DNA from: Alitta virens
Lineage: Eukaryota > Annelida > Polychaeta > Phyllodocida > Nereididae
Assembly (NCBI GenBank): GCA_932294295.1
Contig: OW028575.1
Coordinates: forward strand, 38,380,253-38,444,252
Length of the DNA: 64,000 bases
Direction: 5' to 3'
Notes under the pieces: generated by a model
Database searches by the model: none
Told to the model about the DNA's origin: nothing
The model's input: only the letters and a program-made list of their open reading frames with translations
Translations under genes and position numbers: made by a program
Shown: positions 1 to 64,000 of the stretch, one piece after another
How the letters are laid out: every line of letters starts with the position of its first letter
Position numbering within the stretch: the first letter of the stretch is position 1

Positions 1-118
1 GCTTCTCCATTACTAATAATTGATATTTATATTAAATCACTTCTTTTTATAATTGATACGTACTTTCCGTTGTGTATTTAATCATTAACTCAGAATTTGC
101 CCTGTGAGTTAAAAAAAC

Positions 119-133
119 GGGGGGGGGGGGGGG
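119..133 (+). repeat. Poly-G homopolymer run
   Basis: About 15 consecutive G residues on the plus strand, preceded by an A run. It is the first of five such long G runs in the left 14 kb (others near 630, 4628, 9082 and 13596). Simple-sequence tract; copy number may be affected by sequencing slippage. Confidence 0.9.
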
Positions 134-244
134 AGTTCAAATTTATTTAGACTTTCACTTTTGTGCAATATTTGCTTTGTGTCTATGTCTATTGCTCAGT
201 GCTACTGAGTCTGAAGCTTAGTCAGCTTATATACCAGCTGCCAG

Positions 245-490
245 AGGCAGAACTAATAATGAGATGATAAGGCTTGGAGTCCACACCATGTCACACATTT
301 ACCCCATGGTCTATTACTTGGCTCAGCATAGACACCGAGTACAAGGCACCTCCAATTTAACGTCTCATGCCATCGACATCCAGCGGGGATGTAGGTCATG
401 AGTGCCCTGGCCTGGCATCGAACCCGGGACCTTCAGCGGAAATGGCCAATATGGAATTGGTGGATGCCTTTACCATGCATTAGGCCACCC
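245..490 (-). mobile_element. tRNA-derived SINE, full head plus body
   Basis: Read on the minus strand, this stretch opens with a tRNA-like pol III promoter. An A-box-like TGGCCTAATGCATGG lies at 473-487 and a B box GGTTCGATGCC at 414-424. A non-tRNA body follows, including the block TGTGTGACATGGTGTGGACT. The same body, without the tRNA head, recurs on the plus strand near 15,041-15,135, which marks this as a dispersed element rather than a tRNA gene. The tRNA part cannot fold as a clean cloverleaf by eye. The 3' tail and target duplication were not resolved. Confident about SINE class, unsure of exact ends. Confidence 0.65.
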
Positions 491-2325
491 ATTTGCTTTA
501 GATAGTGTCTGTGCTATTACCAAACTATGCTTCATAGAGCTTTTTCGGATATATGTTTAATATATTCCAAATCATCCTTAGACATATACCTCTAAGTTTC
601 AATGGTGACGATGCATACAGTGATGGAAGTGGGGGGGGGGGGGCAGGGGGAGCTCTACAATGCTACAGCTCTCCCATTGACATTATTATATAATTCTTTA
701 TTTTGGATTTTTACAGCTAGTCCAAAGTGAACCCAGTGAACTAAGGTTCAGGTGAAGTGTCCATAGATAAATTGGGCTATTGACACTGTATATACAGTAG
801 CAAAAACAGTTAGCAGTTAGGCTACTGGCAAAATATTGAACATGCTGCATGTGGCAAAAAACCATATTGGCTATGACACTGTGGATGAAGAGGCACCCAC
901 TGCTGAAGGGACCATCATAATTTTGAGGAGGGAGGGAAGAGGGGAGCTTGACCAGGGCCAACCTTTCATGGTGCAGGTACCAGCAATCCTCAACCTGGAG
1001 CTGTCTTCCCGGGCAAATCTAGCTGGTGAAGGGTCTAACTTCCTTTCTTGGGCCAACCTTACAGGTGAAGGTGCAAAACTCCCATGGGCTGGTACTTCAT
1101 GGAAAAGGACTAGTTCTCCTGGTTTTTAGTTTGGGGGCAAAACTTTTCCATAAAAGGGCCAGCTAACCTTCCAGGGTTGGGGCCATATGTCCAGGTGAAT
1201 TGCCTGCCAACCCACGGCCCTGCCACTGAATGATTGCCCTTCACCAGAGTTTGCCTTCATCATCCAGTTTTAATGCAATGTGAATATCCAAAATTGTATA
1301 TTTATGTCTATGAGTTTCAGAATGCCCTAATCCAATGGGATATGAAGGGTGCAATATTCATTTAATACTGTTTGGTCAAACACAACAATATAGAATAAAG
1401 TTTATCATACCATAGAATAAATAAAAGTTACTTGATCTTCATGTATTGAATATTTAAATGAATATATAATTTTGAAGTAACTTGTAATTTAAATTTTTGC
1501 GCTAAGCTGATCCCGTTTTATGTACAGGCCTATACCCTATGTCATTGTAAAAACTTCGAGAAAGTCCTTCATATCATGCCCTTCAACCCCAAACAATTTT
1601 CTCTTGAAAAAAGCAATGCACCACCAACTCTAATATTTGTTGATTAGGTAGATTGTTAGGAACTGACCTATCGTTGTCCACAAAGAAATTGTACAAACAT
1701 CCGTCAGTCATTCAAGACCAACTGTCTGTTGACTTAGAGAGTTCTTGTCTATGTGTTTATATATAAGATGTAAACAGTGTGTCTAGCGCTTTGATTGCCC
1801 CCCCTAGTCATTGACAAAACTCAGCTAATTGTGCTAATCCAATCACATAACATTTGCAAGTATACTTTTTACAAGGAATTTGATTTCTCTAGATTATAAT
1901 ATCAGGTCATAATCCTAGTTAAAGTAGTTGATGTGCCAAAATAACTGTTCTCTTCCTTTCGTCATTGTGCTATATGAGCAGATCCATAAAAACGTCTGTT
2001 GTGTTAACTTCAAGTTTCCTGTTCTTCTATTATAATTCTTTGCCATTTTGTCTTAATTATGGACATTTGACACGGTCACAGCACAAGCACAAATTACAAT
2101 GGAGATGTACCAACAAACTTAGTTACAGCCGTGGCCATAAGTTTTCGGACACTTGCTATAGACGGTGACTATGGCACTTTTTTTTTAATCTTGTATCACA
2201 GCTTTTATACCCATTGGCTGTGTATATATGGCCTAGGGTATTATGATACCTGCATTTCAGTCAGTTTGTCCCTCCTTTTTGTCTTTCTGTCTGTCTGTCA
2301 ACCACACTTATAGACATGATAACTT
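491..2325. other. Non-coding, no gene recognised
   Basis: AT-rich sequence with a poly-G run at about 630-643. The short open frames (for example around 700-1130) lack family features, splice context and codon bias and are treated as chance. Nothing else recognisable. Confidence 0.6.
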
Positions 2326-2444
2326 CCCAGATAGCATTCCAAATTGTTTCAATGTCGGCACGATGTCGGTGATGTTAATACGATGTTGTAATGACAGTGG
2401 CCTGCATGGAAACGATGCTGGGCCGATTTTGAATGCTATTTGGG
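2326..2444. mobile_element. MITE copy 1, 119 bp
   Basis: The element starts CCCAGATAGCATTCCAAATTG-like and ends with the inverted counterpart, slightly mutated on the right (TTTTGAATGCTATTTGGG). A second 119-bp copy lies 241 bp downstream. The interior, with repeated CGATGT words, has no coding capacity. Flanking TT dinucleotides could be the target duplication, but this is weak. Superfamily not assigned. Confidence 0.75.
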
Positions 2445-2566
2445 TTAAAGTACAACTATAGGTTTAACTGAAGTGTGCATTGCGCTGAGCACTATGTTGG
2501 CCACTGGGGTTTGAGGTCTTCACCCACAGGGTATACCACCCTTGCCACGAGGAGGCCCAGGACTTT

Positions 2567-2685
2567 CCCAGATAGCATTCCAAATTGTTACAATGTCAGC
2601 GCGATGTCGGTGATGTTAATACGATGTTGTAACAACAGTGGCCTACATGGAAACGATGCTGGGCCAATTTGGAATGCTATCTGGG
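2567..2685. mobile_element. MITE copy 2, 119 bp, perfect terminal inverted repeats
   Basis: Same family as the copy at 2326-2444, over 90% identical by eye. The ends are perfect inverted repeats of 21 bp: it opens CCCAGATAGCATTCC and closes GGAATGCTATCTGGG. The direct-repeat arrangement of two equal-length copies 241 bp apart suggests either two insertions or a local duplication that included about 120 bp of flank. Non-autonomous DNA element. Confidence 0.8.
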
Positions 2686-2699
2686 TTCAGGTCTATTGA

Positions 2700-5600
2700 T
2701 GCTAAGCTCATGGAACTACATGTAATATACCTTGGAGGAAGATCTTGAATTAAAAAATGGATGACTCAGACTGTTTTTAGGTCGCAAGAGTAAAATTCAT
2801 CCGGAACCTTTTGGCTCTTCATCCAACTCCCACCAGCAAACCATCAACTATCTGTAACTTTATTTATATATTGGCATGATTATTGTGCAAATGTATTTTC
2901 AAGACAGTAAACGTGATCCCTGAAGAAGATAATTTAAGAAAACCTGCCGTAAAACAAGAAACCAGAAGTGTTCTAAAGTGTCCTAAAACCTGCTTCATGC
3001 CATGTGCGGAAAAATACAAAAAGCATTTATGGACATTTGTTAAGATTCGCTCAGCTGAATTTCTCATTTACGAGACACAGTTAACATTTTAAGTAAACTA
3101 TGTCAATTTCTGATTGTGTTTGGGTACAATCTGATTGGGTGGAGGTCCTCCTTTCTTTTCATTTCTTCTTATGCAGTTTTGGCAACAGTACTTAAGCTCC
3201 GATGAGAGGGTTAAAATTTTGTTTACTTTTACTTTGTTTCATTGCAGAAAAAACAATACTTAGGGAGTGCTTCCACTTCAAAAATACTGATTACACTCAA
3301 CTTACATATTATAGTTGTTACATAGAACTTTATTTTTATTTTTTTAAGCCAAATATCATTCACAAGTTTGTTCAAATCATTAGAATCTCTCCAAGCACCA
3401 TCCAGTCTAGTTAGCCCATAGAAAGCTTAAAACTTAACCAATTAATACTGGGTAACTTTTGAATGGATATTATTTTGTAAAAGCCTTTCAATGGGAGTTA
3501 AAACGTAACTACACAGTCTAATATCAGTCAACATGCATGTTGTTTTTTTGTTTTGTTTTTAATTTATTTCATTTTCTGTTTTAGCAAAGCTGACCAATAG
3601 CACCTGTAAATGTGAATGTTTTGAGTGATGGATGAGCTCAACTGACTACAGTCTTTCTCGCGCATCATTCTTAGCAGTAAGCACTCTACAATTACTATCA
3701 TAGCCAAGCACCCATGGCGGATGGAGCAAAGAGTTACAAAGGGCCTGCTCATTTCCTCCATACTTAATACTTTAGGTGGAGAATATCAACAGTACTGCTG
3801 TCTCATAGGTAAGTGGTTTGATGGAAATGCTCAATGAAACTTGACAGCTTAAATCCCTTTGTCAAACTAGTTGTTTGCTTCTGAAACAAATCCGCTAGGG
3901 TCAATTCTACTATAGGTACACATTAAGGCCTCCAAGTGACCTTCATCTGACCTTCCTCCTCTAATTCAGCCTTTTTATTAAACAGTTCATTTGGCCTATA
4001 TTTCAAGCGCAGATGAATACGTTTTGCATCCATTGACGAAAATACAAGACAGAGAAACAGACATATAATATAATAGTGGGCATACCAGAAAATACTTTTA
4101 GAATGCTTCATATCATGCATATAAACAAAATTGTCAGGAGCATATCCTTTAACTCAACGCAAAATATACTTTTTTTTTTTATCGTTCTACTGCAGCATAT
4201 CCCATAATCAGCTCTTAAAAAACGACGAGGTAACCATGGTAACTTATCTTAATTGGTGATAATACAGCTAACTGGTAAGCTGTTGCAATAAGTCATGATC
4301 AGTTGACAGTGGGCAGTGTCTTCTAATCTGTCAAATGAATGCAACTCTGCCATGTGCCAACAATGCATGTCCTCATGGGCCCATTCTCTCATTTTTCGGT
4401 AAATGAAATCAATAAATCTGATTCACGTTCAGGCAAATTTGTGTAAGTTGTACTACTAGTTGCTACCCACTGAATGAGCAGAAATTTGAATTAAAAACAA
4501 GACTGTGAACTAATTTCATCACAATGGACAAAACTTAAATTGCTTGAATATTATATTTTGTACGCTATTATAAACCATTACATAAATAAGTGAGCTATTG
4601 CTTTTTGTCGTGAGCAATAGGTGATCAGGGGGGGGGGGGGGGAAATAGAAAAACAAAGATTGGAATGTTGCAGAAACAAATATCTACAATTTATTCCTTA
4701 TTTGAGATAATTTTACACAGAATTAGCATATTAGTAATTCCATTTAGGCTATACACACTATATATACAGGCTGGTCCTAAATACACAGGTTCTGAGTTTC
4801 CAAACTGTAACTTTTGCATAAAATATGCAATAAAAGTTATAGAAATGTCAATGTAATTTACATTTTCATATAGTAACCCTGTAAAAAGTAAAATTAACCA
4901 ACCTGCTGTGCCGTGAGATTGGAAGACAGTGTGAGAGGAATCCTGGCAGTGTCACCCCTGGGTCTGTTTGCCAGCTGTCCGCATGGAAATCACTCAGGCA
5001 TGGAGGCCTAGTCAATACTAGGAATACTAGGAATACCAATAACAGCACTAAAACACTGCTGAAGTACTTTCGACCTTGCATGAATGTTTGGGCCAAAATG
5101 GCCAACTTTCTAATAAAATCTACAAGACTTTCTTATCACATAACAATTATAAAATTAATATACATATTTGATTTATACATTGATAAACATACATGTAGAC
5201 CACAAAAGGTTTAATTAAAATAATTTAAGAATAATGCTTAGTAAAATCATATAATGTAGAATTAAAACTTCAAGCTTTTTTATAACAAGAAAAGCTCTCT
5301 TTAATAAAAGGGACCTGAATCAGAATTGGTTAACGTAGTCTAGACATGCAAAAAAAAACTATTTTGTATGGACTTTAGTTGCAGGTATACTGACAAGTTA
5401 TCATGTCAAAATATTATTATCAATTAGTATAGTTCATATAAATTTATGTCTTTGTCTTTATTGCCAAACGTGCTGTAAAATGTACTTTTCCATAGATCCT
5501 CGCTACTCTTGCCTAGCTACCCAAAACTGTCTGCAAATCGACCACTTGCACCATCTATAGTATTAGTAATTATAAAAAGAGACCTTTGCTTGTAAGTCAT

Positions 5601-6590
5601 ACTATGAAAAAAAAGAAATTTATATATATTTATATCCTGCTATTAAGTTGCATTGAATTTTTTTAAAGTTATTTTTTTTATATACCTAAATACTTTTAGT
5701 ATTCTGTAATTTGCAGCCAAAAAATCAGAGTCTTTCAGAAAAATGTGAAATGTTGTGCAAATCTTATAGAATAATTCCTATCCAATTTAAAAAATATTAT
5801 TACATTAACGTACATAATTGGCAGCTTAAGTGAGTGTTGCATTTTTTAACTGCATATCTGCTGTTTAAAACAGATTGAGAAATAATCTAATTTCAACATT
5901 GGCCTATTTCAAATGCCATCAGCTATCAGAAACATAAAGATCAATTGACAAATCAAATTTGTGTAATTACACTGTTTCACCTAAGAAAGAGTGAGAACAG
6001 TGAGTGTGTGTGGCCAGTTTCATTAATTTTATAGGTCAGTGGTGTGTGTGTAACTCAACTGGCCAATCATAGCCAGATGCCTGCAATGGAGTGACCACTG
6101 CCACACTGACATACAACAGCAGCATCACACGCACAAATTCATGATGGATTTTTGTTAACAGCCAAAGCACCATAGTTACCATTCAAATCACATTAGTTTT
6201 CATAGGAATGAAATAATGTGAGTAGATATTAAGCTTTTGTTGAGTTGCTAGGCATTTTACATGATGGGCCTCCAACAGATTTTTGTAGAAAACCTTCACA
6301 AGCTTTCACCCCTAAGACCAAAATGAACCATGCCAATTTCCAAGAAATCAGACTAACATGGATGAGTCCATTGATGTTTGAGGGGGAACTGTTTGGTACA
6401 ATATAACCAGGCACTTTTGACAAGGATGTGAAGATCAGTGATCTGGCCACAGCTTAAATGTACACAAACATCAGTGATGTCACTGGCAATCTTCACAAGG
6501 CTAGGAAGATTATTTGTAAAACCAATCTGAGTAAGTATCTATATCTCTATGAGTTCTGCAAATTATAGGACATGTTATGGATTGAGATTC
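2700..6590. other. Non-coding, no gene recognised
   Basis: AT-rich, with a poly-G run at about 4628-4642. The open frames of 60-80 codons (for example 2883-3092 plus, 4866-5105 minus) show no recognisable domain and no consistent splice context. I see no supported gene here. Confidence 0.55.
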
Positions 6591-6597
6591 TGATACA

Positions 6598-6700
6598 AAA
6601 AAAAAAAAAAGATCAGAAATGGCCAAGTGAGCAATGCGTTTGCCTTGAAATAAAAAAAGATCTCAGGTTCGATTCCCCTTCCAGGCAGCGCAGGAGGAAT
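6598..6700 (+). mobile_element. tRNA-derived SINE head
   Basis: An A-box-like TGGCCAAGTGAGC near 6620 and a perfect B box GGTTCGATTCC at 6666-6676, about 45 bp apart, form a pol III internal promoter. The anticodon region is an A-rich non-tRNA sequence, so it is not a functional tRNA. A 15-A tract lies immediately upstream. The body downstream was not matched to another copy in the window, so the 3' limit is unknown. Confidence 0.6.
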
Positions 6701-7013
6701 TGAGCAAAAAATGCAGATTAGTCCCCATCAATAAATATGCTAGGAGTAGATCGAGCTGGATGATGAACACCATCTTGATAAAGAGGCATAAAGGTCAATT
6801 AATTATGAAGACATCTGTAAACAAGAAAAGGAACTCAGTGTATATAATCGGTGTACTAAAAATGCTGCTCTATTACTATACAAAGTTAAAAAGGGTATGG
6901 CACCAAAAAAATTTTACTTCCACATTTTAGTACAGTCACATACGGCAAGAATAGTTAGGTTGGTATTATATGGGGCAAAACTTTGGCATAACATCCCAGT
7001 GGAGATCAAAAGA

Positions 7014-7309
7014 AGATAGGTGAAGCCAGTTCCTTCTCCCCAGTTCCTTCTGAGTTCCTTCCGAGTTCTTTGAGACAGTGAACTCAGTTCCTTCTCCTAG
7101 TTTCATCTGAGTTCCTTCTGAGTTCCGTGAGAATTGGTGAACCCAAGTGAAATTAAGTCAATATCTGCTTTGATCTCAGTCTTAAAGTCTATTTCCATCA
7201 CAGTTTCTTGAAAATGACGTCAAACGGTCGGCATCGAAACTAGGACAAATTTGTCACTCTGAAGGGAACTCAGAAGGAACTGGGGAGAAGGAACTGGCTT
7301 CACCTATCT
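7014..7309. mobile_element. 296-bp MITE with 48-bp inverted repeats and 9-bp target duplication
   Basis: Ends 7014-7060 and 7262-7309 are near-perfect inverted repeats. The outer bases are AGATAGGTGAAGCC, followed by purine/pyrimidine-biased words such as AGTTCCTTCTCCCC. The flanks carry the direct repeat ATCAAAAGA (7005-7013 and 7310-7318; it extends to 11 bp). No coding capacity. A 9-bp duplication with long inverted repeats fits a Mutator-like non-autonomous element; this assignment is inference. Confidence 0.85.
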
Positions 7310-7389
7310 ATCAAAAGAAGCGTCTCACTCAGCACCTTCAAAACAGCAGTCACTAAATGGCTACTAAACTGTGAAACTGACCCAGCTAT

Positions 7390-7572
7390 TTACAGCCAAT
7401 TTCATTTGACTTGGAAACAAATATCATATACTTGGAAGCTAAACTCCAGATAACTTCATGTGACTCCAAGACTCCTGAACCAATAATATTCCTGGACTCA
7501 CATGACGTCATCTGGATTTTAGCTTCCATGCAAGTCTGAGGTTTGTTTCCAACTCTATGAAATTGGCTGTAA
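7390..7572. mobile_element. 183-bp palindromic element
   Basis: The outer 16 bp, TTACAGCCAATTTCAT, are repeated inverted at 7557-7572. Further matching blocks run inward: GGAAACAAA, GGAAGCTAAA, CCAGAT, CATGTGA. Almost the whole element is therefore one imperfect palindrome with a small centre near 7480. It is likely a foldback MITE. The target duplication is not clear. It lies only 80 bp from the previous MITE. Confidence 0.75.
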
Positions 7573-7579
7573 GAACTCA

Positions 7580-9060
7580 CAGTGGTTAGGAATAAGGATG
7601 TTGCTACATATTGTTACATTATATGGACTTTGAAACATTACATATTTATATATATTTGATGGACTCTTTGATCTAAAGAATTTTTTTTTAACCATATTAG
7701 ACTTTAAATATACATACAGATCATTTGCACTTAAACCCTGTTTACACCTTCACGATTTTGGCCACGATCATCGTCAAAGATGAAAGATCTGCATTATGAT
7801 CGGGATATGTCGTAATCTGTGGGCCGCGTCAGAGGTCGTGGAGTGCAAAAAAGTCGATTATTGAGTCGATTATTTTTTTTACCGACTTTTTGTTTATAGT
7901 TATGAATTCGTAGGTCGAAAGGTCATCGTACATCGTGTACGATTTTGCTACGATAAGCTATGTTATTCATCATCATAGATAATTTACTAATTCGTTACGA
8001 TAGGCACACCCTATAATTAGCTTAAATGCTTCGTAGTCGTTGCTCCTGTTAATAGTAATTCAATTCAAATAGGGGCTAATTATCAATTTAAGGCCAATAA
8101 TGACGATTTTGATCATCAACTGACACCATAAGCACCGGCCTGAAATGAGCCGAACTTCCGCTTTAAGAAGATCGCTAATAAACAGACCGACCCGATTTTA
8201 AGCGGACAAAAATAATTTCATTCAGGCACTACTTTAAGAGAGACTATGTACTTTTAAGGCAACACTTAGTTATTTAATTGTGTCTCACGTAATATTTTAA
8301 TATAGATTACTATTTCATTTGAACTGAGCATATATCCCAATTCAGTGAATTAAAAGTAATTATAATACATGAACTTTACTTATAATTGATATCACAATGC
8401 AAGGTCTTAATAAATGGCTCTCACATGTAAGTCAGATTTCAATGAGTAGCATAAATTAATACCTATTCAGTGAACATGAGCTTACAGTGGCACAAAATTA
8501 TTAGCACCCCAGCCTCACCTACCAAAGTTCACTACATTCAGCAGAAACGCAAAAATGAGAGAGGGGAGACATATTAAAATGAGAGTGAGGAACTTTTGGA
8601 AGAGCTGGAAGATTAATCATCCAAGTAACGCCCAGTACAGTCGTCCCAAGTTCTACCCCACCAGCGCTGAAGATCATAAGTTGTGTCCCTGCTTGTCCAG
8701 CCAAATGCTGATCTTCTTTGTAAGTCGTGTCCAGTACCATCATCCAAGTAACATTCAGTACACTTTGTCATAATATGTCTTTAAAAAACCCTCCTGCTTG
8801 TCAGACGAACACTGAAAATGTTTTATGATGCCTGTATGCTTTGTGGGATTCGCTGAGGGTTTTGCTGCAGCGCAGCCTATTTCTTTTTATAAGCTTCATT
8901 TCATTAAACATTTCCTTGTACTGGTCCATTTAATTAAATTCCTATATTAGTTGGTCATTTTGAATAGTAAGTCTTAACTGTCAATCCTTGATGAAAGCCA
9001 AATTCAGTGAACTCCCAAGTGTATCATTATATACTACGGCAAGTATCTCGGTTTTACAGT
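7580..9060. other. Non-coding, degenerate repeats
   Basis: Unusually CG-dinucleotide-rich words (CGATCATCGTC, GTCGATTATT, ATCGTACATCGTGTACGAT) cluster at 7750-8010 and look like a decayed element. A weak direct repeat built on CATCCAAGTAAC occurs near 8620 and 8740. No gene is supported. Confidence 0.45.
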
Positions 9061-9081
9061 AGCAGATTAAGTGGAGTGGTT

Positions 9082-9098
9082 GGGGGGGGGGGGGGGGG
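9082..9098 (+). repeat. Poly-G homopolymer run
   Basis: About 17 consecutive G residues on the plus strand, followed by T and A runs. Confidence 0.9.
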
Positions 9099-9342
9099 TT
9101 TAAACGGCCATCCTACCCCCTTTTGGATTTTTTTTTCTGGATTCGCCTTTATTTTACCATAACCATCTCTGCAAAATCGGTCTAGATGCTTCAATCTTTG
9201 AGATTAATGGTTACAAATTACAAGTCCCAGAGGGCAAGTTCTCATGGGGGAAAGCATATAGAGTGAAGAATGACAGTAAGTCAAATCTGGGTTTATTGGA
9301 ATATATTTAGAATCAGCAACTTTTTTCTATAATAAAAATATA

Positions 9343-9537
9343 ATTGTTATTGGTGACTTCTATCCGCCCTCTACGGAAAACATCGAAAACTATACTAACT
9401 TCACTAATGAACTGGGTCAAATTCTGTGTAATTTTCATGGCACAAATTCTGAAATACTGTTAACTGGTAATTTTAACATCGATTTGCTGAAGAGATATAC
9501 CAATGATCATATAAGTACTTTTCTTGAGACATTGTAA
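9343..9537 (+). pseudogene. Degraded LINE AP-endonuclease fragment
   Basis: A 65-codon open frame without a start codon ends in TAA at 9535-9537. It shows the C-terminal half of an APE-type endonuclease of non-LTR retrotransposons. There is a YPPS motif where such proteins have YRPPS, and the strand EILLTGNFNIDLL corresponds to the conserved ILTGDFNIDLL with the catalytic D mutated to N. The upstream endonuclease and downstream reverse transcriptase are missing. Dead relic; family within the LINEs not determined. Confidence 0.7.
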
Positions 9538-10070
9538 TGGATAGAGTCTTTTCACTGAGCAGCCCTGAATTCAGCAAGACATAGGCCTTTCCTCTCCTCT
9601 TATTATATAAATATAACTTTCTCTGGGAAATAACAGAAATCCACTAAATGATAAGATGCCCAAATACATTAAAATGCACTAAAAATTCTGCTGCTAGGAT
9701 GCACTTTGCTTCAGCCAATCAGAGTCAAGGGCAGGAACTTTTTCAGCCAATAGAGTTGCAGTATTCTTTCATAGCCACCTAGTGGAAATACAGAGAACCT
9801 TCCGTGAAAATCCACTATTCGTACCTAAGATCACTTTGCCCACACATTCAACCCACCGAAGTGAGACTTTGATCGACAAACGTTTTATTAGGATTTCTGA
9901 TCATTTTTCCGAGCCATATTAATGCCTGGTTCCTTGTAAAACCACTTAATTATTAAACTGTATTTAAGAAAAATAGGGGAGACCGGGGCTGGTTGTAACA
10001 CGGTTAGTTGTCACATTCTTTATATCTGGATTTACATACATTGGCATTTTAAACACCGATATCTCAGGGC

Positions 10071-10206
10071 ATGGGCATGTCATACATGCCATACATGTCA
10101 TACATGTCATGCCATACATGTCATACATGCCATACATGTCATCATACATGCCATCATACATGCCATCATCCATGCCATACATGTCATACATGTTGTCATA
10201 CATGTA
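10071..10206. repeat. Minisatellite of ATACATGCC / ATACATGTC words
   Basis: About 14 repeats of 9-10 bp alternating ATACATGTC and ATACATGCC with occasional 3-bp insertions. Each unit contains the self-complementary core CATG, so the block is nearly palindromic. Peptide-like readings (M-S/P-Y repeats) on either strand are a by-product of the repeat. Confidence 0.9.
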
Positions 10207-10734
10207 ATTGGCACGAGTTGATATGTTATGTTAAAATTTCACTTTTTAACTCGCTATGTTTATTTAACCATTTTTGATAAGCAGTTGGAGAAACTTCATC
10301 AAAGGTCTTGCACATGTATATCACACCTGTGAAGACATTATGATTTTTCATTTCCCATGCTAGTCAATCCATTCAAGTCAACCCATGTGTGACAATCAAA
10401 CCCCTTGTAGTGTGACAACCTTTCCCGGATATTGGGCAGGATGTCACAGTTGGTATACATTGTTTTTTTTATTATTTATTTTTGTGACAATGGTGTAAAA
10501 TGTGTAAAGCACCACAACCCATTAAAGAGCATATGGTAGTGTTACTGGTGATCAATGTTGTAAAAAGAAGCTAAAAAAATTAAAAGAAAAATTGATTATC
10601 AGCCCCCTACAGTAGAACATAACATGCGATTGAGACTATACCCTTGGTGCTAATTTAACTGGTATTAATTTGGCAATTAAAGTAGTCTGATCTGTGACTT
10701 TAATTGTGCGAGCTGACTCAAGGAGCATCTGCAT

Positions 10735-10995
10735 AATATGATTGTCTTCCATTCGTGTTAATAGAGAAGTGGTCTTAATAGTGAGGTGGTCTTACTAGTG
10801 AAATTTGGTTTAATAACAAGTTGGTCTTAATGATAGTGAAGTGGTCTTAATAGAGAGGTACTCTTAATAGTCTTCACAGTGAACCCAATTAAGTGAGGTT
10901 CTCTTAATTGTGAGTTTTTAACAGAGAGGTGGCCTCAATAGTGAGGTGGTCTTACTAGTAAGGTAGTTTTAATAGAGAGGTGGTCTTCATAGTGA
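10735..10995. repeat. Degenerate repeat of GTGGTCTTAATAG words
   Basis: Roughly a dozen imperfect copies of a 17-22-bp motif (consensus AGAGAGGTGGTCTTAATAG) with drifting spacing. Related words (GGTCTTAAT, CACCTCCC, GACCAGATTTAATG) reappear at 55.8-57.1 kb, so this is a dispersed repeat family rather than a gene. Confidence 0.75.
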
Positions 10996-10999
10996 TGGT

Positions 11000-13900
11000 T
11001 TTATGCTATAATACAACTATCACAATTATACAACCTTTAAAGTTCAGTTCATTTTATTTTACTAATCATCGCACGTAAAAAATTAAGTATTATATTATTA
11101 CGAATTCAAAACTCATAAAAAAAAATAGTTATAATAACTGTAGTTCTTATTCTTTTATATAGGCCTAGGTTATCTCTAAATTTTATCGATTTAACTTTGT
11201 CTTCAGTGATCCAATATGTCGTTTTATGGATAATTATTATACTTTATATGTTTTGTTGGTAGTTGTTTGTCAGTGGCTGCATTTCATAGATTATTCAAAA
11301 TATAATAAATGTTTGGATTAGATTCTGAAACTGAAACTTATGTAATAACCGTGTCTTGGCAATTTAATCTTTTAATCCTTAAATAAGCTTGTGGACTGTT
11401 TGTGAATATTGTATATGACAGTAATTGCCTTTTGACCTGTCAAGTGTTAAATAATAAAGAAATAATCAGAAATTTTACAGGAATAATAGTCTTGAAATTC
11501 TAAATAATGAGGTATTAAAATCACACAATTTTTCAATTGAAGACGCAAGCTATAGCCACTTGAGGGGGTGTCAAAGGTCAAGCTCACAGGTGACCTTGAA
11601 CTTTCAGATAAAAATAAATCATATCTCCCTTAGTATTAATGGTAAAAACTTGAACAATATATATCAAAATGTATTGAGATATTATATTGATGTTTACCCT
11701 GGGGGTAATTAAAGGTCAAGTTCAAATGCGAAACATTGGGTTATTTTAATAGTTCTCTGGCAGTTTAGCATTCAAAAGTGCTTGTTATCAGGTAATGTAC
11801 TTGCATCCAGTTATCATTTATGACATTTAGGAATAATTACCCACTTTGGGTTATGTGTAATTACCCCCTTTTGGATAAGATGGTATAACTTCAGTCCAAA
11901 TGGTCGGATCTTTACCAAATTTGGTTCATATACTCTTGCGGACACTACCTTTATGTTAGAACATTTTCATGTATCCCATAGGGTAATTTTTTTTATTTCT
12001 GTGGGAGACGTAATATGGATTTTTGGTGAAGCCCAGTATATCCGTGTAACAAGCGGTATAATTATATTCCATTACATGTCATAATTATTACTGACATATG
12101 GCATTTTAAACCGATATCTCAGCATGTCAAACTAAAGTGAAACTTTCAAAGATTAATATTCACATATTTGGCTTCCATTTGATGGGTGCAAACCATTGAT
12201 AGTCAAACTTCAGTTTGACACATTTAGCTTGATGAGAAATATATATAGTCACAACATGGTAGTTGTGGTGGAAAATGGGTGATTACTCAAAGAATACATG
12301 GCTATATTTTAAATTGAATTTCATCATCCAAGCATTTACAAAATAACGTTAACCTTTCAAAATAACGTTTTAACAATTTTAATAAACACTCATGACCACC
12401 TATGTTGTTAGTGTCGGTAAACAAGTCGCTTATTTTGTTGATTTAAGCCTATAAGCCTATTTAATACAGCGTTCATCCCATGTGTTTGCTATCATCGGGG
12501 GCATAGCAAACTGTGAGCACATTGAATTTAAAAAAGAAAAAGAGAAAATAATATTTAAAGCAAAGCAAATAACATTATTAAAGCTATTTGCTCATATGTT
12601 TAACTTCTTTTTTTCCATGAGTATAATAATGACAAAGTGGCAAAAAATGTTTTCAGATCATTGCAAAGACCGAAAACTTCCAAGTTGATTTGTAAAGAGA
12701 GGGGTGATTATGGGCTAGAAAGTTGGGCTTTAACTTTTTGGTAACATTTATATCTATTTTGTGCTTCCCCTTGACATACAGGTAAAAATAAGTAGGCCTA
12801 TATAGAGGCTAGTGATTGGCCACTTTGAATTACGAGTTTTTGTGTGCAGAAATTTCACCGGTTTTAAACATTTGGCAAACTCAATAGGCCTAAATTATTT
12901 CAAACACGCAGTTCAGAACTGTAGGTAGGCCCTCTATATTGTTTGCACAATATAGTTAGACAATAATTGTCCAAGCCAACTATAACCTAAAGACAAAAAT
13001 ATCTTGGCTGATTTTAAACAAACTATTGAGTGGATACCGGGAAACAATTTTTTGTCTGACAAAATTTATATTAATCATGTTTTTCAAATATATAGGGCCT
13101 AGGCCTAATGGTTGATTTTAAGCAACTTATTGAATGGATACTCAATAATTTGCTAAAATAATAAAAATAACTTTTTCCCACCTGTAAAGATTCTGCATCA
13201 ATTCCTGGGCGAAATTCGATCAGTTTTATAAATTTTCCAATTTAAAACGTAAATAAATAATATACAAAAGACGTGTTCAAAGATAGGGAATATCCCCTGC
13301 ACTTCGAAACGCTACAGGGGCGTATCCTGGCGTGATCATAATAAGGAAAGGAGGGTTCACACATGTCAGCATGATATAATATCTAACCCCCTCCAACTTA
13401 ATCCATGGATACGCTACTGCAAAGGGCGCCAACATTTGGCGCGAAAAAAAAAAATCCACAAAATGGAAGTGTGAATTAAAAAATGACCGTTTGTCTCGTG
13501 AAGTCCTGTTGGGAGACGAGATTTCGATAATAGGAGAGGAAGGCAGGGCCAATTCCAGCCTTCCAGGGCCGGATTTGGTGATGAAAAAAAAGCCCGGGGG
13601 GGGGGGGGGGGGCTGAAGAGGCTGCCCGTCGTAGGCCCAAGTCATCAATATTTCCTATTATTCATACTGCAAACTGGCACGTTATTCAGAGCTTGGACTA
13701 ACTCACTGATCAATGTGACATATATAGGATGTAAATATTTCATTCAAAATGTGTCACACATAATGTCTGACTTGGCCAAGTATAGACCTATAGGCCAAAA
13801 AAAAAAATTAGCGGTAACTGCATGCAATATATTAAATTTGCTAATCCGGTGTAATTTTCTGGATATATATAGCATTGGCTAGTGTTTTTATTTATACCGT

Positions 13901-14220
13901 GACTTAAAATAAATTATAGCCGTTTTGGGGAATACCATAAAAATCCGTTTTTGGCTTTGGCCGTTTTCCATCCAAGCGTACCCTGTACACCCCTTCAAAG
14001 AAGTGGGGCGGCCTGCCCTGACGTAATGACGCCCTAATCAAGCCTTGCGCACTGGGCTGCCGTTCATTAGTCCAAGATTAGTCCAGGAGCTTCCATGACA
14101 GTAAGTTTTTTTAATATATAATATCTTGTGGTGTAGTTATTAGTTTGTGTGATAATATTTGAATATTTTGTTAGATTTTTTTTGTTGTGTCTTGTATTGT
14201 ATTGTACGGTGATATTTTTA
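11000..14220. other. Non-coding, no gene recognised
   Basis: AT-rich. It includes a short GGTCAAAG / GTGACCTTGAAC region near 11,567-11,600 of the kind often seen as dispersed repeats in marine invertebrates, and a 17-G run at about 13,596-13,612. The 123-codon minus frame at 13,277-13,648 runs across that G tract and encodes a proline run; it is treated as spurious. Confidence 0.5.
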
Positions 14221-14230
14221 ATAACACATG

Positions 14231-14362
14231 CCATAACGGAGCTACTATCGAAAGGGCGGGCATTTTCGACACTTAAATTAGTTTGTTAAAAAATTTTTTT
14301 TTTAACATTTTAATGCGAGTGTCGAAAATACCCGCAATGTCGATAATACCCTCCGTTACGGT
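14231..14362. repeat. Long hairpin (inverted repeat, about 44-bp arms)
   Basis: The left arm starts CCATAACGGAG and contains CATTTTCGACACT (14231-14274). The right arm contains AGTGTCGAAAATA and ends CTCCGTTACGG (about 14316-14362). The A/T-rich loop is about 40 bp. Likely a MITE or its remnant. It directly adjoins the TCTCGTT palindrome cluster. Confidence 0.75.
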
Positions 14363-14364
14363 AG

Positions 14365-14436
14365 TATCTCGTTCTAACGAGATACTATCTCGTTCTATCG
14401 AGATAAAATTTCGTTCTAACGAGAACATAGCTATCG
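14365..14436. repeat. Cluster of TATCTCGTTCTAACGAGATA palindromes
   Basis: Three or four consecutive copies of a 20-22-bp perfect or near-perfect palindrome whose arms are ATCTCGTT and AACGAGAT. The same palindrome family reappears at 16,690-16,807 just before the macrosatellite. Confidence 0.85.
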
Positions 14437-14570
14437 TTCTTCTGGACGTTGAAGCTCAATATTTTTTTAGGATTTTTAACAATGAACCGAATAAACTACA
14501 GCATGTATCTGTACGTTCATTCCTCTAATATAGAAAGAGATGCTAAAATATCCTTGATCAGTTTGGCTTA

Positions 14571-14795
14571 GTTCGATAGATGGATAGATAGATAGATTTA
14601 TGCTGGTCTATGGCCAATGATCTATAGCCATGGATAGCCATACATAGCCGTAGCATACATAGCGATAGATAGGTAGGTAGATAGCCATAGATAGCCATAG
14701 CCATAGATCCATAGCCATAGATAGCCATAGCCATAGATAGCTAGTCATAGATATAGCCTATCTATGGCTATCTATCTATGGCTATCTATCTATCT
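14571..14795. repeat. GATA / ATAGCCATAG minisatellite with snap-back end
   Basis: A GATA microsatellite passes into irregular copies of ATAGCCATAG. From about 14,755 the complementary strand (CTATCTATGGC) appears, so the tract can fold back on itself. Confidence 0.85.
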
Positions 14796-15040
14796 TAGCT
14801 CAACAGTGTGGATGACCGGCCTTTCCGTGGCATACACATCAGTGTTTTACATGCATGCATAATTGCATCGGTTAATTATAAGTTAATATTGTAAAAACGG
14901 TGGAGGGAGTCCAAGCTGAGGTCAATAAAATTCCAATGGATTGTTGTTTAATGATAGGCTGACCTTTGATCCAACTCGACAGGAAAAAAATTATTTCTTA
15001 TTTCTTTTTTGTCTTATAGGTCAACACACATAATTTACAC

Positions 15041-15135
15041 TACTTGGTGTCTATGCCGTGGCATATAAAAGACCCCACCAATGTGGTAAATGTGTAACAT
15101 GGTGTGGACTCCAAGCTTTATCATCCCATTGTTAC
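15041..15135 (+). mobile_element. Truncated copy of the left-end SINE body
   Basis: Shares GGTGTCTATGC, TAAATGTGT and ACATGGTGTGGACTCCAAG with the minus-strand reading of 245-370 but lacks the tRNA-like head. That fits a 5'-truncated SINE copy. The right limit is approximate. Confidence 0.65.
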
Positions 15136-16332
15136 GTCAGCCTACGTCAGTTGTTTATACTGAATAACACAAAGTGTTATTGCACTAAAACAGGCCTGTA
15201 CTTTCTAGCCTATATCTCGACAACGGGGCATTGTATCTCAATGTACGAGTGCTCATATTTTAGAGCTCACTTAGACAAAGAAAACGAGCTATCGTATGCA
15301 TGCGTACATCCAGCCGTTCTTTAGATATCACAGTTTCTGTTACTGTTACCTATCTAAGTAAGTGTTTCACAGCTTTTGTTACATGGCTCATTGATGCCAT
15401 GCATTTCCTTACTTCCACATAGTCATCTGTACTGACAATATCTATTCGTTAGCAGAGCAAGCAATAAGGTATATTTAGTAATGTTTAACTTAATATGAGC
15501 AAAGCGCAGCTCACTTCCCGTAGACGATAGGCTACACAGTGGACAAGCCAACCGGAACTGGTTAAAAATTGATTTCACTTATTATCGCTGTTTCAAAAAT
15601 ACATGTAATCCTATGGAAGATCAAATTATTATCGTTTTTTTTTTGCCAAATGGTCCAGAACGAGACTACGTCATCATGTCATAACAACATCGTCGGTTCA
15701 AAAGTTGCGATGTCCATAATTTCGTAACGAATACACATCCAGCTTGAACTTGGGAGAAAACTTGTTTCTCTAACTGTAAAAATTCTAACTGTGACTAGAA
15801 ATAGCGTTTATTTAGAAGGGGAACTCACCAGCTATGAATAACAAATCATCTTGAATCGATCAAGCTCTCGCCAACGACATTGTTGCGATGACGTTTTATC
15901 ACACCAGGGGGCAGTTGTAAGCGAACGCAGCGCCCCTGGTTGCTGAGAAACGCATTACAATTATCTGACTTCCTTTGCCTCAAAAATTGTTATCTATTGT
16001 CCGATTTTGAAAATTTAAAAACCTACATGAAGTCTAATTAATAGTTGAGAATAACTAATGGGCCAATATTTCTGTTGGATGCAAAATTCTCCTCCAGAAA
16101 TATTCAGGGCATACTAAATTTGTGTGTTAACTAATGATTTTATCAGACATTATTACTAAAAATAAATCTTACATTGAGAGAAAATCCAGACTAAAACATT
16201 GGAAACACACTGGGTATGATGGCATAAAAAACGAATACTTAAATTATTTATTGTAAATTAAGACTAAATTGTTGTGCAAAAGTGGGCATGTGTAATGGTA
16301 AAAAATATCATAAGACAAGAAGGCAGCATTTG

Positions 16333-16365
<33 letters not shown>

Positions 16366-16670
16366 TTGAATGTGCTAAATCTGGAGACACAGTAACTTTA
16401 AGTTGACATAAATATACATATAATATAGCTTCGCTCACTCCTGGCATTGACAGCTACATATTATCATTATAGTCTATATTATAATAGCTTCGTTCGAGTG
16501 ACATTTCGTGCAACAGCATTTTGCTTTATATTGCAGTGTCATGGTTTATATGGTTTATACAGTTTATGAGAGAAAGACGATAAATCAGTGAACATTACAT
16601 CTTGTTCTGTCTGCAATAATATTCCAACTCTATACAGCTACAGCTGTAACAAAACAGTTATTTTTTCTTT
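15136..16670. other. Non-coding; one TA microsatellite and a CTCF-like pair
   Basis: No supported gene. It contains a TA dinucleotide run at about 16,332-16,360 and an inverted pair of GC-rich motifs at 15,902-15,943 (listed separately). Otherwise AT-rich unique-looking sequence. Confidence 0.5.
15902..15943. promoter_or_regulatory. Convergent pair of CTCF-core-like motifs
   Basis: CACCAGGGGGCAG (15,902-15,914, plus) and GCAGCGCCCCTGGTTGC (15,927-15,943; minus reading GCAACCAGGGGCGCTGC) both resemble the bilaterian CTCF core CCANNAGGGGGCGC and face each other 12 bp apart. The same bases can form a short hairpin, so an element end is an alternative explanation. Sequence resemblance only. Confidence 0.3.
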
Positions 16671-16689
16671 AGAATGATTCACTTTCTCA

Positions 16690-16807
16690 TTAGAACGATT
16701 GAATTTATTGTTAGGAGATATTATCTCGTTAGAACGAGATGTTATCTTGTTAGAACGAGATGCTATCTCATAAGAACGAGATGTTATCTCTTAAGAATGA
16801 GATATAG
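16690..16807. repeat. Second cluster of ATCTCGTT/AACGAGAT palindromes
   Basis: At least four consecutive 20-22-bp palindromes of the type ATCTCGTTAGAACGAGAT separated by 3-4 bp. Same family as 14,365-14,436. The cluster ends about 80 bp before the acceptor-like site that opens the first minisatellite block. Confidence 0.85.
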
Positions 16808-16884
16808 AAAAAAATCCCATGTCCCCTCCCAGCCACCGTATTATTGTATGCATGCATGTCTAATCTTTTGCTTTTTATTTGCAG

Positions 16885-17110
16885 TTAGTCATCGCAGGCG
16901 GACCACCAGCAGGACGATGCAGACCACCAGCAGGACGATGCAGACCACCAGCAGGACGATGCAGACCACCAGCAGGACGATGCAGACCACCAGCAGGACG
17001 ATGCAGACCACCAGCAGGACGATGCAGACCACCAGCGGGACGATGCAGACCACCAGCGGGACGATGCAGACCACCAGCAGGACGATGCAGACCACCAGCA
17101 GGACGAGATG
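16885..17110 (+). repeat. 21-bp minisatellite in exon-like slot (left edge)
   Basis: After a good 3' splice acceptor sequence (TTTTATTTGCAG, ending at about 16,884) come about ten copies of a 21-bp unit (CAGGACGATGCAG plus ACCACCAG). Because 21 is a multiple of three, all plus frames stay open (for example repeats of PPAGRCR or DHQQDDA). The block ends GATTCTGAGTTTTTCTTAT, matching the sequence that follows the 26-bp blocks in the macrosatellite. It therefore sits at the homologous position of an older, diverged unit. No evidence that any frame is a real protein. Confidence 0.8.
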
Positions 17111-17540
17111 ACGAGGATTCTGAGTTTTTCTTATATTTACGGTTTCTTATATTTTGGATTATTGGGTAAATTGGGTAATTGGGTATTTAATTTAGTGTCG
17201 GTATGATATTATAGTGTGTTTAGGATAGGTCTCTGGAAGCTTGCCGGACAAAGCTGATTTTGGTCTGAGACTGGGGCCGCGGAATCAGGCTGACTTTGGC
17301 TAGTCTGTCTTGTTCTCTGGGGGCGCATTAGGCTTAGCATACTAGTGGGTAAAGGAATAAGGAAAATATCTTTAAGTTGGATTGGTAGAATACTATTAAG
17401 TAGAAATAATAATTTAATTAAGTTTGAATTTAGAATAGTTGATATAGGATAGTTTTCGTGTCTGTTTTTATGTATGTTGCTGTATGTTGTGTTTGTTGTT
17501 GTCATGAATAATTCTCTTTTAGTTTTTTGTTTTTTTCCCC
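17111..17540 (+). repeat. Diverged first unit of the macrosatellite
   Basis: Aligns with the standard array unit but with many substitutions and extra bases. It contains a longer version of the GC-rich insert (CTTGCCGGACAAAGCTGATTT and GGGGCCGCGG) that only some downstream units keep. Edge units of tandem arrays commonly escape homogenisation, so this probably preserves an older state. Confidence 0.8.
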
Positions 17541-17544
17541 AGGA

Positions 17545-17860
17545 TTAGGCAGACCGGACTACACGCAGACTTCGAGATACGGGACTACACGCGGACTTCG
17601 AGATACGGGACTACACGCGGACTTCGAGATATGGGACTACACGCGGACTTCGAGATACGGGACTACACGCGGACTTCGAGATACGGGACTACACGCGGAC
17701 TTCGAGATACGGGACTACACGCGGACTTCGAGATACGGGACTACACGCGGACTTCGAGATACGGGACTACACGCGGACTTCGAGATACGGGACTACACGC
17801 GGACTTCGAGATACGGGACTACACGCGGACTTCGAGATAGGGACTACACGCGGACTCATG
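17545..17860 (+). repeat. 26-bp minisatellite, longest block (about 12 copies)
   Basis: Unit starts GGACTACACGCGG and ends CTTCGAGATACG. It contains four CpGs per 26 bp in an otherwise CpG-poor region. Because 26 is not a multiple of three, translation cycles through three frames (78-bp protein period), giving false open frames with repeats such as DYTRTSRYGTTRGL. Later units hold only 2-5 copies. Confidence 0.9.
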
Positions 17861-20800
17861 AGTTTTCTTATATTTTGGGTTTTTTATAGTTTCCATGGGT
17901 AATTAGGTATTTATAGCGTGCATAGGAAAACTGGCGAGCTGGCTAACTTTGGTTAATCTGTCTTGTTTTCTGGGGACCATTTAGGCTTAGCTCTACTAGT
18001 GGGTAAAGGAATAAGGGAAATATATTTTAAGTTGGATTGGTAGAATAGTGAAAAGTAGAAATATTAATTTTATTAAGTCTGAATTTAGAATAGTTGATAT
18101 AGGATAGTTTTTGTGTCTGTTTTTATGTATGTTGCTGTATGTTATGTTTGTTGTTGTCATGAATAATTCTCTTTTAGTTTTTTGTTTTTTTCCACAGGAT
18201 TAGGCGGACCGGACTACACGCGGACTTCGAGATACGGGACTACACGCGGACTTCGAGATACGGGACTACACACGGCCTTCGAGATACGGGACTACACGCG
18301 GACTCATGAGTTTTCTTATATTTTGGGTTTTTTATAGTTTCCATGGGTAATTAGGTATTTATAGCGTGCATAGGAAAACTGGCGAGCTGGCTAACTTTGG
18401 TTAATCTGTCTTGTTTTCTGGGGACCATTTAGGCTTAGCTCTACTAGTGGGTAAAGGAATAAGGGAAATATATTTTAAGTTGGATTGGTAGAATAGTGAA
18501 AAGTAGAAATATTAATTTTATTAAGTCTGAATTTAGAATAGTTGATATAGGATAGTTTTTGTGTCTGTTTTTATGTATGTTGCTGTATGTTATGTTTGTT
18601 GTTGTCATGAATAATTCTCTTTTAGTTTTTTGTTTTTTTCCACAGGATTAGGCGGACCGGACTACACGCGGACTTCGAGATACGGGACTACACGCGGACT
18701 TCGAGATACGGGACTACACACGGACTTCGAGATACGGGAGTACACGCGGACTCATGAGTTTTCTTATATTTTGGGTTTTTTATAGTTTCCATGGGTAATT
18801 AGGTATTTATAGCGTGCATAGGAAAACTGGCGAGCTGGCTAACTTTGGTTAATCTGTCTTGTTTTCTGGGGACCATTTAGGCTTAGCTCTACTAGTGGGT
18901 AAAGGAATAAGGGAAATATATTTTAAGTTGGAATGGTAGAATAGTGAAAAGTAGAAATATTAATTTTATTAAGTCTGAATTTAGAATAGTTGATATAGGA
19001 TAGTTTTTGTGTCTGTTTTTATGTATGTTGCTGTATGTTATGTTTGTTGTTGTCATGAATAATTCTCTTTTAGTTTTTTGTTTTTTTCCCCAGGATTAGG
19101 CGGACCGGACTACACGCGGACTTCGAGATACGGGACTACACGCGGACTTTGAGATACGGGACTACACACGGACTTCGAGATACGGGACTACACGCGGACT
19201 CATGAGTTTTCTTATATTTTGGGTTTTTTATAGTTTCCATGGGTAATTAGGTATTTATAGCGTGCATAGGAAAACTGGCGAGCTGGCTAACTTTGGTTAA
19301 TCTGTCTTGTTTTCTGGGGACCATTTAGGCTTAGCTCTACTAGTGGGTAAAGGAATAAGGGAAATATATTTTAAGTTGGAATGGTAGAATAGTGAAAAGT
19401 AGAAATATTAATTTTATTAAGTCTGAATTTAGAATAGTTGATATAGGATAGTTTTTGTGTCTGTTTTTATGTATGTTGCTGTATGTTATGTTTGTTGTTG
19501 TCATGAATAATTCTCTTTTAGTTTTTTGTTTTTTTCCCCAGGATTAGGCGGACCGGACTACACGCGGACTTCGAGATACGGGACTACACGCGGACTCATG
19601 AGTTTTCTTATATTTTGGGTTTTTTATAGTTTCCATGGGTAATTAGGTACTTATAGCGTGCATAGGAAAACTGGCGAGCTGGCTAACTTTGGTTAATCAG
19701 TCTTGTTTTCTGGGGACCATTTAGGCTTAGCTCTACTAGTGGGTAAAGGAATGAGGGAAATATATTTTAAGTTGGATTGGTAGAATAGTGAAAAGTAGAA
19801 ATATTAATTTTATTAAGTCTGAATTTAGAATAGTTGATATAGGATAGTTTTTGTGTCTGTTTTTATGTATGTTGCTGTATGTTATGTTTGTTGTTGTCAT
19901 GAATAATTCTCTTTTAGTTTTTTGTTTTTTTCCCCAGGATTAGGCGGACCGGACTACACGCGGACTTCGAGATACGGGACTACACGCGGACTCATGAGTT
20001 TTCTTATATTTTGGGTTTTTTATAGTTTCCATGGGTAATTAGGTATTTATAGCGTGCATAGGGAAACTGGCGAGCTTGCTGGAAAAAATTAATTTTGGTC
20101 CGGGGCTGGGCTGCCCCCTAGCGTCTGGCTAACTTTGGTTAATCTGTCTTGTTTTCTGGGGACCATTTAGGCTTAGCTCTACTAGTGGGTAAAGGAATAA
20201 AGGAAATATATGTTAAGTTAGATTAGTAGAATAGTGAAAAGTAGAAATATTAATTTTATTAAGTCTGAATTTAGAATAGTTGATATAGGCTAGTTTTTGT
20301 GTCTGTTTTTATGTATGTTGCTGTATGTTATGTTTGTTGTTGTCATGAATAATTCTCATTTAGTTTTTTTTTTTTTTCCCCAGGATTAGGCGGACCGGAC
20401 TACACGCGGACTTCGAGATACGGGACTACACGCGGACTCATGAGTTTTCTTATATTTTGGGTTTTTTATAGTTTCCATGGGTAATTAGGTATTTATAGCG
20501 TGCATAGGAAAACTGGCGAGCTGGCTAACTTTGGTTAATCTGTCTTGTTTTCTGGGGACCATTTAGGCTTAGCTCTACTAGTGGGTAAAGGAATAAGGGA
20601 AATATATTTTAAGTTGGATTGGTAGAATAGTGAAAAGTAGAAATATTAATTTTATTAAGTCTGAATTTAGAATAGTTGATATAGGATAGTTTTTTGTGTC
20701 TGTTTTTATGTATGTTGCTGTATGTTATGTTTGTTGTTGTCATGAATAATTCTCTTTTAGTTTTTGGTTTTTTTCCCCAGGATTAGGCGGACCGGACTAC

Positions 20801-23800
20801 ACACGGACTTCCAGATACGGGACTACACGCGGACTCATGAGTTTTCTTATATTTTGGGTTTTTTATAGTTTCCATGGGTAATTAGGTATTTATAGCGTGC
20901 ATAGGGAAACTGGCGAGCTTGCTGGAAAAGTCAATTTTGGTCCGGGGCTGGGCAGCCCCCTAGCCTCTGGCTAACTTTGGTTAATCTGTCTTGTTTTCTG
21001 GGGACCATTTAGGCTTAGCTCTACTAGTGGGTAAAGGAATAAGGGAAATATATTTTAAGTTGGATTGGTAGAATAGTGAAAAGTAGAAATATTAATTTTA
21101 TTAAGTCTGAATTTAGAATAGTTGATATAGGATAGTTTTTGTGTCTGTTTTTATGTATGTTGCTGTATGTTATGTTTGTTGTTGTCATGAATAATTCTCT
21201 TTTAGTTTTTTGTTTTTTTCCCCAGGATTAGGCGGACCGGACTACACGCGGACTTCGAGATACGGGACTACACGCGAACTCATGAGTTTTCTTATATTTT
21301 GGGTTTTTTATAGTTTCCATGGGTAATTAGGTATTTATAGCGTGCATAGGGAAACTGGCGAGCTTGCTGGAAAAGTCAATTTTGGTCCGGGGCTGGGCGG
21401 CCCCCTAGCCTCTGGCTAACTTTGGTTAATCTGTCTTGTTTTCTGGGGACCATTTAGGCTTAGCTCTACTAGTGGGTAAAGGAATAAGGGAAATATATTT
21501 TAAGTTGGATTGGTAGAATAGTGAAAGGTAGTAATATTAATTTTATTAAGTCTGAATTTAGAATAGTTGATATAGGATAGTTTTTGTGTCTGTTTTTATG
21601 TATGTTGCTGTATGTTATGTTTGTTGTTGTCATGAATAATTCTCTTTTAGTTTTTTGTTTTTTTCCCCAGGATTAGGCGGACCGGACTACACGCGGACTT
21701 CGAGATACGGGACTACACGCGGACTCATGAGTTTTCTTATATTTTGGGTTTTTTATAGTTTCCATGGGTAATTAGGTATTTATAGCGTGCATAGGGAAAC
21801 TGGCGAGCTTGCTGGAAAAGTCAATTTTGGTCCGGGGCTGGGCGGCCCCCTAGCCTCTGGCTAACTTTGGTTAATCTGTCTTGTTTTCTGGGGACCATTT
21901 AGGCTTAGCTCTACTAGTGGGTAAAGGAATAAGGGAAATATATTTTAAGTTGGATTGGTAGAATAGTGAAAAGTAGAAATATTAATTTTATTAAGTCTGA
22001 ATTTAGAATAGTTGATATAGGATAGTTTTTGTGTCTGTTTTTATGTATGTTGCTGTATGTTATGTTTGTTGTTGTCATGAATAATTCTCTTTTAGTTTTT
22101 TGTTTTTTTCCACAGGATTAGGCGGACCGGACTACACGCGGACTTCGAGATACGGGACTACACGCGGACTTCGAGATACGGGACTACACGCAGACTTCGA
22201 GATACGGGACTACACGCGGACTCATGAGTTTTCTTATATTTTGGGTTTTTTATAGTTTCCATGGGTAATTAGGTATTTATAGCGTGCATAGGAAAACTGG
22301 CGAGGTGGCTAACTTTGGTTAATCTGTCTTGTTTTCTGGGGACCATTTAGGCTTAGCTCTACTAGTGGGTAAAGGAATAAGGGAAATATATTTTAAGTTG
22401 GATTGGTAGAATAGTGAAAAGTAGAAATATTAATTTTATTAAGTCTGAATTTAGAATAGTTGATATAGGATAGTTTTTGTGTCTGTTTTTATGTATGTTG
22501 CTGTATGTTATGTTTGTTGTTGTCATGAATAATTCTCTTTTAGTTTTTTGTTTTTTTCCACAGGATTAGGCGGACCGGACTACACGCGGACTTCGAGATA
22601 CGGGACTACAAGCGGACTTTGAGATACGGGACTACACGCGGACTCATGAGTTTTCTTATATTTTGGGTTTTTTATAGTTTCCATGGGTAATTAGGTATTT
22701 ATAGCATGCATAGGGAAACTGGCGAGCTTGCTGGAAAAATCAATTTTGGTCCGGGGCTGGGCGGCCCCCTAGCCTCTGGCTAACTTTGGTTAATCTGTCT
22801 TGTTTTCTGGGGACCATTTAGGCTTAGCTCTACTAGTGGGTAAAGGAATAAGGGAAATATATATTAAGTTGGATTGGTAGAATAGTGAAAAGTAGAAATA
22901 TTAATTTTATTAAGTCTGAATTTAGAATAGTTGATATAGGGTAGTTTTTGTGTCTGTTTTTATGTATGTTGCTGTATGTTATGTTTGTTGTTGTCATGAA
23001 TAATTCTCTTTTAGTTTTTGGTTTTTTTCCCCAGGATTAGGCGGACCGGACTACACGCGGACTTCCAGATACGGGACTACACGCGGACTCATGAGTTTTC
23101 TTATATTTTGGGTTTTTTATAGTTTCCATGGGTAATTAGGTATTTATAGCGTGCATAGGGAAACTGGCGAGCTTGCTGGAAAAATCAATTTTGGTCCGGG
23201 GCTGGGCGGCCCCCTAGCCTCTGGCTAACTTTGGTTAATCTGTCTTGTTTTCTGGGGACCATTTAGGCTTAGCTCTACTAGTGGGTAAAGGAATAAGGGA
23301 AATATATTTTAAGTTGGATTGGTAGAATAGTGAAAAGTAGAAATATTAATTTTATTAAGTCTGAATTTAGAATAGTTGATATAGGATAGTTTTTGTGTCT
23401 GTTTTTATGTATGTTGCTGTATGTTATGTTTGTTGTTGTCATGAATAATTCTCTTTTAGTTTTTTGTTTTTTTCCACAGGATTAGGCGGACCGGACTACA
23501 CGCGGACTTCGAGATACGGGACTACACGCGGACTTCGAGATACGGGACTACACGCAGACTTCGAGATACGGGACTACACGCGGACTCATGAGTTTTCTTA
23601 TATTTTGGGTTTTTTATAGTTTCCATGGGTAATTAGGTATTTATAGCGTGCATAGGAAAACTGGCGAGGTGGCTAACTTTGGTTAATCTGTCTTGTTTTC
23701 TGGGGACCATTTAGGCTTAGCTCTACTAGTGGGTAAAGGAATAAGGGAAATATATTTTAAGTTGGATTGGTAGAATAGTGAAAAGTAGAAATATTAATTT

Positions 23801-26800
23801 TATTAAGTCTGAATTTAGAATAGTTGATATAGGATAGTTTTTGTGTCTGTTTTTATGTATGTTGCTGTATGTTATGTTTGTTGTTGTCATGAATAATTCT
23901 CTTTTAGTTTTTTGTTTTTTTCCACAGGATTAGGCGGACCGGACTACACGCGGACTTCGAGATACGGGACTACAAGCGGACTTTGAGATACGGGACTACA
24001 CGCGGACTCATGAGTTTTCTTATATTTTGGGTTTTTTATAGTTTCCATGGGTAATTAGGTATTTATAGCATGCATAGGGAAACTGGCGAGCTTGCTGGAA
24101 AAATCAATTTTGGTTTGGGGCTGGGCGGCCCCCTAGCCTCTGGCTAACTTTGGTTAATCTGTCTTGTTTTCTGGGGACCATTTAGGCTTAGCTCTACTAG
24201 TGGGTAAAGGAATAAGGGAAATATATATTAAGTTGGATTGGTAGAATAGTGAAAAGTAGAAATATTAATTTTATTAAGTCTGAATTTAGAATAGTTGATA
24301 TAGGGTAGTTTTTGTGTCTGTTTTTATGTATGTTGCTGTATGTTATGTTTGTTGTTGTCATGAATAATTCTCTTTTAGTTTTTGGTTTTTTTCCCCAGGA
24401 TTAGGCGGACCGGACTACACGCGGACTTCCAGATACGGGACTACACGCGGACTCATGAGTTTTCTTATATTTTGGGTTTTTTATAGTTTCCATGGGTAAT
24501 TAGGTATTTATAGCGTGCATAGGGAAACTGGCGAGCTTGCTGGAAAAATCAATTTTGGTCCGGGGCTGGGCGGCCCCCTAGCCTCTGGCTAACTTTGGTT
24601 AATCTGTCTTGTTTTCTGGGGACCATTTAGGCTTAGCTCTACTAGTGGGTAAAGGAATAAGGGAAATATATTTTAAGTTGGATTGGTAGAATAGTGAAAA
24701 GTAGAAATATTAATTTTATTAAGTCTGAATTTAGAATAGTTGATATAGGATAGTTTTTGTGTCTGTTTTTATGTATGTTGCTGTATGTTATGTTTGTTGT
24801 TGTCATGAATAATTCTCTTTTAGTTTTTTGTTTTTTTTCCCCAGGATTAGGCGGACCAGACTACACGCGGACTTCGAGATACGGGACTACACGCGGACTT
24901 CGAGATACGGGACTACACGCGGACTTCGAGATACGGGACTATACGCGGACTTCGAGATACGGGACTACACGCGGACTTCGAGATACGGGACTACACGCGG
25001 ACTCATGAGTTTTCTTATATTTTGGGTTTTTTATAGTTTCCATGGGTAATTAGGTATTTATAGCGTGCATAGGAAAACTGGCGAGGTGGCTAACTTTGGT
25101 TAATCTGTCTTGTTTTCTGGGGACCATTTAGGCTTAGCTCTACTAGTGGGTAAAGGAATAAGGGAAATATATTTTAAGTTGGATTGGTAGAATAGTGAAA
25201 AGTAGTAATATTAATTTTATTAAGTCTGAATTTAGAATAGTTGATATAGGATAGTTTTTGTGTCTGTTTTTATGTATGTTGCTGTATGTTATGTTTGTTG
25301 TTGTCATGAATAATTCTCTTTTAGTTTTTTGTTTTTTTCCCCAGGATTAGGGGGACTGGACTACACGCGGACTTCGAGATACGGGACTACACGCGGACTC
25401 ATGAGTTTTCTTATATTTTGGGTTTTTTATAGTTTCCATGGGTAATTAGGTATTTATAGCGTGCATAGGAAAACTGGCGAGCTGGCTAACTTTGGTTAAT
25501 CTGTCTTGTTTTCTGGGGACCATTTAGGCTTAGCTCTACTAGTGGGTAAAGGAATAAGAGAAATATATTTTAAGTTGGATTGGTAGAATAGTGAAAAGTA
25601 GAAATATTAATTTTATTAAGTCTGAATTTAGAATAGTTGATATAGGATAGTTTTTGTGTCTGTTTTTATGTATGTTGCTGTATGTTATGTTTGTTGTTGT
25701 CATGAATAATTCTCTTTTAGTTTTTTGTTTTTTTCCCCAGGATTAGGCGGACCGGACTACACGCGGACTTCGAGATACGGGACTACACGCGGACTCATGA
25801 GTTTTCTTATATTTTGGGTTTTTTATAGTTTCCATGGGTAATTAGGTATTTATAGCGTGCATAGGGAAACTGGCGAGCTTGCTGGAAAAGTCAATTTTGG
25901 TCCGGGGCTGGGCGGCCCCCTAGCCTCTGGCTAACTTTAGTTAATCTGTCTTGTTTTCTGGGGACCATTTAGGCTTAGCTCTACTAGTGGGTAAAGGAAT
26001 AAGGGAAAAATATTTTAAGTTGGATTGGTAGAATAGTGAAAAGTAGTAATATTAATTTTATTAAATCTGAATTTAGAATAGTTGATATAGGATAGTTTTT
26101 GTGTCTGTTTTTATGTATGTTGCTGTATGTTATGTTTGTTGTTGTCATGAATAATTCTCTTTTAGTTTTTTGTTTTTTTCCCCAGGATTAGGGGGACTGG
26201 ACTACACGCGGACTTCGAGATACGGGACTACACGCGGACTCATGAGTTTTCATTTTGGGTTTTTTATAGTTTCCATGGGTAATTAGGTATTTATAGCGTG
26301 CATAGGGAAACTGGCGAGCTTGCTGGAAAAGTCAATTTTGGTCCGGGGCTGGGCGGCCCCCTAGCCTCTGGCTAACTTTGGTTAATCTGTCTTGTTTTCT
26401 GGGGACCATTTAGGCTTAGCTCTACTAGTGGGTAAAGGAATAAGGGAAATATATTTTAAGTTGGATTGGTAGAATAGTGAAAAGTAGAAATATTAATTTT
26501 ATTAAGTCTGAATTTAGAATAGTTGATATAGGATAGTTTTTGTGTCTGTTTTTATGTATGTTGCTGTATGTTATGTTTGTTGTTGTCATGAATAATTCTC
26601 TTTTAGTTTTTTGTTTTTTTCCACAGGATCAGGCGGACCGGACTACACGCGGACTTCGAGATACGGGACTACACGCGGACTCATGAGTTTTCTTATATTT
26701 TGGGTTTTTTATAGTTTCCATGGGTAATTAGGTATTTATAGCGTGCATAGGGAAACTGGCGAGCTTGCTGGAAAAGTTAATTTTGGTCCGGGGCTGAGCA

Positions 26801-29800
26801 GCCCCCTAGCCTCTGGCTAACTTTGGTTAATCTGTCTTGTTTTCTGGGGACCATTTAGGCTTAGCTCTATTAGTGGGTAAAGGAATAAGGGAAATATATT
26901 TTAAGTTGGATTGGTAGAATAGTGAAAAGTAGAAATATTAATTTTATTAAGTCTGAATTTAGAATAGTTGATATAGGATAGTTTTTGTGTCTGTTTTTAT
27001 GTATGTTGCTGTATGTTATGTTTGTTGTTGTCATGAATAATTCTCTTTTAGTTTTTTGTTTTTTTCCCCAGGATTAGGCGGACCGGACTACACGCGGACT
27101 TCGAGATACGGGACTACACGCGGACTCATGAGTTTTTTCTTATATTTTGGGTTTTTTATAGTTTCCATGGGTAATAAGGTATTTGTAGCGTGCATAGGGA
27201 AACTGGCGAGCTTGCTGGAAAAGTCAATTTTGGTCCGGGGCTGGGCAGCCCCCTAGCCTCTGGCTAACTTTGGTTAATCTGTCTTGTTTTCTGGGGACCA
27301 TTTAGGCTTAGCTCTACTAGTGGGTAAAGGAATAAGGGAAATAAATTTTAAGTTGGATTGGTAGAATAGTGAAAAGTAGAAATATTAATTTTATTAAGTC
27401 TGAATTTAGAATAGTTGATATAGGATAGTTTTTGTGTCTGTTTTTATGTATGTTGCTGTATGTTATGTTTGTTGTTGTCATGAATAATTCTCTTTTAGTT
27501 TTTGGTTTTTTTCCCCAGGATTAGGCGGACCGGACTACACGCGGACTTCGAGATACGGGACTACACGCGGACTCATGAGTTTTCTTATATTTTGGGTTTT
27601 TTATAGTTTCCATGGGTAATTAGGTATTTATAGCGTGCATAGGGAAACTGGCGAGCTTGCTGGAAAAGTCAATTTTGGTCCGGGGCTGGGCGGCCCCCTA
27701 GCCTCTGGCTAACTTTGGTTAATCTGTCTTGTTTTCTGGGGACCATTTAGGCTTAGCTCTACTAGTGGGTAAAGGAATAAGGGAAATATATTTTAAGTTG
27801 GATTGGTAGAATAGTGAAAAGTAGTAATATTAATTTTATTAAGTCTGAATTTAGAATAGTTGATATAGGATAGTTTTTGTGTCTGTTTTTATGTATGTTG
27901 CTGTATGTTATGTTTGTTGTTGTCATGAATAATTCTCTTTTAGTTTTTTGTTTTTTTCCCCAGGATTAGGGGGACTGGACTACACGCGGACTTCGAGATA
28001 CGGGACTACACGCGGACTCATGAGTTTTCTTATATTTTGGGTTTTTTATAGTTTCCATGGGTAATTAGGTATTTATAGCGTGCATAGGAAAACTGGCGAG
28101 CTGGCTAACTTTGGTTAATCTGTCTTGTTTTCTGGGGACCATTTAGGCTTAGCTCTACTAGTGGGTAAAGGAATAAGAGAAATATATTTTAAGTTGGATT
28201 GGTAGAATAGTGAAAAGTAGAAATATTAATTTTATTAAGTCTGAATTTAGAATAGTTGACATAGGATAGTTTTTGTGTCTGTTTTTATGTATGTTGCTGT
28301 ATGTTATGTTTGTTGTTGTCATGAATAATTCTCTTTTAGTTTTTTGTTTTTTTCCACAGGATTAGGCAGACCGGACTACACGCGGACTTCGAGATACGGG
28401 ACTACACGCGGACTTCGAGATACGGGACTACACGCGGACTTCAAGATACGGGACTACACGCGGACTCATGAGTTTTCTTATATTTTGGGTTTTTTATAGT
28501 TTCCATGGGTAATTAGGTATTTATAGCGTGCATAGGGAAACTGGCGAGCTTGCTGGAAAAGTCAATTTTGGTCCGGGGCTGGGCGGCCCCCTAGCCTCTG
28601 GCTAACTTTGGTTAATCTGTCTTGTTTTCTGGGGACCATTTAGGCTTAGCTCTACTAGTGGGTAAAGGAATAAGGGAAATATATTTTAAGTTGGATTGGT
28701 AGAATAGTGAAAAGTAGTAATATTAATTTTATTAAGTCTGAATTTAGAATAGTTGATATAGGATAGTTTTTGTGTCTGTTTTTATTTATGTTGCTGTATG
28801 TTATGTTTGTTGTTGTCATGAATAATTCTCTTTTAGTTTTTTGTTTTTTTCCCCAGGATTAGGGGGACTGGACTACACGCGGACTTTGAGATACGGGACT
28901 ACACGCGGACTCAGGAGTTTTCTTATATTTTGGGTTTTTTATAGTTTCCATGGGTAATTAGGTATTTATAGCGTGCATAGGAAAACTGGCGAGCTGGCTA
29001 ACTTTGGTTAATCTGTCTTGTTTTCTGGGGACCATTTAGGCTTAGCTCTACTAGTGGGTAAAGGAATAAGGGAAATATATTTTAAGTTGGATTGGTAGAA
29101 TAGTGAAAAGTAGAAATATTAATTTTATTAAGTCTGAATTTAGAATAGTTGATATAGGATAGTTTTTGTGTCTGTTTTTATGTATGTTGCTGTATGTTAT
29201 GTTTGTTGTTGTCATGAATAATTCTCTTTTAGTTTTTTGTTTTTTTCCCCAGGATTAGGCGGACCGGACTACACGCGGACTTCCAGATACGGGACTACAC
29301 GCGGACTCATGAGTTTTCTTATATTTTGGGTTTTTTATAGTTTCCATGGGTAATTAGGTATTTATAGCGTGCATAGGGAAACTGGCGAGCTTGCTGGAAA
29401 AGTCAATTTTGGTCCGGGGCTGGGCGGCCCCCTAGCCTCTGGCTAACTTTGGTTAATCTGTCTTGTTTTCTGGGGACCATTTAGGCTTAGCTCTACTAGT
29501 GGGTAAAGGAATAAGGGAAATATATTTTAAGTTGGATTGGTAGAATAGTGAAAAGTAGTAATATTAATTTTATTAAGTCTGAATTTAGAATAGTTGATAT
29601 AGGATAGTTTTTGTGTCTGTTTTTATGTATGTTGCTGTATGTTATGTTTGTTGTTGTCATGAATAATTCTCTTTTAGTTTTTTGTTTTTTTCCCCAGGAT
29701 TAGGGGGACTGGACTACACGCGGACTTCGAGATACGGGACTACACGCGGACTCATGAGTTTTCTTATATTTTGGGTTTTTTATAGTTTCCATGGGTAATT

Positions 29801-32800
29801 AGGTATTTATAGCGTGCATAGGAAAACTGGCGAGCTGGCTAACTTTGGTTAATCTGTCTTGTTTTCTGGGGACCATTTAGGCTTAGCTCTACTAGTGGGT
29901 AAAGGAATAAGAGAAATATATTTTAAGTTGGATTGGTAGAATAGTGAAAAGTAGAAATATTAATTTTATTAAGTCTGAATTTAGAATAGTTGATATAGGA
30001 TAGTTTTTGTGTCTGTTTTTATGTATGTTGCTGTATGTTATGTTTGTTGTTGTCATGAATAATTCTCTTTTAGTTTTTTGTTTTTTTCCACAGGATTAGG
30101 CAGACCGGACTACATGCGGACTTCGAGATACGGGACTACACGCGGACTTCGAGATACGGGACTACACGCGGACTTCAAGATACGGGACTACACGCGGACT
30201 CATGAGTTTTCTTATATTTTGGGTTTTTTATAGTTTCCATGGGTAATTAGGTATTTATAGCGTGCATAGGGAAACTGGCGAGCTTGCTGGAAAAGTCAAT
30301 TTTGGTCCGGGGCTGGGCAGCCCCCTAGCCTCTGGCTAACTTTGGTTAATCTGTCTTGTTTTCTGGGGACCATTTAGGCTTAGCTCTACTAGTGGGTAAA
30401 GGAATAAGAGAAATATATTTTAAGTTGGATTGGTAGAATAGTGAAAAGTAGAAATATTCATTTTATTAAGTCTGAATTTAGAATAGTTGATATAGGATAG
30501 TTTTTGTGTCTGTTTTTATGTATGTTGCTGTATGTTATGTTTGTTGTTGTCATGAATAATTCTCTTTTAGTTTTTTGTTTTTTTCCACAGGATTAGGCAG
30601 ACCGGACTACACGCGGACTTCGAGATACGGGACTACACGCGGACTTCGAGATACGGGACTACACGCGGACTTCAAGATACGGGACTACACGCGGACTCAT
30701 GAGTTTTCTTATATTTTGGGTTTTTTATAGTTTCCATGGGTAATTAGGTATTTATAGCGTGCATAGGGAAACTGGCGAGCTTGCTGGAAAAGTCAATTTT
30801 GGTCCGGGGCTGGGCGGCCCCCTAGCCTCTGGCTAACTTTGGTTAATCTGTCTTGTTTTCTGGGGACCATTTAGGCTTAGCTCTACTAGTGGGTAAAGGA
30901 ATAAGGGAAATAAATTTTAAGTTGGATTGGTAGAATAGTGAAAAGTAGAAATATTAATTTTATTAAGTCTGAATTTAGAATAGTTGATATAGGATAGTTT
31001 TTGTGTCTGTTTTTATGTATGTTGCTGTATGTTATGTTTGTTGTTGTCATGAATAATTCTCTTTTAGTTTTTGGTTTTTTTCCCCAGGATTAGGCGGACC
31101 GGACTACACGCGGACTTCGAGATACGGGACTACACGCGGACTCATGAGTTTTCTTATATTTTGGGTTTTTTATAGTTTCCATGGGTAATTAGGTATTTAT
31201 AGCGTGCATAGGGAAACTGGCGAGCTTGCTGGAAAAGTCAATTTTGGTCCGGGGCTGGGCAGCCCCCTAGCCTCTGGCTAACTTTGGTTAATCTGTCTTG
31301 TTTTCTGGGGACCATTTAGGCTTAGCTCTACTAGTGGGTAAAGGAATAAGGGAAATATATTTTAAGTTGGATTGGTAGAAGAGTGAAAAGTAGTAATATT
31401 AATTTTATTAAGTCTGAATTTAGAATAGTTGATATAGGATAGTTTTTGTGTCTGTTTTTATGTATGTTGCTGTATGTTATGTTTGTTGTTGTCATGAATA
31501 ATTCTCTTTTAGTTTTTTGTTTTTTTCCCCAGGATTAGGCGGACTGGACTACACGCGGACTTCGAGATACGGGACTACACGCGGACTTCGAGATACGGGA
31601 CTACACGCGGACTTCGAGATACGGGACTACACGCGGACTTCAAGATACGGGACTACACGCGGACTCATGAGTTTTCTTATATTTTGGGTTTTTTATAGTT
31701 TCCATGGGTAATTAGGTATTTATAGCGTGTATAGGAAAACTGGCGAGGTGGCTAACTTTGGTTAATCTGTCTTGTTTTCTGGGGACCATTTAGGCTTAGC
31801 TCTATTAGTGGGTAAAGGAATAAGGGAAATATATTTTAAGTTGGATTGGTAGAATAGTGAAAAGTAGAAATATTAATTTTATTAAGTCTGAATTTAGAAT
31901 AGTTCATATAGGATAGTTTTTGTGTCTGTTTTTATGTATGTTGCTGTATGTTATGTTTGTTGTTGTCATGAATAATTCTCTTTTAGTTTTTGGTTTTTTT
32001 CCCCAGGATTAGGCGGACCGGACTACACGCGGACTTCGAGATACGGGACTACACGCGGACTCATGAGTTTTCTTATATTTTGGGTTTTTTATAGTTTCCA
32101 TGGGTAATTAGGTATTTATAGCGTGCATAGGGAAACTGGCGAGCTTGCTGGAAAAGTCAATTTTGGTCCGGGGCTGGGCAGCCCCCTAGCCTCTGGCTAA
32201 CTTTGGTTAATCTGTCTTGTTTTCTGGGGACCATTTAGGCTTAGCTCTACTAGTGGGTAAAGGAATAAGGGAAATATATTTTAAGTTGGATTGGTAGAAT
32301 AGTGAAAAGTAGAAATATTAATTTTATTAAGTCTGAATTTAGAATAGTTGATATAGGATAGTTTTTGTGTCTGTTTTTATGTATGTTGCTGTATGTTATG
32401 TTTGTTGTTGTCATGAATAATTCTCTTTTAGTTTTTGGTTTTTTTCCCCAGGATTAGGCGGACCGGACTACACGCGGACTTCGAGATACGGCACTACACG
32501 CGGACTTCAAGATACGGGACTACACGCGGACTCATGAGTTTTCTTATATTTTGGGTTTTTTATAGTTTCCATGGGTAATTAGGTATTTATAGCGTGCATA
32601 GGGAAACTGGCGAGCTTGCTGGAAAAGTCAATTTTGGTCCGGGGCTGGGCGGCCCCCTAGCCTCTGGCTAACTTTGGTTAATCTGTCTTGTTTTCTGGGG
32701 ACCATTTAGGCTTAGCTCTACTAGTGGGTAAAGGAATAAGAGAAATATATTTTAAGTTGGATTGGTAGAATAGTGAAAAGTAGAAATATTAATTTTATTA

Positions 32801-35800
32801 AGTCTGAATTTAGAATAGTTGATATAGGATAGTTTTTGTGTCTGTTTTTATGTATGTTGCTGTATGTTATGTTTGTTGTTGTCATGAATAATTCTCTTTT
32901 AGTTTTTTGTTTTTTTCCACAGGATTAGGCGGACCGGACTACACGCGGACTTCGAGATACGGGACTACACGCGGACTTCGAGATACGGGACTACACGCGG
33001 ACTTCGAGATACGGGACTACACGCGGACTTCAAGATACGGGACTACACGCGGACTCATGAGTTTTCTTATATTTTGGATTTTTTATAGTTTCCATGGGTA
33101 ATTAGGTATTTATAGCGTGTATAGGAAAACTGGCGAGGTGGCTAACTTTGGTTAATCTGTCTTGTTTTCTGGGGACCATTTAGGCTTAGCTCTATTAGTG
33201 GGTAAAGGAATAAGGGAAATATATTTTAAGTTGGATTGGTAGAATAGTGAAAAGTAGAAATATTAATTTTATTAAGTCTGAATTTAGAATAGTTGATATA
33301 GGATAGTTTTTGTGTCTGTTTTTATGTATGTTGCTGTATGTTATGTTTGTTGTTGTCATGAATAATTCTCTTTAGTTTTTTGTTTTTTTCCCCAGGATTA
33401 GGGGGACTGGACTACACGCGGACTTCCAGATACGGGACTACACGCGGACTCATGAGTTTTCTTATATTTTGGGTTTTTTATAGTTTCCATGGGTAATTAG
33501 GTATTTATAGCGTGCATAGGGAAACTGGCGAGCTTGCTGGAAAAGTCAATTTTGGTCCGGGGCTGGGCGGCCCCCTAGCCTCTGGCTAACTTTGGTTAAT
33601 CTGTCTTGTTTTCTGGGGACCATTTAGGCTTAGCTCTACTAGTGGGTAAAGGAATAAGGGAAATATATTTTAAGTTGGATTGGTAGAATAGTGAAAAGTA
33701 GTAATATTAATTTTATTAAGTCTGAATTTAGAATAGTTGATATAGGATAGTTTTTGTGTCTGTTTTTATGTATGTTGCTGTATGTTATGTTTGTTGTTGT
33801 CATGAATAATTCTCTTTTAGTTTTTTGTTTTTTTCCCCAGGATTAGGGGGACTGGACTACACGCGGACTTCGAGATACGGGACTACACGCGGACTCATGA
33901 GTTTTCTTATATTTTGGGTTTTTTATAGTTTCCATGGGTAATTAGGTATTTATAGCGTGCATAGGAAAACTGGCGAGCTGGCTAACTTTGGTTAATCTGT
34001 CTTGTTTTCTGGGGACCATTTAGGCTAAGCTCTACTAGTGGGTAAAGGAATAAGAGAAATATATTTTAAGTTGGATTGGTATAATAGTGAAAAGTAGAAA
34101 TATTAATTTTATTAAGTCTGAATTTAGAATAGTTGATATAGGATAGTTTTTGTGTCTGTTTTTATGTATGTTGCTGTATGTTATGTTTGTTGTTGTCATG
34201 AATAATTCTCTTTTAGTTTTTTGTTTTTTTCCACAGGATTAGGCGGACCGGACTACACGCGGACTTCGAGATACGGGACTACACGCGGACTTTGAGATAC
34301 GGGACTACACGCGGACTCATGAGTTTTCTTATATTTTGGGTTTTTTATAGTTTCCATGGGTAATTAGGTATTTATAGCGTGCATAGGGAAACTGGCAAGC
34401 TTGCTGGAAAAATCAATTTTGGTCCGGGGCTGGGCGGCCCCCTAGCCTCTGGCTAACTTTGGTTAATCTGTCTTGTTTTCTGGGGACCATTTAGGCTTAG
34501 CTCTACTAGTGGGTAAAGGAATAAGGGAAATATATATTAAGTTGGATTGGTAGAATAGTGAAAAGTAGAAATATTAATTTTATTAAGTCTGAATTTAGAA
34601 TAGTTGATATAGGGTAGTTTTTGTGTCTGTTTTTATGTATGTTGCTGTATGTTATGTTTGTTGTTGTCATGAATAATTCTCTTTTAGTTTTTTGTTTTTT
34701 TCCCCAGGATTAGGCGGACCGGACTACACGCGGACTTCCAGATACGGGACTATACGCGGACTTCGAGATACGGGACTACACGCGGACTTCGAGATACGGG
34801 ACTACACGCGGACTCATGAGTTTTCTTATATTTTGGGTTTTTTATAGTTTCCATGGGTAATTAGGTATTTATAGCGTGCATAGGAAAACTGGCGAGGTGG
34901 CTAACTTTGGTTAATCTGTCTTGTTTTCTGGGGACCATTTAGGCTTAGCTCTACTAGTGGGTAAAGGAATAAGGGAAATATATTTTAAGTTGGATTGGTA
35001 GAATAGTGAAAAGTAGAAATATTAATTTTATTAAGTCTGAATTTAGAATAGTTGATATAGGATAGTTTTTGTGTCTGTTTTTATGTATGTTGCTGTATGT
35101 TATGTTTGTTGTTGTCATGAATAATTCTCTTTTAGTTTTTTGTTTTTTTCCACAGGATTAGGTGGACCGGACTACACGCGGACTTCGAGATACGGGACTA
35201 CACGCGGACTTCGAGATACGGGACTACACGCGGACTTCGAGATACGGGACTACACGCGGACTCATGAGTTTTCTTATATTTTGGGTTTTTTATAGTTTCC
35301 ATGGGTAATTAGGTATTTATAGCGTGCATAGGGAAACTGGCGAGCTTGCTGGAAAAAATCAATTTTGGTCCGGGGCTGGGCTGCCCCCTAGCGTCTGGCT
35401 AACTTTGGTTAATCTGTCTTGTTTTCTGGGGACCATTTAGGCTTAGCTCTACTAGTGGGTAAAGGAATAAGGGAAATATAGTTTAAGTTGGAATGGTAGA
35501 ATAGTGAAAAGTAGAAATATTAATTTTATTAAGTCTGAATTTAGAATAGTTGATATAGGATAGTTTTTGTGTCTGTTTTTATGTATGTTGCTGTATGTTA
35601 TGTTTGTTGTTGTCATGAATAATTCTCTTTTAGTTTTTTGTTTTTTTCCCCAGGATTAGGCGGACCGGACTACACGCGGACTTCGAGATACGGGACTACA
35701 CGCGGACTCATGAGTTTTCTTATATTTTGGGTTTTTTATAGTTTCCATGGGTAATTAGGTATTTATAGCGTGCATAGGAAAACTGGCGAGCTGGCTAACT

Positions 35801-38800
35801 TTGGTTAATCTGTCTTGTTTTCTGGGGACCATTTAGGCTTAGCTCTACTAGTGGGTAAAGGAATAAGGGAAATATATTTTAAGTTGGATTGGTAGAATAG
35901 TGAAAAGTAGAAATATTAATTTTATTAAGTCTGAATTTAGAATAGTTGATATAGGATAGTTTTTGTGTCTGTTTTTATGTATGTTGCTGTATGTTATGTT
36001 TGTTGTTGTCATGAATAATTCTCTTTTAGTTTTTTGTTTTTTTCCCCCAGGATTAGGGGGACTGGACTACACGCGGACTTCGAGATACGGGACTACACGC
36101 GGACTCATGAGTTTTCTTATATTTTGGGTTTTTTATAGTTTCCATGGGTAATTAGGTATTTATAGCGTGCATGGGAAAACTGGCGAGCTGGCTAACTTTG
36201 GTTAATCTGTCTTGTTTTCTGGGGACCATTTAGGCTAAGCTCTACTAGTGGGTAAAGGAATAAGAGAAATATATTTTAAGTTGGATTGGTAGAATAGTGA
36301 AAAGTAGAAATATTAATTTTATTAAGTCTGAATTTAGAATAGTTGATATAGGATAGTTTTTGTGTCTGTTTTTATGTATGTTGCTGTATGTTATGTTTGT
36401 TGTTGTCATGAATAATTCTCTTTTAGTTTTTTGTTTTTTTCCACAGGATTAGGCGGACCGGACTACACGCGGACTTTGAGATACGGGACTACACGCGGAC
36501 TTTGAGATACGGGACTACACGCGGACTCATGAGTTTTCTTATATTTTGGGTTTTTTATAGTTTCCATGGGTAATTAGGTATTTATAGCGTGCATAGGGAA
36601 ACTGGCGAGCTTGCTGGAAAAGTCAATTTTGTTCCGGGGCTGGGCGGCCCCCTAGCCTCTGGCTAACTTTGGTTAATCTGTCTTGTTTTCTGGGGACCAT
36701 TTAGGCTTAGCTCTACTAGTGGGTAAAGGAATAAGGGAAATATATTTTAAGTTGGATTGGTAGAATAGTGAAAAGTAGAAATATTAATTTTATTAAGTCT
36801 GAATTTAGAATAGTTGATATAGGGTAGTTTTTGTGTCTGTTTTTATGTATGTTGCTGTATGTTATGTTTGTTGTTGTCATGAATAATTCTCTTTTAGTTT
36901 TTTGTTTTTTTCCCCAGGATTAGGCGGACCGGACTACACGCGGACTTCGAGATACGGGACTACACGCGGACTCGTGAGTTTTCTTATATTTTGGGTTTTT
37001 TATAGTTTCCATGGGTAATTAGGTATTTATAGCGTGCATAGGAAAACTGGCGAGCTTGCTGGAAAAGTCAATTTTGGTCCGGGGCTGGGCGGCCCCCTAG
37101 CCTCTGGCTAACTTTGGTTAATCTGTCTTGTTTTCTGGGGACCATTTAGGCTTAGCTCTACTAGTGGGTAAAGGAATAAGGGAAATATATTTTAAGTTGG
37201 ATTGGTAGAATAGTGAAAAGTAGAAATATTAATTTTATTAAGTCTGAATTTAGAATAGTTGATATAGGATAGTTTTTGTGTCTGTTTTTATGTATGTTGC
37301 TGTATGTTAAGTTTGTTGTTGTCATGAATAATTCTCTTTTAGTTTTTTGTTTTTTTCCACAGGATTAGGCGGACCGGACTACACGCGGACTTCGAGATAC
37401 GGGACTACACGCGGACTTCGAGATACGGGACTACACGCGGACTCATGAGTTTTCTGATATTTTGGGTTTTTTATAGTTTCCATGGGTAATTAGGTTTTTA
37501 TAGCGTGCATAGGAAAACTGGCGAGCTGGCTAACTTTGGTTAATCTGTCTTGTTTTCTGGGGACCATTTAGGCTTAGCTCTACTAGTGGGTAAAGGAATA
37601 AGGGAAATATATTTTAAGTTGGATTGGTAGAATAGTGAAAAGTAGAAATATCAATTTTATTAAGTCTGAATTTAGAATAGTTGATATAGGATAGTTTTTG
37701 TGTCTGTTTTTATGTATGTTGCTGTATGTTATGTTTGTTGTTGTCATGAATAATTCTCTTTTAGTTTTTTGTTTTTTTCCCCAGGATTAGGCGGACCGGA
37801 CTACACGCGGACTTCGAGATACGGGACTACACGCGGACTCATGAGTTTTCTTATATTTTGGGTTTTTTATAGTTTCCATGGGTAATTAGGTATTTATAGC
37901 GTGCATAGGGAAACTGGCGAGCTTGCTGGAAAAGTCAATTTTGGTCGGGGGCTGGGCGGCCCCCTAGCCTCTGGCTAACTTTGGTTAATCTGTCTTGTTT
38001 TCTGGGGACCATTTAGGCTTAGCTCTACTAGTGGGTAAAGGAATAAGGGAAATATATTTTAAGTTGGATTGGTAGAATAGTGAAAAGTAGAAATATTAAT
38101 TTTATTAAGTCTGAATTTAGAATAGTTGATATAGGATAGTTTTTGTGTCTGTTTTTATGTATGTTGCTGTATGTTATGTTTGTTGTTGTCATGAATAATT
38201 CTCTTTTAGTTTTTTGTTTTTTTCCCCAGGATTAGGGGGACTGGACTACACGCGGACTTCGAGATACGGGACTACACGCGGACTCATGAGTTTTCTTATA
38301 TTTTGGGTTTTTTATAGTTTCCATGGGTAATTAGGTATTTATAGCGTGCATAGGAAAACTGGCGAGCTGGCTAACTTTGGTTAATCTGTCTTGTTTTCTT
38401 GGGACCATTTAGGCTTAGCTCTACTAGTGGGTAAAGGAATAAGAGAAATATATTTTAAGTTGGATTGGTAGAATAGTGAAAAGTAGAAATATTAATATTA
38501 TTAAGTCTGAATTTAGAATAGTTGATATAGGATAGTTTTTGTGTCTGTTTTTATGTATGTTGCTGTATGTTATGTTTGTTGTTGTCATGAATAATTCTCT
38601 TTTAGTTTTTTGTTTTTTTCCACAGGATTAGGCGGACCGGACTACACGCGGACTTCGAGATACGGGACTACACGCGGACTCGTGAGTTTTCTTATATTTT
38701 GGGTTTTTTATAGTTTCCATGGGTAATTAGGTATTTATAGCGTGCATAGGGAAACTGGCGAGCTTGCTGGAAAACTCAATTTTGGTCCGGGGCTGGGCTG

Positions 38801-41800
38801 CCCCCTAGCGTCTGGCTAACTTTGGTTAATCTGTCTTGTTTTCTGGGGACCATTTAGGCTTAGCTCTACTAGTGGGTGAAGGAATAAGGGAAATATATTT
38901 TAAGTTGGATTGGTAGAATAGTGAAAAGTAGAAATATTAATTTTATTAAGTCTGAATTTAGAATAGTTGATATAGGATAGTTTTTGTGTCTGTTTTTATG
39001 TATGTTGCTGTATGTTAAGTTTGTTGTTGTCATGAATAATTCTCTTTTAGTTTTTTGTTTTTTTCCCCAGGATTAGGCGGACTGGACTACACGCGGACTT
39101 CGAGATACGGGACTACACGCGGACTCATGAGTTTTCTTATATTTTGGGTTTTTTATAGTTTCCATGGGTAATTAGGTATTTATAGCGTGCATAGGGAAAC
39201 TGGCGAGCTGGCTAACTTTGGTTAATCTGTCTTGTTTTCTGGGGACCATTTAGGCTAAGCTCTACTAGTGGGTAAAGGAATAAGAGAAATATATTTTAAG
39301 TTGGATTGGTAGAATAGTGAAAAGTAGAAATATTAATTTTATTAAGTCTGAATTTAGAATAGTTGATATAGGATAGTTTTTGTGTCTGTTTTTATGTATG
39401 TTGCTGTATGTTATGTTTGTTGTTGTCATGAATAATTCTCTTTTAGTTTTTTGTTTTTTTCCACAGGATTAGGCGGACCGGACTACACGCGGACTTCGAG
39501 ATACAGGACTACACGCGGACTTTGAGATACGGGACTACACGCGGACTCATGAGTTTTCTTATATTTTGGGTTTTTTATAGTTTCCATGGGTAATTAGGTA
39601 TTTATAGCGTGCATAGGGAAACTGGCGAGCTTGCTGGAAAAATCAATTTTGGTCCGGGGCTGGGCGGCCCCCTAGCCTCTGGCTAACTTTGGTTAATCTG
39701 TCTTGTTTTCTGGGGACCATTTAGGCTTAGCTCTACTAGTGGGTAAAGGAATAAGGGAAATATATTTTAAGTTGGATTGGTAGAATAGTGAAAAGTAGAA
39801 ATATTAATTTTATTAAGTCTGAATTTAGAATAGTTGATATAGGGTAGTTTTTGTGTCTGTTTTTATGTATGTTGCTGTATGTTATGTTTGTTGTTGTCAT
39901 GAATAATTCTCTTTTAGTTTTTTGTTTTTTTCCCCAGGATTAGGCGGACCGGACTACACGCGGACTTCGAGATACGGGACTACACGCGGACTCGTGAGTT
40001 TTCTTATATTTTGGGTTTTTTATAGTTTCCATGGGTAATTAGGTATTTATAGCGTGCATAGGAAAACTGGCGAGCTTGCTGGAAAAGTCAATTTTGGTCC
40101 GGGGCTGGGCGGCCCCCTAGCCTCTGGCTAACTTTGGTTAATCTGTCTTGTTTTCTGGGGACCATTTAGGCTTAGCTCTACTAGTGGGTAAAGGAATAAG
40201 GGAAATATATTTTAAGTTGGATTGGTAGAATAGTGAAAAGTATAAATATTAATTTTATTAAGTCTGAATTTAGAATAGTTGATATAGGGTAGTTTTTGTG
40301 TCTGTTTTTATGTATGTTGCTGTATGTTATGTTTGTTGTTGTCATGAATAATTCTCTTTTAGTTTTTTGTTTTTTTCCCCAGGATTAGGCGGACCGGACT
40401 ACACGCGGACTTCGAGATACGGGACTACACGCGGACTCATGAGTTTTCTTATATTTTGGGTTTTTTATAGTTTCCATGGGTAATTAGGTATTTATAGCGT
40501 GCATAGGGAAACTGGCGAGCTTGCTGGAAAAGTCAATTTTGGTCCGGGGCTGGGCGGCCCCCTAGCCTCTGGCTAACTTTGGTTAATCTGTCTTGTTTTC
40601 TGGGGACCATTTAGGCTTAGCTCTACTAGTGGGTAAAGGAATAAGGGAAATATATTTTAAGTTGGATTGGTAGAATAGTGAAAAGTAGAAATATTAATTT
40701 TATTAAGTCTGAATTTAGAATAGTTGATATAGGATAGTTTTTGTGTCTGTTTTTATGTATGTTGCTGTATGTTAAGTTTGTTGTTGTCATGAATAATTCT
40801 CTTTTAGTTTTTTGTTTTTTTCCACAGGATTAGGCGGACCGGACTACACGCGGACTTCGAGATACGGGACTACACGCGGACTTCGAGATACGGGACTACA
40901 CGCGGACTCATGAGTTTTCTGATATTTTGGGTTTTTTATAGTTTCCATGGGTAATTAGGTTTTTATAGCGTGCATAGGAAAACTGGCGAGCTGGCTAACT
41001 TTGGTTAATCTGTCTTGTTTTCTGGGGACCATTTAGGCTTAGCTCTACTAGTGGGTAAAGGAATAAGGGAAATATATTTTAAGTTGGATTGGTAGAATAG
41101 TGAAAAGTAGAAATATCAATTTTATGAAGTCTGAATTTAGAATAGTTGATATAGGATAGTTTTTGTGTCTGTTTTTATGTATGTTGCTGTATGTTATGTT
41201 TGTTGTTGTCATGAATAATTCTCTTTTAGTTTTTTGTTTTTTTCCCCAGGATTAGGCGGACCGGACTACACGCGGACTTCGAGATACGGGACTACACGCG
41301 GACTCATGAGTTTTCTTATATTTTGGGTTTTTTATAGTTTCCATGGGTAATTAGGTATTTATAGCGTGCATAGGGAAACTGGCGAGCTTGCTGGAAAACT
41401 CAATTTTGGTCCGGGGCTGGGCTGCCCCCTAGCGTCTGGCTAACTTTGGTTAATCTGTCTTGTTTTCTGGGGACCATTTAGGCTTAGCTCTACTAGTGGG
41501 TGAAGGAATAAGGGAAATATATTTTAAGTTGGATTGGTAGAATAGTGAAAAGTAGAAATATTAATTTTATTAAGTCTGAATTTAGAATAGTTGATATAGG
41601 ATAGTTTTTGTGTCTGTTTTTATGTATGTTGCTGTATGTTAAGTTTGTTGTTGTCATGAATAATTCTCTTTTAGTTTTTTGTTTTTTTCCCCAGGATTAG
41701 GCGGACCGGACTACACGCGGACTTCGAGATACGGGACTACACGCGGACTCATGAGTTTTCTTATATTTTGGGTTTTTTATAGTTTCCATGGGTAATTAGG

Positions 41801-44800
41801 TATTTATAGCGTGCATAGGGAAACTGGCGAGCTGGCTAACTTTGGTTAATCTGTCTTGTTTTCTGGGGACCATTTAGGCTTAGCTCTACTAGTGGGTAAA
41901 GGAATAAGGGAAATATATTTTAAGTTGGAATGGTAGAATAGTGAAAAGTAGAAATATTAATTTTATTAAGTCTGAATTTAGAATAGTTGATATAGGATAG
42001 TTTTTGTGTCTGTTTTTATGTATGTTGCTGTATGTTATGTTTGTTGTTGTCATGAATAATTCTCTTTTAGTTTTTTGTTTTTTTCCACAGGATTAGGCGG
42101 ACCGGACTACACGCGGACTTCGAGATACGGGACTACACGCGGACTTCGAGATACGGGACTACACGCGGACTTCGAGATACGGGACTACACACGGACTCAT
42201 GAGTTTTCTTATATTTTGGGTTTTTTATAGTTTCCATGGGTAATTAGGTTTTTATAGCGTGCATAGGAAAACTGGCGAGCTGGCTAACTTTGGTTAATCT
42301 GTCTTGTTTTCTGGGGACCATTTAGGCTTAGCTCTACTAGTGGGTAAAGGAATAAGGGAAATATATTTTAAGTTGGATTGGTAGAATAGTGAAAAGTAGA
42401 AATATTAATTTTATTAAGTCTGAATTTAGAATAGTTGATATAGGATAGTTTTTGTGTCTGTTTTTATGTATGTTGCTGTATGTTATGTTTGTTGTTGTCA
42501 TGAATAATTCTCTTTTAGTTTTTTGTTTTTTTCCCCAGGATTAGGCGGACCGGACTACACGCAGACTTCGAGATACGGGACTACACGCGGACTCATGAGT
42601 TTTCTTATATTTTGGGTTTTTTATAGTTTCCATGGGTAATTAGGTATTTATAGCGTGCATAGGAAAACTGGCGAGCTGGCTAACTTTGGTTAATCTGTCT
42701 TGTTTTCTGGGGACCATTTAGGCTTAGCTCTACTAGTGGGTAAAGGAATAAGGGAAATATATTTTAAGTTGGATTGGTAGAATAGTGAAAAGTAGAAATA
42801 TTAATTTTATTAAGTCTGAATTTAGAATAGTTGATATAGGATAGTTTTGGTGTCTGTTTTTATGTATGTTGCTGTATTTTATGTTTGTTGTTGTCATGAA
42901 TAATTCTCTTTTAGTTTTTTGTTTTTTTCCACAGGATTAGGCGGACCGGACTACACGCGGACTTCGAGATACGGGACTACACGCGGACTCGTGAGTTTTC
43001 TTATATTTTGGGTTTTTTATAGTTTCCATGGGTAATTAGGTATTTATAGCGTGCATAGGGAAACTGGCGAGCTTGCTGGAAAACTCAATTTTGGTCCGGG
43101 GCTGGGCTGCCCCCTAGCGTCTGGCTAACTTTGGTTAATCTGTCTTGTTTTCTGGGGACCATTTAGGCTTAGCTCTACTAGTGGGTAAAGGAATAAGGGA
43201 AATATATTTTAAGTTGGATTGGTAGAATAGTGAAAAGTAGAAATATCAATTTTATTAAGTCTGAATTTAGAATAGTTGATATAGGATAGTTTTTGTGTCT
43301 GTTTTTATGTATGTTGCTGTATGTTATGTTTGTTGTTGTCATGAATAATTCTCTTTTAGTTTTTTGTTTTTTTCCCCAGGATTAGGCGGACCGGACTACA
43401 CGCGGACTTCGAGATACGGGACTACACGCGGACTCATGAGTTTTCTTATATTTTGGGTTTTTTATAGTTTCCATGGGTAATTAGGTATTTATAGCGTGCA
43501 TAGGGAAACTGGCGAGCTTGCTGGAAAAGTCAATTTTGGTCGGGGGCTGGGCGGCCCCCTAGCCTCTGGCTAACTTTGGTTAATCTGTCTTGTTTTCTGA
43601 GGACCATTTAGGCTTAGCTCTACTAGTGGGTAAAGGAATAAGGGAAATATATTTTAAGTTGGATTGGTAGAATAGTGAAAAGTAGAAATATTAATTTTAT
43701 TAAGTCTGAATTTAGAATAGTTGATATAGGATAGTTTTTGTGTCTGTTTTTATGTATGTTGCTGTATGTTATGTTTGTTGTTGTCATGAATAATTCCCTT
43801 TTAGTTTTTTGTTTTTTTCCCCAGGATTAGGGGGACTGGACTACACGCGGACTTCGAGATACGGGACTACACGCGGACTCATGAGTTTTCTTATATTTTG
43901 GGTTTTTTATAGTTTCCATGGGTAATTAGGTATTTATAGCGTGCATAGGAAAACTGGCGAGCTGGCTAACTTTGGTTAATCTGTCTTGTTTTCTTGGGAC
44001 CATTTAGGCTTAGCTCTACTAGTGGGTAAAGGAATAAGAGAAATATATTTTAAGTTGGATTGGTAGAATAGTGAAAAGTAGAAATATTAATATTATTAAG
44101 TCTGAATTTAGAATAGTTGATATAGGATAGTTTTTGTGTCTGTTTTTATGTATGTTGCTGTATGTTATGTTTGTTGTTGTCATGAATAATTCTCTTTTAG
44201 TTTTTTGTTTTTTTCCACAGGATTAGGCGGACCGGACTACACGCGGACTTCGAGATACGGGACTACACGCGGACTCGTGAGTTTTCTTATATTTTGGGTT
44301 TTTTATAGTTTCCATGGGTAATTAGGTATTTATAGCGTGCATAGGGAAACTGGCGAGCTTGCTGGAAAAGTCAATTTTGGTCCGGGGCTGGGCTGCCCCC
44401 TAGCGTCTGGCTAACTTTGGTTAATCTGTCTTGTTTTCTGGGGACCATTTAGGCTTAGCTCTACTAGTGGGTGAAGGAATAAGGGAAATATATTTTAAGT
44501 TGGATTGGTAGAATAGTGAAAAGTAGAAATATTAATTTTATTAAGTCTGAATTTAGAATAGTTGATATAGGATAGTTTTTGTGTCTGTTTTTATGTATGT
44601 TGCTGTATGTTAAGTTTGTTGTTGTCATGAATAATTCTCTTTTAGTTTTTTGTTTTTTTCCCCAGGATTAGGCGGACCGGACTACACGCGGACTTCGAGA
44701 TACGGGACTACACGCGGACTCATGAGTTTTCTTATATTTTGGGTTTTTTATAGTTTCCATGGGTAATTAGGTATTTATAGCGTGCATAGGGAAACTGGCG

Positions 44801-47129
44801 AGCTGGCTAACTTTGGTTAATCTGTCTTGTTTTCTGGGGACCATTTAGGCTTAGCTCTACTAGTGGGTAAAGGAATAAGGGAAATATATTTTAAGTTGGA
44901 ATGGTAGAATAGTGAAAAGTAGAAATATTAATTTTATTAAGTCTGAATTTAGAATAGTTGATATAGGATACTTTTTGTGTCTGTTTTTATGTATGTTGCT
45001 GTATGTTATGTTTGTTGTTGTCATGAATAATTCTCTTTTAGTTTTTTGTTTTTTTCCACAGGATTAGGCGGACCGGACTACACGCGGACTTCGAGATACG
45101 GGACTACACGCGGACTTCGAGATACGGGACTACACGCGGACTCATGAGTTTTCTTATATTTTGGGTTTTTTATAGTTTCCATGGGTAATTAGGTTTTTAT
45201 AGCGTGCATAGGAAAACTGGCGAGCTGGCTAACTTTGGTTAATCTGTCTTGTTTTCTGGGGACCATTTAGGCTTAGCTCTACTAGTGGGTAAAGGAATAA
45301 GGGAAATATATTTTAAGTTGGATTGGTAGAATAGTGAAAAGTAGAAATATTAATTTTATTAAGTCTGAATTTAGAATAGTTGATATAGGATAGTTTTTGT
45401 GTCTGTTTTTATGTATGTTGCTGTATGTTATGTTTGTTGTTGTCATGAATAATTCTCTTTTAGTTTTTTGTTTTTTTCCCCAGGATTAGGCGGACCGGAC
45501 TACACGCAGACTTCGAGATACGGGACTACACGCGGACTCATGAGTTTTCTTTTATTTTGGGTTTTTTATAGTTTCCATGGGTAATTAGGTATTTATAGCG
45601 TGCATAGGAAAACTGGCGAGCTGGCTAACTTTGGTTAATCTGTCTTGTTTTCTGGGGACCATTTAGGCTTAGCTCTACTAGTGGGTAAAGGAATAAGGGA
45701 AATATATTTTAAGTTGGATTGGTAGAATAGTGAAAAGTAGAAATATTAATTTTATTAAGTCTGAATTTAGAATAGTTGATATAGGATAGTTTTGGTGTCT
45801 GTTTTTATGTATGTTGCTGTATTTTATGTTTGTTGTTGTCATGAATAATTCTCTTTTAGTTTTTTGTTTTTTTCCCCAGGATTAGGCGGACCGGACTACA
45901 CGCGGACTTCGAGATACGGGACTACACGCGGACTCATGAGTTTTCTTATATTTTGGGTTTTTTATAGTTTCCATGGGTAATTAGGTATTTATAGCGTGCA
46001 TAGGGAAACTGGCGAGCTGGCTAACTTTGGTTAATCTGTCTTGTTTTCTGGGGACCATTTAGGCTTAGCTCTACTAGTGGGTAAAGGAATAAGGGAAATA
46101 TATTTTAAGTTGGAATGGTAGAATAGTGAAAAGTAGAAATATTAATTTTATTAAGTCTGAATTTAGAATAGTTGATATAGGATAGTTTTTGTGTCTGTTT
46201 TTATGTATGTTGCTGTATGTTATGTTTGTTGTTGTCATGAATAATTCTCTTTTAGTTTTTTGTTTTTTTCCACAGGATTAGGCGGACCGGACTACACGCG
46301 GACTTCGAGATACGGGACTACACGCGGACTTCGAGATACGGGACTACACGCGGACTCATGAGTTTTCTTATATTTTGGGTTTTTTATAGTTTCCATGGGT
46401 AATTAGGTTTTTATAGCGTGCATAGGAAAACTGGCGAGCTGGCTAACTTTGGTTAATCTGTCTTGTTTTCTGGGGACCATTTAGGCTTAGCTCTACTAGT
46501 GGGTAAAGGAATAAGGGAAATATATTTTAAGTTGGATTGGTAGAATAGTGAAAAGTAGAACTATTAATTTTATTAAGTCTGAATTTAGAATAGTTGATAT
46601 AGGATAGTTTTTGTGTCTGTTTTTATGTATGTTGCTGTATGTTATGTTTGTTGTTGTCATGAATAATTCTCTTTTAGTTTTTTGTTTTTTTTCCCCAGGA
46701 TTAGGCGGACCGGACTACACGCGGACTTCGAGATACGGGACTACACGCGGACTCATGAGTTTTCTTATATTTTGGGTTTTTTATAGTTTCCATGGGTAAT
46801 TAGGTATTTATAGCGTGCATAGGGAAACTGGCGAGCTTGCTGGAAAAATCAATTTTGGTCCGGGGCTGGGCGGCCCCCTAGCCTCTGGCTAACTTTGGTT
46901 AATCTGTCTTGTTTTCTGGGGACCATTTAGGCTTAGCTCTACTAGTGGGTAAAGGAATAAGGGAAATATATTTTAAGTTGGATTGGTAGAATAGTGAAAA
47001 GTAGAAATATTAATTTTATTAAGTCGGAATTTAGAATAGTTGATATAGGATAGTTTTTGTGTCTGTTTTTATGTATGTTGCTGTATGTTATGTTTGTTGT
47101 TGTCATGAATAATTGTCAGATCTCAGGTT

Positions 47130-47292
47130 TCAGAAGTAGTAGGACAACCAGTACGATGACGGCACCACGAGGACCATGATGACGGCACCATGATGACGGC
47201 ACCATGATGACGGCACCAAGATGACCATGATGACGGCACCATGATGACGGCACCACGATGACGGCACCACGATGACGGCACCACAAGGACAA
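47130..47292 (+). repeat. 15-bp minisatellite at right edge of array
   Basis: About nine imperfect copies of GATGACGGCACCACG follow CTCAGGTTTCAG, a weak acceptor-like sequence, at the place where the last array unit should enter its 26-bp block. Array homology stops at 47,115. It parallels the 21-bp block on the left edge. Confidence 0.85.
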
Positions 47293-47960
47293 CAGGACAC
47301 CCCTCTCAAAATTGTGTAGAGCCCCATCCTATATATATATACATATCTATCTTTTATAGTAATGTTGTAAGTAAGCTTAGTATAATGCAAAACAAAATTC
47401 TTAAACACCTTTGGCATAAGCACTAAGCAGTGCTTTTAGTGTTATCGGCCTTAGAGTGCCTTAACTTTATATAGTGGTAAAAATTAATTGGTAATTTAAC
47501 CCTAGAGAGTAGGACGGTTTTAGTATTGGTGGTAGTGTATAGTAGTGTGTAGTAGTGTATTTACTGTAGTAGTGTTGTGTAGTAGCATTATGTGGTTCTT
47601 AGGTCTTCTCGTTAAGATTTAGATATAGCCTTGATAGTCTTGTTTGCCTTCTAACCTTATTAGTCGAATTGGGGTGACTGGGAATGGATTATTGTACATT
47701 TTCCTTTTTTTGCTGTCCTGCTCTCTTTAACTTCGCCAGCAATTTCAACATAGGCTGTTGAATTAGATACCGTTGTAGCACGGTCTTTAGTTCAACTAAC
47801 CAGACTTTCTGGCCAAATAAAAACCACTTTTGGCTTGTGGTGTTAGATAGCTGTGGCATCTCACGGCTTTAGGTGTAGTTAGGACTAGGTCAAAACTGCA
47901 GGCCTTGACGCGGCGACCTAGCTTAGTTCTGCATTGTCATACATTATCAAGTCTGTCCTG
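47293..47960. other. Non-coding, short GTAGTAGTGT repeat
   Basis: A TA-rich stretch near 47,330 and an irregular GTAGTAGTGT repeat at about 47,525-47,590. No supported gene. Confidence 0.5.
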
Positions 47961-48226
47961 CATTGCTTAATTTTTCCCGTAAGTAATGCAAATTTTTGCA
48001 ATTTGTGACGTGATTTTGCCTGGCATTGCTGAATGACAAATTGCAGTCATATCTTGCAGTTTTTTAGCCTGATCATAATGTAGTGCCTCAATTGCACAAT
48101 GCCTAATTTTTCTTTCCATTTGCAGAACTGAAACTGATATGATGCCCAGGTTGAATGCTGACTTAGATGGTTCCCCTGATTCCAAATGGAAAGTATAGAA
48201 CTCCTCACCCAATTGATATACTATGT
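47961..48226 (+). repeat. Left copy of duplicated exon-like host segment
   Basis: Matches 55,865-56,160 across the transposon: both contain GTGATTTTGC(A/C)TGG, TTGCAGT, GCACAATGCCTAATTT and an acceptor TTGCAG followed by AACTG...AACTGATATG. The exon-like part starts at 48,126. Its reading frame differs from that of the right copy, with a stop in the right copy's frame, so it appears to be the decayed copy. With the 7.5-kb insertion removed, the two copies lie about 390 bp apart. Confidence 0.7.
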
Positions 48227-48230
48227 TTAA
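48227..48230. repeat. TTAA target-site duplication, left
   Basis: TTAA immediately outside the left inverted repeat, matched by TTAA at 55,737-55,740. Confidence 0.85.
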
Positions 48231-48250
48231 AGGTCATGGGCAATCAAAAT
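48231..48250 (+). repeat. Terminal inverted repeat, left
   Basis: Sequence AGGTCATGGGCAATCAAAAT, an exact reverse complement of 55,717-55,736. It is preceded directly by TTAA. Confidence 0.92.
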
Positions 48251-48435
48251 CATACTTTTGCCGAAAATGTTCTTATCAGATAGATTAAAGTGTATTAAAA
48301 AGGTCTGCAGAAAAAAAAACGAACTTAATGTATATGTTACAAACAAAAAACGAAGTTTGCCGCACTCCCGCGCATTTCGCGTATGTCAGGATCGAAAAGT
48401 GGTAGTTCCTCTACCTGCCACCAGGGCCGTGCGTG

Positions 48436-48454
48436 TGACGTCAGAGTTGCTGTT
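48436..48454 (+). promoter_or_regulatory. Subterminal repeat with CRE palindrome, left promoter
   Basis: TGACGTCAGAGTTGCTGTT lies 17 bp upstream of the ballast gene ATG. An exact inverted copy lies at 55,538-55,556 upstream of the transposase ATG. It contains the full CRE TGACGTCA (CREB/ATF site). Position suggests a core promoter element shared by both genes, or a subterminal transposase site; function is inferred. Confidence 0.65.
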
Positions 48455-48471
48455 CTTGAGTGGCATTCAGC

Positions 48472-50322
48472 ATGGACAACCCTGGGAGTCTGGATGAGTT
48501 TAATGAACTGGACGAAATTGTGACCCCCAGACCAAGGATATTTGAACCATATGCATTAGATCCTATTCCAAATAATCCTAACAGGCTTAGGGATGCATTT
48601 TTACCTGATGACAGTTCAGAATTTAGCAGCCTAGAGGATGTAAATGACAGTGACAGTTCCAGTGATGATGATCATCAAGAGCCACTTCAGACAGAAAGAG
48701 CTGAGTTACAAGACTGGTGAGTGCAATTTTGTATTGATATCCTTGCTGTGGTTTCAATAAATACTATACAATTGGTTTTTTTTTGTTGACATGAGATAGC
48801 TTATTCATATTCATGACTTAGTATACATGTGTATAGAGAATAACCTAAAAAACAGTTGTGGAACCTAGCAATATAACAAAATGTAAACTTATAAAAGGGT
48901 CAGTAGTAGTGTTGTATTTATAATAATTATCTAATAATATAATAATAATTAAACAATAATAATATATATATGTATACCATTAAAAAGCGAAAACATAGTC
49001 ATACATTAAACGCACTGAGAAGTAAAAAAGAGAAAAATTAATTTTAAAAAGTGGCATTAAAAAGCCATTTTTAAAAGTTCTCAGAAAATCTTTAAAGTCT
49101 CTCCAGAGATAATAGTAGAATTAGTAGAATCCATAAATAGTAGGCTATTTTAGTAGCAGTTTGAAATTTTTCAAATATTCTGTTTTTACAAATTTTGCAT
49201 TGATGCTGTAACCAGGATGAAACACATTAACATAGTTTCATGCACATATTGCATTTCTTATTGATATCCTCTGAGTTACTGATAATACACAATTGTATAC
49301 CATTTCTTAGAGTTGAAACAAAGGCAATTTGAAATGCCCCCTTTTCATAAAAGGTTATGATTACATCATTAGTTGATTATCAAAGAGGGTTCATTCCAGT
49401 TCAATGCTCCTGACCACTGAGGCATGTCACCTTTTTACTTGCTAATTGCTTGCAGACCCCCCAGATGAATGTGAAGATGATCATCAATATTAAAATTCAA
49501 TGCCAGCATGTAATAGCCAATTAATACAAATATTCCAAAATTATATCATAGCTTAGTGTTGGCTATGAAAACACTAATCATAATTTAAGATATGAAAGCA
49601 ATATATAAAATAAAAGAATAAGAAGCATAAAACTTGTGACAACATAATGTGTTTATCTTGAACTTTTCACACCTTTTGAATGATCAGGGGAGGATCCAGA
49701 ATTTTTTTTTTAGATATGTACCACTTAAATCAAAATGTATTAGACCAAAGGGGGAGGGGGTTTAAACTGAAGCAATGACTGATATAAATAAACCTATGGC
49801 GAAGTGACTTCACTTTCAAACGGGATCCAACTGCCTGTTCAATCTCCCTTTATGCCATCCAGTTAATTATAAATGATCTTTATTTTCATTTTCAGGTGTT
49901 CATGTGAGCAGTGCAGCACCATGCCCACAGAATTAGAAGATGTCTGCTGTCACCACTACAGCCAAACTAGGGTTAGGATGGGCCTAACTGACAAACCAAG
50001 GCATGAAAGATCCAGGGACCTGACACGACTGGAAGCTCCTGTCCAGTGCATCACAAGCCACCCAGGGTTTCATGACATTTGCCTCAGTCAATGGACCCTA
50101 GAGTATGAGGCATACCAGTATGTGGAGCAGGAAGGCAGAGTGGGAGATGACCAACCCGTTAACGTGTTGATGAGGCACCTGGCCTATAGACGCTTCGTAA
50201 GATGGGTCTTTGGAAAAATAGGCCGGCATAACAGGATCACCATCCCCTCCTGTGTGGTCAACAAAATTAGGAACACTTATGCGTCTGATGTTTATGTGGG
50301 ATTTCGATTCCCTGTGTACTGA
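48472..50322 (+). CDS. P2X7 ballast-domain protein (transposon-encoded), 2 exons
   Basis: Exons 48,472-48,716 and 49,896-50,322 (donor CTG|GTGAGT, acceptor TTTTCAG) join in frame to 223 residues. Residues 1-81 are acidic and serine-rich with no known fold. Residues 82-223 resemble the cytosolic C-terminal ballast domain of the vertebrate ATP-gated channel P2X7. A cysteine cluster WCSCEQC...CC (C83, C85, C88, C99, C100) matches its zinc site. The C-terminal block (172-223) has LMRHLAYRRFVRWVFG, then IPSC (198-201), and ends GFRFPVY. There are no transmembrane helices or P2X ectodomain, so it is a free ballast protein. Vertebrate P2X7 uses this domain for zinc and guanine-nucleotide binding; here the role is unknown, perhaps DNA or partner binding for transposition. 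The ATG at 48,472 is the first in frame; upstream GTG readings are ignored. It converges on the transposase gene inside shared inverted repeats. Confidence 0.88.
48717..49895 (+). other. Intron of the ballast-domain gene
   Basis: A 1,179-bp AT-rich intron with GTGAGT donor and TTTTCATTTTCAG acceptor. I see no gene or element inside it. Confidence 0.8.
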
Positions 50323-50418
50323 TCACAGCCTTTTCTACGAAGTCTGATCACAGCCTTTTCTACGAAGTCTGATCACAGCCTTTTCTACGAAGTCTGATCA
50401 CAGCCTTTTCTACGAAGT
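50320..50418 (+). repeat. Four 25-bp direct repeats starting at the stop codon
   Basis: Unit TGATCACAGC-CTTTTCTACG-AAGTC, repeated four times almost exactly, the last slightly truncated. The TGA of the first repeat is the stop codon of the ballast gene, so the tract is the start of its 3' UTR. Confidence 0.92.
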
Positions 50419-50559
50419 GCCATTTGGTTGTTTTTGCTTACCGAATTAGAAATGTATATTGTCAAATTTGTTTGCTTTTTGTGGTCTGATACAAACTTTA
50501 CATGCAAAGTGATGTCAAAAAAGAGAAACTGAACATCTTATGTTTATGCATATTCTGTG

Positions 50560-50565
50560 AATAAA
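50560..50565 (+). terminator. Polyadenylation signal of ballast gene
   Basis: AATAAA, overlapping a second AATAAA-like word, about 240 bp after the stop codon; first good signal on this strand. Confidence 0.65.
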
Positions 50566-50569
50566 TAAA

Positions 50570-51475
50570 GATGATAATAATTTATATCCTTTCCAGTGTT
50601 ACCATTTCAAACATATTTTCTCCTAGGAATTAATAATAATTGTTAAACTGAGAATATATAATGGGCGACTGGTTATTTTTTTACCATCGCTAAAATGACT
50701 ATAAAGTCTATAAACCTCCACAAATGTTTTCACCTGACATCAATATTCATAAGTTTTTGTAACCAAGGCCAGAACATAAATGCATGCAAAAATGCCGTCA
50801 ATAAGTCCAACAATATATTGACCATTACAGGCGCAATTCTTTTTACTATGCACTGATTGATTCTTTATTAAAAATCACAACGCATTTGTATTAGAACTGT
50901 TATTTTGAGACCACCACTGTGTGTGATCATCACAAAATATTATATGATCTGATAGACTTTCAATAAGATCATTGTAGGAATTTGCTAGAAATTGCTACAT
51001 ATTTATAAAAGATATATCATGCCTTGACCATGTCAGGCTTGGCGAATTGCAGATTATGCAATTCCAGTGATATTCAGATCACTCAAAGGATCCATGTCAA
51101 ATGGCTTTGGTTTGAGGTCAAGCGAGTGCTGGGCATGTCGAGGGAGGCAATGTAAAAGCCTGGTCATGTAATGAATCCTATAATCTTCTAACCATGTTAG
51201 ATTTATAAAGACACCTGCATGGGGTTAAAAAAAATAGAACACTGTGTGCTTGAAATTCATTATATAATTAGACATGAGGACTTTATTGAGATAGGATCAC
51301 ATTTGGCACAAATCACATTTGATCACAGTTGGCACGCAAATCAAAATTGGCACAAATACCATATAATTTTATCACAATTGGCACAGAAATCACATTTGAT
51401 CACAGTGGGCACTGTACAAATAAATATAAAATATGAAAAATAATACTGACAGGTTTATACAGTGAAGGCCAAAGA
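50570..51475. repeat. Spacer between convergent genes, with TTGGCACA repeats
   Basis: Non-coding spacer between the two polyadenylation signals. At 51,296-51,414 there are about six degenerate copies of ATCACATTTGGCACA. They give rise to a spurious 74-codon plus frame. Confidence 0.6.
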
Positions 51476-51481
51476 TTTATT
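51476..51481 (-). terminator. Polyadenylation signal of transposase gene
   Basis: TTTATT on plus (AATAAA on minus), 49 bp downstream of the transposase stop codon. Confidence 0.65.
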
Positions 51482-51530
51482 AGAACTCTCATATTTTATA
51501 GTCTGGAGTCAAACTGTATTCTACAAGAGA

Positions 51531-54500
51531 CTAACATGAAAAACGTGTGTGATGTTTCTCAACCAGAGTGGCTTTGTCGCTTCTTGTTTGGAATGTTGCA
51601 CTGATGAACTGTGGTGGCTCCTTTCCTGTGGACCCTGCACTAGCTTCGGAGTAAGTCGGGAAATTATTCCTGCACAAAAATACTTCAGCCATCAGCGCTT
51701 CCACATATCCTGTAAGAAAAAAAATTTAAGATATGCATCTACATACAAGGATTTCCATTAATGATTTCTTTATTTGCGGATAAGAAGCCAATACAGTTTG
51801 GTGTCTGGAAAATCCTGCACCTAAGATGAGAGTTAGAGGCATGTCCATTTAGTGTAATATTTAAGCAAGTGTCCCACTGTTACTCACCATAAGTAATTGG
51901 AACCTTCACTTGCTTCAGAATACCAACACCTCCCTTGTACTTCGGATAAGAAACACTCCAAAGGTTTTCTCCGATTCGGGACTTTTGTTGTCTTCTCGCA
52001 CTGTTTTCATTGAAATGCAAAGCGGCAATGAATCCCCTGCAAGCATACATAAATAAATCTTGTGAATTGGTTGTAAAAAGTTAAAATTTCCTACACTATA
52101 TGTTGAATGAATGACAATAAGATAGAACATGGATACTGTAATAAAAATGTGGAATACTGTGTATACCACAGTAAAAGCTGGATTTATGTTTAAATGCTAA
52201 ATTAGACACACACATAAAGAAATCAACACCTTACATTAAACATTATTCTCAGTATATCTCACCTGGCCTGCATTTGGGGGTAGAAGAAATGCGATGATTT
52301 TGGTGCAAAAAAGCACACCACTTTGTGGAAGACCTCCACATCATAGGTTTGGTCTCCAGGTGACAGTTGTCGGATGTCGCCACAGAGCCGCTTGTTATTG
52401 ACAATGTCCTCAATGGCCTTATGAGCTTTGCATCCTGAAACACAAAAGAGATTCACTGTGTACATCAGCAGACTTACATGGTGTACACTAGTAGTAATGA
52501 TCATCAGAAGGCACATTTATGTACCTTTTTCAATCCATACTCTGTCCTCTAGAGGCCCATGATCACATGCTGGGTATAGTGAATCATCATGCTGGTGGAT
52601 GTCAGCCACATGGTTCACCATGGAACGCCATTTTGCAAGGGCCATTTCCGCATCACCTTCACTGGTAGAAGCTGCCCAATACAGGTGGTTGACTATGGAT
52701 GGAATCCATTTCTTGATTTTGTCGTTGTCCTTCCGACCGGCCCAAGCTACAAGTTTCTTCCTGATCCCTGCAATTTTTAGAGCATTATATCATTCTACTG
52801 AGAAAACAGCAGCACCATACATTCATCTAAGCCAATATTTAAATTGTTGTAGAGAAAAAGTATCAGTACCTTTGGCAACATGCCAGCAATCAAAATAGTG
52901 TTTCATAGCTGGTTTGTCTGTCCTTATGTATTTTCGAATGCTGGGATGTCTGTCCGTAACTATGTGGCTTATGGCAATGCCATTATCTTCCAGTACGCGG
53001 ATACCTCTCTTAAAGCCCTCCAGCTCCATTGCATTTGAGCTGGTGGTTTCATTGCACTGCATAAAAATGAAAAAAAAACTGTGACAGAGCATAATTCTAA
53101 ACATGCATCTATTTAGCTTATTATCTTTTTTCTTATTCCTTGTAATGCTTCACTGATCGATTTACGAAAATACAACATTTTGCCCATCAATATATGCCCA
53201 AGTTATAAATATGAATTGTAATTATATTGTATTGCTTGAAACAACAAAATCTCTCACTTTATGAACAAATACATGACAATTACACTGAGCTGAAACTAAA
53301 TTTCACAACATACCTGAACTAGTTGAAGATCCAGTACACGTTTCTGATCTAGGTCCATCAGTGTGTACGTGCCATATTTAGCGGAGTGCCCAGGCGAATC
53401 ACAACGGCCATCACCACCGAGTTTCACCGCAGTCGTCACCGCCCGAAGATGAACAAGTTGCTCTGTTCTCCAAATCGAGTTGACTGCAGGCACTAAGTAG
53501 CAACGCTGCATCAAATTGTACGTCCTTATGGAGATACACGGAACCTGAAACAATTGGCAAATGTAAATGACACTAGCAAAACTGTACACATACCACACAT
53601 GCAAATACAACTACAACAATGCTCACTGCTTTCAGTTTATTATTTCGAATTACCTTTGCGTGATGCAGCAAGTTGAGTGCTTTCACTGGACTGCATCCTG
53701 AGAAGAGACAGGCTGCAGCAAGTCGCAGATTAATTTCAGGCATGGTCCCCAGTAAAGGCTGCGACCACCATGAGAATGGAGTACCACAGACCTTGCAAAG
53801 GGCTTCAAATAAGATCGCGGTCCCACGACGGGTGCGCATCCACACTTCTCGAGAGGTGCCACATACCAAACAGAGACTCAGCAATTGAAACAGACTTGCT
53901 GCTGATACCAGGAAAGAGCTGCTGTCTGACCCCGTAAGCTTTTTCCTTAAACGAAAAAACAAAACAAAAACATTGTTAAAAATGATAACAGCAAAAGTTT
54001 CTTCACATGTTGGTAACTAAAGCTGGCCTTCCATGACCTGTCACACAAAAAAATTTTGTAAATACAATGTAATGCACTTGTTAACTATTTGTTATACCTG
54101 TCGTCGATTTCCTCAGAGTCAGAAAGGTCGCTTTCTGAACTTGGCTCGTATTCAGTCGGCAAGTAGTCCATGTCATCTGAACAATCCATAAATTCTTCTT
54201 CATCTTCAAAATGAAGGCCATCTTCAAAATGAAGGTCATCCTCCTGGACATTAGGCACTGATGGCAGCAGTAGATCACAGGTGGTCTCCTTCTCAGCATA
54301 TTTCGGTGTGACATTTACCCCCTTGTGCCTCTTGATAACTGCCTCGGTCTGACACATCTTCACATTAGTTGCTCTTGGCTCAGATGCAATGTGACATCCA
54401 ACCGACACATCCAGCATCTTTGAAAATAAATTAAGAAATGATATAATGTTTATTCATAGGTATATTAACTACAATAATATTTTAAGTATCTGACAAAAGG

Positions 54501-55475
54501 TACTCCTTCAATGTGTAACGAGAAATAAAATCGGTTAAAAAATCCAACCCTTTTCATAAAATTAACTCACCACTATTAATCCATCAGTTTGTGTTGCGAC
54601 ATCACGCTTTTGGGAGGGGTTCCCTAACATCTCAGGTAATGATACTTCAACAGAATCGTCAATGTTCACATTGGGTGATTCAGGAGAGAGCACCTCATCC
54701 CAAAGAACTTGTGAAGCTTGCAATCTGCCTTGCACATCTAGCATTGTCTGAAAAACAAAAAGAAGCAATTTTTAAGACTTATTCGAGAATAAACATCTGT
54801 AACATAATCATACTCCAAGGTCTCTGACATCTATATATCTATATATATGTATATATATATATATATACTGTTGTGGTGGGTATTGCCTACATTTAGTAAG
54901 TTTTGGGAGGGTTTCATAAACTTTCAAATGGAATTGTAATATGAATAATATACATTGTATAAATAAATGTGTGGAATTATTTATCACAGACTTAGTGACT
55001 TTTATGAAGTCCTGCTGTTAAATTATTTACAGTTAAAGCTAAACTGTATTAATCGTGCACATAAGATGAATCACAAAATAGCAGTGTTAATATTGCTCAA
55101 CAGTAAAAAGCCCAATACACATACCTGCAAATTCTGTCTTTTGACTGCAGCCATCCTAGGCTTTTTGCTGACATCCTTTGTCTTTCCTAGATTAAGAGTA
55201 GGCACAACTCCACTGGCAAGTTCATGTCTTCCCGGTTTATATTCCAACAAACCAGCTTGTTTTGGTGATGGAAAACGAAAGTCCTCGGGGTCTCTAAAGT
55301 GTAGACCACAAATCTTGTGGGTAGGTCTCCAGTATTTTTCCTCATAATTTTGTCGGTTTATCCTGTTCATCCACTGTCTCCTAAGATTTTGATCACGAGG
55401 GAAACTATGCCATGTCACTTTCAAATTCTTATTGTTTGAGTCTGAGCTACATCCAACCGCTTTACAATAAACCAT
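51531..55475 (-). CDS. THAP-domain DDE transposase (Kolobok-like), 10 exons, 766 aa
   Basis: Exons in transcription order: 55,475-55,125; 54,747-54,571; 54,417-54,098; 53,945-53,654; 53,544-53,314; 53,056-52,870; 52,767-52,525; 52,434-52,263; 52,036-51,888; 51,709-51,531 (stop TAG). All introns are GT/AG and phases join without a break (2,301 bp). Residues 1-95 form a THAP zinc finger: C4, C9, C56, H59 (CX4C...CX2H), conserved W35, F25-P26, and a GVVPTL box like the AVPTIF motif. Residues 118-283 are acidic linker. The catalytic core has GDGRCDSPGHSAKYGTY (D425 or D429), VTDRH (D492) and FDCWH (D513-H516, the D-x2-H motif of several DDE families). The third acidic residue is not certain; E668 in HFNEN is a candidate. 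Expected role: binds the element ends and cuts and pastes at TTAA. It looks intact and could be active. Confidence 0.9.
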
Positions 55476-55537
55476 CTTGCTAAATCACGAGTAAACACCA
55501 CGCATGTAAGTGTGTTTACATTGTGCTACCAGCCTGC

Positions 55538-55556
55538 AACAGCAACTCTGACGTCA
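55538..55556 (-). promoter_or_regulatory. Subterminal repeat with CRE palindrome, right promoter
   Basis: AACAGCAACTCTGACGTCA on plus, the exact inverted copy of 48,436-48,454. It lies 62 bp upstream of the transposase ATG and contains TGACGTCA. Confidence 0.65.
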
Positions 55557-55716
55557 CTGCCTGAGTTGACACCGTTACGCTTCAGCGATCGCACCAAAAT
55601 GCCGTTGCGTGAATTGGCGTAAATTAACGCTAATATCTTTTCACACAGAAGACCGATTTACATAATATTTATAAGTTAAGTTTGTAGTACTCTATTCTAC
55701 GATCTGGTAAAGTTTA

Positions 55717-55736
55717 ATTTTGATTGCCCATGACCT
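55717..55736 (-). repeat. Terminal inverted repeat, right
   Basis: Exact complement of the left 20-bp end, followed by TTAA at 55,737-55,740. Confidence 0.92.
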
Positions 55737-55740
55737 TTAA
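55737..55740. repeat. TTAA target-site duplication, right
   Basis: TTAA directly outside the right inverted repeat, matching the left duplication. Confidence 0.85.
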
Positions 55741-55779
55741 GTATGTTAGTGTAAAAATTTGACTATGTTCTTTCAAAGT

Positions 55780-57110
55780 AATTTCACCTCCCAATTAAGC
55801 ATGGTTAGCGTGGTAAGGTTTCAATGTACATATTAAGACCAGATTAAATGCAGGCATTTGTTAATGTGGCATACATTCAATATTGCATTCTTTTATGTAA
55901 ATTATAAAATTATAACATGTTTCCAATTTTTGGTGTGATTTTGCATGGTATTGCTAAATAACATAACAAGTTGCAGTGTAGTGTCTAAGTCGCACAATGC
56001 CTAATTTCTTACTTTCGTCTTGCAGAACTGTGTGAACTGATATGGTCTACGGAAGCGTTTGATCAGTGGAACCATTTTGTCCGCATTAATCCTGAGCATA
56101 ATGTCTCCGATGAATGGAAACTATGGAACTCATCAAAATTTGAATATGTTTGTAAGCCCTATAACAATCTATTAATGTAATCTATGTGCTTGGAACCAAA
56201 TTATCATCCCTTCGGATATTTTTGAAGCAAACTGTATAATTGCAAATGAAAAATTGTTCACCTCCCTATTAAGTTCTGTTTGAGTGGTCTTAATGGCGAG
56301 GTTCCATTGTAAACATTGGCAACTCCTCATAAAGACCAGATTTAATGAATTTGTTAATTTGGGGGAATTGTATTTATGTAAATTTTTAAATAGACCATGA
56401 ACAATGTAACTTTGCCATTTAGACCAGATTTAGTGCTTAAAAGAATGCAATGTGCAATTTACTCCACATTAAAACATTTCTCTTTATCAAATCTGGTCTT
56501 AACTGCGAGGTTCCATTGTTTACACTGGCAACTCGTCAAAAAGACCAGTGCTTAATAGGGAGGTGAACTTACAATTTGGATTTGTAGTGGCCTTTATGAT
56601 GAGTTACCAAAGTATACAAATGGAACCACCATTAAGACCAGGAGTAAAATATGTTAAATTACATATTGCATTCTTTTGTGCATTGTTGATTATTAAGAAT
56701 GCAATGTGCAATTTGCTCCACATTAATTGTTCATTTAAATCTGGTCTTAAGGGCTAGGTTCCAGATGATTACGGAATTATATTTTTTGCAGATGCTCCTG
56801 TGATGCCTAGCCTCCATATGCTGCATGATGCGTCCTCTGGTGATCGTCCTCTGGTGATCTTCGATAGACAACTACTTCTATTCTTCATTGTAATCTACAT
56901 TGCGTATCAAATAAAGCTTTTATATCTTGTCAACATTTTATATCCAACAATAAAGACCAGATTTAATGAATTTGTTAATTTGTTGTAAATTTTTAAATAG
57001 AACGGAACTTTGCCATTAAGACCAGATTTAATGCTCACAAGAATGCAATATGCAATTTACTCCACATTGAAATATTTCTCTTTATCAAATCTGGTCTTAA
57101 ATGGTGCATG
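55780..57110. repeat. Degenerate repeats with AGACCAGATTTAATG / GGTCTTAA words
   Basis: Repeated in both orientations: TTCACCTCCC(T)ATTAAG, AAGACCAGATTTAATG, AATGCAATGTGCAATTTACTCCACATT, and TCTGGTCTTAA with GAGGTTCCATTGT. It resembles the GTGGTCTTAATAG tract at 10.7 kb. The host exons at 56,026 and 56,792 lie between these copies. Confidence 0.65.
56026..56988 (+). CDS. Possible 3' end of a small host gene, two exons
   Basis: A segment 56,026-56,151 is bounded by acceptor TCTTGCAG and donor TTT|GTAAGC. A second starts at 56,792 after ATTTTTTGCAG. They join in one open frame (with one base supplied from an earlier exon): an aromatic-rich stretch with IWSTEAFDQWNHF, then YAPVMPSLHM, a hydrophobic LLLFFIVIYIAYQIKLLYLV segment that could span a membrane, and a stop at 56,988. 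AATAAA occurs at 56,910 (inside the frame) and near 57,129. The upstream exon and start are not identified; a decayed duplicate of the first exon lies at 48,126. It may equally be a non-coding RNA. No family recognised. Confidence 0.35.
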
Positions 57111-57199
57111 AATTGTTTTATAGCTCTCAATAAAGTAAGAGGAAATTATTTCTTAATTTTCCTCAAGACTGCTGGTGATTAAATATATTTATACAGATT

Positions 57200-57850
57200 A
57201 CAGACGGAGTCTTTGAAATGGATGATCCTGCCAATAATACTTATTTAGTCTAGTATAAAAATCCTGACCATTTTCCAGATTATATATTTCTGTACCGATG
57301 GCCTTTATAGAAAAGATAATTAATTTTCATATTTATGTTGATATTTGTGCATTGGTGGTTCTGTTGTCATTACCAATATTCGCTGCATCTGCTCTTGATG
57401 TATATCTTGGTTTTCAAATAGTGCATTTCCCCCCCGAGCCCCCTTGTATTTTTAGTAGTAGTATTATCTCTATTTTTTACATTGGAATAAAAAGCCACCC
57501 TCACTCTGCAAAGCAAGACCTTGTGTTTGTATTTTATACAAGATATAATATACTTAACTGTATTGAATGTATTTTATCAGTGTAAAATTGTATGAATTAT
57601 GTGTCAAGAAAAAAAATAAAACCTCAAATTTCATACGCATATATATATTCAAACATTTTTTCACGTATAATTAAGGAAGGTGTGAAAAATCTTACTGAGA
57701 CTGGACAGTTAGAGTTCAAGAAGTTTACAAACTTCATGGATTTTACACTGGGCTCGATTCTTGTTGCAAAGTAGCTCAAAGAGATTTTTGGCTTTTTTCC
57801 ACCCTCATAAGATTGCGATATCTTTCCATTACTTGTCTGGTAAATCCTTT
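57200..57850. other. No supported gene
   Basis: Open frames of 60-95 codons on both strands (for example 57,298-57,585 plus) show no recognisable domain. AT-rich. Confidence 0.45.
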
Positions 57851-57861
57851 GATTCGTGTAA

Positions 57862-58457
57862 TTATGTAAGTTTTGCATATGTCACTAAACATGAAGTCTC
57901 TGCAGTGCTCAGGGATTGACTCCTCACACTGAGACCCAAAGAGCTTTCTTTTAGTTTTGTATCACTGCAGGCATGTGACACTATGTCCTGTAAAGACAAA
58001 TTTGTAGGGGTGTCATTGGTAAATTGTCGGATTGACAAATCTAAGCGACTGAACACTAAGTAGGTCAGGCTCGGGAGTGAGGAGTCCACCACGTTGTTTA
58101 ATTTTAGTTAAAAAAATTATCAGGTTCGCTGCTGATCAGGCAGTGCAAAACATTTTGTCGGTCAGCTTTTGTGGTGGACTCCTAAAGCCTATAATTGGCC
58201 TTTTTGAGCCTTTGTAGCACAAACCCTCAGATGTATTGGATAACATCCATATCATCATCTGGTATTAATACATTTTGCTGCTGAGCCAAATCCTCTGTTC
58301 CATGCACATGGAAATTTTTGTCCATCATAATTTTCATTGCTCTTCTGGACAGTGTCAATGGTGGTGATAATTTCAACTCTTGTCCTGTCAATTTGGTCAG
58401 CTCTTGATGTTATTTTGCCCATGCAGCCTCTTTTGATTTCACAAGCAGTTGGCGATT
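57862..58457 (-). pseudogene. Degraded minus-strand coding sequence, unidentified
   Basis: The minus strand has protein-like but broken reading. An open segment 58,457-58,255 includes GCMGKITSRADQIDRTRVEI and ends at a stop. After apparent frame changes it is followed by a segment containing GFRSPPQKLTDKMF, and then by 58,092-57,862 (SLPSLTYLVFSRLDLS and onward). Codon-like composition and polar, balanced residues suggest a former gene; I could not identify the family. It points the same way as the gene at 61-63.5 kb. Confidence 0.3.
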
Positions 58458-58684
58458 ATCCATCAGGCAGTATGATAACTAGGACATGCAAGATTTCTGA
58501 ATTTAGAAGTATATTAAGTATTAAGTACTGTAAGTATATGCATGGCACTGCATATATATGTTTATGCCCCCAGCAAAAAATTGCACATCAAGCCGGAGCA
58601 ACAATTCAAGTATGCATAGCTGAAATTTTTTATTTTTTTTTGGAAGCCAGTTTTTTTTTCAATGGTCCTTATTCTCTAATATGC

Positions 58685-60365
58685 TTATGCCACCGACACT
58701 GCCAAAGTATACATATTGATTCCTGTATAGTCCATCATACCGACACACCGACACTGCCACTGCAGACTTTAATTTTCTGCATTATATATAGCCCATTACA
58801 AATATTGATACACTCCCATACCGACACTGCCACCTGAAGTCATACAGCTGTATACACATTATTCCCTGCATTGTTTCATCACTGACACCGCGACTGCTGT
58901 ATATACATTGTTCCCTACATAGTTCCATCATACTGACACGCTGACACTGCCACTGCTGACTTCACTATTCTGTCTATACGGTTTGTACATTGGACTTTGA
59001 CAGATCCTGCATTAATATTGGTCCTACATAGTCCTGTTACACTGACAGCTAGTTGCACAACTGTATTTACACTGCCACTCCAGACTTAGTGCTGTCTGCG
59101 CTGCCTTGTCTCACAGTGTCCATGACTCGGTCACCATGGAGACATTAATTATGAACTCTTTTTGAATTTTGTGCAATTATTGATAACTAAATTGTTATTA
59201 GCCAAAATATTCTCTTGTTGTTTTTATCATTAGAGTTTACGGGCTTCCTTTCTTTCCTTTTATTAGTTTGGAGAATTACCAGATTCTCTGTGCGCCAAAA
59301 CCTGTCTCCCAACTGTTTGTAGACTTACAGATTAAGTTACAACTTAAATTTAATTTTTACTATCATAGTACCCCAACACCACACTGCAACTGCCTACAGG
59401 ATATTTCTTGGAAAGATGCACGCTGTTTTCTTATATAATGTACCGTGCATACTGCCAACACAGTGTCATTGACACATGAGATGCTCTGCTTATAACACTG
59501 CCACACCGTCACTGCCAGTTGATAATTTCACATGTTCGGTACCTGTAGCCCCACACTCATTTTCACTGACACACCAACACCACCACTAGTTTATTGCTGT
59601 ACAATTATGCCTCCCTAAAGAAGCCATACTGCTACACTGCCACACCGACACAGTCATTTTATAATTTACTTCGCATTTTTGCTGCTTTTGGAACATTGTA
59701 TTAGACTGACAGACAACACACACATCGGAGTTCACGGCTGTGCATTTATGATTACCCACATGTACCATAATGCTACACACCGACACTGCCACCCTGACAC
59801 ACTAACGCTACCACTGGCTCCCTACATAGGCCACAGCACTACACTGCCACACCGACACTGCCAGGGGCTTCATTGCTAGGTTTTGTGCATTTTATTATAC
59901 AGAGACACTGACAACGCCACTGTTTAATTTACTGCTCTGCATGTGTGTTTCCGTACATAGGACATATGTTCCACTGCCATTGACAACGACAGTTGTGAAT
60001 GTACATAACTTTTCGTTTGCTGTATAATTTCATCATAATGACACAGACACTGCCGGTTCTGACCTTACTACTCTATACTTATTGTTTTCATCACACCGAC
60101 ACTGACAATAGCACTTGACAGATGCTTTTGGTTCCTTATAGAATTGCATCTACTGACACTGCCACTGCAGAATACACTACACAAGGCTGCCTTGCCAACA
60201 GTGCAAGTTCTGACCTTACAACTCTATACATATTGTTCCTTGCATAGTTTGCTTTGCATATATATATCCCTACATAGGCCATGATGCAGTGACACTGCCA
60301 CAGCAGTACCGACACTAGTATGTCTCACTGTGATGCTACCCCGCCACACCGACACCACCAGTTCT
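58685..60365 (+). repeat. Array of CACCGACACTGCCA motifs, forward arm
   Basis: About 15-20 copies of ACCGACACTGCCAC or near variants, embedded in degenerate units of about 85-100 bp that also share TATACATATTGTTCC and CTACATAGTCCATCATA. Spacing is irregular and several copies are mutated (ACTGACACTGCC, ACGCTGACACTGCC). The orientation is uniform up to about 60,365. Confidence 0.8.
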
Positions 60366-60805
60366 GAATGGGCTAGCGGTGTCGGTGACAGCGAAGTCAT
60401 TGTAAAAAGAAAGAGTAGGAATGGCAGTGTCGGTGTGGCAGTTTCACAAGAGCATGTTGGAAGAAAATAAATAGGGGCAGTGTCGGTGTGAAAGTATTGC
60501 TGGTCTTTGTAGGAACCAATATGTAAAGAGTGACAGTGTCGGTGTGGCAGTATCTCTGGTCTATGTAGGAAGCAATACAACATGGTGGTGTCGGTGAGGC
60601 AATATCCATGTATGCTGAAGAATCATTAAATCATAATTTTATATGTATAAAATCAATATGGTGGTGTCTCATGGCTGCAAGTCTGATTGGCAGTGTCGGT
60701 GCGGCAGTTTCATGTAAGAACCAATAGAGGAAAGAGTATTATTACTGTAATACGATAAGAGTTCATGGAACGAGCTAGAGTGGCAGTGTCGGTGCAACAG
60801 ACATT
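60366..60805 (-). repeat. Inverted arm of the CACCGACACTGCCA array
   Basis: The same motif on the opposite strand (GGCAGTGTCGGTGTGGCAG) occurs at least seven times, with the same flanking words reversed (TATGTAGGAAGCAATA, TTGTAGGAACCAATATG). With the forward arm it forms a large inverted repeat with a turn near 60,370. Confidence 0.8.
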
Positions 60806-60997
60806 ACTGCATGTATTATAGAAAGATGTGATGATGTCACTATAACATTATTGAAAGTTTATAGAATTTCCAATAAAAGATAGTTATGTATGTAGTGCCG
60901 GTAATATTGCAAGTTTTAAACAAACATAAAAAACACATGTTTGATGAAGAAAGCTTTAATCATTGTACATATATATATATCGGGACATTGTAGACAT

Positions 60998-63513
60998 TTA
61001 TTGGGACATGTTACTTTCATCATCATCATCTGGTGTAAGTATATCTTTGATCATTTCTCGGTGCTGATGATGTTTCAGGAGTGCGTCCCTCTGGGTATTT
61101 GTTACGCTTGCAACATTATTAAAGCTAGCTGCAAACGTAGTGAAGGTCACTCCCGACATCTTAAACACTCTATGATCAGGTGAAATTGTGTCGGGAAAAG
61201 GTTTGAAAAACATGTCGCTTAATCTCCATCCGTGTTTTCCTCTCGTGTGAAATTCACCGAAGTTGTACTTGTCAGCAATTTCCTCCATTTGCTCTGCAAA
61301 GAAAGACACATTGACATTAGCCATGCAGTTCTTATGTGATAGGTTGTAGTATATATAATCATACATTTAACTCATGCAAATTCCATAGGAAGTTAAAATG
61401 ATTGTTTGCATAACTCCCTTATTTCTTTAAGTATATTACATATTGGTGTTTAATAGGCACATTTAACCAACGAAAATGGTTTTTTACTATGCATATTGAA
61501 AGAGCATGCAGAGCCGTGATGAATAAATCTGGGAACATTGAAAGCAAATATGTTATAATAGCCTCACAAAAATTTGGTAGATATTTAGTCTACCATTTGC
61601 TAATGGTCCGTCTATGAGATGCAGGTTGCGCGAGATCTGCCTTGGTGTTATCAGAGGCCCTGGGGTAACTAGGATTTTTCTGATTACTCGACTTGAGATG
61701 CTCTCGACGGCCTTGATGTTCGATTTATCCCCACTTGTAGCAGTAGACAAAGCCTGGATAAAGATACACATTAATATATTTTTAAATGTACATAAATGTA
61801 TGCATTTAAATATCTTATATATTATGTTAACATTCTTAGCATACCTCTAGAATTGTCATCTTTTGTTTTTTACTGCTCATCAAAATTTGTTCAGCTGCTT
61901 CCATTGTGACAAGGGGGATTTCCAAGGGTATTTCAAAATTCACCGAATCAGTTATTTGTGACCTGGTCTTTCTTTTGTGGGCATTATCGCGTTTAAGTAC
62001 ACACCAGTCAAATGCTGCATGAAGGATTGCAGCACCGCTGATAATCTGGCTAGAAGGATGACATCTTTGCTAGAGGTAGGTGAGCAGCTAGCCTGTGATA
62101 ACTTCTCCTGGTCGCCATCATCTTCTGCAATATGAATGAATGGATTGATTACGAGAACATATCAATTATAGAACACTGGGTATCGAGGTTGTCACCAATC
62201 TAAATTTTTTTTATCACCATATTAAAATTTGTTGCGAGATGTTCCATTTACGACATGGGAAGTCTGGGCATGATGGACCACTGAGAAAAGGTTATATTTA
62301 TGTAAACGTGGGAATTGTAAGCCATTTGTGGGCGGAGTGCAATCAGCATAAGTAATTACTAAATCAATCATTTCCTTGCAAAACATTTCAGCATCATTAC
62401 TGTAAGTCTGTAACAGATGAATTTGATTGTTTTGGGATCAAAATCTACATAGTAAAAACTTATATATGCTTTTGCAAACTTTTTGCATGGCAGTGTAATA
62501 CAACTATATTTGTACATATCTTAAACAGGGCCATGTACTTTATAAACGTGCAACTAAAGGGACAGAAAATATAATTTAATTATTATTATGTGCCCAACAT
62601 GCCCCACTTCCTCTCAATGATATTCAATCTACCTGATTCTGAAGGGTACATGGCATTCAGCTCTTCAATGCGTTCATCTGTCATTAAATCAAAGTTGTGT
62701 TCCGTTTCTTGGCCAAATTTGTACTTCCTGGGGACCTCATGACAGCTATATATTGCTTTAAACATTGATTTAAATATGTCATTTGGATAAGTGCTGAGGT
62801 CATTGCTTGCTCTTCTATTCACTGTTGCCAGGTGGTGTTTAGGCTTGTCCACGAAAAAAAGCATACGATCTAGAAAACCATCGTCCATGGTCATGTTGGC
62901 CAATTCGGTAAAACATGGTTCCGGCTGAATCAGTATAGACATTGAGAAGCTAGTGCTGTTGAACCCCCTATCACCATCTTTTAGGGCAGTCAGGTCACCT
63001 TTGCCTCCCCACAATTTATTGATTGGGGCCCGTTCTGCCTCATTCTTTTGTTGCTTATTGTTTATAAGCGACAAAACCCTATGTCCTTCATCCGAGCAAA
63101 GTAAGACCCTCCCCCCATTTTCGCATTGATGACGTTGGAGCCCAGCTGATGAGTACGATTCTAATAACATTTTAGTGCTGAACATTTCATCTATATCATC
63201 ACTGACTTCTCGTAGTATTGAATAGATGAAGGATTTGCCCCCTCCAGGGGCACTTATGCCCATGTCATATATATTTAAGGGCGTGTCAAAACCACTTCTC
63301 ACCTCCATGGTTGCATTAGGGCCACACACAGATGAACAAAGTGGCAATAACCCAGACATTATGATAGTGATTGGGCAGTTGCTTTGCTTGCTCTGCAAAT
63401 CCAGATATTCATAAAAGGATTCATTTAGAATATTTTGCCATGTGTAGGTTTCCCGATATGCTTTTTTGTAAAGCTTTACAATCTGATCTTGATGAAATCG
63501 TTTTAGTGACATT
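60998..63513 (-). CDS. DUF3987-type P-loop ATPase, multi-exon, one frame break
   Basis: Exons in transcription order: 63,513-62,633; 62,124-61,845; 61,753-61,594; 61,293-60,998 (stop). The first exon may start at the ATG at 63,512 or continue from an exon beyond the window, because AG of TTTCAG directly precedes it. It has a Walker A motif GISAPGGGKS, a Walker B-like VLLCSDEGH, a lysine/glycine-rich LWGGKGDLTALKDG, and the DUF3987 signature of an IQPEP strand followed by GFLDRMLFF. DUF3987 proteins are ATPases common in phage and mobile elements, often linked to primase/helicase functions. Exon 2 enters in one frame (ILLARLSAVLQSF) but must leave in another (EIPLVTMEAAEQILMSS) to join exons 3 and 4 in phase. 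There is therefore a frameshift or an unrecognised splice near 62,000-62,050. The last exon ends in an acidic tail, DDDDESNMSQ. Confidence 0.65.
62222..62437 (-). other. Unassigned 71-codon open frame inside the first intron
   Basis: Stop-to-stop frame on the same strand, with protein-like composition (EMFCKEMIDLVITYADC, then LHKYNLFSVVHHAQ). It could be an alternative exon or part of an older coding sequence. No splice pair that keeps phase with the flanking exons was found. Family unknown. Confidence 0.25.
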
Positions 63514-63641
63514 CTGAAATGCAAGATGTTAAAGAATAATAATAATAATAATAAATAAAGGAAAATGAATAATAATTATGTTGAGGTTAACCTAATTTTC
63601 TTGTTTAGTCTGTTTTGAGGAGAATTGGCACAAAGTCACAA

Positions 63642-64000
63642 TGGGGTAAGTTGAACCATTGCACATGGGGTGAATAGAACCAGAAATTCAGTTCCCAGTT
63701 TGTGCATATAATCATCACAAGAAACAAATTATATATTAGCGGAAAATTATCATACAAATCATTATTCCAATGCTGAATTTCGAATCAGAGCTGTATAAAA
63801 TATAGCATTTCCATATGTAATTAAAAAGACATTGCTTTATAAATGTTTGACCACAATTTGTTTCACCCTAAAATTGTTCTATACTGTTTGCATTATAGTA
63901 ATATCTGGCCATGTTGTTTATCTCAAGCAACCCGTCCAAATATAATTATCCTTTGGCCTTTGGGCATATTGATGCAAAAATTGACTCAACTTACTCCACA
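63642..64000. repeat. Repeat with imperfect inverted ends, runs to window edge
   Basis: TGGGGTAAGTTGAACC at 63,642-63,657 is mirrored by GACTCAACTTACTCCACA at the last bases of the window. A second GGGGTGAATAGAACC lies near 63,667. Probably an interspersed element; its full extent is outside the window. Confidence 0.45.

Follow-up and report, generated by a model that had tools for sequence, protein, structure and literature searches.

A Kolobok element, very probably of Kol0 type, in the annelid Alitta virens, with convergent transposase and KolX genes and subterminal inverted repeats

The window, that is, the whole stretch of 64,000 nucleotides of the Alitta virens genome analysed here (contig OW028575.1), contains a 7506-bp element flanked by TTAA target-site duplications, whose boundaries an initial annotation of the same DNA had placed exactly to the base. 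The element begins with AGGTCATGGGCAATCAAAAT and ends with its reverse complement (0 mismatches), with a TTAA outside each (48227-48230 and 55737-55740), so that the perfect 20-bp inverted ends and duplications described at the outset are confirmed. It carries two convergent genes, for which predicted models were spliced from the genomic sequence, a two-exon gene of 223 aa (KolX) and a ten-exon transposase gene of 766 aa. As had been claimed, both frames are intact and run open through GT-AG introns. The features are as follows:

48227..48230, no strand: left TTAA target-site duplication
48231..48250, plus strand: left terminal inverted repeat (TIR), 20 bp, 5'-AGG
48435..48454, plus strand: subterminal inverted repeat on the KolX side, GTGACGTCAGAGTTGCTGTT, 204 bp from the end
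48472..48716, plus strand: KolX exon 1, acidic N-terminal part
49896..50322, plus strand: KolX exon 2, ballast/zinc-cysteine domain (P2RX7_C), stop codon included
50319..50418, no strand: four tandem copies of a 25-bp unit, running across the KolX stop
51531..51709, minus strand: transposase exon 10, stop
51888..52036, minus strand: transposase exon 9
52263..52434, minus strand: transposase exon 8, candidate catalytic E634
52525..52767, minus strand: transposase exon 7, H2CH zinc finger (H572, H577, C587, H589)
52870..53056, minus strand: transposase exon 6, catalytic D492, DxxH at 513-516
53314..53544, minus strand: transposase exon 5, catalytic D425, GDGRCDSPG
53654..53945, minus strand: transposase exon 4
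54098..54417, minus strand: transposase exon 3
54571..54747, minus strand: transposase exon 2
55125..55475, minus strand: transposase exon 1, start, THAP domain (C4, C9, C56, H59; GVVPTL box)
55538..55557, minus strand: subterminal inverted repeat on the transposase side, GTGACGTCAGAGTTGCTGTT, 179 bp from the end
55717..55736, minus strand: right TIR, reverse complement of the left
55737..55740, no strand: right TTAA target-site duplication

The inverted arms, TTAA included, reach 32 nt with 94% complementarity, and the element contains two exact 20-nt inverted repeats, the longest exact one in 60 dinucleotide shuffles being 18 nt. With as many as 4 mismatches allowed, AGGTCATGGGCAATCAAAAT has no further match in the window; in the host genome (671 Mb, 23 contigs), the 24-mer of TTAA plus end occurs at 269 places with up to 3 mismatches (125 forward, 144 reverse), against 0 forward and 0 reverse matches for the same pattern read backwards. 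A search of the window for an empty-site paralogue gave none, the two flanks sharing only short repeats of ~80% identity, and an Rfam scan of the window at gathering scores returned 0 matches.

The transposase matches the Pfam models THAP (2.6e-13) and Mutator-like transposase (1.8e-8), both above the curated cut-offs, which bears out the THAP/DDE product first proposed; among PDB chains, its THAP domain finds THAP2 (1.4e-4) and THAP11 (3.3e-4). D425, D492, the DxxH at D513-H516 (DCWH), the finger residues H572/H577/C587/H589 and E634, all assigned by motif, are common to the window copy, the sister family f24 and the distant locus L029. NEN (667-669), considered as the site of the catalytic E, was dropped when the family comparison pointed to E634.

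Kolobok transposons are defined by TTAA duplications and 5'-RR / YY-3' termini (PMC9587614), and their transposases combine a THAP domain, a DDE triad with DxxH, and an H2CH finger (PMC9587614, PMC6004289). Here, TTAA duplications flank the window copy and three others (L010, L017 and L021), each with different flanks; the termini are AG...CT; the THAP C2CH motif is C4-C9-C56-H59, with GVVPTL read as the AVPTIF box; and, by motif, the DDE residues are accompanied by C/DxxH and by a zinc finger between C/DxxH and E. The TTAA duplication is also common to piggyBac, from which Kolobok is set apart by its RR/YY termini (PMC9587614). Furthermore, Kolobok elements of the Kol0 lineage are reported to carry a gene for KolX, a protein with the ballast fold (Kojima & Bao 2022, PMC9587614), and the second gene of the element corresponds to it in sequence, with the seven cysteines and a presumed ballast fold. 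The long terminal direct repeats and the CCHC finger after the first D that characterise KolobokP were not found: no long direct repeats at the element ends appear among the 20 largest repeat families listed, and the only cysteines between D425 and D492 are C428 and C458. With high confidence, we regard the element as an autonomous Kolobok-superfamily cut-and-paste DNA transposon of Kol0 type, the Kol0 placement being made from the published lineage description, in which elements of the Kolobok-1_XT type likewise show TTAA, RR/YY ends, a THAP/DDE transposase with DxxH and zinc finger, and KolX (PMC9587614). The pairing of transposase and KolX is thus already described (2022) and the element is a further member of that kind, not the unusual, new two-protein system that the initial annotation saw in it. 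Likewise, presenting the domain as one best known from a channel tail likely reverses its history, since the P2X7 tail has been derived from KolX (Kojima & Bao 2022, PMC9587614).

That the second product is a free P2X7-type ballast domain holds: KolX matches P2RX7_C at 6e-21, above the curated cut-off, which together with the THAP match answers the profile check suggested beforehand, and its closest solved chains by sequence are those of P2X7 (2.9e-6). Single-sequence AlphaFold2 of exon 2 gave a pLDDT of 37.6, and the ballast-fold assignment rests on sequence. Cysteines 83, 85, 88, 99, 100, 133 and 201 correspond to the seven zinc-cluster cysteines of the published ballast motif, and the P2X7 ballast domain/ZCD and Nanor have these seven as well as the RHxAYR and PSC motifs in common with KolX (Rump 2020, PMC7016195). 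Unlike P2X7, KolX has no channel, its CC-to-CIT gap is 32 residues instead of 6, and R574 and K583 are absent. We compared seven KolX sequences (window, f24, L020, L026, L027, L029 and L030): the first two cysteine clusters and the PSC/PAC cysteine occur in all seven, and the CIT/CIS/CVS cysteine in six, that exon of L029 not having been found. Alignment places three of the five GDP contacts named for rat P2X7 (PMC7016195) in the window KolX, so that full conservation of the GDP site is rejected; the R546 equivalent, kept in 7/7, is the sole contact conserved throughout, and that of R578 is present in five (T in f24, H in L029). Given this conservation of cysteines and GDP contacts across KolX, the protein very likely binds zinc, and its binding of guanine nucleotide is uncertain; of the function originally suggested, the nucleotide half is weakly supported.

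Between the window and f24, KolX (141 codons) shows a pS of 0.855, which is saturated, and a pN of 0.262, and one transposase exon (96 codons) shows 0.779 synonymous and 0.368 non-synonymous differences per site; KolX looks to be under purifying selection no weaker than that on the compared exon. A search for KolX relatives gave 3 pattern matches in viral contigs and 57 in prokaryote genomes, of which tblastn confirmed 0, a single-sequence query of this sort picking up close relatives only. No published function for KolX was found in the literature searched. The 25-bp tandem repeat at the KolX stop is shorter in some other copies of the element.

The transposase probe found 17 copies in the genome at ≥96% (the C2 copy at 23.1 Mb being split in two pieces), and KolX exon 2 DNA 19 copies at ≥94%, two of them partial. 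KolX lies within 4 kb of 14 of the 17 close transposase copies, and the three without its exon 2 (L037, L081 and L082) are deleted or truncated, with 3' transposase parts missing too. Five KolX copies came without the transposase probe: the two fetched ones, L018 and L028, are deleted copies and exceptions to the pairing, and two at C2 48.1 Mb and one on C5 are known by position. The P2RX7_C profile marks 42 genome places, all over the cut-off, of which 28 were inspected: that of the present element and 27 others at fetched loci. Transposase sequence is present at 21 of the 24 fetched KolX loci (L009-L032), and wherever the arrangement could be made out (20 loci) the two genes converge, including in relatives with KolX identities of 59-60% (L023-L025) and distant loci with 38-50% over short matched stretches (L020, L027, L029 and L032). 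At one locus, L026, inverted arms carry two KolX-like genes, with a single stretch of transposase; at another, L030, neither a transposase (within 8 kb) nor a TTAA inverted repeat was found beside the KolX-like gene, which is perhaps a tamed one. Five pairs on C8 (6.04-6.31 Mb), which have a 14-bp flank and a break point in common, probably represent a single segmental duplication; since L011 and L015 also have a common 14-bp left flank, the independent insertions number fewer than 14. Because it recurs among the host-genome copies, the pairing of KolX and transposase is not accidental there, and thereby it survived the genome-wide comparison that the initial annotation had set as its refutation.

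The family moved recently, as shown by one copy (L010) that is 99.8% identical to that of the window and sits between TTAAs in other flanks. L017 and L021, too, lie between TTAAs at sites with other flanks, and one of the two TTAAs of L015 has been lost. Relative to the window, whose two frames are open, L010, L011, L015, L017 and L021 each bear at least one coding lesion; divergence figures were left out for the copies in which one end is cut off (L009, L012-L014, L016, L018, L019 and L022), whose alignments are forced over missing sequence. The first 100 of the 269 end places fall into 27 pairs separated by 0.9-2.3 kb, five separated by 4.1-7.5 kb, and 36 ends without a partner. Four whole short pairs (L033-L036) contain no transposase and, of KolX, at most a 20-residue start piece (three of the four).

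Inside the ends, GTGACGTCAGAGTTGCTGTT forms an exact inverted repeat with the palindromic TGACGTCA in it; one copy lies 17 bp upstream of the KolX start and the other 62 bp upstream of the transposase start, each directed towards its gene. In the stretch from the repeat to the TIR, the two ends resemble each other no more than expected by chance, at least the same score being reached in 99 of 200 shuffles. The gene-less short copies L033-L036 retain it at both ends, although the DNA between repeat and end is only 57-81% identical; in L036, for instance, each end matches the repeat at 19/20 positions, and the intervening DNA matches that of the window at 112/184 and 91/159. Its offsets are 204/180 in L033 and L035, 173/149 in L036 and 204/179 in L037. 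The sister f24 has its own version with a different tail, GTGACGTCATCGGTGTGAT, at both ends and offsets of 203/173; in the window, f24 and L033/L035 the two ends carry the same family-specific tail, and across copies the left and right offsets differ by 24-30 bp throughout. For ten further short pairs the ends only were sampled: 20/20 ends have an 18-base core (≤1 mismatch), but in nine of these pairs the spacing is 204/180, as in the L033 family, whose sampled ends are near-identical. Among 20 unpaired ends (the first in the list previously unfetched), nine have the repeat at ≤3 mismatches and 11 do not; a further unpaired end, in L028 and outside that sample, has it. As a control, 400 random window pieces, element-overlapping ones included, gave two matches with <5 mismatches, both exact. 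At ≤4 mismatches, GTGACGTCAGAGTTGCTGTT was found in none of L020, L023-L027, L029, L030 and L032, among which L024/L025 belong to f24, the family with the variant repeat; in f23 no ends were recognised, and f29 has one TGACGTCA plus another short inverted pair at a similar place. The terms 'subterminal', 'sub-terminal' and 'internal inverted' have 0 occurrences in the main text of PMC9587614, and no description of a Kolobok subterminal repeat was found in a search of published papers. This second matched site pair inside the ends looks to be a new detail.

We propose that the THAP/DDE transposase would recognise the ends, excise the element and insert it at TTAA, that KolX, a small zinc-cysteine protein of presumed ballast fold, would be made from the same element, and that either the THAP domain of the transposase or KolX would bind the subterminal repeat and help to pair the ends. 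The subterminal repeats are probably cis-acting transposition sites, and we lean, slightly less firmly, towards KolX being needed in trans for transposition; the accessory role suggested by the initial annotation is plausible. More tentatively, KolX might assist assembly of the transposase at the element ends, and the subterminal inverted repeats may be where it does so. In the P element, a GTP domain lies inside the transposase, and to our knowledge there is no KolX. Like the window element, the P element has a THAP domain and terminal plus internal inverted repeats, with transposase binding sites unequally spaced at the two ends, as the subterminal offsets are here; it differs in its 8-bp duplication, as opposed to TTAA (PMC7776569). 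It is therefore conceivable, if rather improbable, that Kol0 is a split P-element-like machine with two-site ends (TIR plus unequally spaced subterminal repeats) that KolX pairs in trans, in which case KolX, binding zinc and perhaps guanine nucleotide, would be the counterpart of the built-in GTP domain of the P transposase.

Alternatively, KolX could be a regulator of element transcription or chromatin, or of host silencing, and stand outside the transposition machinery. This would suit the palindromic TGACGTCA in the repeat, placed 17 and 62 bp before the two starts and facing each, as well as the role in transcription proposed for Nanor, a zebrafish relative (PMC7016195); we nevertheless hold it to be unlikely, as the gene-less short copies need no promoter and still keep the repeat at both ends. 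To a similarly doubtful degree, the subterminal repeats could be twin promoter elements only, with one site per gene that we take to be CRE-like. Their position and orientation relative to both gene starts agree with this, as does their being missing from 11/20 unpaired ends and from more distant families; it fits poorly with the repeat being kept in gene-less copies amid DNA of only 57-81% identity, with a family-specific tail common to both ends, and with the consistent difference between the two offsets. Since the repeat directly precedes both start codons, it may partly be a promoter. Free ballast-domain genes do occur across animals (PMC7016195), and the KolX-like gene of L030 stands without a transposase in the 8 kb around it, but the capture of KolX as a host gene by chance is highly improbable in view of the 14/17 transposase copies with KolX, the same convergent pair in relatives at 38-60% KolX identity over matched stretches, its purifying selection and its publication as a Kol0 component (PMC9587614). 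Just as improbable is membership of the P superfamily, for which the THAP domain and internal inverted repeats speak, but against which stand its 8-bp duplications (PMC7776569), the TTAA alone found here at the window, L010, L017 and L021, and the H2CH finger and KolX, which are Kolobok traits.

Returning to KolX as a component of a Kol0 transposon, the window copy is a practical subject for the function of this protein, because both its genes are uninterrupted and its family was recently mobile. The paired subterminal repeats with their conserved unequal spacing provide a concrete binding-site hypothesis for the transposase or KolX. The function of KolX bears, in turn, on the origin of the P2X7 ballast domain: if Kol0 were indeed a split machine, the P2X7 tail would be a tamed end-pairing factor.

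In a short gene-less element of 0.87 kb with matching ends (L036), the distance from each subterminal repeat to its end of the element is about 30 bp shorter than in the window element, so that the 24-bp difference between the two offsets is retained; the sampled ends L075/L076 share this spacing. Three features were located in the window itself:

50319-50418, 25-bp tandem repeat spanning the KolX stop codon, 4 copies in the window element
62586-63575, minus strand, 329-aa open frame with a DUF3987 match (1.7e-17)
16650-17889, two open frames built from short tandem protein repeats (units TMQTTSR and DYTRTSRYGTTRGLRDTGLHADFEI)

Compared with these four copies, the 25-bp repeat has fewer at the KolX loci L009, L011, L015 and L017.

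A diverged element carrying both KolX and the transposase (L020:297-7850) has ends of its own, AGTGATAYGAAGTCTCA, flanked by TTAA. On contig C13, a Kolobok-like element (L026:2073-6852) possesses inverted arms of 1.6 kb each, 97-100% alike and beginning with TTAAAGGGGCTGTATCCCC, with one KolX-like gene per arm and a transposase-like fragment between them. Another KolX-like gene (L030:2441-3240), with no transposase detectable within 8 kb, is possibly a tamed KolX.
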